Shown here piece after piece: positions 1 through 47,040 of a DNA stretch of 47,040 nt; the first letter of the stretch is position 1; each line of letters begins with the position of its first letter. The notes under the pieces are model-generated. The model did not search any database. It saw only the letters and a list, made by a program, of their open reading frames with translations, and had not been told where the DNA came from. Made by a program: the position numbers and the translations under genes. The stretch spans positions 1 through 47,040 of the forward strand of contig JAJRYK010000036.1 of assembly GCA_024275825.1 (NCBI GenBank), in the 5' to 3' direction. The DNA is from Alphaproteobacteria bacterium. Its GTDB lineage: Bacteria > Pseudomonadota > Alphaproteobacteria > Micavibrionales > Micavibrionaceae.

Positions 1-120
1 AAATACAACGGCATTCCTGAAAAGCAATTTTATTGGTTCTTAAAAGAAACGGAATTTAGGTTTAATTATGGGTCGCATAAAGAGCAGTTAAAAACGCTCA
101 AAAAATGGACAAATTTATAA
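1..120 (+). CDS. IS1595-family transposase, C-terminal fragment
   Basis: Thirty-nine codons remain, open from the first base to a TAA at 118-120. The peptide starts KYNGIPEKQFYWFLKETEF and contains FRFNYGSHKEQL, the aromatic and basic tail typical of ISXO2/IS1595-type DDE transposases (established family knowledge). The catalytic domain lies outside the window. The partial gene at the far right edge starts with the matching N-terminal type and is in the same orientation, so both are probably copies of one element. Whether this copy is intact cannot be seen. Confidence 0.75.
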   Translation, partial: KYNGIPEKQFYWFLKETEFRFNYGSHKEQLKTLKKWTNL

Positions 121-138
121 CTTATCTACGACAGCCCC
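1..138 (+). mobile_element. IS1595-like insertion sequence, right-hand part
   Basis: This is the end of an insertion sequence cut by the window edge. It holds the 3' end of a transposase gene and then a 19-bp terminal repeat at 120-138 (acttatctacgacagcccc). The exact reverse complement stands at 46903-46921, where a second copy begins. The transposase stop codon overlaps the terminal repeat by one base. The eight bases beyond the repeat here (aattattt) differ from the eight before the other copy (ctctgatt), as expected for separate insertions. The family name rests on the transposase tail and is moderately sure. Confidence 0.8.
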
Positions 139-213
139 AATTATTTATTCAAAGCGCTATAAACCGGAATAAAATAGCGAAAATAATGACAATGCAGCCT
201 CATCCAGCGCGCC

Positions 214-693
214 CTATACCTCACGCAGAAGCTTGCTAATCGCATCTAAAACAGCATTCACAAAGGACACTTCACTTTGCTCATAAAAGCCGTGCGTAAC
301 ATTGAGGTAATCATTAATAATCAATGCAGAATCAATATCCTGGCAGGCGAGCAGCTCATATGTTCCGCACAGGAAAATAGCATTCAAAAGCGGCTCAACG
401 ACCCGCTGCGGCCCCTGCTCATCCTTTTGCAGATGCGCCTGGATAATCGACTCTAACTCAAGCATCCGCTCATCCACACCAAAAAGAACTGTTTTGAAGT
501 GAATAAAGTCCGGTTTTGCGAGCGATTCGCCCTCACTGTCGACATTTTCCCGCTCTTTATAGTCTTTAGCCACCTCTTTAATGGGCCGCTTATTAAAAAT
601 CATCTGATAAATAGCCTGCACCGCGTTCAGCCTTGCGCAGAAAGCTTGCTCATTCTCTGGGGACATGGTCTTTTTGGGTGCAGATTGGGTCAT
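214..693 (-). CDS. nusB: Transcription antitermination factor NusB
   Basis: NusB binds boxA RNA together with NusE (ribosomal protein S10) in rRNA antitermination and in NusG-linked complexes in the cytoplasm. The 159-residue protein is of usual length. It shows the all-helical NusB pattern: an early arginine-containing helix (ARLNAVQAIYQMIF) after a short extension of about 20 residues, and the family-typical C-terminal EVSFVNAVLDAISKLLRE. It is the last gene of the minus-strand riboflavin operon. Its ATG overlaps the ribH stop as TAATG, so translation is probably coupled. The gene ends in TAG. Location directly after ribH is the common bacterial arrangement and supports the call. Confidence 0.95.
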   Translation of the reverse strand: MTQSAPKKTMSPENEQAFCARLNAVQAIYQMIFNKRPIKEVAKDYKERENVDSEGESLAKPDFIHFKTVLFGVDERMLELESIIQAHLQKDEQGPQRVVEPLLNAIFLCGTYELLACQDIDSALIINDYLNVTHGFYEQSEVSFVNAVLDAISKLLREV

Positions 694-1127
694 TATCGGT
701 TCAAATTATGGTTAAGGTTGATGAGTGATAAAGCAGCCTGCGCAAAACTACCACCTTTATTTTTCTGCGCCGGATCAGCTCTGACAATCGCTTGTTCTTT
801 ATTCTCGCATGTCAAAACGCCGTTTGCGACAGCCAGACCATGATGCACACCAAGATCCATGATCCCTCGTGCGCTTTCATTTGACACCACTTCAAAGTGA
901 TAGGTCTTGCCGCGGATAACGCAGCCAAGTGCGATAAATCCGTCAAACTTACCGCTCTGCGCCCCCATCTTGATTGCCGCCGGCAACTCAAGCGCGCCAG
1001 AGACATCAAAGCGCTCATAGCTTGCGCCGACCGCCTCAAGTGCTTGGACAGCACCCGTGAGCAGCAAATCAGCGATATCGTCATAAAACCGCGATTCGAC
1101 GATCATAATGTGGGGTTCATCAGCCAT
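693..1127 (-). CDS. ribH: 6,7-dimethyl-8-ribityllumazine synthase
   Basis: RibH condenses 5-amino-6-ribitylamino-uracil with 3,4-dihydroxy-2-butanone 4-phosphate to give lumazine, the penultimate step of riboflavin synthesis. The 144-residue protein has the substrate loops SGALELPAA and GCVIRGKTYHFE, with the histidine expected to act as acid/base, and the C-terminal GVLTCENKEQA and NKGGSFAQAAL motifs. Length is normal for the icosahedral or pentameric enzyme. It sits 11 bp after ribBX and overlaps nusB by one base. The enzyme normally works with RibE, whose gene is two positions upstream in the same operon. Confidence 0.95.
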   Translation of the reverse strand: MADEPHIMIVESRFYDDIADLLLTGAVQALEAVGASYERFDVSGALELPAAIKMGAQSGKFDGFIALGCVIRGKTYHFEVVSNESARGIMDLGVHHGLAVANGVLTCENKEQAIVRADPAQKNKGGSFAQAALSLINLNHNLNR

Positions 1128-1138
1128 TTTTCTATATG

Positions 1139-2287
1139 TTAGTCGCTCTGGTTAATTGCTCTGTGGCCAGAGATATACAGCCCATAGCCCTCCAGGCCAA
1201 CAACATTCTTCGGCTTATCGGTCAAAAGCGTCATATTCGTGATTCCCAAATCCAGCAAGATCTGCGCACCAATACCGTAATCACGCAAAATTTCTTCTTT
1301 ATCTTTAGGGTGCTCACCCTTCAATTTGGCTGAAAGCGCGTCTGGACGAGACTGCCTGATAATCACAATCGCCCCGCGCCCCTCCTGCTCAATGGCTTCC
1401 ATAGATTTATGCAGCGTTGAGTCTGCGTTAGAGCCCAAAATATCCTCAAAGAAATCAACCGCATGCATCCGCACAAGCGTTGGCTCATCACTGGCGCTCA
1501 AATCGCCCTTCACCAGCGCAATATGCTCCGTATATTGAACCGTATTTGCGTAGATCATGAACTTGAAGTCTCCGCCGTAACGGCTTGAAAAGTCAGTCTC
1601 ATGTATTTTTTTGACCAGCGACTCAGTTCGCCGGCGGTGCTCAATCAGATCCGCAATCGTGCCAATTTTCAGTGCGTGTTTCTGTGCATAGCCAACAAGG
1701 TCATCAAGCCGCGCCATCGTGCCATCATCATTCATGATCTCACAAATCACGCCCGCCCCGGAAAACCCAACCATCTTGGCCAAATCCACAGCGGCCTCCG
1801 TATGCCCCGCACGCACCAAAACACCGCCCTCACGCGCCATCAACGGAAACACATGTCCCGGCGTTGCAATGTCGTTTGCACTCGCCGCCGGATCAATCGC
1901 CGTTTGGATCGTATGCGCCCGATCCGCCGCCGAAATCCCTGTCGTCACACCTTCTTTCGCCTCAATAGAGACCGTGAACGCCGTTTGGTGGCGCGAATTA
2001 TCACCGCGCCCCATCAGCTCTAACCCCAAACGCTCCACCATCGCGCTCTCCATCGGCAAGCAAATCAGGCCACGTCCATCCTTCGCCATAAAGTTAATAT
2101 TTTCCGCGCTCGCGCATTCCGCCGCAATCACAAGATCGCCCTCATTCTCACGGTCTTCATCATCAACGATAATGACCGGCTTGCCTGCTCTGACATCCGC
2201 TAAAATCTCTTCGATGGAGGAGAGAACGGCTTGATCATCTTCGATCAACCGTGAGTCCTTAATGGCTTGTTTTGAGACACTCTTCAT
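1139..2287 (-). CDS. ribBX: DHBP synthase fused to a degenerate GTP cyclohydrolase II domain (RibBX type)
   Basis: The N-terminal half (about residues 20-220) is 3,4-dihydroxy-2-butanone-4-phosphate synthase, which makes the four-carbon unit for RibH from ribulose 5-phosphate. It keeps the acidic DDEDRENEGD loop, GHVFPL and RAGHTEAAVDL. The C-terminal half (about 225-382) has the fold signature of GTP cyclohydrolase II: EHIALVKGD, GIGAQILLDLG and a LEGYGL tail. It lacks the zinc cysteines (the usual HSECLTGD...RCDC stretch reads MHAVDFFEDILGSNADS) and the RQEGRGIGL arginine motif (here RQSRPDALSA). This matches the proteobacterial RibBX variant, so the second domain should not make the pyrimidine precursor. 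A separate ribA is expected elsewhere. The start overlaps the ribE stop as ATGA. Confidence 0.93.
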   Translation of the reverse strand: MKSVSKQAIKDSRLIEDDQAVLSSIEEILADVRAGKPVIIVDDEDRENEGDLVIAAECASAENINFMAKDGRGLICLPMESAMVERLGLELMGRGDNSRHQTAFTVSIEAKEGVTTGISAADRAHTIQTAIDPAASANDIATPGHVFPLMAREGGVLVRAGHTEAAVDLAKMVGFSGAGVICEIMNDDGTMARLDDLVGYAQKHALKIGTIADLIEHRRRTESLVKKIHETDFSSRYGGDFKFMIYANTVQYTEHIALVKGDLSASDEPTLVRMHAVDFFEDILGSNADSTLHKSMEAIEQEGRGAIVIIRQSRPDALSAKLKGEHPKDKEEILRDYGIGAQILLDLGITNMTLLTDKPKNVVGLEGYGLYISGHRAINQSD

Positions 2288-2883
2288 GCCGCACTCCTTT
2301 GTTCCAATTGCCGCGCAACATAGCGCGCCAGCATATCAATCTCAAGGTTTAGCGTATCGCCCGCCTGCCGGAGGTGCAGCGTCGTGCTGCTCCATGTGTG
2401 CGGAATGATGTTCACGCCGAAAACATTACCGTCCACGTCATTCACCGTCAGGGAAATACCATCAAGGGTCACGGACCCCTTCGGCGCAATATAGCGCGCT
2501 AACTCATCCGGCACAGAAAGCTTGAGCCGAAACGACTCACCATCTTCCTCAAGACTATCCAGAACCGCCAATCCATCAACATGGCCAGAAACAATATGCC
2601 CGCCCATTTCATCACCAAGACGCAAAGACGGTTCAATATTGACCCGCATCCCGACGTCCCATTGTTCGATAATAGTCTTTGATAAAGACTCGATAGAAAC
2701 ATCTGCAATAAAAGCATTTTCTATGATTTCAATAGCCGTCAAACAGCACCCACTGCACGCAATTGACGCGCCAACTGACACGGTTTTAAGGTCCATACCC
2801 GTTTCAATCGTGATGCGCCGATCCGCGCCGATATCCTCAATCGCGCGCACCGTTCCGACATCCTGCACTAAGCCTGTAAACAT
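2284..2883 (-). CDS. ribE: Riboflavin synthase, alpha subunit
   Basis: The enzyme dismutates two 6,7-dimethyl-8-ribityllumazine molecules into riboflavin and a pyrimidine that is recycled to RibH. The 199-residue protein begins with the conserved MFTGLV and has the two tandem lumazine-binding barrels: the first with ACSGCCLT, the second with SVTLDGISLTVN. The linker GGHIVSGHVDG is typical. Its stop codon overlaps the ribBX start by four bases (ATGA), and ribD lies 26 bp upstream. No FMN riboswitch was recognised before this gene or at the head of the operon. Confidence 0.95.
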   Translation of the reverse strand: MFTGLVQDVGTVRAIEDIGADRRITIETGMDLKTVSVGASIACSGCCLTAIEIIENAFIADVSIESLSKTIIEQWDVGMRVNIEPSLRLGDEMGGHIVSGHVDGLAVLDSLEEDGESFRLKLSVPDELARYIAPKGSVTLDGISLTVNDVDGNVFGVNIIPHTWSSTTLHLRQAGDTLNLEIDMLARYVARQLEQRSAA

Positions 2884-2909
2884 TGTTGTCCTTTATTCTT
2901 CGGGGGAGC

Positions 2910-4004
2910 TTAAGCCCTCCGCCCATATATTTCCAGTAAATCTTCACCGTCATCTCTACAAAGCGATATGGAGCGCTCAAGCATCAAGTCAAAGTCCTGC
3001 GCGACTCTGGCAATATCATGGCCGACCAGGGCATCAACGCCGCCAGGACCAATCATGTCCGGCCCTTTGAATAAACAGAGCTGGTCATACAGACCGCTCT
3101 CAAGAAATGATGTATGAATCTGCGCCCCACCCTCAACCAAAAGCCGCGTAATACCGCGCTGCGCCAAACATTCTAGCACCGCCTTAAGATCACGTGGATC
3201 AACCTTAATCAACACCGCGCCATCAATATTACTAAGGGAGCCCCCCCCCTCTTTTGAATTATGTAAAATTAATATAAAATGAGAAGCCATATCCTTAAAG
3301 AGTTGGGAGTCCAGAGATATGCGTAAACCACTATCCAAAATAACCCGCAAACCATCATATCTATAGCCCGGCAGCCGCGTCGTCAGCGCCGGATCATCCG
3401 CTAAGACCGTCCCTATTCCCACCAAAATCGCATCATGCTGGGATCGCAAGAGATGCGCATAAGCTCGCGCTCGCGCACCCGTCATCCAATGCTGCTTGCC
3501 CGGCTCTACAGCAATTTTACCATCAGCGCTGATCGCGGTTTTCAGTGTGACAAAAGGGCGGCTTTCCGTGACGCGCAGAATAAACCCCTTATTCAGCGCC
3601 AAGGCCTCTTGCTCTAAAACGCTCGTCACAACCTCAACCCCAGCCGCGCGTAAATGCTCACTCCCCTGCCCGGCCGTGCGCGGATCCGGGTCGGTGCAAG
3701 CGACAACGCATCGCTTAACGCCCGCACTCACCAGCGCCTCCGAACAAGGCGACGTCTCTCCATGGTGATGACACGGCTCGAGCGTGACATAGGCGCACGC
3801 ACCCCTTGCCTGCGCGCCGGCTTGCTTTAAAGCCTGCGTTTCCGCATGTGGCCGTCCGCCATCACCAGTCCAGCCGCGGCCAACAACAATGCCGTCCTTC
3901 ACAATGATGCAACCAACCGCCGGGTTGGGCGCCGTGCGGCCAAGCCCTCTGCGCGCAAGAGCCAAAGCCGCGTGCATATAGGTCTGGTCAGTGCTCATAT
4001 TCAT
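2910..4004 (-). CDS. ribD: Bifunctional pyrimidine deaminase/reductase RibD
   Basis: RibD performs the second and third steps of riboflavin synthesis: deamination of the pyrimidine ring, then NADPH-dependent reduction of the ribosyl side chain. The N-terminal cytidine-deaminase-type domain holds the zinc site HAETQAL and EPCHHHGETSPCSEA. The reductase domain follows with LKTAISADGKIA, the GIGTVLADDPALTTR segment and LLVEGGAQIHTSF. The start at 4004 (product about 364 residues) lies 7 bp after the nrdR stop. A second in-frame ATG two codons later (3998) is equally possible, since neither has a clear Shine-Dalgarno. A longer upstream frame runs into nrdR and is unlikely to be translated. Confidence 0.93.
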   Translation of the reverse strand: MNMSTDQTYMHAALALARRGLGRTAPNPAVGCIIVKDGIVVGRGWTGDGGRPHAETQALKQAGAQARGACAYVTLEPCHHHGETSPCSEALVSAGVKRCVVACTDPDPRTAGQGSEHLRAAGVEVVTSVLEQEALALNKGFILRVTESRPFVTLKTAISADGKIAVEPGKQHWMTGARARAYAHLLRSQHDAILVGIGTVLADDPALTTRLPGYRYDGLRVILDSGLRISLDSQLFKDMASHFILILHNSKEGGGSLSNIDGAVLIKVDPRDLKAVLECLAQRGITRLLVEGGAQIHTSFLESGLYDQLCLFKGPDMIGPGGVDALVGHDIARVAQDFDLMLERSISLCRDDGEDLLEIYGRRA

Positions 4005-4011
4005 AGGGGGT

Positions 4012-4479
4012 TTATTTTGATTTACCTTGGAGGGTTTTAGCATCTTCCAGGAATTGATTAAAATCTTCTGGCTCACGAAAATCCTTATAGACCGAGGCAT
4101 AGCGGATATAACCCACCGCATCTATATTAATCAAGGCCTTCATCACGGCCGCGCCAATGGTCTTTGATTTAATCTCTGCTTCGCCTTGTGATTCAAGGCC
4201 GTGTACGATTAAGGCCGCTTCTTTTTCAATCTGCGCTAAATCAACCGGGCGTTTGCGTAGGGCAATTTGCATCGATTTTATGATTTTATCCGCATCAAAG
4301 GGCTGCGTACGACCACCATTTTTAAGCACTGTCATCTCACGCAGCTGCACACGTTCAAACGTCGTAAAGCGCTCCTCACACTCCGGACAGGAGCGGCGGC
4401 GGCGAATGGCGGAATTATCCTCCGTCGGCCGAGAATCCTTCACTTGCGTCTCATCATGTCCACAAAATGGGCAGCGCAT
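4012..4479 (-). CDS. nrdR: Transcriptional repressor NrdR
   Basis: NrdR represses ribonucleotide reductase genes at NrdR boxes in response to the ATP/dATP balance. The 155-residue protein starts MRCPFCGH and has a four-cysteine zinc ribbon (Cys3, Cys6, Cys31, Cys34) with the basic [11 protein letters not shown] stretch, followed by an ATP-cone domain ([23 protein letters not shown]). The start at 4479 is chosen because a strong purine-rich site (AAGGGGGAA) lies just upstream and the zinc ribbon starts at residue 3. The longer frame into glyA adds a non-conserved leader. The position between ribD and glyA is common in proteobacteria. Confidence 0.95.
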
Positions 4480-4489
4480 TCTTTCCCCC

Positions 4490-5797
4490 TTAAAGCGTTG
4501 GGTAAATCGGGAAACGTGCACAGAGCGCCTCCACCTTTACCTTCACCGCGTGTTCGATATCTGAATTGCCATCTTCGCCATTGGCCTTCAGCCCGTCAAG
4601 CACTTCGACAATATATTCACCAACCAATTTCCACTCCGCCGGACCAAAACCGCGACTTGTGGCGGCGGGCGTGCCCAAACGAACGCCAGATGTTACCATC
4701 GGCGGGGCCGGGTCAAACGGCACTGCATTTTTGTTACACGTCATACCGGCGCGTTCAAGCGCGTGTTCGGTCACATCACCGGTCAGGCCCTTAGGGCGCA
4801 AATCCACCAACACAATGTGGCTATCCGTACCACCGGAAACGATATCCACACCACCTTGCTTCAGCGTCTCGGCCAAAATTTTCGCATTCTCCAGCATTGC
4901 TTTCGCATATGTTTTAAACTCGGGCTTTAATGCTTGCCCGTAACATACGGCTTTACCAGCAATAACATGCATCAACGGCCCGCCCTGAATGCCGGGAAAA
5001 ATCGCCGAATTTATCTTTTTAAAGATATCCAAATCGTTGGTCAGGATCATCCCGCCGCGGGGCCCACGGAGCGTCTTATGTGTGGTTGTCGTCACAATAT
5101 CAGCATAGGGAAGCGGGCTAGGATACACCCCACCCGCAATTAACCCTGCATAATGCGCCATATCAACAAACAGATATGCCCCAACCTCATCCGCAATTTT
5201 GCGGAAACGCGCCCAGTCAATGACCCGTGGATAGGCCGACGCGCCGGCAATAATCATCTTCGGCTTATGCTCACGCGTAAGTGCTTCCATCTCCTCATAA
5301 TCAAGCAGAGCATCATCTTCACGCACACCGTACTGGATCGCATTAAACCATTTACCGGATTGATTGGGCGCCGCGCCATGGGTCAAATGACCCCCGGCTG
5401 CAAGGCTCATCCCCAAAATTGTATCACCGGGCTGCAACAAAGCCTGCATCACGCCCTGATTGGCCTGAGAGCCGGAGTTTGGCTGCACATTTGCGTATTT
5501 CGCGCCGAACAGCTCTTTAGCGCGATCGCGCGCTAGATCTTCAACCACATCAGCAAACTCGCAGCCGCCATAATAGCGCCGCCCCGGATAGCCTTCTGCG
5601 TATTTATTGGTCAGCACAGAGCCCTGCGCCTCCATCACGGCCCTGGACACGATATTTTCCGAAGCAATCAGTTCGATTTGCGTTTGCTGACGGTGAAGCT
5701 CGTTATTAATCGCCTCGCTCACCGCGCTGTCGGCGGCCGCTAAATCATCGGTAAAAAATCCATCCATTATCTCTTCTTTCATTGCTGCATTGCTCAT
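4490..5797 (-). CDS. glyA: Serine hydroxymethyltransferase
   Basis: GlyA interconverts serine and glycine with tetrahydrofolate, feeding methylene-THF to purine, thymidylate and methionine synthesis. The protein is 435 residues, the usual length. It carries [11 protein letters not shown] near the N-terminus, the [14 protein letters not shown] substrate loop, [10 protein letters not shown], and the PLP lysine in [14 protein letters not shown]. The ATG overlaps the rpiB stop (ATATGA), and a good AGGAG site lies inside the last rpiB codons, which indicates coupled translation. It is followed 10 bp later by nrdR. Confidence 0.97.
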
Positions 5798-6228
5798 ATT
5801 TTTTCTCCTAATTTTTCGACGCGCCCAGCATGGCGAGCACCTTCAAATTCCGTACTTAAAAAAGCCTCAACAATCGCAAAGGCCAAATCTTGATCAACCA
5901 AGCGCTGCCCCAGCCCCAGCACATTCGCATCATTATGCCGGCGCGCGAGGCTTGCCATTTCCACCGTTACACAATTAGCCGCGCGCACCGCCGGAAAACG
6001 GTTTGCCGCGATTGTAATGCCAATACCAGACCCGCAAACAACAATACCGCGCAGCGCTTTACGATCAGCAATTGCCTGCCCCAGCGCTCTGCCAAAATCC
6101 GGATAATCCACACGATCATCCGTTTCCGGGCCAAGATCTAAAAATTCCACCTGCGCACCGAAATGCGCCTTAATGGCTTCCTTTAGCTCAAACCCCGCAT
6201 GGTCGCTAGCAATTGCTATTTTAGTCAT
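5794..6228 (-). CDS. rpiB: Ribose-5-phosphate isomerase B
   Basis: RpiB interconverts ribose 5-phosphate and ribulose 5-phosphate in the pentose phosphate pathway. Ribulose 5-phosphate is also the substrate of the DHBP synthase three genes downstream. The 144-residue RpiB/LacA-type protein has the phosphate-binding SDHAG at residues 8-12, the active-site VCGSGIGI and RHNDANVL. It is the first gene of the operon that runs down to nusB. The upstream 116 bp are AT-rich and separate it from a divergent small gene, so the operon promoter probably lies there, although no convincing minus-strand promoter could be assigned. Confidence 0.95.
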
Positions 6229-6296
6229 GAGCGCGCCTCCTTATCACGTTAGGACACAATATATAGTGATTATTATATATTTAATCCAATATTTTC

Positions 6297-6325
6297 TTGC
6301 TAAAAACAAAAAGTCAAGTTATAGA
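6297..6325 (+). promoter_or_regulatory. Candidate sigma-70 promoter for the 6357 gene
   Basis: TTGCTA (6297-6302) and TATAGA (6320-6325) are separated by 17 bp in an AT-rich divergent region. Each hexamer matches four of six consensus bases. The predicted start would be about 25 bp before the ATG at 6357. This is an inference from sequence only. Confidence 0.35.
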
Positions 6326-6356
6326 AAAACAAAAATAAATAAGGGTGAGTAAAAAA

Positions 6357-6578
6357 ATGCTTGGTAAACTTCAAGAAACATTCTCTATCGGGGATATATG
6401 GCTCTGTGAAACTGGCGATTCACATAGCTTTTCCCATGCGCCTTTAGCAAATCCAGTTCGAATTGAAAAAATTAGAGATCAAGACCGCCTTCTTGTCGTG
6501 AAGCCCGTAGATAGCAACAGAAAAGGTGGTGTATTTCGTGTTTATCCAAACAGCCTTACAAGAAAACTTACACCCTAA
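6357..6578 (+). CDS. Hypothetical small protein
   Basis: This 73-residue product is not recognised. The start ATG at 6357 is preferred over an in-frame GTG at 6345 because AAGGGTGAG, a good Shine-Dalgarno, overlaps the GTG and stands at the right distance from the ATG. The protein is soluble-looking with no signal peptide or membrane segment. Its middle has charged beta-like stretches (VRIEKIRDQDRLLVVKPVD). A KGGVFRVYPNSL tail suggests a small single-domain fold. The gene has lower GC than the metabolic genes around it and ends convergently with the DUF6898 gene, overlapping by four bases. Confidence 0.6.
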   Translation: MLGKLQETFSIGDIWLCETGDSHSFSHAPLANPVRIEKIRDQDRLLVVKPVDSNRKGGVFRVYPNSLTRKLTP

Positions 6579-6775
6579 ACAACACCCTTCTTCCTAAGCA
6601 CATAGTCAAGCCGCTTAAGCGCATTGCGTTTAAGGACTTCCTCGCCTGCGCTGGCCGGGCCCTGGATGGACACTTCTGTTAAGCTCGCCGTGTCCATTGC
6701 CGAAACCTTCACCACATTTCCCACGGGGAACAGCTCTAGAATAATTTCTCTGCCATTTAATATATCTTTGTTCAT
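6575..6775 (-). CDS. DUF6898-family small protein
   Basis: The 66-residue protein has the pattern REIILELFPVGNVVKVSAMD...TEVSIQGPASAGEEVLKRNALKRLDYVL. This resembles the conserved alphaproteobacterial family annotated DUF6898, whose function is unknown. It has no signal peptide or membrane segment. The start is about 10 bp from the R1 palindrome that fills the divergent region to gcdH, so this gene and gcdH would have to be expressed from within or across that repeat. The stop overlaps the convergent neighbour by four bases. The family name is from memory of the pattern and is fairly sure. Confidence 0.75.
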   Translation of the reverse strand: MNKDILNGREIILELFPVGNVVKVSAMDTASLTEVSIQGPASAGEEVLKRNALKRLDYVLRKKGVV

Positions 6776-6783
6776 GAAAAATA

Positions 6784-6865
6784 TTTAACCACCAAGACAC
6801 CAAGACGCCAAGAAAAATGAATAAAAATTTTGAAAGACTTGGTGCCTTGGTGTCTTGGTGGTAAA
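6784..6865. repeat. R1 palindrome (CCACCAAGACACCAAG arms)
   Basis: Two arms of about 28 nt are inverted around a 25-nt AT-rich centre. The left arm reads ttaaccaccaagacaccaag and the right arm is its complement; 25 of 28 positions agree. The element fills almost all of the 97-bp gap between two divergent start codons (6775 minus and 6873 plus), so each arm is the untranslated leader of one gene. Related arms occur at 16707-16734 and, in a GAGGCACGGAG variant, at 31562-31635. Confidence 0.85.
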
Positions 6866-6872
6866 AGAAACT

Positions 6873-8054
6873 ATGACCATACCAAAACGCGTAGATTTTA
6901 ACTGGGAAGACCCGTTTTTGCTCGATGAGCTGCTCACAGATGAAGAGCGGATGATCATGCAGACCGCGCGCGATTACGCCCGCGACAAGCTGCAACCGCG
7001 CATTATGGAGGCTTACCGCACCGAAGAATTCGACCCCGCCATCATGCGCGAGATGGGGGAGCTTGGCTTACTTGGCCCGATGCTAGAGGGCTATGGCTGC
7101 GCCGGCTCAACCTACACCGCCGCCGGGCTGATCGCGCGGGAGCTGGAGCGCGTTGATTCGGCCTATCGCTCATGTTACTCCGTGCAATCTTCGCTGGTGA
7201 TGTACCCGATTTATACATTTGGCTCGGAGGAGCAAAAGGACAAATATCTGCCCAAACTTGCCAGCGGTGAATTTATCGGCTGCTTTGGCTTGACCGAGCC
7301 CGATGGCGGGTCCGACCCGTCCGACATGCGCACCAAGGCGAAGAAAGTCGATGGCGGCTACAGCGTTTCTGGCGAGAAACAATGGATTTCCAACTCCCCC
7401 ATCGCTGATGTGTTCGTCGTTTGGGCGCGTGCGGAGGATGGCTCGACACTTGGCCTTATCCTCGATAAGGGCATGGACGGCCTTACCGCGCCGAAGATTG
7501 AGGGCAAGCTGTCCCTGCGCGCCAGCCCCACCGGCGGGATTGCGATGAACGAGGTCTTTGTGCCCGATGCGAACGTCATGCCGCATGCGAACAGCCTGAA
7601 AGCGCCATTAATGTGCCTGAACTCCGCCCGCTTTGGCATTTGCTGGGGCGTGCTGGGCGCAGCCGAAGATTGCTGGCACCGCGCGCGGAACTATACGATG
7701 GAGCGCGTTATATTCGGCAAACCGCTGGCCGGGCAACAATTAATCCAGAAAAAGCTGGCCGATATGCAAACCGAAATCACGCTAGGCCTGGCCGCCGCGC
7801 ACCGCCTTGGCCGCCTGCGCGATGAGGACCGCGCCGCGCCCGAAGCCATCTCCCTGCTCAAACGCAATAATTGCGGCAAGGCGCTCGATATCGCGCGGGT
7901 GGCAAGAGACATGCATGGCGGCAACGGCATCGCCGACGAATACCACATCATGCGCCACGCCTGTAATTTAGAGGCCGTGAACACCTACGAAGGCACGCAT
8001 GACATTCATGCGCTTATTCTCGGGCGGGCGATGACGGGGATTGGGGCTTTTTAA
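6873..8054 (+). CDS. gcdH: Glutaryl-CoA dehydrogenase (acyl-CoA dehydrogenase family)
   Basis: The FAD enzyme oxidises and decarboxylates glutaryl-CoA to crotonyl-CoA in lysine and tryptophan breakdown. The 393-residue protein closely follows the GCDH subfamily: [61 protein letters not shown] and [15 protein letters not shown]. The C-terminal [22 protein letters not shown] holds the catalytic glutamate of TYEGTH. The start at 6873 is chosen because conserved sequence begins at once. The upstream codons lie in the R1 repeat, whose GGTGG is the only purine-rich stretch near the ATG. It has no pathway neighbours. Confidence 0.95.
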
Positions 8055-8060
8055 TTTTTA

Positions 8061-8089
8061 TTGACAGAACGTTTTATTTAGCCTAGAAA
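8061..8089 (+). promoter_or_regulatory. Strong candidate promoter, possibly driving a leaderless mRNA
   Basis: A perfect TTGACA (8061-8066), a 17-bp spacer and TAGAAA (8084-8089) lie just after the gcdH stop. The expected transcription start falls at about 8095-8097, that is, at or next to the ATG at 8097. No Shine-Dalgarno is present before that ATG. The hexamers are seen directly; promoter activity is inferred. Confidence 0.55.
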
Positions 8090-8096
8090 CAAAATT

Positions 8097-8513
8097 ATGA
8101 TAAACAAATTTAAAGCCATAGCAAACAAACGAAATCCAACGAAACAATTCGTAGATGCCTTTATAGAGGCTAACGGCGCTAAGCCAACAATGGATTGTAT
8201 CGAAAAAGCGCTTAAAGAAATAAGGTTTGATAATAGCACATTCTTTTATCTTCTCGCCCTTGGCCTTGTAGGGGAAGTACACCCTAATTTAAACAATGAC
8301 TTCAAACGTTTCAGACAAACCTACAAAGAACACCTAAATAAAACGGCAGATGACCACCAATTGTCAGGAGCTACAAAAGACCTTACGATAAGACTACAAC
8401 AGCTTGTGCCTGAAAAAATTGATGAATCTAAAAGGCAGTCTTTTCGTCGCTCTAATCCCGGAAGGTTATTAAGATCTATCACACCGCGCTTACCTAGTAG
8501 AAGACCTACCTAA
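8097..8513 (+). CDS. Hypothetical protein
   Basis: The 138-residue product is not recognised. It is predicted mostly helical and soluble, with a lysine-rich N-terminus (MINKFKAIANKRNPTKQF) and a strongly basic C-terminal tail (RRSNPGRLLRSITPRLPSRRPT) that could touch nucleic acid or membrane. GC content is clearly lower than in gcdH or hemB on either side, which suggests a younger or transferred gene. It follows a consensus-like promoter with almost no leader. It ends convergently with the MarR-type regulator, sharing the bases CTAA between the two stop codons. Confidence 0.6.
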   Translation: MINKFKAIANKRNPTKQFVDAFIEANGAKPTMDCIEKALKEIRFDNSTFFYLLALGLVGEVHPNLNNDFKRFRQTYKEHLNKTADDHQLSGATKDLTIRLQQLVPEKIDESKRQSFRRSNPGRLLRSITPRLPSRRPT

Positions 8514-8986
8514 AACCCACCGCTGAAGTTCGTCTGCTGGCTCCAGAAGCGTTCTAGCATTGTTAGGGTGGCGTTTAGCTCTTTCAGGCGCTCGTCGTTG
8601 ATTTCGGTGCCTTCGATCATGCTTTCATGGCGGACGAACATTTCGGAGATCATGGTTTTTAGCTCTAGCCCCTTTTCGGAGAGCTTTACACGGATGGAGC
8701 GTTTATCGTGGATGGAGCGCTCCTGCAACAGATAGCCGTTCTCCACCATCTTTTTCACGTTATAGGATACATTGGAGCCGAGATAATAGCCGCGGATTGT
8801 TAATTCCCCGACGGTCATTTCCTCATCGCCGACATTATAGAGAATCATCGATTGCACGTTATTGATGTCCTGAATATTTCTTTTATCCAGCTCCACCTTT
8901 AAAACATCAAGGAAATAGCGGTGCAAACGCTCAATAAGCTGAATAGCTTCGAAATAGGGTGTAGATGTCACGCGATAAAACTCCAA
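8510..8986 (-). CDS. MarR-family winged-helix regulator, LdtR-like
   Basis: The 158-residue protein has an N-terminal dimerisation helix (LIERLHRYFLDVLKVELDKR) and a winged helix with LTIRGYYLGSNVSYNVKKMVENGYL and RSIHDKRSIRVKLSEKG. This is the pattern of the alphaproteobacterial LdtR group. LdtR in Liberibacter is known to control an L,D-transpeptidase gene, and an L,D-transpeptidase gene and a MepK-like gene lie 13 kb away in this window, so a regulatory link is possible but not shown. It is transcribed away from hemB. No palindromic operator was identified with confidence. Confidence 0.85.
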   Translation of the reverse strand: MEFYRVTSTPYFEAIQLIERLHRYFLDVLKVELDKRNIQDINNVQSMILYNVGDEEMTVGELTIRGYYLGSNVSYNVKKMVENGYLLQERSIHDKRSIRVKLSEKGLELKTMISEMFVRHESMIEGTEINDERLKELNATLTMLERFWSQQTNFSGGF

Positions 8987-9101
8987 AAATTCAAAATAAA
9001 CCAGAGATAATTGTGAAGCCTTGGGCGGTGCAGGTCAATATAAAAAGCTTTTTTACCACTAGCTATTGCGTCTAACCAAATCATATTTTACTATTATTCA
9101 T

Positions 9102-10121
9102 ATGAACAACACCCCTTACACAGCCCCATTCCCGGTCAGCCGCATGCGTCGCCTGCGCGGCTCTAACGCGCTACGCGATATGCTGCAAGAACATCACGTG
9201 AGCGTAAATGACCTGGTTTACCCCATGTTTGTCGAAGAAAACCTGGATGAGCGCACGCCCATCACCTCCCTGCCCGATGTGTTTCGGGAGACTGAACAGA
9301 GCATTGTGACAGCGGCCAAAGAAGCGCATGATCTCGGCATCAACGCGATCATGTTGTTCGGCGTCTCGCACAATAAGGACGAAAGCGGCAGTGATTCTAT
9401 GAGCGAGAGCGGCCTGCTCTATCGCATGATCGATCGGGTGAAACAGGCTGTGCCGGATCTGCTGATCATCGCCGACACCTGCTTTTGTGAATATACCGAC
9501 CACGGGCATTGCGGGCCGATCAACGCCAAAGGCGGTGTGGATAATGATGCGACGCTGGAGAATTTAGCCAAACAAGCCATCATCGCCGCACGCGCCGGGG
9601 CTGATATCATCGCGCCATCGGGCATGATGGACGGTATGATTGGCGCGATCCGCGCAGGGCTGGATAGCGACGGATTCGAAGAAACGCCAACCATGTCTTA
9701 CGCCGCAAAGTTTGCTTCGTGCTTTTACGGCCCGTTCCGTGATGCCGCTGGCTGCAGCCTTGAAAACGCGCCAGAGGGGCTGCGCAATGATCGCAAAACC
9801 TATCAAATGAACCCCGCCAACGCCGACGAAGCGCTGCGCGAGGTTGCGCTGGATATCGCCGAGGGCGCGGACATGGTGATGGTCAAACCCGGCATGCCCT
9901 ACCTCGATATCATCTGCCGCGTCAAAGACACATTCAAAGTGCCCACCTTCGCCTATCACGTCAGCGGTGAATTCGCGATGCTGAAAGCGGCCAGCGAAAA
10001 AGGTTGGCTGGAGTATGATGACGCGCTGATGGAAACCCTGCTCAGCTTTAAACGCGCCGGATGCGATGGCGTGCTGAGCTATGGTGCGCTCGATGCAGCG
10101 CGGCTTTTGCAAAAGAAATAA
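9102..10121 (+). CDS. hemB: Delta-aminolevulinic acid dehydratase (porphobilinogen synthase)
   Basis: HemB condenses two 5-aminolevulinate molecules to porphobilinogen in haem synthesis. The 339-residue protein keeps both Schiff-base lysine regions (SYAAKFASCFYGPF and MVMVKPGMPYLD). Its metal loop reads DTCFCEYTDHGHCG: three cysteines in the positions of a catalytic zinc site. Many alphaproteobacterial enzymes instead have the magnesium type with Ala and Asp there. The start at 9102 (MNNTPYTAPFPVSRMRRLR) is chosen by homology to the usual N-terminus. An upstream in-frame TTG would add twelve non-conserved residues. The EAL gene follows after 61 bp. Confidence 0.96.
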   Translation: MNNTPYTAPFPVSRMRRLRGSNALRDMLQEHHVSVNDLVYPMFVEENLDERTPITSLPDVFRETEQSIVTAAKEAHDLGINAIMLFGVSHNKDESGSDSMSESGLLYRMIDRVKQAVPDLLIIADTCFCEYTDHGHCGPINAKGGVDNDATLENLAKQAIIAARAGADIIAPSGMMDGMIGAIRAGLDSDGFEETPTMSYAAKFASCFYGPFRDAAGCSLENAPEGLRNDRKTYQMNPANADEALREVALDIAEGADMVMVKPGMPYLDIICRVKDTFKVPTFAYHVSGEFAMLKAASEKGWLEYDDALMETLLSFKRAGCDGVLSYGALDAARLLQKK

Positions 10122-10182
10122 AGCAGTCTCAAAAATTTCATGCTATGCTGAGCACTCGGTTTCACTAAGCCTAAACTCACTC

Positions 10183-11790
10183 ATGTCCAAAACCCTAAAA
10201 ACACAGCGCGATCGATTCTTGGCTTTTGCCTTTGCCTCAGCGGACATGCTGATTGAGGTCGCGGATGATGGCAAAATCATTTTTGCAACAGGCGCGATCC
10301 AAAGTCTAACAGGCGAAAAAGGGGAAACATTGGAGGGATCGAGCTGGCTCAACCTCTTCTCAACCTTTGAACAGGCGCGCATGCTTTCTCTGATGGAAGA
10401 AGCGCCGCACGGCGCACGCTGTGGCCCCTTCCTGATTGACATGAACCACTTGAAGACCAAGCGCAAGGGCGTGGTGACGGGCGTCAAGATGCCTTATAGT
10501 CGCAATTTCTTTGTCACGATCAGTTTAAGTAATGAGCTAATGGACGACATGGCGCAGCCCGCGCATGATGAGTTTGACGATAGCCTCTGGAATAAAACGC
10601 AATTTATTGACGCCGCAGAACAAGTCTTCCACTTCGCCCGCACCACAGACAAAGAAGCTGACCTCACCATGTTTGATTTCGGACGCAGCGAAACCATCCC
10701 TGAAGAAAACTGGGCCGAGGCGATGGGTGAGATGGCTCGTTATTTACGTGAACAAGCACTGGACGGCAAAGCTGTCGCCGAAATTGCCGATGGCCGCCTC
10801 ACCTTCATCCACGACCATAATGTAAATATTGAAGAGGTTAAAGCCCACATCGAATCAATCTTCAAAGAGAAAGATCCAGACGGCGCCGGGCTAGAGGTCA
10901 AGACCCGCACCATAGCGACCAACTCTGGTGAAATGGAGCCTGAGGAGGCGCAAAAAGCCTTCTACCACACCATCAACGAGCTAGCCTCAGGTAAAGATAT
11001 TTCAGACGACATTCAGAGCTTAAGCCAGAGCCTTAAAGCTCTCGTTACCGATAATCAAAGCAAAATATCACAGCTCAAAAGCTTCATCGACACTGTAAAC
11101 TTTAAGTTTTTCTATCAGCCCGTCACGAATCTCAAAGATTTAGAACTGCATCACTATGAAATGCTCTGTCGCTTTCCTGAAGGCGACACGCAGGACTGGG
11201 TTACCTTTGCGCAGGATGTAGAGCTAGGTGTTGATCTTGATCTGGCTGTCTGTGAGCGCGCCATTACGCAATTGACACGAAAGCTAGCCGGCAGCCGTAC
11301 ACCCTACGCCATAAACATCCTTCCTGGCTCTATCGAAGACCCAGCCTTCGTTGAAAAACTCATGGAATCACTGGACAAAGAAGACAGCATTCATGAACGA
11401 CTAATCATTGAAATCACCAACGCTAAATTGATCAAGCCCAACAGCGTTTCCTCTCTATTCACCAAAACCTTACGTGAAAAAGGGTTTAAAATTACCCTCG
11501 ACAGCTTAGCCGCAAACGCAAAAGGCATTGAAATTCTCGACGCTATCGAATGTGATACTGTAAAAATGGACGGCTATTACAGCGAACTCGTCATAAAATC
11601 AGAGCATGAGCGCTCGATGGTTAGCCATCTAGCAAAAACCTGCAAAGAAAAGAAAAGAACCTTGATTGGCAAGTCCATCGAGAGCAAAGAACAAGCAGAT
11701 ATGCTCGACTCGCTCGGCGTGCAATATGGTCAGGGGCAATATTTTGGCGAAGCCGAGTCTGCTCCAGCTTACGCACCACCTAAAGATTAA
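10183..11790 (+). CDS. PAS-like plus degenerate EAL-domain protein
   Basis: The 535-residue protein has an N-terminal PAS-like region (about 8-105: MLIEVADDGKIIFATGAIQSLTG), a charged linker, and a C-terminal EAL-type barrel (about 305-530). The barrel retains FYQPV, IEIT, VKMDG and QGQYFGEAES. The EAL signature is YEMLCRF, and the DDFG metal and catalytic loop is replaced by LDSLAANA. Cyclic-di-GMP phosphodiesterase activity is therefore doubtful. It may bind c-di-GMP or a partner protein. The start at 10183 is chosen because earlier codons overlap hemB. It lies just upstream of motA-motB, which would fit a motility switch, but that is inference. Confidence 0.85.
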   Translation: MSKTLKTQRDRFLAFAFASADMLIEVADDGKIIFATGAIQSLTGEKGETLEGSSWLNLFSTFEQARMLSLMEEAPHGARCGPFLIDMNHLKTKRKGVVTGVKMPYSRNFFVTISLSNELMDDMAQPAHDEFDDSLWNKTQFIDAAEQVFHFARTTDKEADLTMFDFGRSETIPEENWAEAMGEMARYLREQALDGKAVAEIADGRLTFIHDHNVNIEEVKAHIESIFKEKDPDGAGLEVKTRTIATNSGEMEPEEAQKAFYHTINELASGKDISDDIQSLSQSLKALVTDNQSKISQLKSFIDTVNFKFFYQPVTNLKDLELHHYEMLCRFPEGDTQDWVTFAQDVELGVDLDLAVCERAITQLTRKLAGSRTPYAINILPGSIEDPAFVEKLMESLDKEDSIHERLIIEITNAKLIKPNSVSSLFTKTLREKGFKITLDSLAANAKGIEILDAIECDTVKMDGYYSELVIKSEHERSMVSHLAKTCKEKKRTLIGKSIESKEQADMLDSLGVQYGQGQYFGEAESAPAYAPPKD

Positions 11791-11995
11791 TATTAGATAA
11801 AAATACTTATAGCTGTGAGCAAGCGCTCGCCGTGTCTTGATCTGCCCCCAAAAACCCTTCACAATTATTCACGCAGCTAGAGTTGTTTTAACCAAGCTTT
11901 AACACTGCCTGTGTATTCTAATGCGTACCCCACTCACGAAAACTGCGTCATAAAAACATCACCACTCTGGCACCGGAAAGGATTTTACCGCGCCC

Positions 11996-12886
11996 ATGAA
12001 GTTACTTGGCCTTCTTCTTGTTTTTGTCTGCACCTTTGGTGGCTTGCTCGTTGCTATGGGCTTTAACATACCTGCCTTTATGGGCTTGATGAGCGTTATT
12101 CTTGGCGCGTTCACGGGGGAGTTTATTATCATCATGGGCTGTGCGTTCAGCGCGTTTCTGATCGGAAACACGATGGATGTGATCAAGATGAGCGGCAAAT
12201 ATATGAGCGCGCTCACCACGCCTGAGGCCTATAATAAAGACGACTATATCGAGTTATTCAGCATGCTCTTCACCGTATTTAAACTATCCCGAACAAAGGG
12301 CTGGCTGGCGCTGGAAACCCATATCGAAAACCCGGATGATAGCGATCTGTTTGCGCAATTCCCCGGCTTTCAGGGCAACCACCACGCGCTTATATTCTTC
12401 TGTGATTACTTACGCATTATCTCTCTGGGCAATGAAGACCCGGCGCAGCTCGGCGGATTGATGAGCGAGGAAATTCACACTATTGAGCATCACGAACACC
12501 ACGCCGGACACGCCGTTCACCATATGGGAGAGGGTATTCCCGCGCTGGGCATTGTGGCGGCGGTTCTTGGGGTGATTAAAACCATGGCCTCCATCTCCGA
12601 ACCGCCGGAGGTTCTGGGGAAAATGATCGGCGGCGCGCTTGTGGGAACATTTATGGGCGTGTGGATCTCCTACGCCTTCGTTGGCCCAATCGCGCTGGCC
12701 ATGACGGCGAAGGCCGAGACCCAAGTCATGTATTACAAATGCATCAAAGTCTGCATGATCGCCTTCCTGAAAGGCGCTGCGCCGCAAGTTGCCGTTGAAT
12801 TTGGCCGTAAAACTATCCCTCATAACGTGCAGCCGGGCTTCTTGGAGCTAGAGGAAAAGCTCAACGAACTCCCTGCGCCGAGCTAA
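11996..12886 (+). CDS. motA: Flagellar motor stator protein MotA
   Basis: MotA forms, with MotB, the proton-conducting stator of the flagellar motor in the inner membrane. The 296-residue protein has four predicted membrane helices: two near the N-terminus (LLGLLLVFVCTFGGLLVAMGF and an FIIIMGCAFSAFLIG stretch) and two after residue 175 (GIPALGIVAAVLGVIKTM and MIGGALVGTFMGVWISYAFVG). The conserved proline of IPALGIVAAVLGV and the cytoplasmic charged stretch LSRTKGWLALETHIENP, which meets the rotor, are present. A histidine-rich segment (HHEHHAGHAVHH) precedes helix 3. motB follows after 6 bp. The rest of the flagellar regulon is not in the window. Confidence 0.95.
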   Translation: MKLLGLLLVFVCTFGGLLVAMGFNIPAFMGLMSVILGAFTGEFIIIMGCAFSAFLIGNTMDVIKMSGKYMSALTTPEAYNKDDYIELFSMLFTVFKLSRTKGWLALETHIENPDDSDLFAQFPGFQGNHHALIFFCDYLRIISLGNEDPAQLGGLMSEEIHTIEHHEHHAGHAVHHMGEGIPALGIVAAVLGVIKTMASISEPPEVLGKMIGGALVGTFMGVWISYAFVGPIALAMTAKAETQVMYYKCIKVCMIAFLKGAAPQVAVEFGRKTIPHNVQPGFLELEEKLNELPAPS

Positions 12887-12892
12887 AACAGG

Positions 12893-13963
12893 ATGGGGCA
12901 AAGCATGAGCAACAAAAGCATCCAAACGCAAATCATAATAACCGCCCTGCCCGCCATGCATGGCGGCGCGTGGAAGGTGGCCTATGCTGATTTCGTGACC
13001 GCGATGATGGCGTTCTTCCTCCTGCTCTGGCTGCTCAGCTCCACCACACAGGAGGAGCGCGAAGCCATTGCGCAATATTACGACCCCACCGCCATCAAGG
13101 TTTCCGAAAGCACAAGCGGCGCGGGCGGCGTGATGGGCGGCCTGAGCATGAGCCCGCAGGGCGCGATGGCCACCAATGTGCAAACCCTGTCCATGCCCAA
13201 CACATCAACGCCAAAATCAGCAACGCAGGCCCATAAATACGGTGATAAATCGGCCTAGCCCAGCAAGGACAAAACCGCCACCGTTGAAAAGGCAAAAGAA
13301 ATCCTGCGCAAGGCCGAGGAAAAGAAATTCAAGGCCGCCGAGGCTGCGCTTAAAAAAGCCATAGAAGATGATCCGGAGCTGGCGGCGCTGAAAGATAACC
13401 TCATGGTTGATATGACACCCGAAGGCCTGCGCATTCAAATCATTGATCAGGACGGCGCGTCCATGTTCGCCTCCGGCTCTGCGCGCATGTTCGCAAAAAC
13501 TAAAAAACTGATGGCCAAGGTGGCCGAGCTGGTCAAGGAGATGCCAAATGAGCTGTCCATTCGCGGCCATACCGACGGCACGCCCTATGGCTCCGGCGCG
13601 GATTATACAAATTGGGAGCTATCGGCCGACCGCGCCAATGCCAGCCGCCGCGCGATGCTTGATGCCGGCATACCCTCCGACCGCCTCAATAACGTGATGG
13701 GCAAGGCCGATACGGAGCACCTCTATCCCGAAACACCAAAAGACCCGCGCAACCGCCGCATCTCCATCATCATGCTGAAAGAAGAGCTAACCAACCCGGA
13801 GAAATTCGAAGAAATGGCCCAGGACGCAGCGATAGATGCACAAATGGACGCTGAAGAAGCCGGCGCACTAGACGATGATTTAGACGGCAATTACGACTCA
13901 GCCCCCCGACAAGTCCCCGTAGGCACCTTCCGCAAAACCCCGGGAGCTGTGCAGTTTCCTTAG
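12893..13963 (+). pseudogene. motB: Flagellar motor protein MotB, split by an in-frame amber codon
   Basis: MotB anchors the stator to peptidoglycan. The first segment (12893-13258, or from ATG 12905) has GGAWKVAYADFVTAMMAFFLLLWLL with the proton-carrying aspartate, then a TAG at 13256-13258. The same reading frame then continues unbroken (PSKDKTATVEKAKEIL...) to 13963. It contains the OmpA-type peptidoglycan-binding domain: SIRGHTDGTPYGSG, WELSADRANASRRAML, DPRNRRISI. The break falls in the linker between the membrane plug and the periplasmic domain. Without readthrough the anchor would be lost. The cause may be mutation, sequence error or recoding. Coding character on both sides is equally strong, so the lesion is recent or tolerated. 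Confidence 0.9.
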
Positions 13964-14032
13964 GAGGCTTGCCATTTCACAAAAATAATCATACGATGAC
14001 GATCCATAACATCAAAAAAAATAGAGACATTT

Positions 14033-14448
14033 ATGAATGATAAAGCTGCTCTAAAAATAACCACAGTCTGCTCTTTCACAAAAGTGCGCTTCCGGAATCA
14101 TACAGGATCGTTAAAGGTGATCCAAAAGCTGCTGAATGGCTTCATGAAGTATTTTCTCTGCAAATTAAATCTGATAACTGTGATATCGTATTAAGAGGAA
14201 TTATCGATGATTTTATTGAAGCAACCTTTATCATAGATAAAAAAACAGGGTGTGCTCTCGGTTTTTCAGAAGATGGGCTTAAAAAACTTGAGGCGTCCAT
14301 CAAGCCATCCGGGCCTTATGCACATCAAACCGACGACCGTGGTGGATATATCACAGATAGAAGCAACCCTAACGTTGTTATGATTAAGGGTGTGCCGCAC
14401 AATCGATGCTATGGTGGCGCTCAACAGTCACGCAAAACGTACGGCTAG
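14033..14448 (+). pseudogene. Unrecognised small gene with an apparent frameshift
   Basis: ATG at 14033 begins MNDKAAL. Shortly after, near the A-run at 14051-14058, the coding-like frame changes. The second frame is open to TAG at 14446-14448 and reads convincingly as protein (ESYRIVKGDPKAAEWLHEV; later FIEATFIIDKKTGCALGFS, GGYITDRSNPNVVMIKG). It has no start codon of its own near its beginning. In the first frame translation stops within about 55 codons. The simplest reading is a roughly 138-codon gene with a one-base indel. No family was recognised. Base composition is AT-richer than motB and parC, suggesting acquired DNA. Confidence 0.5.
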
Positions 14449-14463
14449 CGCCGCTTATACAAA

Positions 14464-16698
14464 TCAAACAAACCGATTATTCTTCGGAAAGCCATTCGGC
14501 GGCAAGCGTCCGGCTTGCGCGCGTTTGCCTAGCCAGGGGTTTAAATCTTCAACGACGGTTGTGCCGGAGGCGTATTTGTATTCCAGCCCGTCTTCCCACT
14601 TAAATGTCTTCGCATCGCTTAGCCCGCCATCCTTGAATTTCTGCAAAATCACGCCCTTGCCGCGGCTCATTTCCGGCACTTCGTTGAGCGCAAAGACCAG
14701 CATCTTACGGTTTTTGCCGATCACAGCGATGTGATCATCCTCGCCCCCGACAGGGCGGCAAAGCTTCGCTTCGGCCTTGCCGGAGACATTCAGAACTTGT
14801 TTCCCGTTCTTTGTCTGCGCCAAAATATCTTCAGACTTCACCACAAACCCATGACCCGTGGTTGCACCAACCAGCAGCTTTTGCGCCGGGTCATACAGTG
14901 TCACCTCTATGATATCCGCGTCGTTTGGCAGATCCACCATGATGCGCAGCGGTTCACCGAAGCCGCGCCCGGACGGCAGCTTATCTCCGCCCAGCGTATA
15001 AAAGCGCCCATTCGTGCCAAACACCAAAATTTTGTCTGTCGTCTGACATTCCAGTACAAAGCCGGCGCGATCACCGTCCTTGTATTTCACGTCCTTCGGA
15101 TTATGGCCGTGCCCCTTCATCGCCTTGACCCAACCCATTTTGGACAAGATCACGGTAATGGGCTCCTTCTCAATCATTGCCTCGTCCAGATCAACCGTAA
15201 CCGGCACGGGCACCTTGCCGATTTTCGTCCGGCGCTTGCCCAGAGGCGTATCTTTACCGAACAGCTTTTTAATCTCCGAAATTTGCTTTTTAATCCGCGT
15301 CCATTGCCGCGCTTCAGATTTGATCAGCTTGTCCAGCGCGTCGCGCTCTTCCGACAGTCCGTCATGCTCGGTCTGAATCTCCAGCTCCTGCAATTTATGC
15401 AAGCGCCGCAAACGCAAATTCAGCACAGCTTCAACCTGCACCTCGGACAGCTTAAACACCTTCGCCAGCTCCGCCTTCGGCTCATCCTCAAACCGGATAA
15501 TGCGGATCACCTCGTCAATATTCAGGTACACAATTAAATAGCCAGACAGCACCTCCAGCCGATGCAAAACTTTCTCCAGCCTGTGGTTAGAGCGCCGCAC
15601 GAGAACCTCTTGCTGGTGATCCAGCCAGGCGCGCAGCACCTCCTTGATATTCATGACCCGCGGCACCAGCCCGCCATCAAGCACATTCATGTTCATACTA
15701 AAACGCGACTCCAGATCGCATGTGCGATACAGCGCTTCCATCAGCAATTCCGGCTCGATATTCTTCGATTTCGGCACCAGCACAAGGCGGATATCCTCCG
15801 CGCTCTCATCACGTACATCATCCAGCATCGGCAGTCTTTTCCCGTGGATCAGCTCCGCAATCTTCTCAATCAAGCGCGATTTTTGTACCTGATACGGAAT
15901 TTCCGTCACCACAATCTGATACGTGCCGCGACCGGTATCCTCGGTTTCCCACTTCGCACGCACGCGGAATGAGCCCTTCCCTGTTTCATAGGCATTGCGC
16001 ACATCCGCCGCGTCCTCCACCAACGTCCCGCCAGTTGGGAAATCCGGGCCTTTAATAATCTTGGCCAGATCCTTAATCTCCGGATCACTCTCCAACATAA
16101 GAATCATCGCGTCGCACAGCTCCTCCACATTATGCGGCGGGATGGACGTCGCCATCCCCACCGCAATCCCGGTGGAGCCATTGGCCAGCAAGTTCGGAAA
16201 GCCGCCCGGCAGCACAACCGGCTCCATCTCTGACCCGTCATAGGTCGGGCGAAAATCAACCGCGTCCTCTTCAATCCCATCCAACAACAGCAGCGCCACC
16301 GCCGTCAGCCGCGCCTCCGTATATCTCATCGCCGCGGCATTATCGCCATCAATATTCCCAAAATTCCCCTGCCCATCCACCAGCGGGTAGCGCTGCGCAA
16401 AATCCTGCGCCAGACGCACCATCGCATCATAAACGGCCGTATCGCCATGCGGGTGAAACTTACCAATCACGTCCCCGACAACCCGCGCAGATTTCTTCGG
16501 CTGTAAATGCGGCGCGAGTTTTAGCTGATACATCGCATACATAAGGCGCCGATGCACCGGCTTCATCCCATCGCGCACATCCGGCAACGAGCGGCTCATA
16601 ATGGTCGACAGCGCATAAGAAAGATACCGATCAGAAAGAATCTCTCCGAACGGCTGATCGATGATGTTTTGGTTGTCTGCTGATTCGCTTTTAGCCAT
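14464..16698 (-). CDS. parC: DNA topoisomerase IV subunit A
   Basis: ParC is the DNA-cleaving subunit of topoisomerase IV, which unlinks replicated chromosomes. The 744-residue protein has the winged-helix core [19 protein letters not shown], the [17 protein letters not shown] helix (quinolone-determining region, threonine in the position of E. coli Ser80) and the catalytic tyrosine in [12 protein letters not shown] long coiled-coil region precedes C-terminal beta-propeller blades. It is about the length of other alphaproteobacterial ParC proteins. The start codon is preceded by a half R1 repeat (16707-16734) whose GGTGG is the only candidate ribosome-binding stretch. It ends 16 bp after the frameshifted gene, convergently. 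Confidence 0.95.
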
Positions 16699-16706
16699 GG
16701 ATATTA

Positions 16707-16734
16707 TTTACCACCAAGACACGAAGACACCAAG
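16707..16734. repeat. R1 half-element
   Basis: A single arm of the R1 family (tttaccaccaagacacgaag, then acaccaag) lies 8 bp upstream of the parC start. In the direction of parC it reads GTGTCTTGGTGGTAAA, the same orientation and nearly the same distance to the start as the R1 arm before gcdH. No second arm was found nearby. Confidence 0.75.
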
Positions 16735-16808
16735 CAAGAAAATCATTGACGTAAGGAAGTGAAGGGCCTAAATAGAAAAACATAATGAATAACGAGTGGA
16801 GTATTAAA

Positions 16809-16898
16809 ATGAGTTTTAGAGATGGATTTATATCAGTAGCAAAAGGTACCGGCATTGCCTTGGGTGTTGGAGCAGTAATACTTTTATCTTCTGATTGA
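16809..16898 (+). CDS. Candidate 29-residue membrane peptide
   Basis: ATG at 16809 follows GGAG at a proper distance and encodes MSFRDGFISVAKGTGIAL, then a hydrophobic GVGAVILLSS, ending with TGA at 16896-16898. The peptide is a plausible single membrane helix or truncated signal anchor. Its stop overlaps the TTG start of the next frame (TTGA), which suggests translational coupling. Alternatively, a one-base frameshift may separate what was once the membrane anchor of the following protein. It is too short for homology judgement. Confidence 0.4.
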   Translation: MSFRDGFISVAKGTGIALGVGAVILLSSD

Positions 16899-17287
16899 TC
16901 AATTATTTGGGTGGAAATAAAAACGCCTATACACTTAACCTTAACGATGATGATCTGCCCGGATTTTCTTTCCCAGATATCGGACAAATAAAATATCAAG
17001 GACGGATCTATGACTTTAATACGGGAGAGATCATAGTAAGCTCTGGTAAGACTGAAGAAAAAATCATCAGCTTTAATGATGCTACGAACCAACGTGACAT
17101 TAAAGAAGCACACAGAATTGCGCTTGAACTACATAATAAACTTATCACAAAGAAAGAGCAAAAAGGCGAAACAATACCGGACGTGCTCTATGAAAATAGA
17201 AACATTTTTTCAACATACAAACAAGATACTAAGCCCATCCATTCTGTAGATAGCACTCTAGAAGACTTATTGACTATAGACCCTTAA
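16895..17287 (+). CDS. Hypothetical protein
   Basis: The 130-residue frame starts with TTG overlapping the previous small frame. It encodes a hydrophilic protein with short beta-like stretches (LPGFSFPDIGQIKYQGRIYDFNTGEIIVSSG) and a helical charged C-terminal half (ATNQRDIKEAHRIALELHNKLITKKEQKG). No family was recognised. No ATG is available near the beginning, so the true start is uncertain: TTG by coupling, or fusion to the 29-residue peptide upstream. GC content is lower than in parC and recO on either side. It ends just before a paired-hairpin repeat that separates it from recO. Confidence 0.5.
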   Translation: MINYLGGNKNAYTLNLNDDDLPGFSFPDIGQIKYQGRIYDFNTGEIIVSSGKTEEKIISFNDATNQRDIKEAHRIALELHNKLITKKEQKGETIPDVLYENRNIFSTYKQDTKPIHSVDSTLEDLLTIDP

Positions 17288-17314
17288 AAACTTTGCATTC
17301 TTCGCGTTACGCCC

Positions 17315-17404
17315 CGTCATCACACGCTTTATGCGTGTGATCCATATGTTCACCATAGCCCTATCAGAGGCAGATGGATTACACGGACAAGCCGTGTAAT
17401 GACG
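17315..17404. repeat. R2 paired-hairpin element
   Basis: A 90-bp palindrome starts with cgtcatcacacgc and ends with the related gccgtgtaatgacg. Each half contains its own 9-bp hairpin: atcacacgc/gcgtgtgat and attacacgg/ccgtgtaat. It lies between the convergent ends of the 16895 gene and recO. A homologous element is at 31931-32011, also between convergent genes. It could act as a two-way terminator or mRNA stabiliser. Confidence 0.85.
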
Positions 17405-17409
17405 CTTAT

Positions 17410-18153
17410 CTAAAGACTAACACTCTTCCCAAACCGTGCCTGAAACACCGCCCGCGCCTCCGGCACACCGGTCGTATGATGCGCAAAGGCCCAATGTTCG
17501 AGGAAATAGGCGGTGAGCTGGAGGCCGATTAAAACATCCTCATCATCCCCCTCACCACGCTCTTCACCGCCCGCTGGTCTTAAAAACGCTGGCAAGGCGA
17601 GCAGCTTTTCCTTATACGGCTCCCCTGCCTCGGCGCTCACCGCACGGCCCGTCTTTGGCGAAACATAGGCCAGAGCGTTATCATCACCGCCGCCCGCGCA
17701 TTTGCTGAGGTCTAGCGAAAACCCCAGCTCCTTCAAAAACGCAATTTCCCACATCACATAGACTTGCGCCCAAATCTCCGTCTGCAACGCCTCAAATAAC
17801 GCCTGCACCCCATGAAATAACCCCGGATGCCCCTCCCGCTCCGGCAGGGCAGCGTCACACAAAGCGCACGCCGATTGCAGCGCGGCAAGCTTTAGCGCAT
17901 CTTGCATAAAATGCGCGGCCGGGCTATGCGACAGCTCCAGCTTCAAACTGCCCAGATCATCGCCCCCGCGCGCGCTCCAATGCGCATCAACCAAGTTCCC
18001 AACCTCAAGCGTGCCGCGCATCCGCGACCCTTGCGCCCCGCGCACATAACCCGCATGGCGGCCATGCTCCTGCGTCAAAAGCGAGACAACCCCCCCACTC
18101 TCCCCATGCCTGCGCACCGCCAGCACTATCCCTTGATCTTGCCACTGTTCCAT
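17410..18153 (-). CDS. recO: DNA repair protein RecO
   Basis: RecO loads RecA with RecR in the RecFOR recombination-repair pathway. The 247-residue protein begins MEQWQDQGIVLAVRRHGESGGVVSLLTQEHGRHAGYVRGAQG, the OB-fold start typical of alphaproteobacterial RecO. A helical C-terminal domain follows (WEIAFLKELGFSLDLSKCA, AYVSPKTGRAVS). The start at 18153 fits the family N-terminus. An in-frame GTG six codons upstream is less likely. Only 37 bp separate it from the divergent nadX start, so their promoters must overlap. Confidence 0.93.
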   Translation of the reverse strand: MEQWQDQGIVLAVRRHGESGGVVSLLTQEHGRHAGYVRGAQGSRMRGTLEVGNLVDAHWSARGGDDLGSLKLELSHSPAAHFMQDALKLAALQSACALCDAALPEREGHPGLFHGVQALFEALQTEIWAQVYVMWEIAFLKELGFSLDLSKCAGGGDDNALAYVSPKTGRAVSAEAGEPYKEKLLALPAFLRPAGGEERGEGDDEDVLIGLQLTAYFLEHWAFAHHTTGVPEARAVFQARFGKSVSL

Positions 18154-18190
18154 CTGTATAAGATAGAGCACTTAACGGAGGAAAATCCAC

Positions 18191-19024
18191 ATGAGTGATA
18201 AAGTTATCAAGATCGGCATCGCCGGCATGGGCGCCATCGGCAGCGCCGTGGCGCGCGCGTTGATTGAAGGCATTGAGGGATATGCGCTCACACATGCCAG
18301 CGACCTCAGCCCACCGCCGCTTGAGAGCCTCCTCCCCCCGCCTTCTCACTCCTCAACCACCATGCCCCCTCAATTTAATTATGTAAAATTTAATGACTTA
18401 GCTAAAGCCTGTGATTTAATCATTGAGGCCCTGCCCCCCACTGCCGTCCCGGCTCTAACCGACGAAGTCTTCAGCCACGGCAAAGATCTGATCCTCATCA
18501 GCAGCTGCGCTCTTCTCATGTTCCCCGAAATACTGACGCATCCACGGCGCAAAAATAGTCGCATTATCGTGCCATCTGGCGCTCTTATTGGCCTAGACGG
18601 AGTGTCATCTCTGGCGCAAATGGGGATCAAAAGTGCTCGCATTGCATCAACAAAACCGCCACGCGGGCTAGCTGGCGCCCCCCACATTACTGCTCAAAAC
18701 ATCAATTTGGAGAGTATCACGCAGAAAACGATGCTCTTTTCCGGTAATGCGCTTGAGGCCGCCAAAGCCTTCCCTGCCAACGTTAATGTCGCCGCGACGC
18801 TCAGCCTAGCGGGCATCGGCCCAGAAAACACGCAGGTCGAGGTCTGGGCCGACCCAGAGGCGGTGGGCAACAGCCACAAAATCGAGGTCATTGGCGAATT
18901 TAGCCGCATGACCGCCCGCGTAGAAAACACCCCGGATCCAGCTAATCCCAAAAGCTCTATGCTTGCCGCGCAAAGTATCATCTCTATATTAAAGAAGATG
19001 AGCGCGCCGCTCGTTGTGTTATAA
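18191..19024 (+). CDS. nadX: L-aspartate dehydrogenase
   Basis: NadX oxidises aspartate to iminoaspartate with NAD(P), feeding quinolinate and NAD synthesis. The 277-residue protein has the Rossmann motif GIAGMGAIGSAVARAL, a catalytic-domain PSGALIGLDGVSSL, STKPPRGL, FPANVNVAATLSLAG, and the histidine of VGNSHKIEVIGEFSRM. Residues about 38-65 form a proline-rich insertion (SPPPLESLLPPPSHSS) not usual for the family. A strong GGAGG precedes the ATG. nadA and nadC are not in the window. It is followed by the structured R4 element 8 bp after its stop. Confidence 0.9.
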   Translation: MSDKVIKIGIAGMGAIGSAVARALIEGIEGYALTHASDLSPPPLESLLPPPSHSSTTMPPQFNYVKFNDLAKACDLIIEALPPTAVPALTDEVFSHGKDLILISSCALLMFPEILTHPRRKNSRIIVPSGALIGLDGVSSLAQMGIKSARIASTKPPRGLAGAPHITAQNINLESITQKTMLFSGNALEAAKAFPANVNVAATLSLAGIGPENTQVEVWADPEAVGNSHKIEVIGEFSRMTARVENTPDPANPKSSMLAAQSIISILKKMSAPLVVL

Positions 19025-19032
19025 GTCTCACT

Positions 19033-19140
19033 ATATAGTTGCTTGATTTTACTTTCACAGTAGGCGCGAGCGACGAAGCGTATAAAAAATACGTAAAAAT
19101 CGAAGCAACACCCTGTAAAAGCAAAAGGAAGTGGCGATAT
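19033..19140 (+). promoter_or_regulatory. R4 structured leader element, copy A
   Basis: A long imperfect hairpin ends at the start codon of the histidine phosphatase gene. Arms 19033-19060 and 19113-19140 pair over 28 positions with five mismatches and three wobbles. An inner hairpin CGTAT/ATACG with an A5 loop is at 19079-19093. The ribosome-binding stretch AAAAGGAAGTG lies in the 3' arm, with its GG opposite a mismatched GA. Copy B at 45334-45437 shares both arm motifs, the AGCGACGA loop motif and the GAAGC...AACA motif. The inner stems differ in sequence but keep pairing. Function is unknown; a translational control element or a mobile palindrome are both possible. Confidence 0.7.
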
Positions 19141-19906
19141 GTCTATCCCATCAAAACATTTTTACATGATCCGCCACGGTCAAACCGAGGCCAATGCCGC
19201 AAAAATCATGGCGGGCAGCCTGGATTCACCACTAACCACAGGCGGCATAGAGGAAGCGAAGCGCGCGGCAAAGATTTTACCTCACCTTGAAATAAAGCCC
19301 AAAGCCGTCTTCCATAGCAATCTGTCACGTGCGCGTGATACGGCGCATATTCTTAATGAAAAACTGAACGTGCCCATGTTTGAGAACGCTGATTTAGCAG
19401 AAATGCACGCTGGCGACTGGGAAGGCGTGCCCTATAGTAACTGCCAGGACATGCTCCACGGATGGACAAATCCGCCCAACGGTGAAACATACGATGAATT
19501 CTTTGTACGCATAAAACGCGCCAAGATAAAGGCTTTGAGCCATGCTAATGGCCCCGTATTAATCGTTTGTCATGGCGGTGTATTCCGTGCCTTTTCCAAG
19601 CTGTTTGAAATAAGCACCTTCGGCGTGCGCAACTGCCACCTTTACGAATTTGAATCCTCGCCCGAAACGCCTGACTTCCCTTGGAAAAGCTGGCATTACG
19701 AGTATTATGATGGGAAAACACCGGCGCTGCAGTGCGATTGCACAGTAGAAAACTGGGTGCCAATGACCAAGCCATCATCCATGACGCCCTCAACGCGCAT
19801 TGAATCACACAAGATTAATAAGAATGTCATGCGCACGGCGTGCGATATTTTTCATGCAGACAATATTTCGCCCACCTCTTCGCCTGCAGATAAAATAGCA
19901 TCATAG
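19139..19906 (+). CDS. Histidine phosphatase family protein (phosphoglycerate mutase-like)
   Basis: The 255-residue protein has the branch-1 histidine phosphatase signature MIRHGQTEAN at residues 10-19, SNLSRARDTAHIL, an acidic LAEMHAGDWEG, and the second catalytic histidine in VLIVCHGGVFRAF. The substrate could be a phosphosugar, alpha-ribazole phosphate or a nucleotide; nothing nearby decides. About 55 residues beyond the core form a polar tail. The last 55 bp overlap the convergent folP end. Translation would begin inside the base of the R4 hairpin, whose 3' arm carries the Shine-Dalgarno. Confidence 0.9.
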   Translation: MSIPSKHFYMIRHGQTEANAAKIMAGSLDSPLTTGGIEEAKRAAKILPHLEIKPKAVFHSNLSRARDTAHILNEKLNVPMFENADLAEMHAGDWEGVPYSNCQDMLHGWTNPPNGETYDEFFVRIKRAKIKALSHANGPVLIVCHGGVFRAFSKLFEISTFGVRNCHLYEFESSPETPDFPWKSWHYEYYDGKTPALQCDCTVENWVPMTKPSSMTPSTRIESHKINKNVMRTACDIFHADNISPTSSPADKIAS

Positions 19907-20736
19907 ATTTTAAACGCCTGCAGTGTTTCCTTCACATCGTGAACACGGAAAATCTGCACACCCTGCTGGTATCCATAAAGCGCGGCAGAGAGTGAGCCCG
20001 GAATCCGGTCAGCGGGCGGTTCATCATGCGACACCTTTGCGATAAAACTTTTTCTAGAAGCGCCGAGCATCAAAGGCACTCCCAAATCATGAAATTTCCT
20101 TATATTTCTGTGCAGTAACAGATTATGCTCAAGTGTTTTTCCAAATCCTATTCCCGGGTCACAAATGATCATCTGCGGATCGATACGGTGCGTCTTGCAG
20201 AAATTTATACGGCTTTCCAAAAATTTAAATACATCATGTACTACATTGTTATATTTAGGATTTTTCTGCATAGACTGTGGTGCGCCCTGTGCATGCATCA
20301 ACACAACAGGGACATTCGCCTCAGCAACCACATTAATGCTTTGGGAATCATGTGTTAAAGCGCTGATATCATTAACTATACTTGCACCAGCCTTGAGCGC
20401 CTCAACCATAGTTTCGCTATTACGCGTATCGATAGATATTTTTATATTTCGACACGCATCGTTCTGTCGCAATCCATTTATCACCGGCATTATACGATCA
20501 ATTTCATCTTTTGCTTTAACAGTTTCGGCGCCCGGCCGCGTTGACTCGCCGCCCACATCTAAAGTATGCGCCCCGTCGTGAACCAAAGCGATTCCGTGCG
20601 CAATCGCAGCCTCCGGATCAAAAAACTGACCGCCGTCAGAGAAGCTGTCGGGGGTCACATTGACGATCCCCATGATGTGCGGCCCGCCCCAAAATGGGTT
20701 TTTACTGCTCGTTTTCGGTATGACTTTCTCGACCAT
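19852..20736 (-). CDS. folP: Dihydropteroate synthase
   Basis: FolP joins p-aminobenzoate to hydroxymethyldihydropterin pyrophosphate; it is the sulfonamide target. The 294-residue protein has IMGIVNVTPDSFSDGGQF, LDVGGESTRPGA, ISIDTRNSETM, IVNDISAL, ICDPGIGFGKTLEHN and LMLGASRKSFIAKV, covering the whole TIM barrel. Its start overlaps the folK stop (TAATG), so FolK and FolP are coupled and act consecutively. The 3' end overlaps the convergent phosphatase gene by 55 bp. folB and folE are not in the window. Confidence 0.96.
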   Translation of the reverse strand: MVEKVIPKTSSKNPFWGGPHIMGIVNVTPDSFSDGGQFFDPEAAIAHGIALVHDGAHTLDVGGESTRPGAETVKAKDEIDRIMPVINGLRQNDACRNIKISIDTRNSETMVEALKAGASIVNDISALTHDSQSINVVAEANVPVVLMHAQGAPQSMQKNPKYNNVVHDVFKFLESRINFCKTHRIDPQMIICDPGIGFGKTLEHNLLLHRNIRKFHDLGVPLMLGASRKSFIAKVSHDEPPADRIPGSLSAALYGYQQGVQIFRVHDVKETLQAFKIYDAILSAGEEVGEILSA

Positions 20737-21236
20737 TATGCAGCCTCAGAGGATGTAAGGTTCTGTTTTTGGCTCTCCGGCAAAGCGGCGATCATATCTG
20801 CGACCGAACGCTTTAAAACAGGATGCACCCAATCTGATGCAACCTCTTTCAGAGGAAACAATACAAATCCGCGCTCATGCAAGCGTGGATGCGGGATAAA
20901 TACATCATTTTCATTGATCATCACATCATTATAGGCAATCAGGTCCAAATCTAGCACTCTGGGCGCATTTTGGGTCCCCCTCACGCGACCAAAATCGCGC
21001 TCAATCTCGTGCAAGAGTTCTAACAACTCCACCGGCCCCAATGCATACTGAACAGCGATCACAGCATTTTTAAAAGGGGGCTGCGAGGCATCTGGCCATG
21101 ATGGTGTCGTGAGAATGCTTGAGCGCTTGATAATTTGACAGTCTCGCGCCTCAAGCGCATACATGGCCGCCTTAAGCGTCTCTTCGGGGCTCCCATATAC
21201 GCTGGGGAGGTTGGCACCGAGTGCAATTAAAATCAA
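20736..21236 (-). CDS. folK: HPPK: 6-hydroxymethyl-7,8-dihydropterin pyrophosphokinase
   Basis: FolK transfers pyrophosphate from ATP to hydroxymethyldihydropterin, making the substrate of FolP. The 166-residue protein shows ALGANLPSVYGSPEETL at the N-terminus, the acidic metal and ATP motif PRVLDLDLIAYNDV, and IPHPRLHERGFVLFPLKEV. The length is typical. It is first in a two-gene minus-strand unit with folP. The 89 bp upstream to the MepK-like gene hold no clear terminator. Confidence 0.95.
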   Translation of the reverse strand: MILIALGANLPSVYGSPEETLKAAMYALEARDCQIIKRSSILTTPSWPDASQPPFKNAVIAVQYALGPVELLELLHEIERDFGRVRGTQNAPRVLDLDLIAYNDVMINENDVFIPHPRLHERGFVLFPLKEVASDWVHPVLKRSVADMIAALPESQKQNLTSSEAA

Positions 21237-21325
21237 AGATACATATCCTTCTTAACCTAAAACCTTAAGAAGATGCTTTATACGCTAGATTTTCATGATA
21301 TTCAAAAGGAATTAAGGCGCTGGCC

Positions 21326-21931
21326 CTACCACGAGCGCACATCACCCGTATCAACATGTACAAAGCCGCTCTTTGGATAATACCCAACACCGCCCGCCCG
21401 CAAGGAGCGCGCAGCCTCTCTCACGCGGCGAATGCTTGATCCCGGCATACGGATATCAAGCGCCTGACCATACATATGGTAAGAGTTTTTGGCCACGCCG
21501 CCACTGGCACGGCGGAGCATCGCATTGGTGCGCGGAGAACGGTAACCAGACAAAACCTCGGTCGGGCGCCCTGTGTTAACTTTTCTTTGCGCCATGCTCA
21601 CAATATCAATCACATGCGGGTCCATCGGGAAAATCTCGCCCGTTCTGAAATCACGCAGCAAGTGATTAATGCGCTCAAATGCTTCGGGCAAATAACGATC
21701 GCCCACGCGGTAAACGCCGCTATAGCTCTCGCCCGTATGGCCGTGACGAAGGGAAATAGACCAGCGATCTTTGGAGGTGGCGGCATTCACCTTTGCGGTG
21801 CTCAGCAATGGCACAGATGCGGCCATAAGCCCCGCCATGCCCATTTTCAGCATATCACGGCGGCTAAATTCTTTATTCTCTGCGGCGCTACGATCATGCA
21901 GCCATGTTAAATATTCACTATTCTTAAACAT
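21326..21931 (-). CDS. DUF882 / MepK-like (YcbK) murein endopeptidase, Tat substrate
   Basis: The 201-residue protein starts with a long n-region and a twin-arginine signal (SRRDMLKMG, then hydrophobic LMAASVPLLSTAKVNA). It continues with a peptidase-M15-like domain: VLSGYRSPRTNAMLRR, SYHMYGQALDIRMP and GVGYYPKSGFVHVDTG, including the zinc His/Asp pattern H...D...HVD. E. coli MepK cleaves the mDAP-mDAP (3-3) cross-links made by L,D-transpeptidases. A YcbB-type transpeptidase gene lies directly upstream here, matching the ldtD-mepK order. GAGGT stands at a proper distance before the ATG. Confidence 0.9.
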   Translation of the reverse strand: MFKNSEYLTWLHDRSAAENKEFSRRDMLKMGMAGLMAASVPLLSTAKVNAATSKDRWSISLRHGHTGESYSGVYRVGDRYLPEAFERINHLLRDFRTGEIFPMDPHVIDIVSMAQRKVNTGRPTEVLSGYRSPRTNAMLRRASGGVAKNSYHMYGQALDIRMPGSSIRRVREAARSLRAGGVGYYPKSGFVHVDTGDVRSW

Positions 21932-22045
21932 TATTACCTCAATTGAGCCTTATCAAATACGACTCTTATTCACCCCTATTAAAGAGGGAGTTTTAATGAA
22001 AATTTATACTTGAGTAAAGACTTAAAACTGCAAAATGCACTAAAA

Positions 22046-23782
22046 TTAATTTACAGAAGCCAATTTCGACAGGGCAGACTTGCCCTTTGCAACCATAGTA
22101 TGCCCTGGAATTGCGAATCCGTCAATATTCGCAAGCTTCTTTATCAAGGCTTGGTCCTGATTATAGATGTCAGTGCCATAAACAATGCGGCCCTGCTGAT
22201 CCACCCAATTGGTATAATAGAGGATATAAACAGGAATAGCTTCAGAGACATGGTGGTCTGACGTTTTACCTGCATCTAAAATACGGGTCATTTTCGGGTC
22301 ATTCCAGCCCTGCTCATCACGCATAATGAAAGAGGCCATCTTAAGCGGGTCTTTAAGCCGTACGCAGCCAGAAGACACCGCACGCGCCGGTTTGTTAAAT
22401 AGCTCCGGGCTGTTCGTATCATGCAGATAGATGTTAAACCGATTAGGCATCAGCACGCGCACACGGCCCAGCGCATTATGCGCGCCGGGGCTTTGCACCA
22501 TACGCAGACTGCGAAGTTCTTGCCTGCTCATATCGTCCCAATCGACGGATTCTGGATCGAGCGTTTGCGCACCCTTGCCGTAGCCCGTAAAAATCTCAAT
22601 CCCCTTATCGGCGAAATATTCTGGGTTATTCTTTAATTTTGGCAGCATATCGACGTATTTTATCGTCGGCGGTACGGTCCAAGTTGGGTTAAAGCGCACA
22701 CCTTTAATCCCTGTAATAAAGGATTCCGTAGCACGACCCGGCCTGCCAACAATAACTGGCATCTCAAACTCAACCTTACCGTTATCAATCGCCCACAGCG
22801 TTGCTGAAGGAATGTTCACCACTACAAACTTGTCCGGGCGCGCTTCGTCAACCCAGCGCAAGCGCTCCATATTCGCAATCACTTGCATCATTTGATCCAC
22901 TTTGGTCCGGTTCAACGCCTTGAGCGTTTGTGAACCGATAATGCCGTCCCCATGCAGCCCGGCATCACGCTGAAACTTAATCACAGCGGCTGTTAAACGA
23001 TCATCATAAAGACGCTCATCTGCGCTGAGCGGCGCAACGTCTAGACGCATCCGCAGGTCATTCATGCGCGCGTGACGCTCCTCGGGTCTTAATATACGAC
23101 CAAAGCCCAGCGGCAAAATACCATGATAACGCTTCGGCGGCGACTGGCTTAAACGCACCAACTCCTGACGCAGCAGCTCATACGTATTGCTTTGCGGGTG
23201 AATATTTTTCATCAGTTGTTCGAAGCTCTGTGCAACGCTGATTTTTTCTAAAACCTGTTATTCCGAGAGCTTTTGCTTCCAGCTCGCCGGCTCAACCTTC
23301 AGCCCCTTTGGATCGACACGAATACCTGACAAATCTTGCACATAACGAACAAAGCCATCCATCAATAACAGCTCACGCTGCGTTCGATTAAGAAGGCTAA
23401 GCGCTCCATCAAGCTCTTGAAGTTCCTCCACATGATAATGGGCCGGATTAAGGCCGTGCGTCCAGGACGCCTCCAACACATTTAAAATATCATCTGCCCG
23501 CGCATTAAAGAGCGGCTTTACCCAATAGGGTTTATTATCGCGCGCGTCATAAAAGGCCTGCATAGCCTGAGAGTTTGCAAAGCGCTTACCTTCAATCTCG
23601 CCGACATCAAGCGCGCTCACCATAGACACGCGGCGGCCGCTATTTGCCGAGCCATCATCAGAAATAACCCCGGAGATCTGCGCCGTCGACGGCGCAAACG
23701 ACAACACAAGGCCGCCCAGCACCATCAGGGCCAGAGCGCATGTCATTCTGATCTTGTTATTTAAATGTGGCTTTTTAGTCAT
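22046..23782 (-). pseudogene. YcbB/LdtD-type L,D-transpeptidase, split by an in-frame ochre codon
   Basis: L,D-transpeptidases of this type make 3-3 peptidoglycan cross-links in the periplasm. The first part (23782-23258) has a signal peptide (MTCALALMVLGGLVLSFAPSTAQ) and the family N-terminal region (YWVKPLF, THGLNPAHYHVEEL), then reads KLSE and TAA at 23258-23260. The same frame continues at once (QVLEKISVAQSFEQL) through a peptidoglycan-binding repeat (LQRDAG-like FQRDAGLHGDGIIG) and the catalytic domain with the SSGCVRLKDP cysteine motif to 22046. A single C-to-T change (CAA to TAA) would explain the break. An internal start (ATG 23212) could give a truncated product without signal peptide. 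Both halves look under selection. Confidence 0.9.
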
Positions 23783-23902
23783 TGAGATATCACGTGTTAT
23801 TGCCTGAAACGACAACACAACATTATCACAGATCTGTTAAGAGGACCTTATTATTCTATGACAATGATTCGTCATGACTTTAGAAAGGGCGAAAAGCGAA
23901 CC

Positions 23903-25660
23903 TTATAGATCCACGAATATATGCTTCTCCGCCTTCGCCCCAGGATGCGTCACCGCACCATCCCTGGCCGAGCCAACATTTAGCGCATATTTATAGAGCG
24001 CGCCGGACTGATAATTATTCTCGCGCGGGCTCCAGTTTTTGCGCCGCTCCGCCAGCTCGTCATCGCTCAACCGCACATCAAGCGTGCCTTTGTCGCCATC
24101 GATCACAATCATATCACCATCCTTCAGAAGGCCGATTGGCCCGCCTACAGCGGCCTCCGGTCCAACGTGCCCAATACAAAACCCGCGCGTTCCACCGCTA
24201 AAACGACCATCGGTAATCAGCGCCACCTTGCCGCCCATGCCCTGCCCATAGAGCGCGGCGGTAGTGGAGAGCATTTCACGCATGCCCGGGCCGCCCTTCG
24301 CGCCCTCATAACGGATCACGAGCACGTCGCCCTCCTCATACTCACGATTTTGCACGGCTTGAAAACAGGCCTCCTCACCATCAAATACGCGCGCGGGACC
24401 CTCAAAGGTGATCTCCTCCATCCCGGCAATCTTTACAATTGCACCCTCCGGTGCCAAATTTCCCTTCAGGCCAACAACGCCGCCCGTGGGATAGATGGGA
24501 TTACTGATCGGGAACACAACATCCTGATCAGCCGGAAAACTCACATCGGCGTAATTCTCCGCCAAGCTCTTACCCGTCACCGTAATACAATCGCCGTGCA
24601 TATAGCCGTGATCGAGCAGCTCCTTAATCACAATGCCAACACCGCCAACATCAAACAGATCCTTCGCCACATATTTTCCGCCAGGGCGTAAATTTGCGAT
24701 ATAGGGCGTTTTTTTGAAAATCTCAGCCACATCAAACAAATTGAAATCAATGCCCGCCTCATGCGCCATTGCCGGCAAATGCAGTACTGCATTGGTTGAA
24801 CCGCCCGTTGCTGCCACAATCGCCGCGGCATTCTCGAGGCTTTTACGCGTCACGATATCACGCGGATACGGACCGCCATTTTTGATCAAATCAACCACAG
24901 CCTGCCCAGAAGCCTTGGCATACTCATCCCGGCTCTCATACGGCGCAGGCGCGCCCGCAGAATGCGGCAACGCCAGACCAATCGCCTCAGACACGCACGC
25001 CATCGTGTTGGCTGTAAACTGCCCGCCGCACGCCCCCGCGCTCGGGCATGCTACAGATTCCAGCTCATGCAGGTCTTCATCACTCATCTCGCCAGTGGCG
25101 TGCTTGCCCACCGCTTCAAACACATTCACAACATCGACGTCTTTGCCCTTGAATTTACCCGGTAAAATCGTCCCGCCATACATAAAGATTGAGGGCACAT
25201 TCAGGCGGATCATCACCATCATCATCCCCGGCAGGGACTTATCACAACCCGCTAGCCCCACAAGCGCATCATAGCAATGCCCCCGCATCGTCAGCTCCAC
25301 CGAATCTGCAATCACTTCACGCGAAACAAGGGAGCTGCGCATCCCCTCATGCCCCATCGCGATGCCGTCCGTTACCGTAATCGTCGTAAACTCACGCGGC
25401 GAGCCCTTCAGCGCACCATTACCGACCTTCACACCGGCCTTCACTGCCTGCGCCTGACGCGCGAGCAAAATATTACACGGCGCAGATTCGTTCCAGCATG
25501 TCGCAACGCCAATCAGAGGTTGATGAATTTCCTCCTCCGTCATGCCCATGGCATAGTAATAAGAACGATGCGGCGCAGATTTTGACCCCTCCGTCACATA
25601 ACGGCTGACAAGTTTATCTTTATCCCAGCCAGCCTTATGGCCACGTTTTTCATTAAACAT
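23903..25660 (-). CDS. ilvD: Dihydroxy-acid dehydratase
   Basis: IlvD dehydrates dihydroxy-isovalerate and dihydroxy-methylvalerate in valine and isoleucine synthesis. The 585-residue Fe-S enzyme has the three cluster cysteines in contexts [21 protein letters not shown] and [16 protein letters not shown], plus [17 protein letters not shown] and [14 protein letters not shown] near the C-terminus. Length and motifs favour IlvD over the related phosphogluconate dehydratase Edd. It stands alone, without other ilv genes, 11 bp after the two PH-domain genes' strand-mate end at 25672, with no obvious joint regulation. Confidence 0.95.
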
Positions 25661-25671
25661 CTTCTATTATC

Positions 25672-26169
25672 CTATGGTTTATCTTTTGCTTTTTGTTCTT
25701 CGCCGCCTAAAACCTGCTCATTATAGGCACGGCGTAGCGCCGGTCCGTTGGCGACGTAAGGAATGACGATATAGCGATTGCCCGTACCCATCAGCACAAT
25801 ATTCGCATAGCCCATCACATAGCCAGGCAGCATGCGCTCCAGCTCAACGCTCTCAACCTTGTCGAAATGGATATCCACCACATCGACCTGTAAAATACCA
25901 TAGCGCACAAAAACGCGCTTATTGGTTACCACCATCATCAAAATCGACTTCTTGATCATGGCATGCAGCGCCATCAAGCCGGAGACAACGGCCAGGAACA
26001 CACCCAGCTCAATCACCACAAACAGCGCGACAATGATTGAAAACACAAACACTGCAACAGACTGCCAATAAATACCATCATGGATCACCGCTTCGCTGAT
26101 CACCACCTCACCGCTCAGCAAGCGCTCTTCAATATCTGCCTTTTTCTTAGCTTTAGTGCTGCCCTTCAC
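25672..26169 (-). CDS. PH domain-containing membrane protein (bPH2 type)
   Basis: The 165-residue protein has a charged N-terminus (KGSTKAKKKADIEERLLSGE), two adjacent membrane helices (SVAVFVFSIIVALFVVIELGV and AVVSGLMALHAMI), and a bacterial PH-like domain (VVTNKRVFVRYGILQVDVVDIHFDKVESVELE...). This is the YdbS-type architecture, whose role is unclear. Its ATG overlaps the stop of the related gene upstream (ATGA), so the two are probably made together and may form one complex. ilvD begins 11 bp downstream. Confidence 0.85.
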   Translation of the reverse strand: MKGSTKAKKKADIEERLLSGEVVISEAVIHDGIYWQSVAVFVFSIIVALFVVIELGVFLAVVSGLMALHAMIKKSILMMVVTNKRVFVRYGILQVDVVDIHFDKVESVELERMLPGYVMGYANIVLMGTGNRYIVIPYVANGPALRRAYNEQVLGGEEQKAKDKP

Positions 26170-26699
26170 TTTGCGTCCCTCCCTCGCTCAATAGCGCGGC
26201 GAAATGCGATGGGGTCAGCGATCGACGGTAAAACAACCTCGCCAACGCCCATTCCGCGCACGGCAATGCGGCCATAATCAAAAATACGTCCCAAAACGGA
26301 TTGCAGCACATTAACCCCCTCGATACGGTCAATGCTGATCTCTCCCACCTGACGCGCGACAAGGCCCCGCTTGAACACCAGACGTGTATTGGTGATCGCA
26401 ATCTCCGTCGTTGCCTTAATCACCATCATTTGTGCAAAGCTAAAAATGCCCAAAATAAACACCACAAACGCCGCAATCCGCACGCCAGGGTGCAGATACC
26501 GCACAGCCTCCAGCGGGTTCAAGCCGGGCGGGAACTTACCCAGCTGCGTATACGCATAGACCGCGCCTACAATAACAATAATACTACTAAGCACACCCCA
26601 GAGGATCGCCATAAAGGCCTGCACCGTGTACATCCAGTGAAACTCACCCACATGGATAAGCTCTTCATCAGTGCCGAGTGATTGTTGAACATATAACAT
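26166..26699 (-). CDS. PH domain-containing membrane protein (bPH2 type)
   Basis: The 177-residue protein begins with a soluble strand region (LYVQQSLGTDEELIHVGEFHW), then two membrane helices (IVIVGAVYAYTQLG region and IAAFVVFILGIFSF), then the bPH2 signature ATTEIAITNTRLVFKRGLVARQVGEISIDRIEGVNVLQSVLGRIFDYG. It is a paralogue of the overlapping downstream gene: the strand pattern ITNxRxxxxxGxxxxxVxxIxxDxxExV occurs in both. The role is unknown. Lipid or protein binding at the inner membrane is inferred from the domain. Confidence 0.87.
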   Translation of the reverse strand: MLYVQQSLGTDEELIHVGEFHWMYTVQAFMAILWGVLSSIIVIVGAVYAYTQLGKFPPGLNPLEAVRYLHPGVRIAAFVVFILGIFSFAQMMVIKATTEIAITNTRLVFKRGLVARQVGEISIDRIEGVNVLQSVLGRIFDYGRIAVRGMGVGEVVLPSIADPIAFRRAIERGRDAK

Positions 26700-26873
26700 A
26701 GAATGCCTTTACCTTTTTCCACGAAACCTTCTGCAAAACCACGTTTCCATTCGTTTTTAACGCAAAGTCAAACAAAATTAAACAACGTAATTTTTGCATG
26801 CCCCAAAAACGCCGCAACAAATAAGAAAAACTTCGTCTAACTTTGCGTTTCAAAAAACCTTAAAATCGCCCGC

Positions 26874-27950
26874 TCAATCTCCAAAAGAAATCCCCAGAGA
26901 ACGTGCCGTGTGTACCAACGTGCCGTGCGGACGAACGGTGCGCACATCCTTAATCGCGTCTTCAATAGGCACGCCGACCACTGCGCGGTTATGCCAGGCG
27001 ACCATTTGCCCAAATGCGCCATCATTCACCAAATCAACTGCGCCCACGCCTAACGCTTGCGCCAGTAACCGATCATTATAGGTCGGCTGCCCGCCGCGCT
27101 GCACATGGCCCAGCACAGTCGCGCGCGTTTCAAATCCTGTAGCCTCAGCTATTCTCGGGCATAAATACTCCGCAATCCCGCCATAGCGCGTTTCCCCGCC
27201 GTGATAAACGACCTCGCGCTTCTCACCATCAGGCGCGCTCATCGCCTCCGACACGACCATCAGCGCGAAATTACGCCCCGTCTCCTTCACCGCCTTAATT
27301 TTCTTGGCTATCCCCTCAATCGTATAGAGAATCTCCGGGATCAAAATCACATCCGCCCCGCCCGCAATCCCGGCCGAAAGCGCAATATGCCCCGCATCGC
27401 GGCCCATAACCTCCAATATCATCACCCGATCATGACTGGCCGCCGTGGGCTGTAGACGATCAAGCGCCTCGGTCGCCACAGACACCGCCGTATCAAACCC
27501 CACACAAAAATCCGTCATCATCAGATCGTTATCAATCGTTTTGGGCACACCGATGAAGTTTAAGCCACCCTGCTTTGCCAGCCGGTTCAAAATCGCGAAA
27601 CTGCCATCGCCGCCAATCCCGATAAACGCCTCAACCCCAAGCGCCTTAAAGCCCGCGATCACCTCGTCCGAGCGGTCTTTAACGCTCCCATCCGGCATTT
27701 CATAGGCAAACGGGTCGCGGCTGTTCGTTGTCCCCAAAATCGTACCCCCGCGGCGCAGGATAAACCCATCGAAATCATCGGGCGTCAGTGTGCGCACCTC
27801 AACCGGGTCCTCAAGCAACCCAGCCGTACCATTTTCAATCCCAATCACTTCCCAGCCCAGTAAATCTGCACGCATCACGGCCGCGCGCATCACCGCATTT
27901 AATCCAGCGCAATCGCCGCCACTGGTTAGAATTGCAATCTTTTTCGACAT
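26874..27950 (-). CDS. pfkA: 6-phosphofructokinase, mixed-substrate (group III) type
   Basis: The enzyme phosphorylates fructose 6-phosphate in glycolysis. The 358-residue protein has ILTSGGDCAGLNAVMRA, FIGIGGDGSFAIL, VPKTIDNDL, EVMGRDAGHIAL and LGHVQRGGQPT. The glycine of GGDGS points to ATP as phosphoryl donor, whereas the lysine of PKTIDND (glycine in E. coli PfkA) is the mark of the group III/PPi-type lineage. So ATP use is likely but PPi use is not excluded. Many alphaproteobacteria lack any phosphofructokinase and use the Entner-Doudoroff route. TTGGAG precedes the ATG. Confidence 0.93.
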   Translation of the reverse strand: MSKKIAILTSGGDCAGLNAVMRAAVMRADLLGWEVIGIENGTAGLLEDPVEVRTLTPDDFDGFILRRGGTILGTTNSRDPFAYEMPDGSVKDRSDEVIAGFKALGVEAFIGIGGDGSFAILNRLAKQGGLNFIGVPKTIDNDLMMTDFCVGFDTAVSVATEALDRLQPTAASHDRVMILEVMGRDAGHIALSAGIAGGADVILIPEILYTIEGIAKKIKAVKETGRNFALMVVSEAMSAPDGEKREVVYHGGETRYGGIAEYLCPRIAEATGFETRATVLGHVQRGGQPTYNDRLLAQALGVGAVDLVNDGAFGQMVAWHNRAVVGVPIEDAIKDVRTVRPHGTLVHTARSLGISFGD

Positions 27951-28040
27951 TGAGGGGCTCCAACAGGGTGTAAATTAAAGACGACGCATAAGTCTCTTAT
28001 AGTATTGCATTTTTTTTACTTCACTTCCACCAATTATGTG

Positions 28041-28069
28041 TTACAAGGTGGTGATTTTTATGCTATAAT
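28041..28069 (+). promoter_or_regulatory. Candidate extended -10 promoter of ydcH-purE-purK
   Basis: TGCTATAAT (extended -10, TATAAT at 28064-28069) stands 17 bp after a weak -35 TTACAA (28041-28046). It lies in the divergent region between pfkA and the DUF465 gene, about 40 bp before its ATG. A short inverted repeat CCACC/GGTGG flanks the -35 element and could hold a regulator. Activity is inferred. Confidence 0.5.
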
Positions 28070-28109
28070 TATTTTTTTAGGTTGAATAAAGGGCCACCAT
28101 TTTTCTGCT

Positions 28110-28313
28110 ATGGAAGATCACGAAGAACTCACCGAAAAACTGGAAGAATACCGCAGCGAGCATAAGGCGCTCGATGCGGTCATTGATGGCTTGATGGCCA
28201 GTGACCAGCCCGTCAATCTGTTCCAAATGCAGCAGCTAAAGAAGAAAAAACTCTGGCTCAAAGACATGATCCAAAAGATCGAAAGCGCTCTGATTGACGA
28301 TATTATTGCGTAA
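28110..28313 (+). CDS. YdcH-family protein (DUF465)
   Basis: The 67-residue all-helical protein has the DUF465 pattern: LEEYRSEHKALDAVIDGL, then LFQMQQLKKKKLWLKDMIQKIES, a short antiparallel coiled coil. The family is widespread in proteobacteria and its role is not settled. It is the first gene of a plus-strand unit with purE (27 bp later) and purK. There is only a weak ribosome-binding site (AAAGGGCC some distance upstream). Confidence 0.88.
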   Translation: MEDHEELTEKLEEYRSEHKALDAVIDGLMASDQPVNLFQMQQLKKKKLWLKDMIQKIESALIDDIIA

Positions 28314-28340
28314 ACCACCCTTTTGCTCTATAAAAGCGCC

Positions 28341-28835
28341 ATGATACATTCAGATCCAAATCCACAAATCGGCATTATCATGGGCTCTCAGAGTGATTGG
28401 GACACGATGAAAGAGGCGCATGACGTGCTTCACGCCCTCGGCGTTGCGCATGAGGTCAAGATCGTCTCTGCCCACCGCACCCCCGACCGCCTCATTGAAT
28501 ACGCAAAAACCGCCAAAGAGCGCGGCCTAAAGGCTATTATCGCTGGCGCAGGCGGCGCGGCGCACCTGCCCGGTATGGCCGCCAGCATGACCCCCCTGCC
28601 CGTTCTCGGCGTTCCGGTCGAAAGCAAGGCGCTCAGCGGTATGGACAGCCTGCTCTCCATCGCGCAAATGCCCGGCGGCATTCCCGTTGGTACATTGGCG
28701 ATCGGCAAGCCCGGCGCGAAGAATGCAGGCCTGCTCGCCGCCGCAATCCTCGCCACCACGGATGAGGCTTTGGCCACAAAACTGGATGAATTCCGAGAAA
28801 AACAAACCGCAAGCGTTGCCGAAAGCCCCTCTTAG
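28341..28835 (+). CDS. purE: N5-carboxyaminoimidazole ribonucleotide mutase
   Basis: PurE (class I) converts N5-CAIR to CAIR in purine synthesis, using the product of PurK. The 164-residue protein has the active-site [45 protein letters not shown] and PVLGVPV. The ATG at 28341 is chosen because the conserved core begins ten residues later and the upstream frame is not conserved. purK follows after 15 bp, so the two consecutive enzymes are co-transcribed. Confidence 0.96.
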
Positions 28836-28850
28836 CCGTATAACCCTCAT

Positions 28851-29906
28851 ATGAGCACAAAAACCTTAGGCATTCTGGGTAGTGGACAGCTTGGCCGCAT
28901 GAGCGCGCAGGCCGCGAAAGCGCTGGGTATCCGCACGATCATCTTCACCCCGGAAGAGGGCAGCCCCGCATCACAAATCGCCGACGAGACCATTGTCGCC
29001 GCCTACAAAGATGAGAGAGCGCTAAAAATCCTTGCCAAAAAATGCGATACCATCACCTACGAATTTGAAAATATTCCCTTAGAAACAGTGCGCTATCTAC
29101 AAACACTTAAGCCCGTCTATCCTGATGATCAGCTTTTAGGCATTGCGCAAGACCGCATAGCAGAGAAATCCTTCCTGAGCAGCATCAACATCCCCACCAC
29201 AAAATGGGCAGAAATACACAGCGCATCGGATATTGAAAATGCTTTTGAGCAATGGAATATAGACGAATTAATTATAAAAACGACACGTTTCGGATATGAC
29301 GGAAAAGGGCAAGCCCGCCTCTCTCGCAGCGATGATCTCGAGGCCGCCCTTGATCAGTTCACCCCACACACCCTCATTGCCGAGCATATCATTGATTTTG
29401 AATGTGAAATCTCCGTGATCGTTGCGCGTGATCAGTTCGGTACCACCCAAACCTACGGCCCTGTGCTGAATGAGCATAAAAACCACATCCTGCACAAAAC
29501 CACCTTCCCCGCCCCCATCGCCCCAGAGCTCGCCGAGCGCGCACTCAAGATGACGACGCAGCTCGCAGAAAAGCTAAGCCTCATCGGCGTCCTCGCGCTA
29601 GAGCTATTTATCACCAAAGACGGCCAAATCCTGGCCAACGAAATCGCCCCGCGCACCCACAATTCAGGCCATTGGACCATCGATGCCTGCGCCGTGTCCC
29701 AATTCGAAAACCACGTCCGCGCCACCTGTGGCCTGCCCGTTTTGCCGCCGGGACAACACAGCACCGGTGAAATGATCAATTTAATTGGCGGCGATATCAA
29801 TGATCTAAGCGCGTATGAGACTAATGAACACGCCCACATCCACCTCTACGGCAAAACCGAAGCCAAAGCAGGCCGTAAAATGGGCCATGTGACGCTTTTG
29901 AAATAG
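28851..29906 (+). CDS. purK: N5-carboxyaminoimidazole ribonucleotide synthase
   Basis: PurK is an ATP-grasp enzyme that carboxylates AIR with bicarbonate to N5-CAIR. The 351-residue protein has the N-terminal dinucleotide-type GILGSGQLGRM, the EFENIP motif, KTTRFGYDGKGQ with the ATP lysine, DFECEISVIVAR and the magnesium-binding EIAPRTHNSGHWTIDAC. It completes a ydcH-purE-purK unit. The downstream 220 bp hold inverted repeats before fumC. Confidence 0.96.
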   Translation: MSTKTLGILGSGQLGRMSAQAAKALGIRTIIFTPEEGSPASQIADETIVAAYKDERALKILAKKCDTITYEFENIPLETVRYLQTLKPVYPDDQLLGIAQDRIAEKSFLSSINIPTTKWAEIHSASDIENAFEQWNIDELIIKTTRFGYDGKGQARLSRSDDLEAALDQFTPHTLIAEHIIDFECEISVIVARDQFGTTQTYGPVLNEHKNHILHKTTFPAPIAPELAERALKMTTQLAEKLSLIGVLALELFITKDGQILANEIAPRTHNSGHWTIDACAVSQFENHVRATCGLPVLPPGQHSTGEMINLIGGDINDLSAYETNEHAHIHLYGKTEAKAGRKMGHVTLLK

Positions 29907-29998
29907 GGACTGCACCACGCCGCCCGCTCTATTCTGCAAGATTGAATTTCGTGAGAAACAAGCGGACAGTGTGCAGGATGCGCCTTAAGGCTAGGGAA

Positions 29999-30104
29999 AT
30001 TTTAACACGAAATTAGAAAAGAAAAGATGAGTTCACAAAGAAATAATAAAAAACTTCGTGTTAAAAATCCGTGTTCATCTGTGTTCATCTGTGGTTAAAA
30101 TATT
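29999..30104. repeat. Inverted and tandem repeats before fumC
   Basis: The gap between purK and fumC contains an inverted pair (attttaacacgaa at 29999-30011 and ttcgtgttaaaaat at 30055-30068) followed by a tandem 10-mer (gtgttcatct twice) ending in gtggttaaaa. The last part resembles the TGGTGGTAAA arm ends of the R1 elements, and it again lies just before a start codon (fumC). The rest of the gap from 29907 holds nothing recognised. Confidence 0.6.
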
Positions 30105-30128
30105 ACTCTTATTTTTAAGGAAAAAACC

Positions 30129-31553
30129 ATGACAGCAAAGAAAGCCACCATGACCAGAACCACCGACACCCGCACTGAAACCGATTCCATTGGCCCCATC
30201 GACGTTCCGGCTGATAAATATTGGGGGGCGCAGACGCAGCGCTCGCTTCAAAACTTCAAAATCGGCGAAGAACGGATGCCGGACGCACTGATCAAGGCGC
30301 TCGGCATTCAGAAAAAGGCCGCAGCGCTGACGAATATGGAGATGGGCGCGTTAGATAAAGCGCTCGGCGAGAACATCGTCAAAGCCGCCGAGGAAGTCAT
30401 TGATGCCACGCTGATGGATCAATTTCCCCTCGTGGTCTGGCAGACCGGCTCGGGCACGCAGAGCAACATGAACACCAACGAAGTCATTTCCAACCGCGCC
30501 ATTGAAATGATGGGCGGCGAAATGGGATCAAAAACCCCTGTGCATCCCAATGATCACGTCAATATGGGACAGAGCTCGAACGACACCTTCCCCACCGCAA
30601 TGTATATCGCGGCAGTGGAGCAGACACACAGCCTGCTTCTCCCCGCACTGAAACATCTCCACAAAGCGCTGGATAATAAGGCCAAAGCCTTCGATAAATT
30701 CGTTAAAAATGGCCGCACACACTTGCAAGACGCTACGCCCTTAACCCTCGGCCAAGAGTTCTCCGGCTATGCCAAGCAAATAGAATACGGTATAGATCGT
30801 ATCGAAAATTGCCTGCCGCGATTATGTGAGCTAGCTCAAGGTGGTACAGCCGTTGGCACAGGCATTAATTCAAAGAAAGGCTTCGCCGAAAAGTTCGCCG
30901 CGCAGGTGGCCAGCATCACCGACCTGCCCTTCGTCACGGCCCCCAATAAATTCGAAGCCCTCGCTGCGCATGATGCGCTGGTGGAGGTTTCTGGTGCGCT
31001 CAACGTGCTCGCCTGCTCCCTGATGAAGATCGCCAATGATATCCGCTTGCTCGGCTCCGGCCCGCGCTCCGGCATTGGTGAGATTAACCTGCCCGCCAAC
31101 GAGCCCGGCTCCTCGATCATGCCCGGCAAGGTCAACCCGACGCAGTGTGAGGCCCTGACGATGGTCTGCGCGCAGGTGATGGGCAACCACATGACCGTTA
31201 CTGTGGCGGGCTCTAACGGCCATTTTGAGCTCAATGTGTTCAAGCCCGTGATGATCTATAACGTCCTGCAATCCATCCGCCTGATTGGCGATGCGAGCAA
31301 CAGCTTCACCGATAATTGCGTGGTGGGGATTGAGGCCAATGAAGCGCGCATTACCGAACTGATGAACAACTCCCTCATGCTCGTCACCGCGCTCAACCCG
31401 CATATTGGCTACGACAACGCCGCAAAGATCGCAAAGAAGGCGCATGCGGAAGGCAAAACGCTCAAGGAAACCGCCATTGAGCTAGACCTCCTCACCGCCG
31501 AGCAATTTGACGAGTGGATTGACCCACTAAGCATGACCAAGCCCGCAGATTAA
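30129..31553 (+). CDS. fumC: Fumarate hydratase, class II
   Basis: FumC interconverts fumarate and malate in the TCA cycle without an iron-sulfur cluster. The 474-residue protein has the class II markers: [61 protein letters not shown] and the signature loop [16 protein letters not shown]. Residues 1-15 form a Thr/Lys-rich extension before the conserved start. A later in-frame ATG (MTRTTDTRT, codon 8) is an alternative start, but the first ATG has a good AAGGA upstream. Confidence 0.96.
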
Positions 31554-31561
31554 AAGATGAA

Positions 31562-31635
31562 TTTACCACAGAGGCACGGAGATCGCAAAATTTTTACTGT
31601 TGCTATCTTTACGGTCTCCGCGCCTCCGTGGTAAA
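31562..31635. repeat. R1-type palindrome, GAGGCACGGAG variant
   Basis: The left arm tttaccacagaggcacggag (31562-31581) and a right arm at 31613-31635 are near-perfect inverted repeats around a 30-nt AT-rich centre. The element fills most of the gap between fumC and the RHH gene. Its right arm ends (CCGTGGTAAA) 10 bp before the RHH start codon, the same placement as the R1 copies before gcdH and parC. Confidence 0.8.
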
Positions 31636-31645
31636 AATAAGGCCC

Positions 31646-31864
31646 ATGAAAAAGCGCTCCATCACCATTTCTGGCCATTCTACTAGTGTAACGCTGGAAG
31701 ATGAGTTTTGGGCTGCACTCAAAAACATCGCCAAAATGCAGAAACGCTCCTTAAACGCTATCATCTCTGAAATAGATAAAGCGCGCAGCGACAACGCCCC
31801 AAATCTTTCCAGTGCAATCCGTGTGTTTATTTTGGGTGAGCTGCAAAGAAAGCAAAAAGTTTAA
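31646..31864 (+). CDS. Ribbon-helix-helix domain protein (RHH_4)
   Basis: The 72-residue protein begins MKKRSITISGHSTSVTLEDEFWAALKNIAK, continues RSLNAIISEIDKAR and ends NLSSAIRVFILGELQ. This matches the RHH_4 family, small putative DNA-binding proteins common in alphaproteobacteria. The basic strand RSITI would contact DNA. No partner toxin is next to it, so a toxin-antitoxin role is not supported. The start at 31646 follows AATAAGGCCC. The stop overlaps the 5' base of a strong terminator hairpin. Confidence 0.85.
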   Translation: MKKRSITISGHSTSVTLEDEFWAALKNIAKMQKRSLNAIISEIDKARSDNAPNLSSAIRVFILGELQRKQKV

Positions 31865-31890
31865 ACCGCAACGTACGCAACGGTTTTTGT
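31863..31890 (+). terminator. Rho-independent terminator of the RHH gene
   Basis: AAACCG...CGGTTTTTGT forms a hairpin with a T tract directly after the RHH stop codon. Its core (acgtacgcaacggtt) reappears, inverted, in the opposing terminator at 32061-32100. Confidence 0.7.
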
Positions 31891-31930
31891 ATTCACACTT
31901 ATAATCACTTTGTTGTATTATCTCCTTTTT

Positions 31931-32011
31931 CGTCATCACACGGTTTATCCGTGTGATCCACTCTTTTTCAGTAAAGCTGGCAGATTGCACGGACCAAGCC
32001 GTGCAATGACG
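31931..32011. repeat. R2 paired-hairpin element, second copy
   Basis: An 81-bp palindrome starts cgtcatcacacgg and ends gccgtgcaatgacg, with two internal 9-bp hairpins (atcacacgg/ccgtgtgat and attgcacgg/ccgtgcaat). The inner stems differ from those at 17315-17404 at paired positions, so pairing is kept. It sits midway between two opposing terminators in the 239-bp convergent gap of the RHH gene and the AsmA gene. Confidence 0.85.
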
Positions 32012-32060
32012 GGAGAAATATAAAGGTATAATTATTTACCAAAGAACTCAAAATCTATGA

Positions 32061-32100
32061 AAAAAAACCGTTGCGTACGTAGCGTTCGTTGCGGTTAAAA
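32061..32100 (-). terminator. Rho-independent terminator of the AsmA gene
   Basis: On the minus strand TTTTAACCG...CGGTTTTTTTT forms a hairpin with a long T tract just after the asmA stop. The stem flanks match the RHH terminator on the other strand. The loop contains a duplicated acg-rich stretch. Confidence 0.7.
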
Positions 32101-32103
32101 TTT

Positions 32104-34935
32104 CTAAAACAGCCCCTTGAGTAAATCTTTCAGCTCATCTTCCGGTGAATTATTACCGCCGCGCGGTGGCGCTTGATTATCGTTAGAGGGCGGTTTTGAG
32201 CCGCCGCCTAGAACATCGCCCAAGAGCTGATCGAGCGAACTGCCGTTGCCACCATTTCCGCCAAGAAGTTTATCTAGCTTACGCTTTAGCTTGCGGCTAA
32301 AATAATCCTGCAGCGCGCCGCCCGCAAATGTCTGCGCTGGGTTGCTGAGCGATCCGCTGATATTGACCGTAAAGGGCGGCACGTCATCACGGTTTTTCAC
32401 GGTGATCAAATGCGCGGTGGCAATTGTCCATTTCGGCAAATTCACATTACCGCTCGTGCCAATTGCTGCGGCCGGGCCGTCCAGATCAAGCCTTGAGATA
32501 TTCACCACGCCATTCGCAATCGTATATGCCCCATCGAGCGTATCAAAGCTCGTGCTACCGCCCTTGGTGCTGCCCTTCCACAGACCGAGCAGCGTATCAC
32601 CCGCCTTGCTTTCCTCCGACATTGCGCGCGCAAAACGGGCAACATCGAAGCCGTCCAGCACAATATCAGAGCCGCTAATCACGCCCTGCCCACCAAGCGC
32701 CTTCACAAGCGCCGCTTGTGATGAGCCACTGGTCGAAAGCTGCGTATCGACGCTCACCACGCCCTTGCCCTTAACGATCTTATTCCCCGCAAGTGCATCA
32801 ACCAGCTTTTCGATCTGCACATTACTCAGCTTCGCATCAGACTTGATGTTGAGCAAAGCCGTCTTACCCGTTGTCACATCGGCATTCATATCAAGCTGCC
32901 CTCCGAACAACCCGGCCTTCAGCTCGCTAATCGCCAAAGCGCCCGGTGTCAGTTTAAATTTGAGCGCCGGCTTTGAAATATCCCACTTCCCAAACTTGAT
33001 GGAATTTGCCTTAATATTCAGGTCAGCCATACCACTGCTAAAGAACGACGTGTCAATATTACCGCCAGACCACTGCCCGCCCGCGCCCTTTGCTGCGGGG
33101 CTTTTGCCCTTAGACGGGATCACCAAATCACCAAATGTGATATCACCGCTCACCGCTGGCTTCCCCACACTGCCGTCATAGCGCAAACTACCAACCAAAG
33201 AGGTATTCATGATTTTCGCTTTGATATTAGAGAGCGTATATGCTGCGCCATTTTGCTGCACTTCCATATAGAAATCCACAGGCCCAACCAACATCGAATT
33301 GGGCGCCGCCGCCTTCGTTAATGTCTGCACAGCCTTCGGCAAGCTCGGGTGCTTCACCTGCACAGCCATGTCGACAAGCTGCATATTATCCTGCAATCCA
33401 CCTTTGACAATCAGCTGTCCACCAAGCGCATCAATATTCGCCACAAGATCATTGCCGGTTAAGCTGCCAAAGAGCTTATAACTTTCATCATCAAGCCTCA
33501 CTGTACTAGGCTTTAGCAAAATAACACCTGGGCTGATCGATGCACTCACATTAAATGCTCCCGTTTTTGCTGCACTAATATAGGGCAAATCATTCTTTCC
33601 TGTCAGCGCCGCTGCGGTCGATGCAACATTTGGCGCGCTCACTTTCGCAATGATGTTCAAGGTCGGATCACCGTATAGATCAGTGTTTGGCTTAGCCCCC
33701 TTTGATTTTGAGGCAAACGTTAAGTCTGTGCGAGCATCAATGCTGGCTTGCCCGGGCGCCAACACCTCAACATTCGCCTTCAAGCTTGCCCCTTGCTTTA
33801 TCAGTGTCATGCTCACATTTTGATACGTTTTGCCCTGATAAAGCGCCGCAGGAACGCTTACATTCAGGCGCACACTCAAGTTTGAAGGCATAGACATTGT
33901 TTTAGGCAAAGCTTGAGAAATTTGAAGGGCGCCGCCGCTCTTCTTTTCAGCCTTTTCTGGCAAAAACTCATCCAGATTAATCGTATCCTGCCCCGCAAGA
34001 GACGCCGTAATAGACAGCGGCGCAAGCGCAACATCAAGATCTGCAACAAAGCGCTGACCCATCAATAATACTGCAGCATTTTTTGCAACAGCGCCCTGCG
34101 TCGATGCCGTCACAATGCCCTTTAATGACGCATTTTTTCCATTCAACGCGGCGTTATTCAAAAACGCGCCCAATGATGCGATAGAAACGCTCATCTCTCC
34201 TTGAGATTCAAATGGCGCGCTCAAACCAACAGCGCCCGCATAATCACATGCCGCACCGCCATAATTACCTTCGGCCTTCATACTAACAGAAGACGCTCCC
34301 TGCTCAAGCATGCCAGCCTTCATATCAAGCTCAAGAACTTTCCCAGCAAAAACCAAATCGCCATCAATCTCAAACGGTCCTTTTAGTGTTTTTGCTGCAA
34401 TATCCAGATTAATTTTTTCTGCAACAACGGGGGACTTTGATGGACCGCCAATAAAGTTAAAACGCCCATCTTTAATGCTCACACCGTCCAAAGACACCGC
34501 CGCCGCGCCACCACCTTGCGCGCTCTGGGCTCCCTCTTTTTTAGCCATCAAGGCCTCAATTTCCGGTGTCATCCAGTTTTGCTTTCCGTTTTTCAAAACC
34601 GTAATCGTGATATCCGGCTTCACCAAACCAACGGAATTTACAACGATTTTCTTAGAGAAAAGCGGCGCAAGCGCGAGATTTATATCAAGCTTTTCAAACG
34701 AAACCAGCTTTTGTGCACCCGCCATAACCGTAAGATTTTCAACGCTCAAACGCGGCGCAGGCAAAAGCGCAAGCGATAAATCACCTTTAATCTCTGCATC
34801 ATAACCCGTGAGCGCTTTTATCTGCTCCTGCGCTTGTGTTTTATATTTTGACCAATCCACAAAACTCGGCCCAACGACCAGAGCGACCGCGGCCAAGACA
34901 AGAATAGAAAAAATAGTAATGAAGGTGGTTTTCAC
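32104..34935 (-). CDS. AsmA-family envelope protein
   Basis: The 943-residue protein starts with one membrane anchor (FITIFSILVLAAVALVVGPSFVDW), followed by a large periplasmic beta-rich region. The AsmA N-terminal domain pattern appears in YKTQAQEQIKALTGYDAEIKGDLSLALLPAPRLSVENLTVM. The AsmA C-terminal pattern appears near residues 700-850 (ALGGQGVISGSDIVLDGFDVARFARAM, DTLDGAYTIANGVVNISRLDLDGPAAAIG). Relatives are bridge-like proteins linked to outer-membrane lipid transport and assembly. The C-terminus is low-complexity (GGNGGNGSSLDQLLGDVLGGGSKPPSND). The start is GTG at 34935 with GGGAGA upstream. Confidence 0.9.
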   Translation of the reverse strand: MKTTFITIFSILVLAAVALVVGPSFVDWSKYKTQAQEQIKALTGYDAEIKGDLSLALLPAPRLSVENLTVMAGAQKLVSFEKLDINLALAPLFSKKIVVNSVGLVKPDITITVLKNGKQNWMTPEIEALMAKKEGAQSAQGGGAAAVSLDGVSIKDGRFNFIGGPSKSPVVAEKINLDIAAKTLKGPFEIDGDLVFAGKVLELDMKAGMLEQGASSVSMKAEGNYGGAACDYAGAVGLSAPFESQGEMSVSIASLGAFLNNAALNGKNASLKGIVTASTQGAVAKNAAVLLMGQRFVADLDVALAPLSITASLAGQDTINLDEFLPEKAEKKSGGALQISQALPKTMSMPSNLSVRLNVSVPAALYQGKTYQNVSMTLIKQGASLKANVEVLAPGQASIDARTDLTFASKSKGAKPNTDLYGDPTLNIIAKVSAPNVASTAAALTGKNDLPYISAAKTGAFNVSASISPGVILLKPSTVRLDDESYKLFGSLTGNDLVANIDALGGQLIVKGGLQDNMQLVDMAVQVKHPSLPKAVQTLTKAAAPNSMLVGPVDFYMEVQQNGAAYTLSNIKAKIMNTSLVGSLRYDGSVGKPAVSGDITFGDLVIPSKGKSPAAKGAGGQWSGGNIDTSFFSSGMADLNIKANSIKFGKWDISKPALKFKLTPGALAISELKAGLFGGQLDMNADVTTGKTALLNIKSDAKLSNVQIEKLVDALAGNKIVKGKGVVSVDTQLSTSGSSQAALVKALGGQGVISGSDIVLDGFDVARFARAMSEESKAGDTLLGLWKGSTKGGSTSFDTLDGAYTIANGVVNISRLDLDGPAAAIGTSGNVNLPKWTIATAHLITVKNRDDVPPFTVNISGSLSNPAQTFAGGALQDYFSRKLKRKLDKLLGGNGGNGSSLDQLLGDVLGGGSKPPSNDNQAPPRGGNNSPEDELKDLLKGLF

Positions 34936-35043
34936 GAAATAATCTCCCGTTAAAATGAATGCTCAAAGCGCAAATGATTTATATAGGAAAATGGTGCTTT
35001 TGTACAAGAAAACAAGGATCGGCAAGGCAGCGCTAAATATGCC

Positions 35044-35763
35044 TTACATATATTGCCCGCCATTGACCTGCAACACCGCGCCCGTCACGAACGATGCTTT
35101 GTCAGACGCTAAAAATGCGACCATATCCGCGACCTCGCTTGGCTTCCCCATGCGGCCTGCTGGAATTTGTTTAACGATGCTTTCCAGCACTGCAGAATCC
35201 ATCGTCTCGGTCATTTCCGTCTTGATATAACCCGGGCAAATTGCATTCACCGTAATACCCTTGCGCGCGCCCTCAAGTGCTAAAGCTTTGGTAAAGCCAA
35301 TCATCCCCGCCTTTGCCGCAGAATAATTCACCTGTCCCATTTGCCCCTTTTGACCATTAATAGAGCTGATATTCACAATACGGCCATAGCCCGCATCGCG
35401 CATATCCTTCACAAGCGCGCGGCACATATTATAGCAGGACGTCAAATTCGTCTCGATCACATCATGCCAGTTTTCTTCGCTCATTTTATGCAGCATGCCA
35501 TCACGCGTGATCCCGGCATTATTGACCAAGACCGCAACATCGCCGAGCTCTTTTTGAATTTTAGCAACGACTTTTTCGCACGCACCATATTGCGCAACAT
35601 CAGCCTTAAACGCACGCTGGCCTGTTTCTTTTTCGAACGTTTTTGCGGCTGTCTCATTCCCATGATAAAGCGCAGCAATACTAAACCCATCAGCCGCCAA
35701 AGCTTTAGAGATTTCAAGCCCTATACCTCTGGTTCCGCCTGTAACAATTACAACTTTTGACAT
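35044..35763 (-). CDS. phaB: Acetoacetyl-CoA reductase
   Basis: PhaB reduces acetoacetyl-CoA to (R)-3-hydroxybutyryl-CoA with NADPH for PHB synthesis. The 239-residue short-chain dehydrogenase has VTGGTRGIGLEIS, LVNNAGITRDGMLHKM, the catalytic ISSINGQKGQMGQVNYSAAKAG (Ser, Tyr, Lys) and the Q-containing GQVNYSAAK stretch usual for PhaB. ATG 35763 is chosen over one four codons upstream because GGGGA stands at the right distance. It follows phaA by 17 bp. The FabG alternative is less likely given the neighbours. Confidence 0.93.
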   Translation of the reverse strand: MSKVVIVTGGTRGIGLEISKALAADGFSIAALYHGNETAAKTFEKETGQRAFKADVAQYGACEKVVAKIQKELGDVAVLVNNAGITRDGMLHKMSEENWHDVIETNLTSCYNMCRALVKDMRDAGYGRIVNISSINGQKGQMGQVNYSAAKAGMIGFTKALALEGARKGITVNAICPGYIKTEMTETMDSAVLESIVKQIPAGRMGKPSEVADMVAFLASDKASFVTGAVLQVNGGQYM

Positions 35764-35780
35764 GTTTTTCCCCATGATGT

Positions 35781-36989
35781 TTAAGCTATTTTTTTAAAAT
35801 TCATACTGTCATCACGCTCCACACACATCGCGATGCCCATGCCACCGCCGATGCACAATGTTGCAAGCCCCTTTGCGCCATCACGCCGCACAAGCTCATG
35901 CAGCAAAGTCGTCAAAACGCGCGTGCCTGATGCACCAATCGGATGCCCGAGCGCAATCGCCCCGCCATTCACGTTCGTCTTTTCTGGATCAAAGCCCATC
36001 TCCTTCATGACGCAACAGGCCTGCGCAGCAAAGGCTTCGTTTGATTCAAGAAGGTCTAAATCCGAAACGCTCCAACCTGCTTTCTCTAAAGCCTTTTTAG
36101 AGGCTGGTATCGGCCCCGTACCCATCACCGCCGGATCAACACCCACCGTCGTCCAGCTCACAATCTTGGCAAGAGGCTGTAGCCCGCGCTTTTGCGCTTC
36201 ACTCGCGCGCATCAGCACGACAGCCGCCGCGCCATCATTAATGCCCGACGCATTCGCCGCCGTTACAGTTCCGTCCTTCTTAAAGGCCGGACGCAGAGCA
36301 GAAAGCCCTTCAGGAGTCATGCCTGCTCTGGGAAATTCATCTTGCTCAAATACAATCTCAGTTTTGCGCATTTTAATCGTCACCGGCACGATCTCAGCCT
36401 TAAACTTTCCTGCAGCAATCGCCGCCTCAGCTTTATTCTGAGAACCCGCAGCAAAGCCGTCCTGATCATCGCGCGAAACGCCAAACTGTTCCGCAATATT
36501 TTCGGCTGTGATGCCCATGTGATAGTCATTAAACACATCCCACAGACCATCAACAATCATTGTATCGCGCAGATCAGTATTACCAAACTTCGTCGCCTCA
36601 CGCAGATGCACGCAGTGCGGTGAAAGGCTCATATTTTCCTGCCCGCCCGCAACGACAATCGCGCTATCGCCATTCATAATGGACTGCATTCCCAGCGCAA
36701 CGCTGCGCAAGCCTGATCCACACACTTGATTAATTGTCATCGCCGCGCGCTCTTGCGGAATGCCTGCCGCTATCGCCGCCTGCCGCGCCGGGTTTTGGCC
36801 GATGCCAGCCGTCAAAACCTGCCCCATCAACACATCATCAACCTCATCAGCCTTAACGCCAGCCTCGTCTAAGGCAGCTTTAATCGCTATGGCGCCCAAT
36901 TCGTGCGCCGGAACGGTACTTAATGCGCCGCCTAAATTACCGATGGCTGTTCTTTTGGCTGATACAATTACGACAGGGTCATCGCTCAT
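35781..36989 (-). CDS. phaA: Acetyl-CoA acetyltransferase (beta-ketothiolase)
   Basis: PhaA condenses two acetyl-CoA to acetoacetyl-CoA, the entry step of PHB synthesis. The 402-residue thiolase has the acyl-cysteine motif [43 protein letters not shown] with the catalytic histidine, and [10 protein letters not shown] with the second cysteine. It lies between phaC (upstream) and phaB (downstream) on the same strand with short gaps, giving a phaC-phaA-phaB unit. Confidence 0.95.
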
Positions 36990-37021
36990 ATTTTCGTCCT
37001 CATATTAAAGTCGAGCGTAGA

Positions 37022-38152
37022 CTATAACGCCTTGATCCATTGCGCAAGAGGCTCCCACACATGCGCAACCGAATGCCGCCCAGCGATCACGCCGATATGC
37101 CCGCAAGAGGGGTTGAGCAGCGTCGCGTTCGGGATTTTATCCGCTAGGATACTGGCCGTTTCGTATTCAACCAAGCGGTCTTTATCAGAGGCAATCACGA
37201 GCGCTGGGACTGTGATATTTTCTGGCTTTACGGCCTGCTCGTCCAGATACCAACCACCTCGCGCCGGTACATTACCCAAGAACCAATCACGAATACAGTG
37301 CTGCGCCACCGCGCCAGGCAAATCAACGCCATCATTCAGCCAATCTTCAACAGCAACAAAAAGACGAACCTGATCGCTATCGCCTTCCATTTCAAGAAAG
37401 CGCGAAAACTTTCGCATCGCTGCCGCCGGATCAAGAGAGGCAAAAACCGTTTGTATCCAGTCCACGCCTAGCGTACCCTTTTCTTCAATTGCCGGAAAAG
37501 CCGATGGCGCCCAAAACTGTACACGATTGAGCAACGCCTGCCCGCCGCCATGAAAATCCCACGGAGCCGCGAGCAAAATAATCGACTTTAAAGCATCACC
37601 CTGATGTGCCGCGGCAGCGGCCAAAAGCGTACCGCCCATACAATAGCCTAATGCGTGAATATTCTGCGCCGTATGCTGCGATAAAAATGTGAGAGCGGGC
37701 ACGAGACGATCAAGCACAATCCCCTCCATCGTCGCCTGTCCCGCATCTTGCATTGGCTCCCCCCAACTCAGTAGATAAGGATGGAACCCCTGCGCAGCTA
37801 ACCAGCGCAGCATTGAGCGCTCTTCATTAAGGTCAAAAATATATGACTTATTAATCAGAGATGGAACGAGCAACACAACATCGCCAGCCCCACTGTAATC
37901 ATGCCCCTGTATACCGCCGATAAAGATCTGGCCACTTTGCCAAACGACATCAAGTGGAAGATCAGAGCGCACGTAATTGTGCGTTTGGTATTTCTGAATA
38001 CCCAGCAGCATATTTTGAATATCATCAGGAAGATTTTCAGAGGGCAAATCACCCCCCTCTTTTAGCGCAGCATAATGTCCTGCATACTCCGCCATCGCCA
38101 TACCGATTTGAACGGAAAGCGGGCGTAAGCCATGTCGTATGTTTTTGTTCAT
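37022..38152 (-). CDS. phaC: Short poly(3-hydroxyalkanoate) synthase PhaC
   Basis: PhaC polymerises 3-hydroxyacyl-CoA at the granule surface. The 376-residue protein is an alpha/beta hydrolase with the synthase lipase-like box LGYCMGGTLLAAA (nucleophile Cys), aspartate in VIASDKDRLVEYE and histidine in SCGHIGVIAG. It lacks the roughly 200-residue N-terminal domain of class I synthases and is near class III PhaC in length. No phaE partner is seen, so the subunit arrangement is open. ATG 38152 follows AGGTGA. The neighbours phaA, phaB and the divergent phaR support the role. Confidence 0.88.
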   Translation of the reverse strand: MNKNIRHGLRPLSVQIGMAMAEYAGHYAALKEGGDLPSENLPDDIQNMLLGIQKYQTHNYVRSDLPLDVVWQSGQIFIGGIQGHDYSGAGDVVLLVPSLINKSYIFDLNEERSMLRWLAAQGFHPYLLSWGEPMQDAGQATMEGIVLDRLVPALTFLSQHTAQNIHALGYCMGGTLLAAAAAHQGDALKSIILLAAPWDFHGGGQALLNRVQFWAPSAFPAIEEKGTLGVDWIQTVFASLDPAAAMRKFSRFLEMEGDSDQVRLFVAVEDWLNDGVDLPGAVAQHCIRDWFLGNVPARGGWYLDEQAVKPENITVPALVIASDKDRLVEYETASILADKIPNATLLNPSCGHIGVIAGRHSVAHVWEPLAQWIKAL

Positions 38153-38188
38153 TTTCACCTGCACAATAAATAGACCATAATACCCTTA

Positions 38189-38233
38189 TGCAAAGAAAGC
38201 TATTTTTAACTTTGCAATGCACAAAAATTGTGC
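38189..38233. promoter_or_regulatory. Candidate PhaR operator region
   Basis: The phaC-phaR divergent gap holds two inverted repeats: TGCAAAG (38189-38195) with CTTTGCA (38210-38216), and the perfect GCACAAAAATTGTGC (38219-38233). PhaR proteins bind TGC-rich palindromes near phaR and phasin genes and repress their own gene. Binding here is inferred. Confidence 0.5.
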
Positions 38234-38282
38234 GATCATGAGGAACAATCAGTGCAACATTTTTAATAAAGCAGGTGCAACA

Positions 38283-38798
38283 ATGGCCAAAACAAGACCT
38301 GGTCCGGATGAGCCGACCGTTATCAAAAAATACGCAAATCGTCGCCTCTATGACACGGGCCGCAGCAGCTATGTCACGCTCGATGATCTGTGTGAGATGG
38401 TGAAGGATGGCTATGACTTTGTTGTATATGACGCCAAAAGCGGTAATGATATTACGCGCTCCGTTCTGGCACAAATTATTGTCGATAAAGAGTCCGGCAG
38501 TGGCGAAGATGAAGGCTTGCTGCCAACAAGCTTCATGAAAAACCTGATCAGCTTTTATGGCGATAATGTTGAAAGTTTGGTACCAAGCTATCTCGAAAAC
38601 ACCTTCGAGATTTTCGTCAAAAACCAGGAGCAAATGCGCGAACAATTCACCAAGTCATTTGATGATATGCCCGGCATGTTCCCTGGACCCCCCGCAACAT
38701 TAGAAGAGATGAACCGCAAAAACATGGAAATGTTTGAGCGCACGATGAAAATGTTTACACCATTTAATTCTGGCTCATCGGACGAGAAAAAGGATTGA
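38283..38798 (+). CDS. phaR: Polyhydroxyalkanoate synthesis repressor PhaR
   Basis: PhaR senses PHB granules and represses phasin genes and itself. The 171-residue protein starts MAKTRPGPDEPTVIKKYANRRLYDTGRSSYVTLDDLCEMVKDG, the PHB_acc_N DNA-binding domain, followed by two PHB-binding segments around SFMKNLISFYGDNVESLVPSYLE and NMEMFERTMKMFTPF. The start at 38283 is taken from the conserved N-terminus. The upstream in-frame ATGs lie in the operator region. It is divergent from phaC and ends before a strong two-way terminator. Confidence 0.95.
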   Translation: MAKTRPGPDEPTVIKKYANRRLYDTGRSSYVTLDDLCEMVKDGYDFVVYDAKSGNDITRSVLAQIIVDKESGSGEDEGLLPTSFMKNLISFYGDNVESLVPSYLENTFEIFVKNQEQMREQFTKSFDDMPGMFPGPPATLEEMNRKNMEMFERTMKMFTPFNSGSSDEKKD

Positions 38799-38847
38799 AG
38801 AAGAATAAAAGACTTTTAAAAGTTTAAATGCTCCTGCATTTAAGACC

Positions 38848-38896
38848 GGGGCGTGCGCGTTAGCTCAACACAGACTTAACGCCGCGCCCTATTTTT
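38848..38896. terminator. Terminator between phaR and the coiled-coil gene
   Basis: A GC-rich hairpin pairs ggggcgtgcgcgtta (38848-38862) with taacgccgcgccc (38877-38889), followed by atttttat. It lies between convergent genes. The T run serves phaR, and an A-poor flank on the other side gives weaker support for the minus strand. Confidence 0.7.
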
Positions 38897-38937
38897 ATGC
38901 GTAAAATGATTGCCACACACCCTGCCACACATTCAAC

Positions 38938-41151
38938 TTAGATATTATAAGAGTCGCGAATGCTGCGCGCAACACGATCCCGAATATCCATCGCGCTTTC
39001 CATGTCTTGCGCTGGCGCTTCATGCGCCACTGCCGTAAACATGTTGCCTTGATTAAAGAACAACAACGATACAGCAGAGTTGACCGAGGCTCCAACACAC
39101 GCGACTTCATACGTATCTATGCGCGTATCGCCCTGCTGGGTTGTGCTGTCGGGCACGATCGCAAAATCGCCCTCACATCTATTTTGCGTTTGTTCAAGAT
39201 AGGCCTGCACCTGCTGATCAAATTGCCCTTGACTGACCAGAGACTTCACCTCCGCCGAGCCATAAACCTGGTCAGAGCGCCATTGATAAACGCTGCGCAT
39301 CGCATTTGAGGCTTTGCTCACATATTCAATATCTTGCGCAGAGGCCACAACAGCCGCACCCTCCAGCAACCCCTCAATCACCGCACCGGACGTTGCGGTC
39401 ATAAACGCCGTCGATTGAACAGACTTGACCGAAACAGGCTCAATCACACGCGTCTCTATAAGAGGCTCAACCGCAGGAGACTTCAGTACCACCACGGCCA
39501 CCGGCACAATATCATTGCTAACATGCGCCTCTAAAATGTCTTCAAACGGATTTTCCGACGCATGCGCAACAATTGGCATTTCTGGCAGAGCATGACGCTC
39601 AACAGCCGGCGTGCGGCGCGGATGGCGCAAATCACGCGCTAAAGCTTGCTCATAGCGCTGCGCCTGAGATAGCGCGATCGGCGGCGTGAACTGATCAAAT
39701 CGCCGGCTGTATCCCGGCTCAGGGGTAAGGGCAACATCCACAGATTCATCACCTGCTTCAGGTACCATCGCCTCAAGTTTTTGCGCCCGCTTCAAGGCTT
39801 GAGCTTCTATCTCTGCCAAATCAGTCGCCTCATCCTGCGCAACCTGCGCGGCCACGGGCTCAACAACCTGCACTGGCGCCTCATTTAAGGCTGTGTCTAG
39901 GCGTTCATTCTCAGCTTCCAGCTTCGTTGTATATTCAGACACTTGCCGCGCCTGCGCGACATCCGTATTCGTCTGCGCATAAACACTGGCGAGCTCGGTG
40001 TTCAGCTGCTTATTCTGCGCGATAAGCTGCGCGCGCTCCCCTTCGAGCTGCGTAATGCGCTGTTGCAGCGCGACCACCTGTTGAGACGGCGGCGGAGCAG
40101 ATAATATCTCGGCTTGAGCCATAGTGAGCTGCTTCTTCAAGCTCGCATTCTCAGCCTTCAGCACGGCGAAACCATCTGGACGCCCTTCTGGCCTGATCGT
40201 CGTCAATTTATTCGATTGAAGCGCTTCGAGCCGCGCCGACATGCGCGTATTGTTGGTCAGCAACTTCTGCAGCTCTTCTTGCAAAGCACTATCATCTTTC
40301 GTTGCCAATTCCATTTGCTTCTGCAACGTCACGTTTTCATTCTTAAGGGCTTGAATTTGTGTGGAAAGTTCTTCAATTTCCTGTGATTGAAGATCGGTGG
40401 CAGCAACCTCTTGCGGCATAATATCGTCTATGACAGGCACCTGCGCCTCAACATCTACGACCGGCACACCAACATGCGCACCGCCCTCTATCAAATCGGC
40501 AAGACGCGCATTTTCAGACTTCATCTCCCCCATTTGCTTGCGGAGCATATTAATCTCGTAACGATAATTACCGCCGCCGCTATTCTCCTGCGCGACCTCT
40601 AGCGGCTGCCCATCATCCATTTCATCACCCGCGGCGGGCATCACCATGGTAGCGACACAGGAGTTAAGCTTAAAGCTGCCCTCATTAATATCGGCCAGAT
40701 TAAAGTTATACGAGTTGCCTTCTATACCAACGCGCAGGAATCCGGTTTTTTCGAGCGCTGTAAAAAACTCATCATCCTGCCCCATCCGCACAACGAACGC
40801 CTTGCTCGAGGCCGGCATGACCTCATAAAAGCGCTGCACGCCTGCACCCGGGTCAAGCGTCACAGAAACCACGCGCCCCTGATTAAGCTTGGGCTTTTGA
40901 AAATCAAGCGCCAGCGATGATTCACTGCTCAAATTCCTGGCAAATGTTAAGATCGCATCCTTGCTAAAACGCTGGGCTGCTGCGCAATAATCATTGCCCT
41001 GCTGCGATTTATCCGCGATGCGCGATACTGACCACTGCGTTGCAGGGTTATACATCATGCGCGTTTCCGCGTGGGCCTGCGTGGCCACTCCATAAGACGT
41101 ACCAAGTAAACCAAGGATTGCTGCCGAGCAAAGAAGGGATTTAATGCGCAT
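38938..41151 (-). CDS. Secreted coiled-coil protein of unknown function
   Basis: The 737-residue protein has a cleavable signal peptide (MRIKSLLCSAAILGLLGTSYG...AHA) and a globular N-terminal domain to about residue 190 with two cysteines. A long coiled coil follows, about 215-470 (YEINMLRKQMGEMKSENARLADL; LQQRITQLEGERAQLIAQNKQL). Then comes a Pro/Val-rich linker, and finally a C-terminal globular domain with CEGDFAIVPDSTTQ and YEVACVGASVNSAVSLLFFNQG. No known family was recognised. The start at 41151 fits the signal peptide. It lies downstream of the interrupted TcpQ-like gene on the same strand, so both may belong to one envelope apparatus, possibly pilus-related; that link is inference. 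Confidence 0.75.
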   Translation of the reverse strand: MRIKSLLCSAAILGLLGTSYGVATQAHAETRMMYNPATQWSVSRIADKSQQGNDYCAAAQRFSKDAILTFARNLSSESSLALDFQKPKLNQGRVVSVTLDPGAGVQRFYEVMPASSKAFVVRMGQDDEFFTALEKTGFLRVGIEGNSYNFNLADINEGSFKLNSCVATMVMPAAGDEMDDGQPLEVAQENSGGGNYRYEINMLRKQMGEMKSENARLADLIEGGAHVGVPVVDVEAQVPVIDDIMPQEVAATDLQSQEIEELSTQIQALKNENVTLQKQMELATKDDSALQEELQKLLTNNTRMSARLEALQSNKLTTIRPEGRPDGFAVLKAENASLKKQLTMAQAEILSAPPPSQQVVALQQRITQLEGERAQLIAQNKQLNTELASVYAQTNTDVAQARQVSEYTTKLEAENERLDTALNEAPVQVVEPVAAQVAQDEATDLAEIEAQALKRAQKLEAMVPEAGDESVDVALTPEPGYSRRFDQFTPPIALSQAQRYEQALARDLRHPRRTPAVERHALPEMPIVAHASENPFEDILEAHVSNDIVPVAVVVLKSPAVEPLIETRVIEPVSVKSVQSTAFMTATSGAVIEGLLEGAAVVASAQDIEYVSKASNAMRSVYQWRSDQVYGSAEVKSLVSQGQFDQQVQAYLEQTQNRCEGDFAIVPDSTTQQGDTRIDTYEVACVGASVNSAVSLLFFNQGNMFTAVAHEAPAQDMESAMDIRDRVARSIRDSYNI

Positions 41152-41330
41152 TTTAAAACTCCGAAAGGGCCAGAAAAGCCGGGGGAAGGAAGGATGAATA
41201 AGAACTATTCCACTATGACAATATAGTGAGTCGCAAAAATCGCCAACGATCTTAAGCCAGTTACGCATAACAACCTGTGGATAAGTCTGTGTCTATCTCT
41301 TGGGATAAAGCTCCCTTAGCGAAACGAACC

Positions 41331-42191
41331 CTAGCCTTGAGCCTGCACCACCAAAAAGCGTTGCCCGCTGTCGGGATCAACATATAGATGACCGACGGGA
41401 CGCAGCATATCTTCACTATATTGCCCCAAAAGCGCTGCCACCGCGGCCTCGTAAGAATCCTGCATGCGCAGCGTGCCAATCACCAAAAATTCCGCATCAG
41501 AGTCCCAAATGAGCTGAACGCCCTCATGCTGTGACCATTGCCGCAAAACCGTCAGCACCGTCATACCGCGCGATGCCATCCATGTTTTCGACGGCGTCAG
41601 TTCTGATGCTTTCTTCGGGAAAATTACAGTGGGCGCTGCATTCGTCAGCACGCGCCCTTGCCCCGCTTTTCCATCCTGTGCATATCGCTCATAATAGTCT
41701 TCTACGCTCAAACGCGGTGATTGCGCGGCGTCAGAGTGGGCGGTTGGCGCAGCCTCCAGGGCCAACTCGTCTTCGCTTAACGCCTCAACAATAACCTCTG
41801 GCGCAGCGGTAAGAGCTGGATCTTTCATATCCTGAACAATGGATGGCCTTTTAGCGAAGTGCGCGTAATAAGACTCAACATCAAACTTTTCGAGATTAAT
41901 TGGCAAAGACGAAGATGGCTGCGCAGATTCTTAAGGCATAGAAGCTGAGGCAGGCACGGAAACAGGCGCAAGCTCCTCCATAGGCGGGGCCGATACAGCG
42001 CTTTCAGCCTCTCCACGGTCATCCGCGAATGTAAATGTAAATGCCTCCAATTCCTCGCCTTGCGCAACATCAGCCGCAGGCTGAGCCTTTGGATGAAGAT
42101 TGATTTGCAAATCGGCAAAGCCGCTCTGCGTACCGCCAAGAATGAAAACGCCGCTCAATAGCGGTAAAACAAAAAAATATTTACGGGTCAT
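41331..42191 (-). pseudogene. TcpQ-like secreted protein, split by an in-frame ochre codon
   Basis: The first part (42191-41931) is a signal peptide (TRKYFFVLPLLSGVFILGG...GFA) and an acidic, Pro/Ala-rich region ending SASMP, then TAA at 41931-41933. The same frame continues (ESAQPSSSLPINLEKF) with two short related segments (VESYYAHFAK and VEDYYERYAQ). A C-terminal domain follows: WMASRGMTVLTVLRQWSQHEGVQLIWDSD...GQYSEDMLRP...DPDSGQRFLVVQ, resembling the TcpQ/toxin co-regulated pilus Q C-terminal domain. Without readthrough, only a short secreted peptide would be made. The second part has no ATG near its beginning, only a TTG. Confidence 0.8.
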
Positions 42192-42335
42192 GATCCATCC
42201 CACAATGCCCCGGCGCCGTTTAGTCGGCTTAGGACTCTAATGATTCACCGATTATAGTGCTAAAGATAAGGCCGTGAGACAAGCCCCGACACGCTATTCC
42301 TCCAGATTGCCCACTGATTTTCTGCCGCGCCGCGG

Positions 42336-43446
42336 CTAAGCGCTGTCTTTATTGAGTTTATGCGCCAGTGCAGCTTCCAGGAATTGATCAAGATCACCGT
42401 CTAAAACGCCCTGTGAGTTTGTCGTTTCAACCGCTGTGCGCGTGTCTTTCACCATTTGATAAGGGTGCAGAACGTAAGAGCGAATTTGATGACCCCAGCC
42501 AATATCGGTTTTCTCGCCATGCGCTTTGGCCTGCTCTTTCTCACGCTTTTGCAGCTCCCGCTCATAAAGCCGCGCCTTGAGCATCCCCATCGCCTGATCG
42601 CGGTTCTTGTGTTGAGAGCGCTCCGCCTGACAGGCTGCGGCAACGCCTGTCGGCACGTGCGTAATACGCACCGCACTATCCGTTGTGTTAACGTGTTGGC
42701 CGCCCGCACCACTGGAGCGATACGTATCGATACGCAAGTCTTTTTCTTCAATTTCGATATCGATCGTATCGTCAATCACCGGAGAAATTGCGACCGAGGC
42801 AAAGCTGGTATGGCGCTTGCCATTCGAATCAAAGGGGGATATCCGCACCAGCCTATGCACGCCATTCTCGCCCTTCAGCCAGCCATAGGCCTGATGCCCC
42901 TCGACTTTAATGGTCGCTGACTTGATGCCGACTTCTTCGCCATTGCTTTGTTCCAAAAGGGAAACTTTATATTTATGCTGCTCGGCCCAGCGCGCATACA
43001 TCCGCAAGATCATATTGGCCCAGTCCTGCGCCTCTGTCCCGCCTGCGCCCGCATTGACCTGCAGATACGCATCATTATCGTCTGCCTCGCCGGAGAGCAA
43101 GCTCTCTAGCTGCTTACGTTCCGTTTTCATCTTGAGCGCACCCAAAACCGATTCGGCCTCCGCCAAAACGCCCTCATCGCCTTCTTCTTCAGCCATCTCA
43201 ACCAGCATCACGCTGTCGCCAAGGGTCTGCTCAATATCTTTAAGCTCTTGAATTTGTTGATCAAGCTGCGTGCGCTCTTGCATGATTTTCTGCGCTTTAG
43301 ATTGATCGGACCACAGCTCCGGGTCCTCGCTCAGCGCATTGAGCTCTTCCAGTCTTTGCAGGGCATTATCCCAGTCAAAGATGCCTCCTCAGCAAGATCA
43401 GCGCGGACTCTATATCACTAACAATGCTTTGTGTTTCGGCCTTCAT
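42336..43446 (-). CDS. prfB: Peptide chain release factor 2 (programmed +1 frameshift)
   Basis: RF2 ends translation at UGA and UAA. The gene starts at ATG 43446 with a 23-codon first frame ending at TGA (43375-43377). A +1 shift at CTTTGAC joins it to the long frame down to 42336, giving about 369 residues, the usual length. The main frame contains the stop-recognition SPF (RISPFDSNG) and the catalytic GGQ (SSGAGGQHVNTTDSAV). The internal Shine-Dalgarno AGGAGG is three bases before CTT. The product regulates its own frameshift, as known for prfB. No other gene is close on the same strand. Confidence 0.95.
43374..43389 (-). promoter_or_regulatory. prfB +1 frameshift signal
   Basis: Read on the minus strand, AGGAGGCATCTTTGAC contains an internal Shine-Dalgarno (43384-43389), a CTT slip codon (43378-43380) and an in-frame TGA (43375-43377). 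After the shift the frame reads L-D-W-D-N-A-L. This is the classic autoregulatory site; E. coli has AGGGGGTATCTTTGAC. Confidence 0.95.
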
Positions 43447-43501
43447 GCCCTAATTGCTCCTGAAAATTTAAATATCGCCGTTAATTAAGAGCGTATCAAA
43501 T

Positions 43502-44065
43502 TTATGCGGCTTTGGCGTGAGAAAAATCTGAAGCGAGGAATTCCGCCAGATGCGCGATGCCCTGCACAACATCGCCGGTCATCAAATTATCGTCCATGAC
43601 AAAATCTTCGCCAGAGATGATTGCACCGCTGGCTTCTACACTCGCCTTCACAGCATCTGGCGCAGAAATCGTGCGGCTAACCGCTTTCTCAATATGCACC
43701 AACAGATCAGCCGCACCACCGCAAATGACAGTCGGCTTACCCGTATCTAAAAATCCGCACATAAACCGGCGCGTATGGCCAGTTAGCTTGAGCTTATCAA
43801 TACTCCGCTCGCCGCCCGGCACGATCAGCGCTGAATAATCAGCCGCGAGCGCTTCACTCAAAGGCTGGTCAACCGCAAAGCTAAGGCCCCAATTCTCGCC
43901 GCTCCAGCCATTAACCAAGCCTTGATCCATACTGATGATCTTCAATGCGCCGCCCAAGGGCTGTAACGTTCTTTGGATCGCTGTTAAGCTCTGCTCGCAA
44001 AAGCCATTTGCGACCAATACCGCGATTTTTAGACCTGTTAGGGGTTTATTTGTTTGTGTTCTCAT
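43502..44065 (-). CDS. DJ-1/PfpI-family protein
   Basis: The 187-residue protein is an alpha/beta class I glutamine-amidotransferase-like fold: LKIAVLVANGFCEQSL at the N-terminus (acidic residue of the DJ-1 site), DYSALIVPGGERSIDKL, and the nucleophile-elbow region PTVICGGAADLLVHIEKA with a cysteine. The usual following histidine of the PfpI protease motif (CHG) is a glycine here, so chaperone or glyoxalase/deglycase-like roles rather than protease are more likely; the real activity is unknown. AGGAGG lies nine bases before ATG 44065. An ATG directly abutting that site was rejected. Confidence 0.85.
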   Translation of the reverse strand: MRTQTNKPLTGLKIAVLVANGFCEQSLTAIQRTLQPLGGALKIISMDQGLVNGWSGENWGLSFAVDQPLSEALAADYSALIVPGGERSIDKLKLTGHTRRFMCGFLDTGKPTVICGGAADLLVHIEKAVSRTISAPDAVKASVEASGAIISGEDFVMDDNLMTGDVVQGIAHLAEFLASDFSHAKAA

Positions 44066-44344
44066 CGTGCACATCCTCCTGATAACCAGCTGGTTTTTTA
44101 TGCTGTTTGTGATTCTTTGAAAATTCGATCGCTGCTTTTGCCATTATTTACAATGGTAAGTCAAGTGCAATATGAATAACGCACCGCAAAGCCTGTTCAT
44201 ATCTCCCTCACAGTCACAAATTTTATAACAAAGCTGAGAAAAAACCTGTTTAAAACAAAGGAGCCCACTTTACATTCGCGCGACACGAGGGTAAAAGATT
44301 GAAACACAATCAATAATTTTGTTCGCTTTAACGAGGAGCCTTTA

Positions 44345-45253
44345 ATGAAGATTCTGCGCAAATTTGTACTAATACTTGCAACACTCACCATGGGCGGCGC
44401 GCTCACGGGTTGTACCGCCTTCACAAGCTTTAGTGAGGTTGAAGCGCTCAACGAAGCGCAAGCCGTCGGTAGCCCCTTTACACAAGCCCTGGTGAATGAA
44501 TATCGCGCCTATTCCAACAGTGAACTTTCAGACATGTTCGACTATCCCGATGCGCTGCATTTCGCGCGCAAGGGACTGGCCGCGGCGTCTGGCGAGATTG
44601 TACTGCCAGAGCCCGTATCCGACTGGAACCTGGATGATACTGATGCACAAGAGCTCAGCGCCGCAAGAGGCCGCCTAATCAATGCATTTGATCTCGGCGC
44701 CCGAGAAACACACCCGGAGCGCGCTGCCACAACGCAGGTTAAATTTGACTGCTGGATTGAAGGACAAGAGGAAAACTGGCACGATTCCGGCGTTGTTGCC
44801 TGTAAGGATAACTTTATGGCTTTGATGAGTGAGCTTGAAGACGACCTTCAACCGCGTGCAACAGACATTGTTGAGCTGATCGGTAATTTCGGTGTTGACC
44901 CATCGCAGCCGCTCGAAGCTGAAAACGCCATGTATCTCGTCTTTTTCGATTGGGATAAAAATGGCCTGACCAGCAGCGCCCTTAATGTTTTGGACGCCGT
45001 CGCCGGTGAAGTTTCCCAAAACCCGCCAGCAAGCGTGAATGTCGTTGGCCACACCGATACATCGGGCGCAGCGACATACAACAAGCGCCTGGCCTTCCGC
45101 CGCGCCAATGCGGTCAAAGATGCCCTGGTTGAGCGCGGCGTTCCTGCCGATATCGTCATGGTTGATGCGATGGGCGAAAATGAATTGCTGGTCTCTACCA
45201 ATGATGATGTACGCGAACCGGCCAACCGCCGCGTGAATATCTCTTTTAACTAG
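44345..45253 (+). CDS. OmpA-family lipoprotein
   Basis: The 302-residue protein starts with a lipoprotein signal (MKILRKFVLILATLTMGGALTGC, lipobox LTGC). A helical region unique to this protein follows (about 30-190, with two cysteines in FDCWIEGQEE...VACKDNF). It ends with an OmpA-like peptidoglycan-binding domain (LVFFDWDKNGLTSSALNVL, VVGHTDTSGAATYNKRLAFRRANAVKDAL, REPANRRVNISF). It probably tethers the outer membrane to the wall. It is not Pal, because the N-terminal part is much longer. ACGAGGAGCC precedes the ATG, and a strong terminator follows. The 44075-44344 gap to the DJ-1 gene holds the divergent promoters but no clear motif. Confidence 0.9.
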   Translation: MKILRKFVLILATLTMGGALTGCTAFTSFSEVEALNEAQAVGSPFTQALVNEYRAYSNSELSDMFDYPDALHFARKGLAAASGEIVLPEPVSDWNLDDTDAQELSAARGRLINAFDLGARETHPERAATTQVKFDCWIEGQEENWHDSGVVACKDNFMALMSELEDDLQPRATDIVELIGNFGVDPSQPLEAENAMYLVFFDWDKNGLTSSALNVLDAVAGEVSQNPPASVNVVGHTDTSGAATYNKRLAFRRANAVKDALVERGVPADIVMVDAMGENELLVSTNDDVREPANRRVNISFN

Positions 45254-45273
45254 AGGCCTCATAGCTTAGATTT

Positions 45274-45307
45274 AAACCGGAGCGTGCACGTCATGCTTCG
45301 GTTTTTT
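45274..45307 (+). terminator. Rho-independent terminator of the OmpA-like gene
   Basis: AAACCG pairs with CGGTTT, the stem continues through AGC/GCT and TG/CA with G-T wobbles, and a TTTTTT run follows. It ends 27 bp before the R4 element of trkH. Confidence 0.85.
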
Positions 45308-45333
45308 ATTGCCCATTACATGGTACAAAAACC

Positions 45334-45437
45334 ATAGTCGCTTGATTTTACTTCTGCACTAAGCGCAAGCGACGACGAGGTGTTTTTCACCTTTAGAAGC
45401 GCAACAACGACGTGCAGAAGTAAAAGGAAGTGACTAT
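45334..45437 (+). promoter_or_regulatory. R4 structured leader element, copy B
   Basis: Arms 45334-45358 and 45413-45437 pair over 25 positions with only two mismatches and one wobble. The two mismatches are the GG of the Shine-Dalgarno AAAAGGAAGTG against GA. The inner hairpin AGGTG/CACCT with a T5 loop (45378-45392) occupies the place of CGTAT/ATACG in copy A. The trkH ATG follows 2 bp after the 3' arm. Loop motifs AGCGACGA and GAAGC...AACA are shared with copy A. Because a terminator lies just upstream, trkH must be transcribed from a promoter inside or very near this element. Confidence 0.75.
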
Positions 45438-45439
45438 TT

Positions 45440-46882
45440 ATGAATTTACGCCCCGTCTTATACATCAATGGCATCTTCCTGTGCATCCTCGCACTCGGCA
45501 TGGCCTTCCCCATGCTCGCGGATCTGTTTATGGGATCTAGCGACTGGAAAGTCTTTTTCCTGAGCATGGTCGTCACCTTGTTCTTTGGCGGCGCGCTCAT
45601 CCTCAGTAACGCGGGCTGTACCTCTCGCTTCTCGATACGCCAGGCCTTCTTGCTCATTACGCTAAGCTGGGTGTCCATCGCTGTTTTTGGCGCACTGCCC
45701 CTTCATTTTTCAGAGCTGGATTTAAGCTTTACTGACGCCTTCTTCGAAGCCATGTCCGGCGTCACCACCACCGGGTCCACAGTTATCGTGGGGTTAGACG
45801 ACGCGCCCGAAGGCCTCCTCCTCTGGCGTGCCATTTTACAATGGTTCGGCGGTGTTGGCGTGATTTTGATGGCCATGGCCGTCCTGCCTTTCCTCAATAT
45901 TGGAGGGATGCAAATTTTCCGAACGGAACTCTCAGAGAACGAAAAAGTTCTCCCCCGTGCAACCAAACTCGCCAGCTCCATCACCCTCATTTATGTCGGC
46001 CTAACCATCCTCTGCGCTATCTGCTATATGATGGCCGGCATGCGAAAATTTGACGCGGTTGCGCACGCCTTAACCACAATTTCGACCGGCGGGTTTTCAA
46101 CGTTTGATACCTCCTTTGGCCATTATGATGATGCGTGGGCAGAAATCATTGCGATTATTTTTATGATTGCCGGCGGCTTGCCCTTTGTCCTGTACCTCAA
46201 AGCCATGGGCGGTAATGTCATGTCTTTCCTCAAAGACACACAAGTGCGCATCTTTTTGGGCATCCTGGCCGTCACCGTCTTCGTTCTCACTGCGCATTTA
46301 AGTTTGCTGCAAAATATGCCTGTTCTTGAGGCCTTAAGACGCACAAGTTTTAACGCCGTATCACTCATGACCGGCACAGGCTTTGCCAATGGTGATTACG
46401 GTACATGGGGCAGTTTCGCGATTTCTATCTTTTTCTTCCTCATGGTTGTTGGCGCCTGCGCGGGCTCTACGACCTGCGGGATTAAAATTTTCCGATTTCA
46501 GGTTTTATTTGCCGTTTCAAAGGTACAAATTCAAAAATTGCTGCACCCTCACGGTACGTTCATTGCGCAATATAATGGCAAGCCAATTGCGCCAGACATC
46601 CCAATGTCTGTTATGGGGTTTTTGTTTATTTATGCGCTGTGTTTTGCGCTCATGGCGCTCGGACTGTCCTGGACAGGGCTAGACTTCATGACCTCAATTT
46701 CCGGCTCTGTCACTGCGATTTCAAATGTTGGGCCCGGGTTGGGCGATGTTATCGGCCCACTCGGCAACTTCGCCTCCCTGCCTGATACAGCTAAATGGAT
46801 ACTCAGCTTTGGCATGCTGCTTGGGCGCTTAGAAATACTTCCCGTATTCGTGCTGCTCACGCCGCTCTTTTGGAAAGAATAG
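45440..46882 (+). CDS. trkH: Trk/Ktr-type potassium uptake protein TrkH
   Basis: TrkH is the membrane subunit of the Trk potassium transporter, normally gated by TrkA. The 480-residue protein has about ten hydrophobic helices and four pore-loop repeats: FEAMSGVTTTGSTVI, ALTTISTGGFSTFDT, VSLMTGTGFANGDYG and GSVTAISNVGPGLGDV. These supply the glycine filter residues. Length is that of the short TrkH/KtrB-like class. trkA is not in the window. The start codon is directly behind the R4 hairpin, so potassium- or ion-responsive control is conceivable but unproven. The stop is 20 bp before the right-hand IS. Confidence 0.94.
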   Translation: MNLRPVLYINGIFLCILALGMAFPMLADLFMGSSDWKVFFLSMVVTLFFGGALILSNAGCTSRFSIRQAFLLITLSWVSIAVFGALPLHFSELDLSFTDAFFEAMSGVTTTGSTVIVGLDDAPEGLLLWRAILQWFGGVGVILMAMAVLPFLNIGGMQIFRTELSENEKVLPRATKLASSITLIYVGLTILCAICYMMAGMRKFDAVAHALTTISTGGFSTFDTSFGHYDDAWAEIIAIIFMIAGGLPFVLYLKAMGGNVMSFLKDTQVRIFLGILAVTVFVLTAHLSLLQNMPVLEALRRTSFNAVSLMTGTGFANGDYGTWGSFAISIFFFLMVVGACAGSTTCGIKIFRFQVLFAVSKVQIQKLLHPHGTFIAQYNGKPIAPDIPMSVMGFLFIYALCFALMALGLSWTGLDFMTSISGSVTAISNVGPGLGDVIGPLGNFASLPDTAKWILSFGMLLGRLEILPVFVLLTPLFWKE

Positions 46883-46902
46883 AGCCTAGCTTTTCTCTGA
46901 TT

Positions 46903-47040
46903 GGGGCTGTCGTAGATAAGTAAAATTATTTAGGATAGTTTATGGGTTTAAAGCGTTGCAGATTAAGGGATAGAGTTCAGCGGAAGTTGCTGGAGTTTTT
47001 CGTGGCCGAAGTCACGGCACGCACAGCGGCTGATTTGATG
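46903..47040 (+). mobile_element. IS1595-like insertion sequence, left-hand part
   Basis: The element begins with the 19-bp terminal repeat ggggctgtcgtagataagt (46903-46921), the exact complement of the repeat at 120-138, and runs off the window end. Its transposase frame points the same way as the fragment at the left edge. It is inserted 20 bp behind the trkH stop, where it may take the place of the trkH terminator, since none is seen. Confidence 0.8.
46942..47040 (+). CDS. IS1595-family transposase, N-terminal fragment
   Basis: Thirty-three codons are visible from ATG 46942, preceded by AGGA. The peptide has KLLEFFVAEVTARTAADLM, the N-terminal helix-turn-helix pattern of ISXO2/IS1595-type transposases (VARTAADLMGV-like). 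The rest lies outside the window. It is probably the same protein whose tail is encoded at 1-120. Confidence 0.75.
   Translation, partial: MGLKRCRLRDRVQRKLLEFFVAEVTARTAADLM

Follow-up and report, generated by a model that had tools for sequence, protein, structure and literature searches.

The locus examined here raises a simple question: does an in-frame amber codon in the middle of a flagellar motB gene mean that the stator is lost, that the codon is read through, or that the draft sequence is wrong and the gene of the organism whole? The window, which is the whole stretch of 47,040 bases that was analysed, is contig C32 of a 1.92 Mb draft genome (G000) in 55 contigs, the completeness of which is given as 99.77%. 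Among named records, 16 hold relatives of this motB, and all are labelled Alphaproteobacteria bacterium or, in 4 cases, Micavibrio sp. As described in PMC12434310, MotB has a short tail in the cytoplasm and a single membrane helix, together with a plug, an unstructured linker and a peptidoglycan-binding domain by which the stator is anchored.

The amber codon separates the channel from the anchor

Two genes upstream of motB appear intact, as the sequence-only reading had stated. The EAL-domain protein encoded at 10081-11790 on the forward strand matches Pfam EAL (PF00563) with an E-value of 1.3e-37 over profile positions 5-235 of 236, and the motA gene of the MotA1 type directly upstream of motB (11996-12886, forward strand) scores 309.5 bits against TIGR03818, above the curated cut-off of 303.8, and is also matched by Pfam MotA_N and MotA_ExbB. 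Translation of the motB frame at 12893-13963, likewise on the forward strand, gives 121 residues, a TAG, 234 open residues and a terminal TAG. The 5' part (12893-13258) encodes the transmembrane helix, the plug and the start of the linker; Pfam MotB_plug matches residues 22-62 (E 1.2e-17) and the channel Asp is residue 33, within the single transmembrane helix. Translation could equally well start at an ATG at 12905. The internal TAG occupies 13256-13258, at residue position 122. The 3' part (13259-13963) encodes the remainder of the linker, the peptidoglycan-binding OmpA-like domain (Pfam OmpA, E 6.1e-14, residues 69-166 of this part, about 13463-13756) and a C-terminal tail, GTFRKTPG..FP, which is conserved in the alignment with 41 relatives around the motif GTFRKTPGxVxFP. 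The terminal TAG (13961-13963) lies at the C-terminal end that the relatives have in common.

Apart from the one TAG, the frame contains no second internal stop and no frameshift, yet owing to that codon the two MotB domains are not encoded in one open reading frame. The best NCBIfam match of both halves is the same family, PRK09041/NF006548 MotB, with 86.6 and 179.6 bits; each score is below the 277-bit cut-off, as is expected of halves since that cut-off was set for the whole protein. The locus thus resembles a MotA1/MotB stator in having motA directly upstream and in possessing the channel Asp, the plug and the peptidoglycan-binding domain, but differs from it in that the frame is cut after codon 121. 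Because the MotB_plug match lies before the TAG and the OmpA match after it, the stop separates the channel from the anchor. The placement of the codon given in the sequence-only reading is therefore correct, and so is its estimate that termination would leave an unanchored channel piece of about 120 residues, the membrane and plug fragment being 121 residues long.

The N terminus of the protein (12893-12955) is without the Lys-rich stretch that precedes HGGAWKVAYADF in most relatives. The idea that this might be a second lesion was discarded, as the stretch is also absent from 11 of 41 distinct open relatives (for example, L004, L039 and L045-L049).

The stop is private to one genome

Genes of both stators described in this work were sought in 58 genomes, G000 being one of them, which leaves 57 others; for motB the query was the full frame with X at the position of the stop. 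In 54 of these 57 genomes motB spans the linker without any stop, and none of the 54 carries a stop at this position. The remaining three, with completeness of 64, 77 and 73%, yielded a partial copy at the end of a contig (G045), a match at the level of OmpA only (G020) and no match (G041), respectively. In G001, G049 and G052 the match falls into two pieces inside a frame reported as open, as a second analysis also showed for G001. The stop is private to G000 among the genomes searched. As 54 of 57 genomes have a continuous protein to which both halves align, the interruption is more than a chance succession of two frames, and the lesion disrupts an otherwise conserved gene, as is expected of a pseudogene. 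If the other genomes are restricted to those with completeness of 90% or more and contamination of 5% or less, 47 remain, and every one of them retains the first stator type.

The alignment used for conservation comprised the window sequence and 41 distinct relatives, after five identical rows had been dropped. The TAG sits in the gap-rich, most variable part of the linker, a segment of 21 to 53 residues across the alignment, and its column is filled, always by a sense codon, in only 9 of the 41 aligned relatives. The claim that the downstream frame is fully conserved accordingly applies to the peptidoglycan-binding domain and the C-terminal tail, but not to the hypervariable linker around the stop. 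Of the alignment columns, 84 are conserved in 95% or more of the other 41 sequences; the window deviates at 3 of them, as compared with 0 to 7 for the others when each is left out in turn. The peptidoglycan-binding domain has a mean identity to the other sequences slightly higher than the median (0.634 versus 0.617); the N-terminal part, at 0.703 versus a median of 0.75, ranks tenth lowest of 42. The codon score is 0.19 after the stop and 0.14 before it, the median for open reading frames of at least 300 amino acids being 0.12. Neither in stops and frameshifts nor in the conserved columns was any further decay of motB found; with nothing to indicate prolonged decay after the stop, the lesion should be either recent or not real.

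TAG is an ordinary terminator in this genome

Stop usage was counted, and nonsense lesions were sought, in 524 kb of G000 that include the window and further stretches. Among 410 mechanically called, non-overlapping open reading frames of at least 150 amino acids, 218 end in TAA, 111 in TAG and 81 in TGA, and 26 of the 111 that end in TAG have C as the next base, as does the internal TAG of motB. The gene for release factor RF1 (prfA) is present, scoring 495.2 bits where the cut-off is 423.25. Reassignment of TAG was therefore rejected: the genome encodes RF1, and TAG commonly serves as terminator, including that of motB itself.

The tRNA search of G000 gave 30 matches that pass the gathering score, and in these 30 loci ARAGORN named no CUA or UUA anticodon, in a set from which some isotypes are absent. 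No tRNA for Gln, Glu, Tyr or Ile(GAU) was recovered, which probably reflects gaps in the assembly. When the E-value limit was raised, two further matches below the threshold appeared. A tRNA-like stretch on contig C54 (C54:654-718, equal to L082:654-718, reverse strand), which was considered as a possible odd tRNA, seems to be a degenerate tandem duplicate of tRNA-Thr(UGU) without the T-arm and adjoins the intact gene at 512-584.

Single stops interrupt other conserved genes of the draft

The motB stop is not alone: counting it, roughly half a megabase holds three or more genes cut by a single stop. An exbB-like gene on the reverse strand of contig C1 (L087:4122-4658) is cut by a single TAA (L087:4296-4298), with MotA_ExbB profile positions 19-80 and 86-124 of 127 matched on the two sides; in contrast to the motB codon, this stop lies within the conserved domain. 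On the forward strand of contig C16, the gene for a ubiquinol-cytochrome c chaperone (L095:4313-4924) is likewise cut by a single TAA (L095:4763-4765), with matches to positions 2-86 and 92-140 of 140 of PF03981, the second of which is below the family cut-off (E 0.0067). Since each of these two genes is cut by TAA, nonsense in G000 is not specific to amber, and the occurrence of two different stop codons is more in keeping with background pseudogenes or consensus errors than with amber recoding.

A codon-score scan of the same 524 kb for nonsense lesions gave seven candidates at one setting and four at another. Two of the candidates, motB and the cytochrome chaperone, were confirmed by Pfam matches on both sides of the stop; most of the others appeared by eye to be the end of one gene followed by the start of the next in the same frame, while a candidate at position 70332 of C16 was not settled by eye. 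As the exbB lesion was missed at both settings, these scans under-count nonsense.

A second, open stator accompanies the flagellar genes

The sequence-only reading had proposed that motility may be lost, and had suggested a search of the rest of the genome for a second motB and for flagellar genes. The G000 assembly yielded no further gene for a MotB of the same type. Contig C13, however, carries a flagellar gene cluster, in which Pfam identifies FliF, FliG, FliN, FliM, FlhA, flagellin and CheZ and further members were recognized by eye, together with an open stator pair of another type. The MotA-like gene of this pair (C13:228735-229571) encodes a protein that scores best against PomA and next against MotP, both below the curated cut-offs, and the protein encoded by the MotB-like gene (C13:255455-256309) is nearest to MotS, also below the cut-off. 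Given this cluster and the open second stator, loss of motility is not a necessary consequence of the motB lesion. The same reading had held that a second complete motAB pair combined with further decay at the locus would speak against it; the pair is indeed present, but the decay in motB is not.

Relatives of the second-stator MotA occur in 45 of the 57 other genomes (E<=1e-50) and those of its MotB in 37 of the 57 (E<=1e-20); the first type is retained still more uniformly. G002, a member of the same family with 100% completeness, appears to have the first stator type only, and no complete relative of the same family with the second type only was seen among the 57 other genomes.

Discussion

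The explanation that we prefer, though with little better than even confidence, is that a recent nonsense mutation has disabled, in this strain or lineage, one of two stator systems of the flagellum. The ribosome would then halt at codon 122, leaving MotA and a 121-residue MotB piece that contains the membrane helix and the plug. We infer that this piece would assemble with MotA but would not be retained at the motor; without the peptidoglycan-binding domain, the stator presumably could not be fixed around the rotor. As the plug is kept, the truncated stator would be expected to stay closed and not to leak protons, and torque might then be supplied by the PomA/MotP-like second stator of contig C13. 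No new kind of system is called for, and the motB lesion is an ordinary one. That loss of the stator in a Micavibrio-like lineage was selected rather than neutral is highly doubtful, and no evidence that the organism is a predator emerged from this analysis.

A fixed loss of the first stator type would be unusual in this group, as all 47 well-covered genomes keep it, and for that reason an error of the draft consensus, or a base contributed by a minority strain, is retained as a strong rival, with the motB of the organism being whole. It is a distinct possibility, although we hold it to be less probable than not, and it fits the observations about as well as a real mutation does: the remainder of motB is open and conserved, the gene is uninterrupted in nearly all other genomes searched, and at least two more conserved genes of the draft, exbB and the chaperone, are each cut by a single TAA. 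On the other hand, single-base consensus errors are rare, which we count against it, and the TAG falls in the least constrained part of motB, although this position may merely reflect better tolerance there.

An amber codon that is read through, owing to a suppressor tRNA or a leaky context, would yield some full-length MotB and a reduced or conditional number of stators, as the sequence-only reading had also envisaged. We consider this unlikely. The open and conserved frame downstream agrees with it, and the RNA after the stop folds somewhat better than expected: 80 bases reach -16.9 versus a shuffle mean of -11.4 (sd 2.8) and 97 bases reach -22.1 versus -15.6 (sd 3.5), although the control, mononucleotide shuffling, is crude, the stretch is coding and an excess of about 2 sd is a weak point that was given little weight. 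A suppressor could also lie in an assembly gap, given the absent Gln, Glu, Tyr and Ile(GAU) tRNAs, and an ochre suppressor could decode both TAG and TAA. Yet the tRNAs named by ARAGORN include no CUA or UUA anticodon, RF1 is present, TAG ends 111 of 410 open reading frames as well as motB, none of the 54 relatives that have motB contains the stop, and the two other lesions are TAA, which an amber suppressor could not read, so that beyond the open frame little speaks for dependence on readthrough. It is still less probable, and indeed very improbable, that each half is translated on its own and the two act as a split protein, or that the truncated form serves some separate purpose. Translation from an ATG at 13403 could yield a 186-residue product with the whole OmpA-like domain, but by eye neither a ribosome-binding site before this ATG nor an export signal that would precede the domain was seen, and the protein is split in 0 of 54 relatives. 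Of the earlier reading as a whole, the unanchored 121-residue fragment stands; motility loss does not follow, and readthrough has little in its favour.

Lesions of stator genes have precedents. PMC7410920 documents frameshifts or deletions of motA and motB in Brucella ovis and, for B. ovis and B. melitensis, motA/motB frameshifts or deletions along with single-base premature stops in other flagellar genes; a motB frameshift reported for Burkholderia mallei is mentioned in PMC2743711. G000 is similar to Brucella (PMC7410920) in combining a stator-gene lesion with the retention of many flagellar genes. It differs in that many flagellar genes are hit in Brucella, whereas in G000 only motB is hit among the subset of flagellar genes examined, and a second stator is open. 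Bacillus subtilis (MotAB/MotPS) and Pseudomonas aeruginosa (MotAB/MotCD) likewise have two distinct stator sets per genome; unlike in those bacteria, the first set is cut in G000 and both sets are predicted from their genes. Literature searches, with the terms used, gave no report of a nonsense codon in motB among relatives of Micavibrio. If the mutation is real, G000 would represent a natural dual-stator bacterium that is losing the stator type kept by all 47 well-covered relatives. At the same time, the case calls for caution: a lone stop in a draft that also contains stops of another codon should not be read as motility loss or readthrough.

Other features of the second-stator motB

A MotB-like membrane protein of 223 amino acids is encoded directly before the second-stator MotB (L085:12776-13447; C13:254775-255443 in G000). 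Searches of Pfam, NCBIfam and PHROGs assigned it to no family at E<=0.001, and it has matches in 30 of 38 genomes, its own included; in all 12 sequences inspected, again including its own, the membrane helix is without an Asp at the channel position. This protein and the second-stator MotB might form an asymmetric pair of B subunits. Among the matches listed for the second-stator MotB, those at G011:C17:378909-379718 and G041:C18:23898-24617 each contain one internal TGA.
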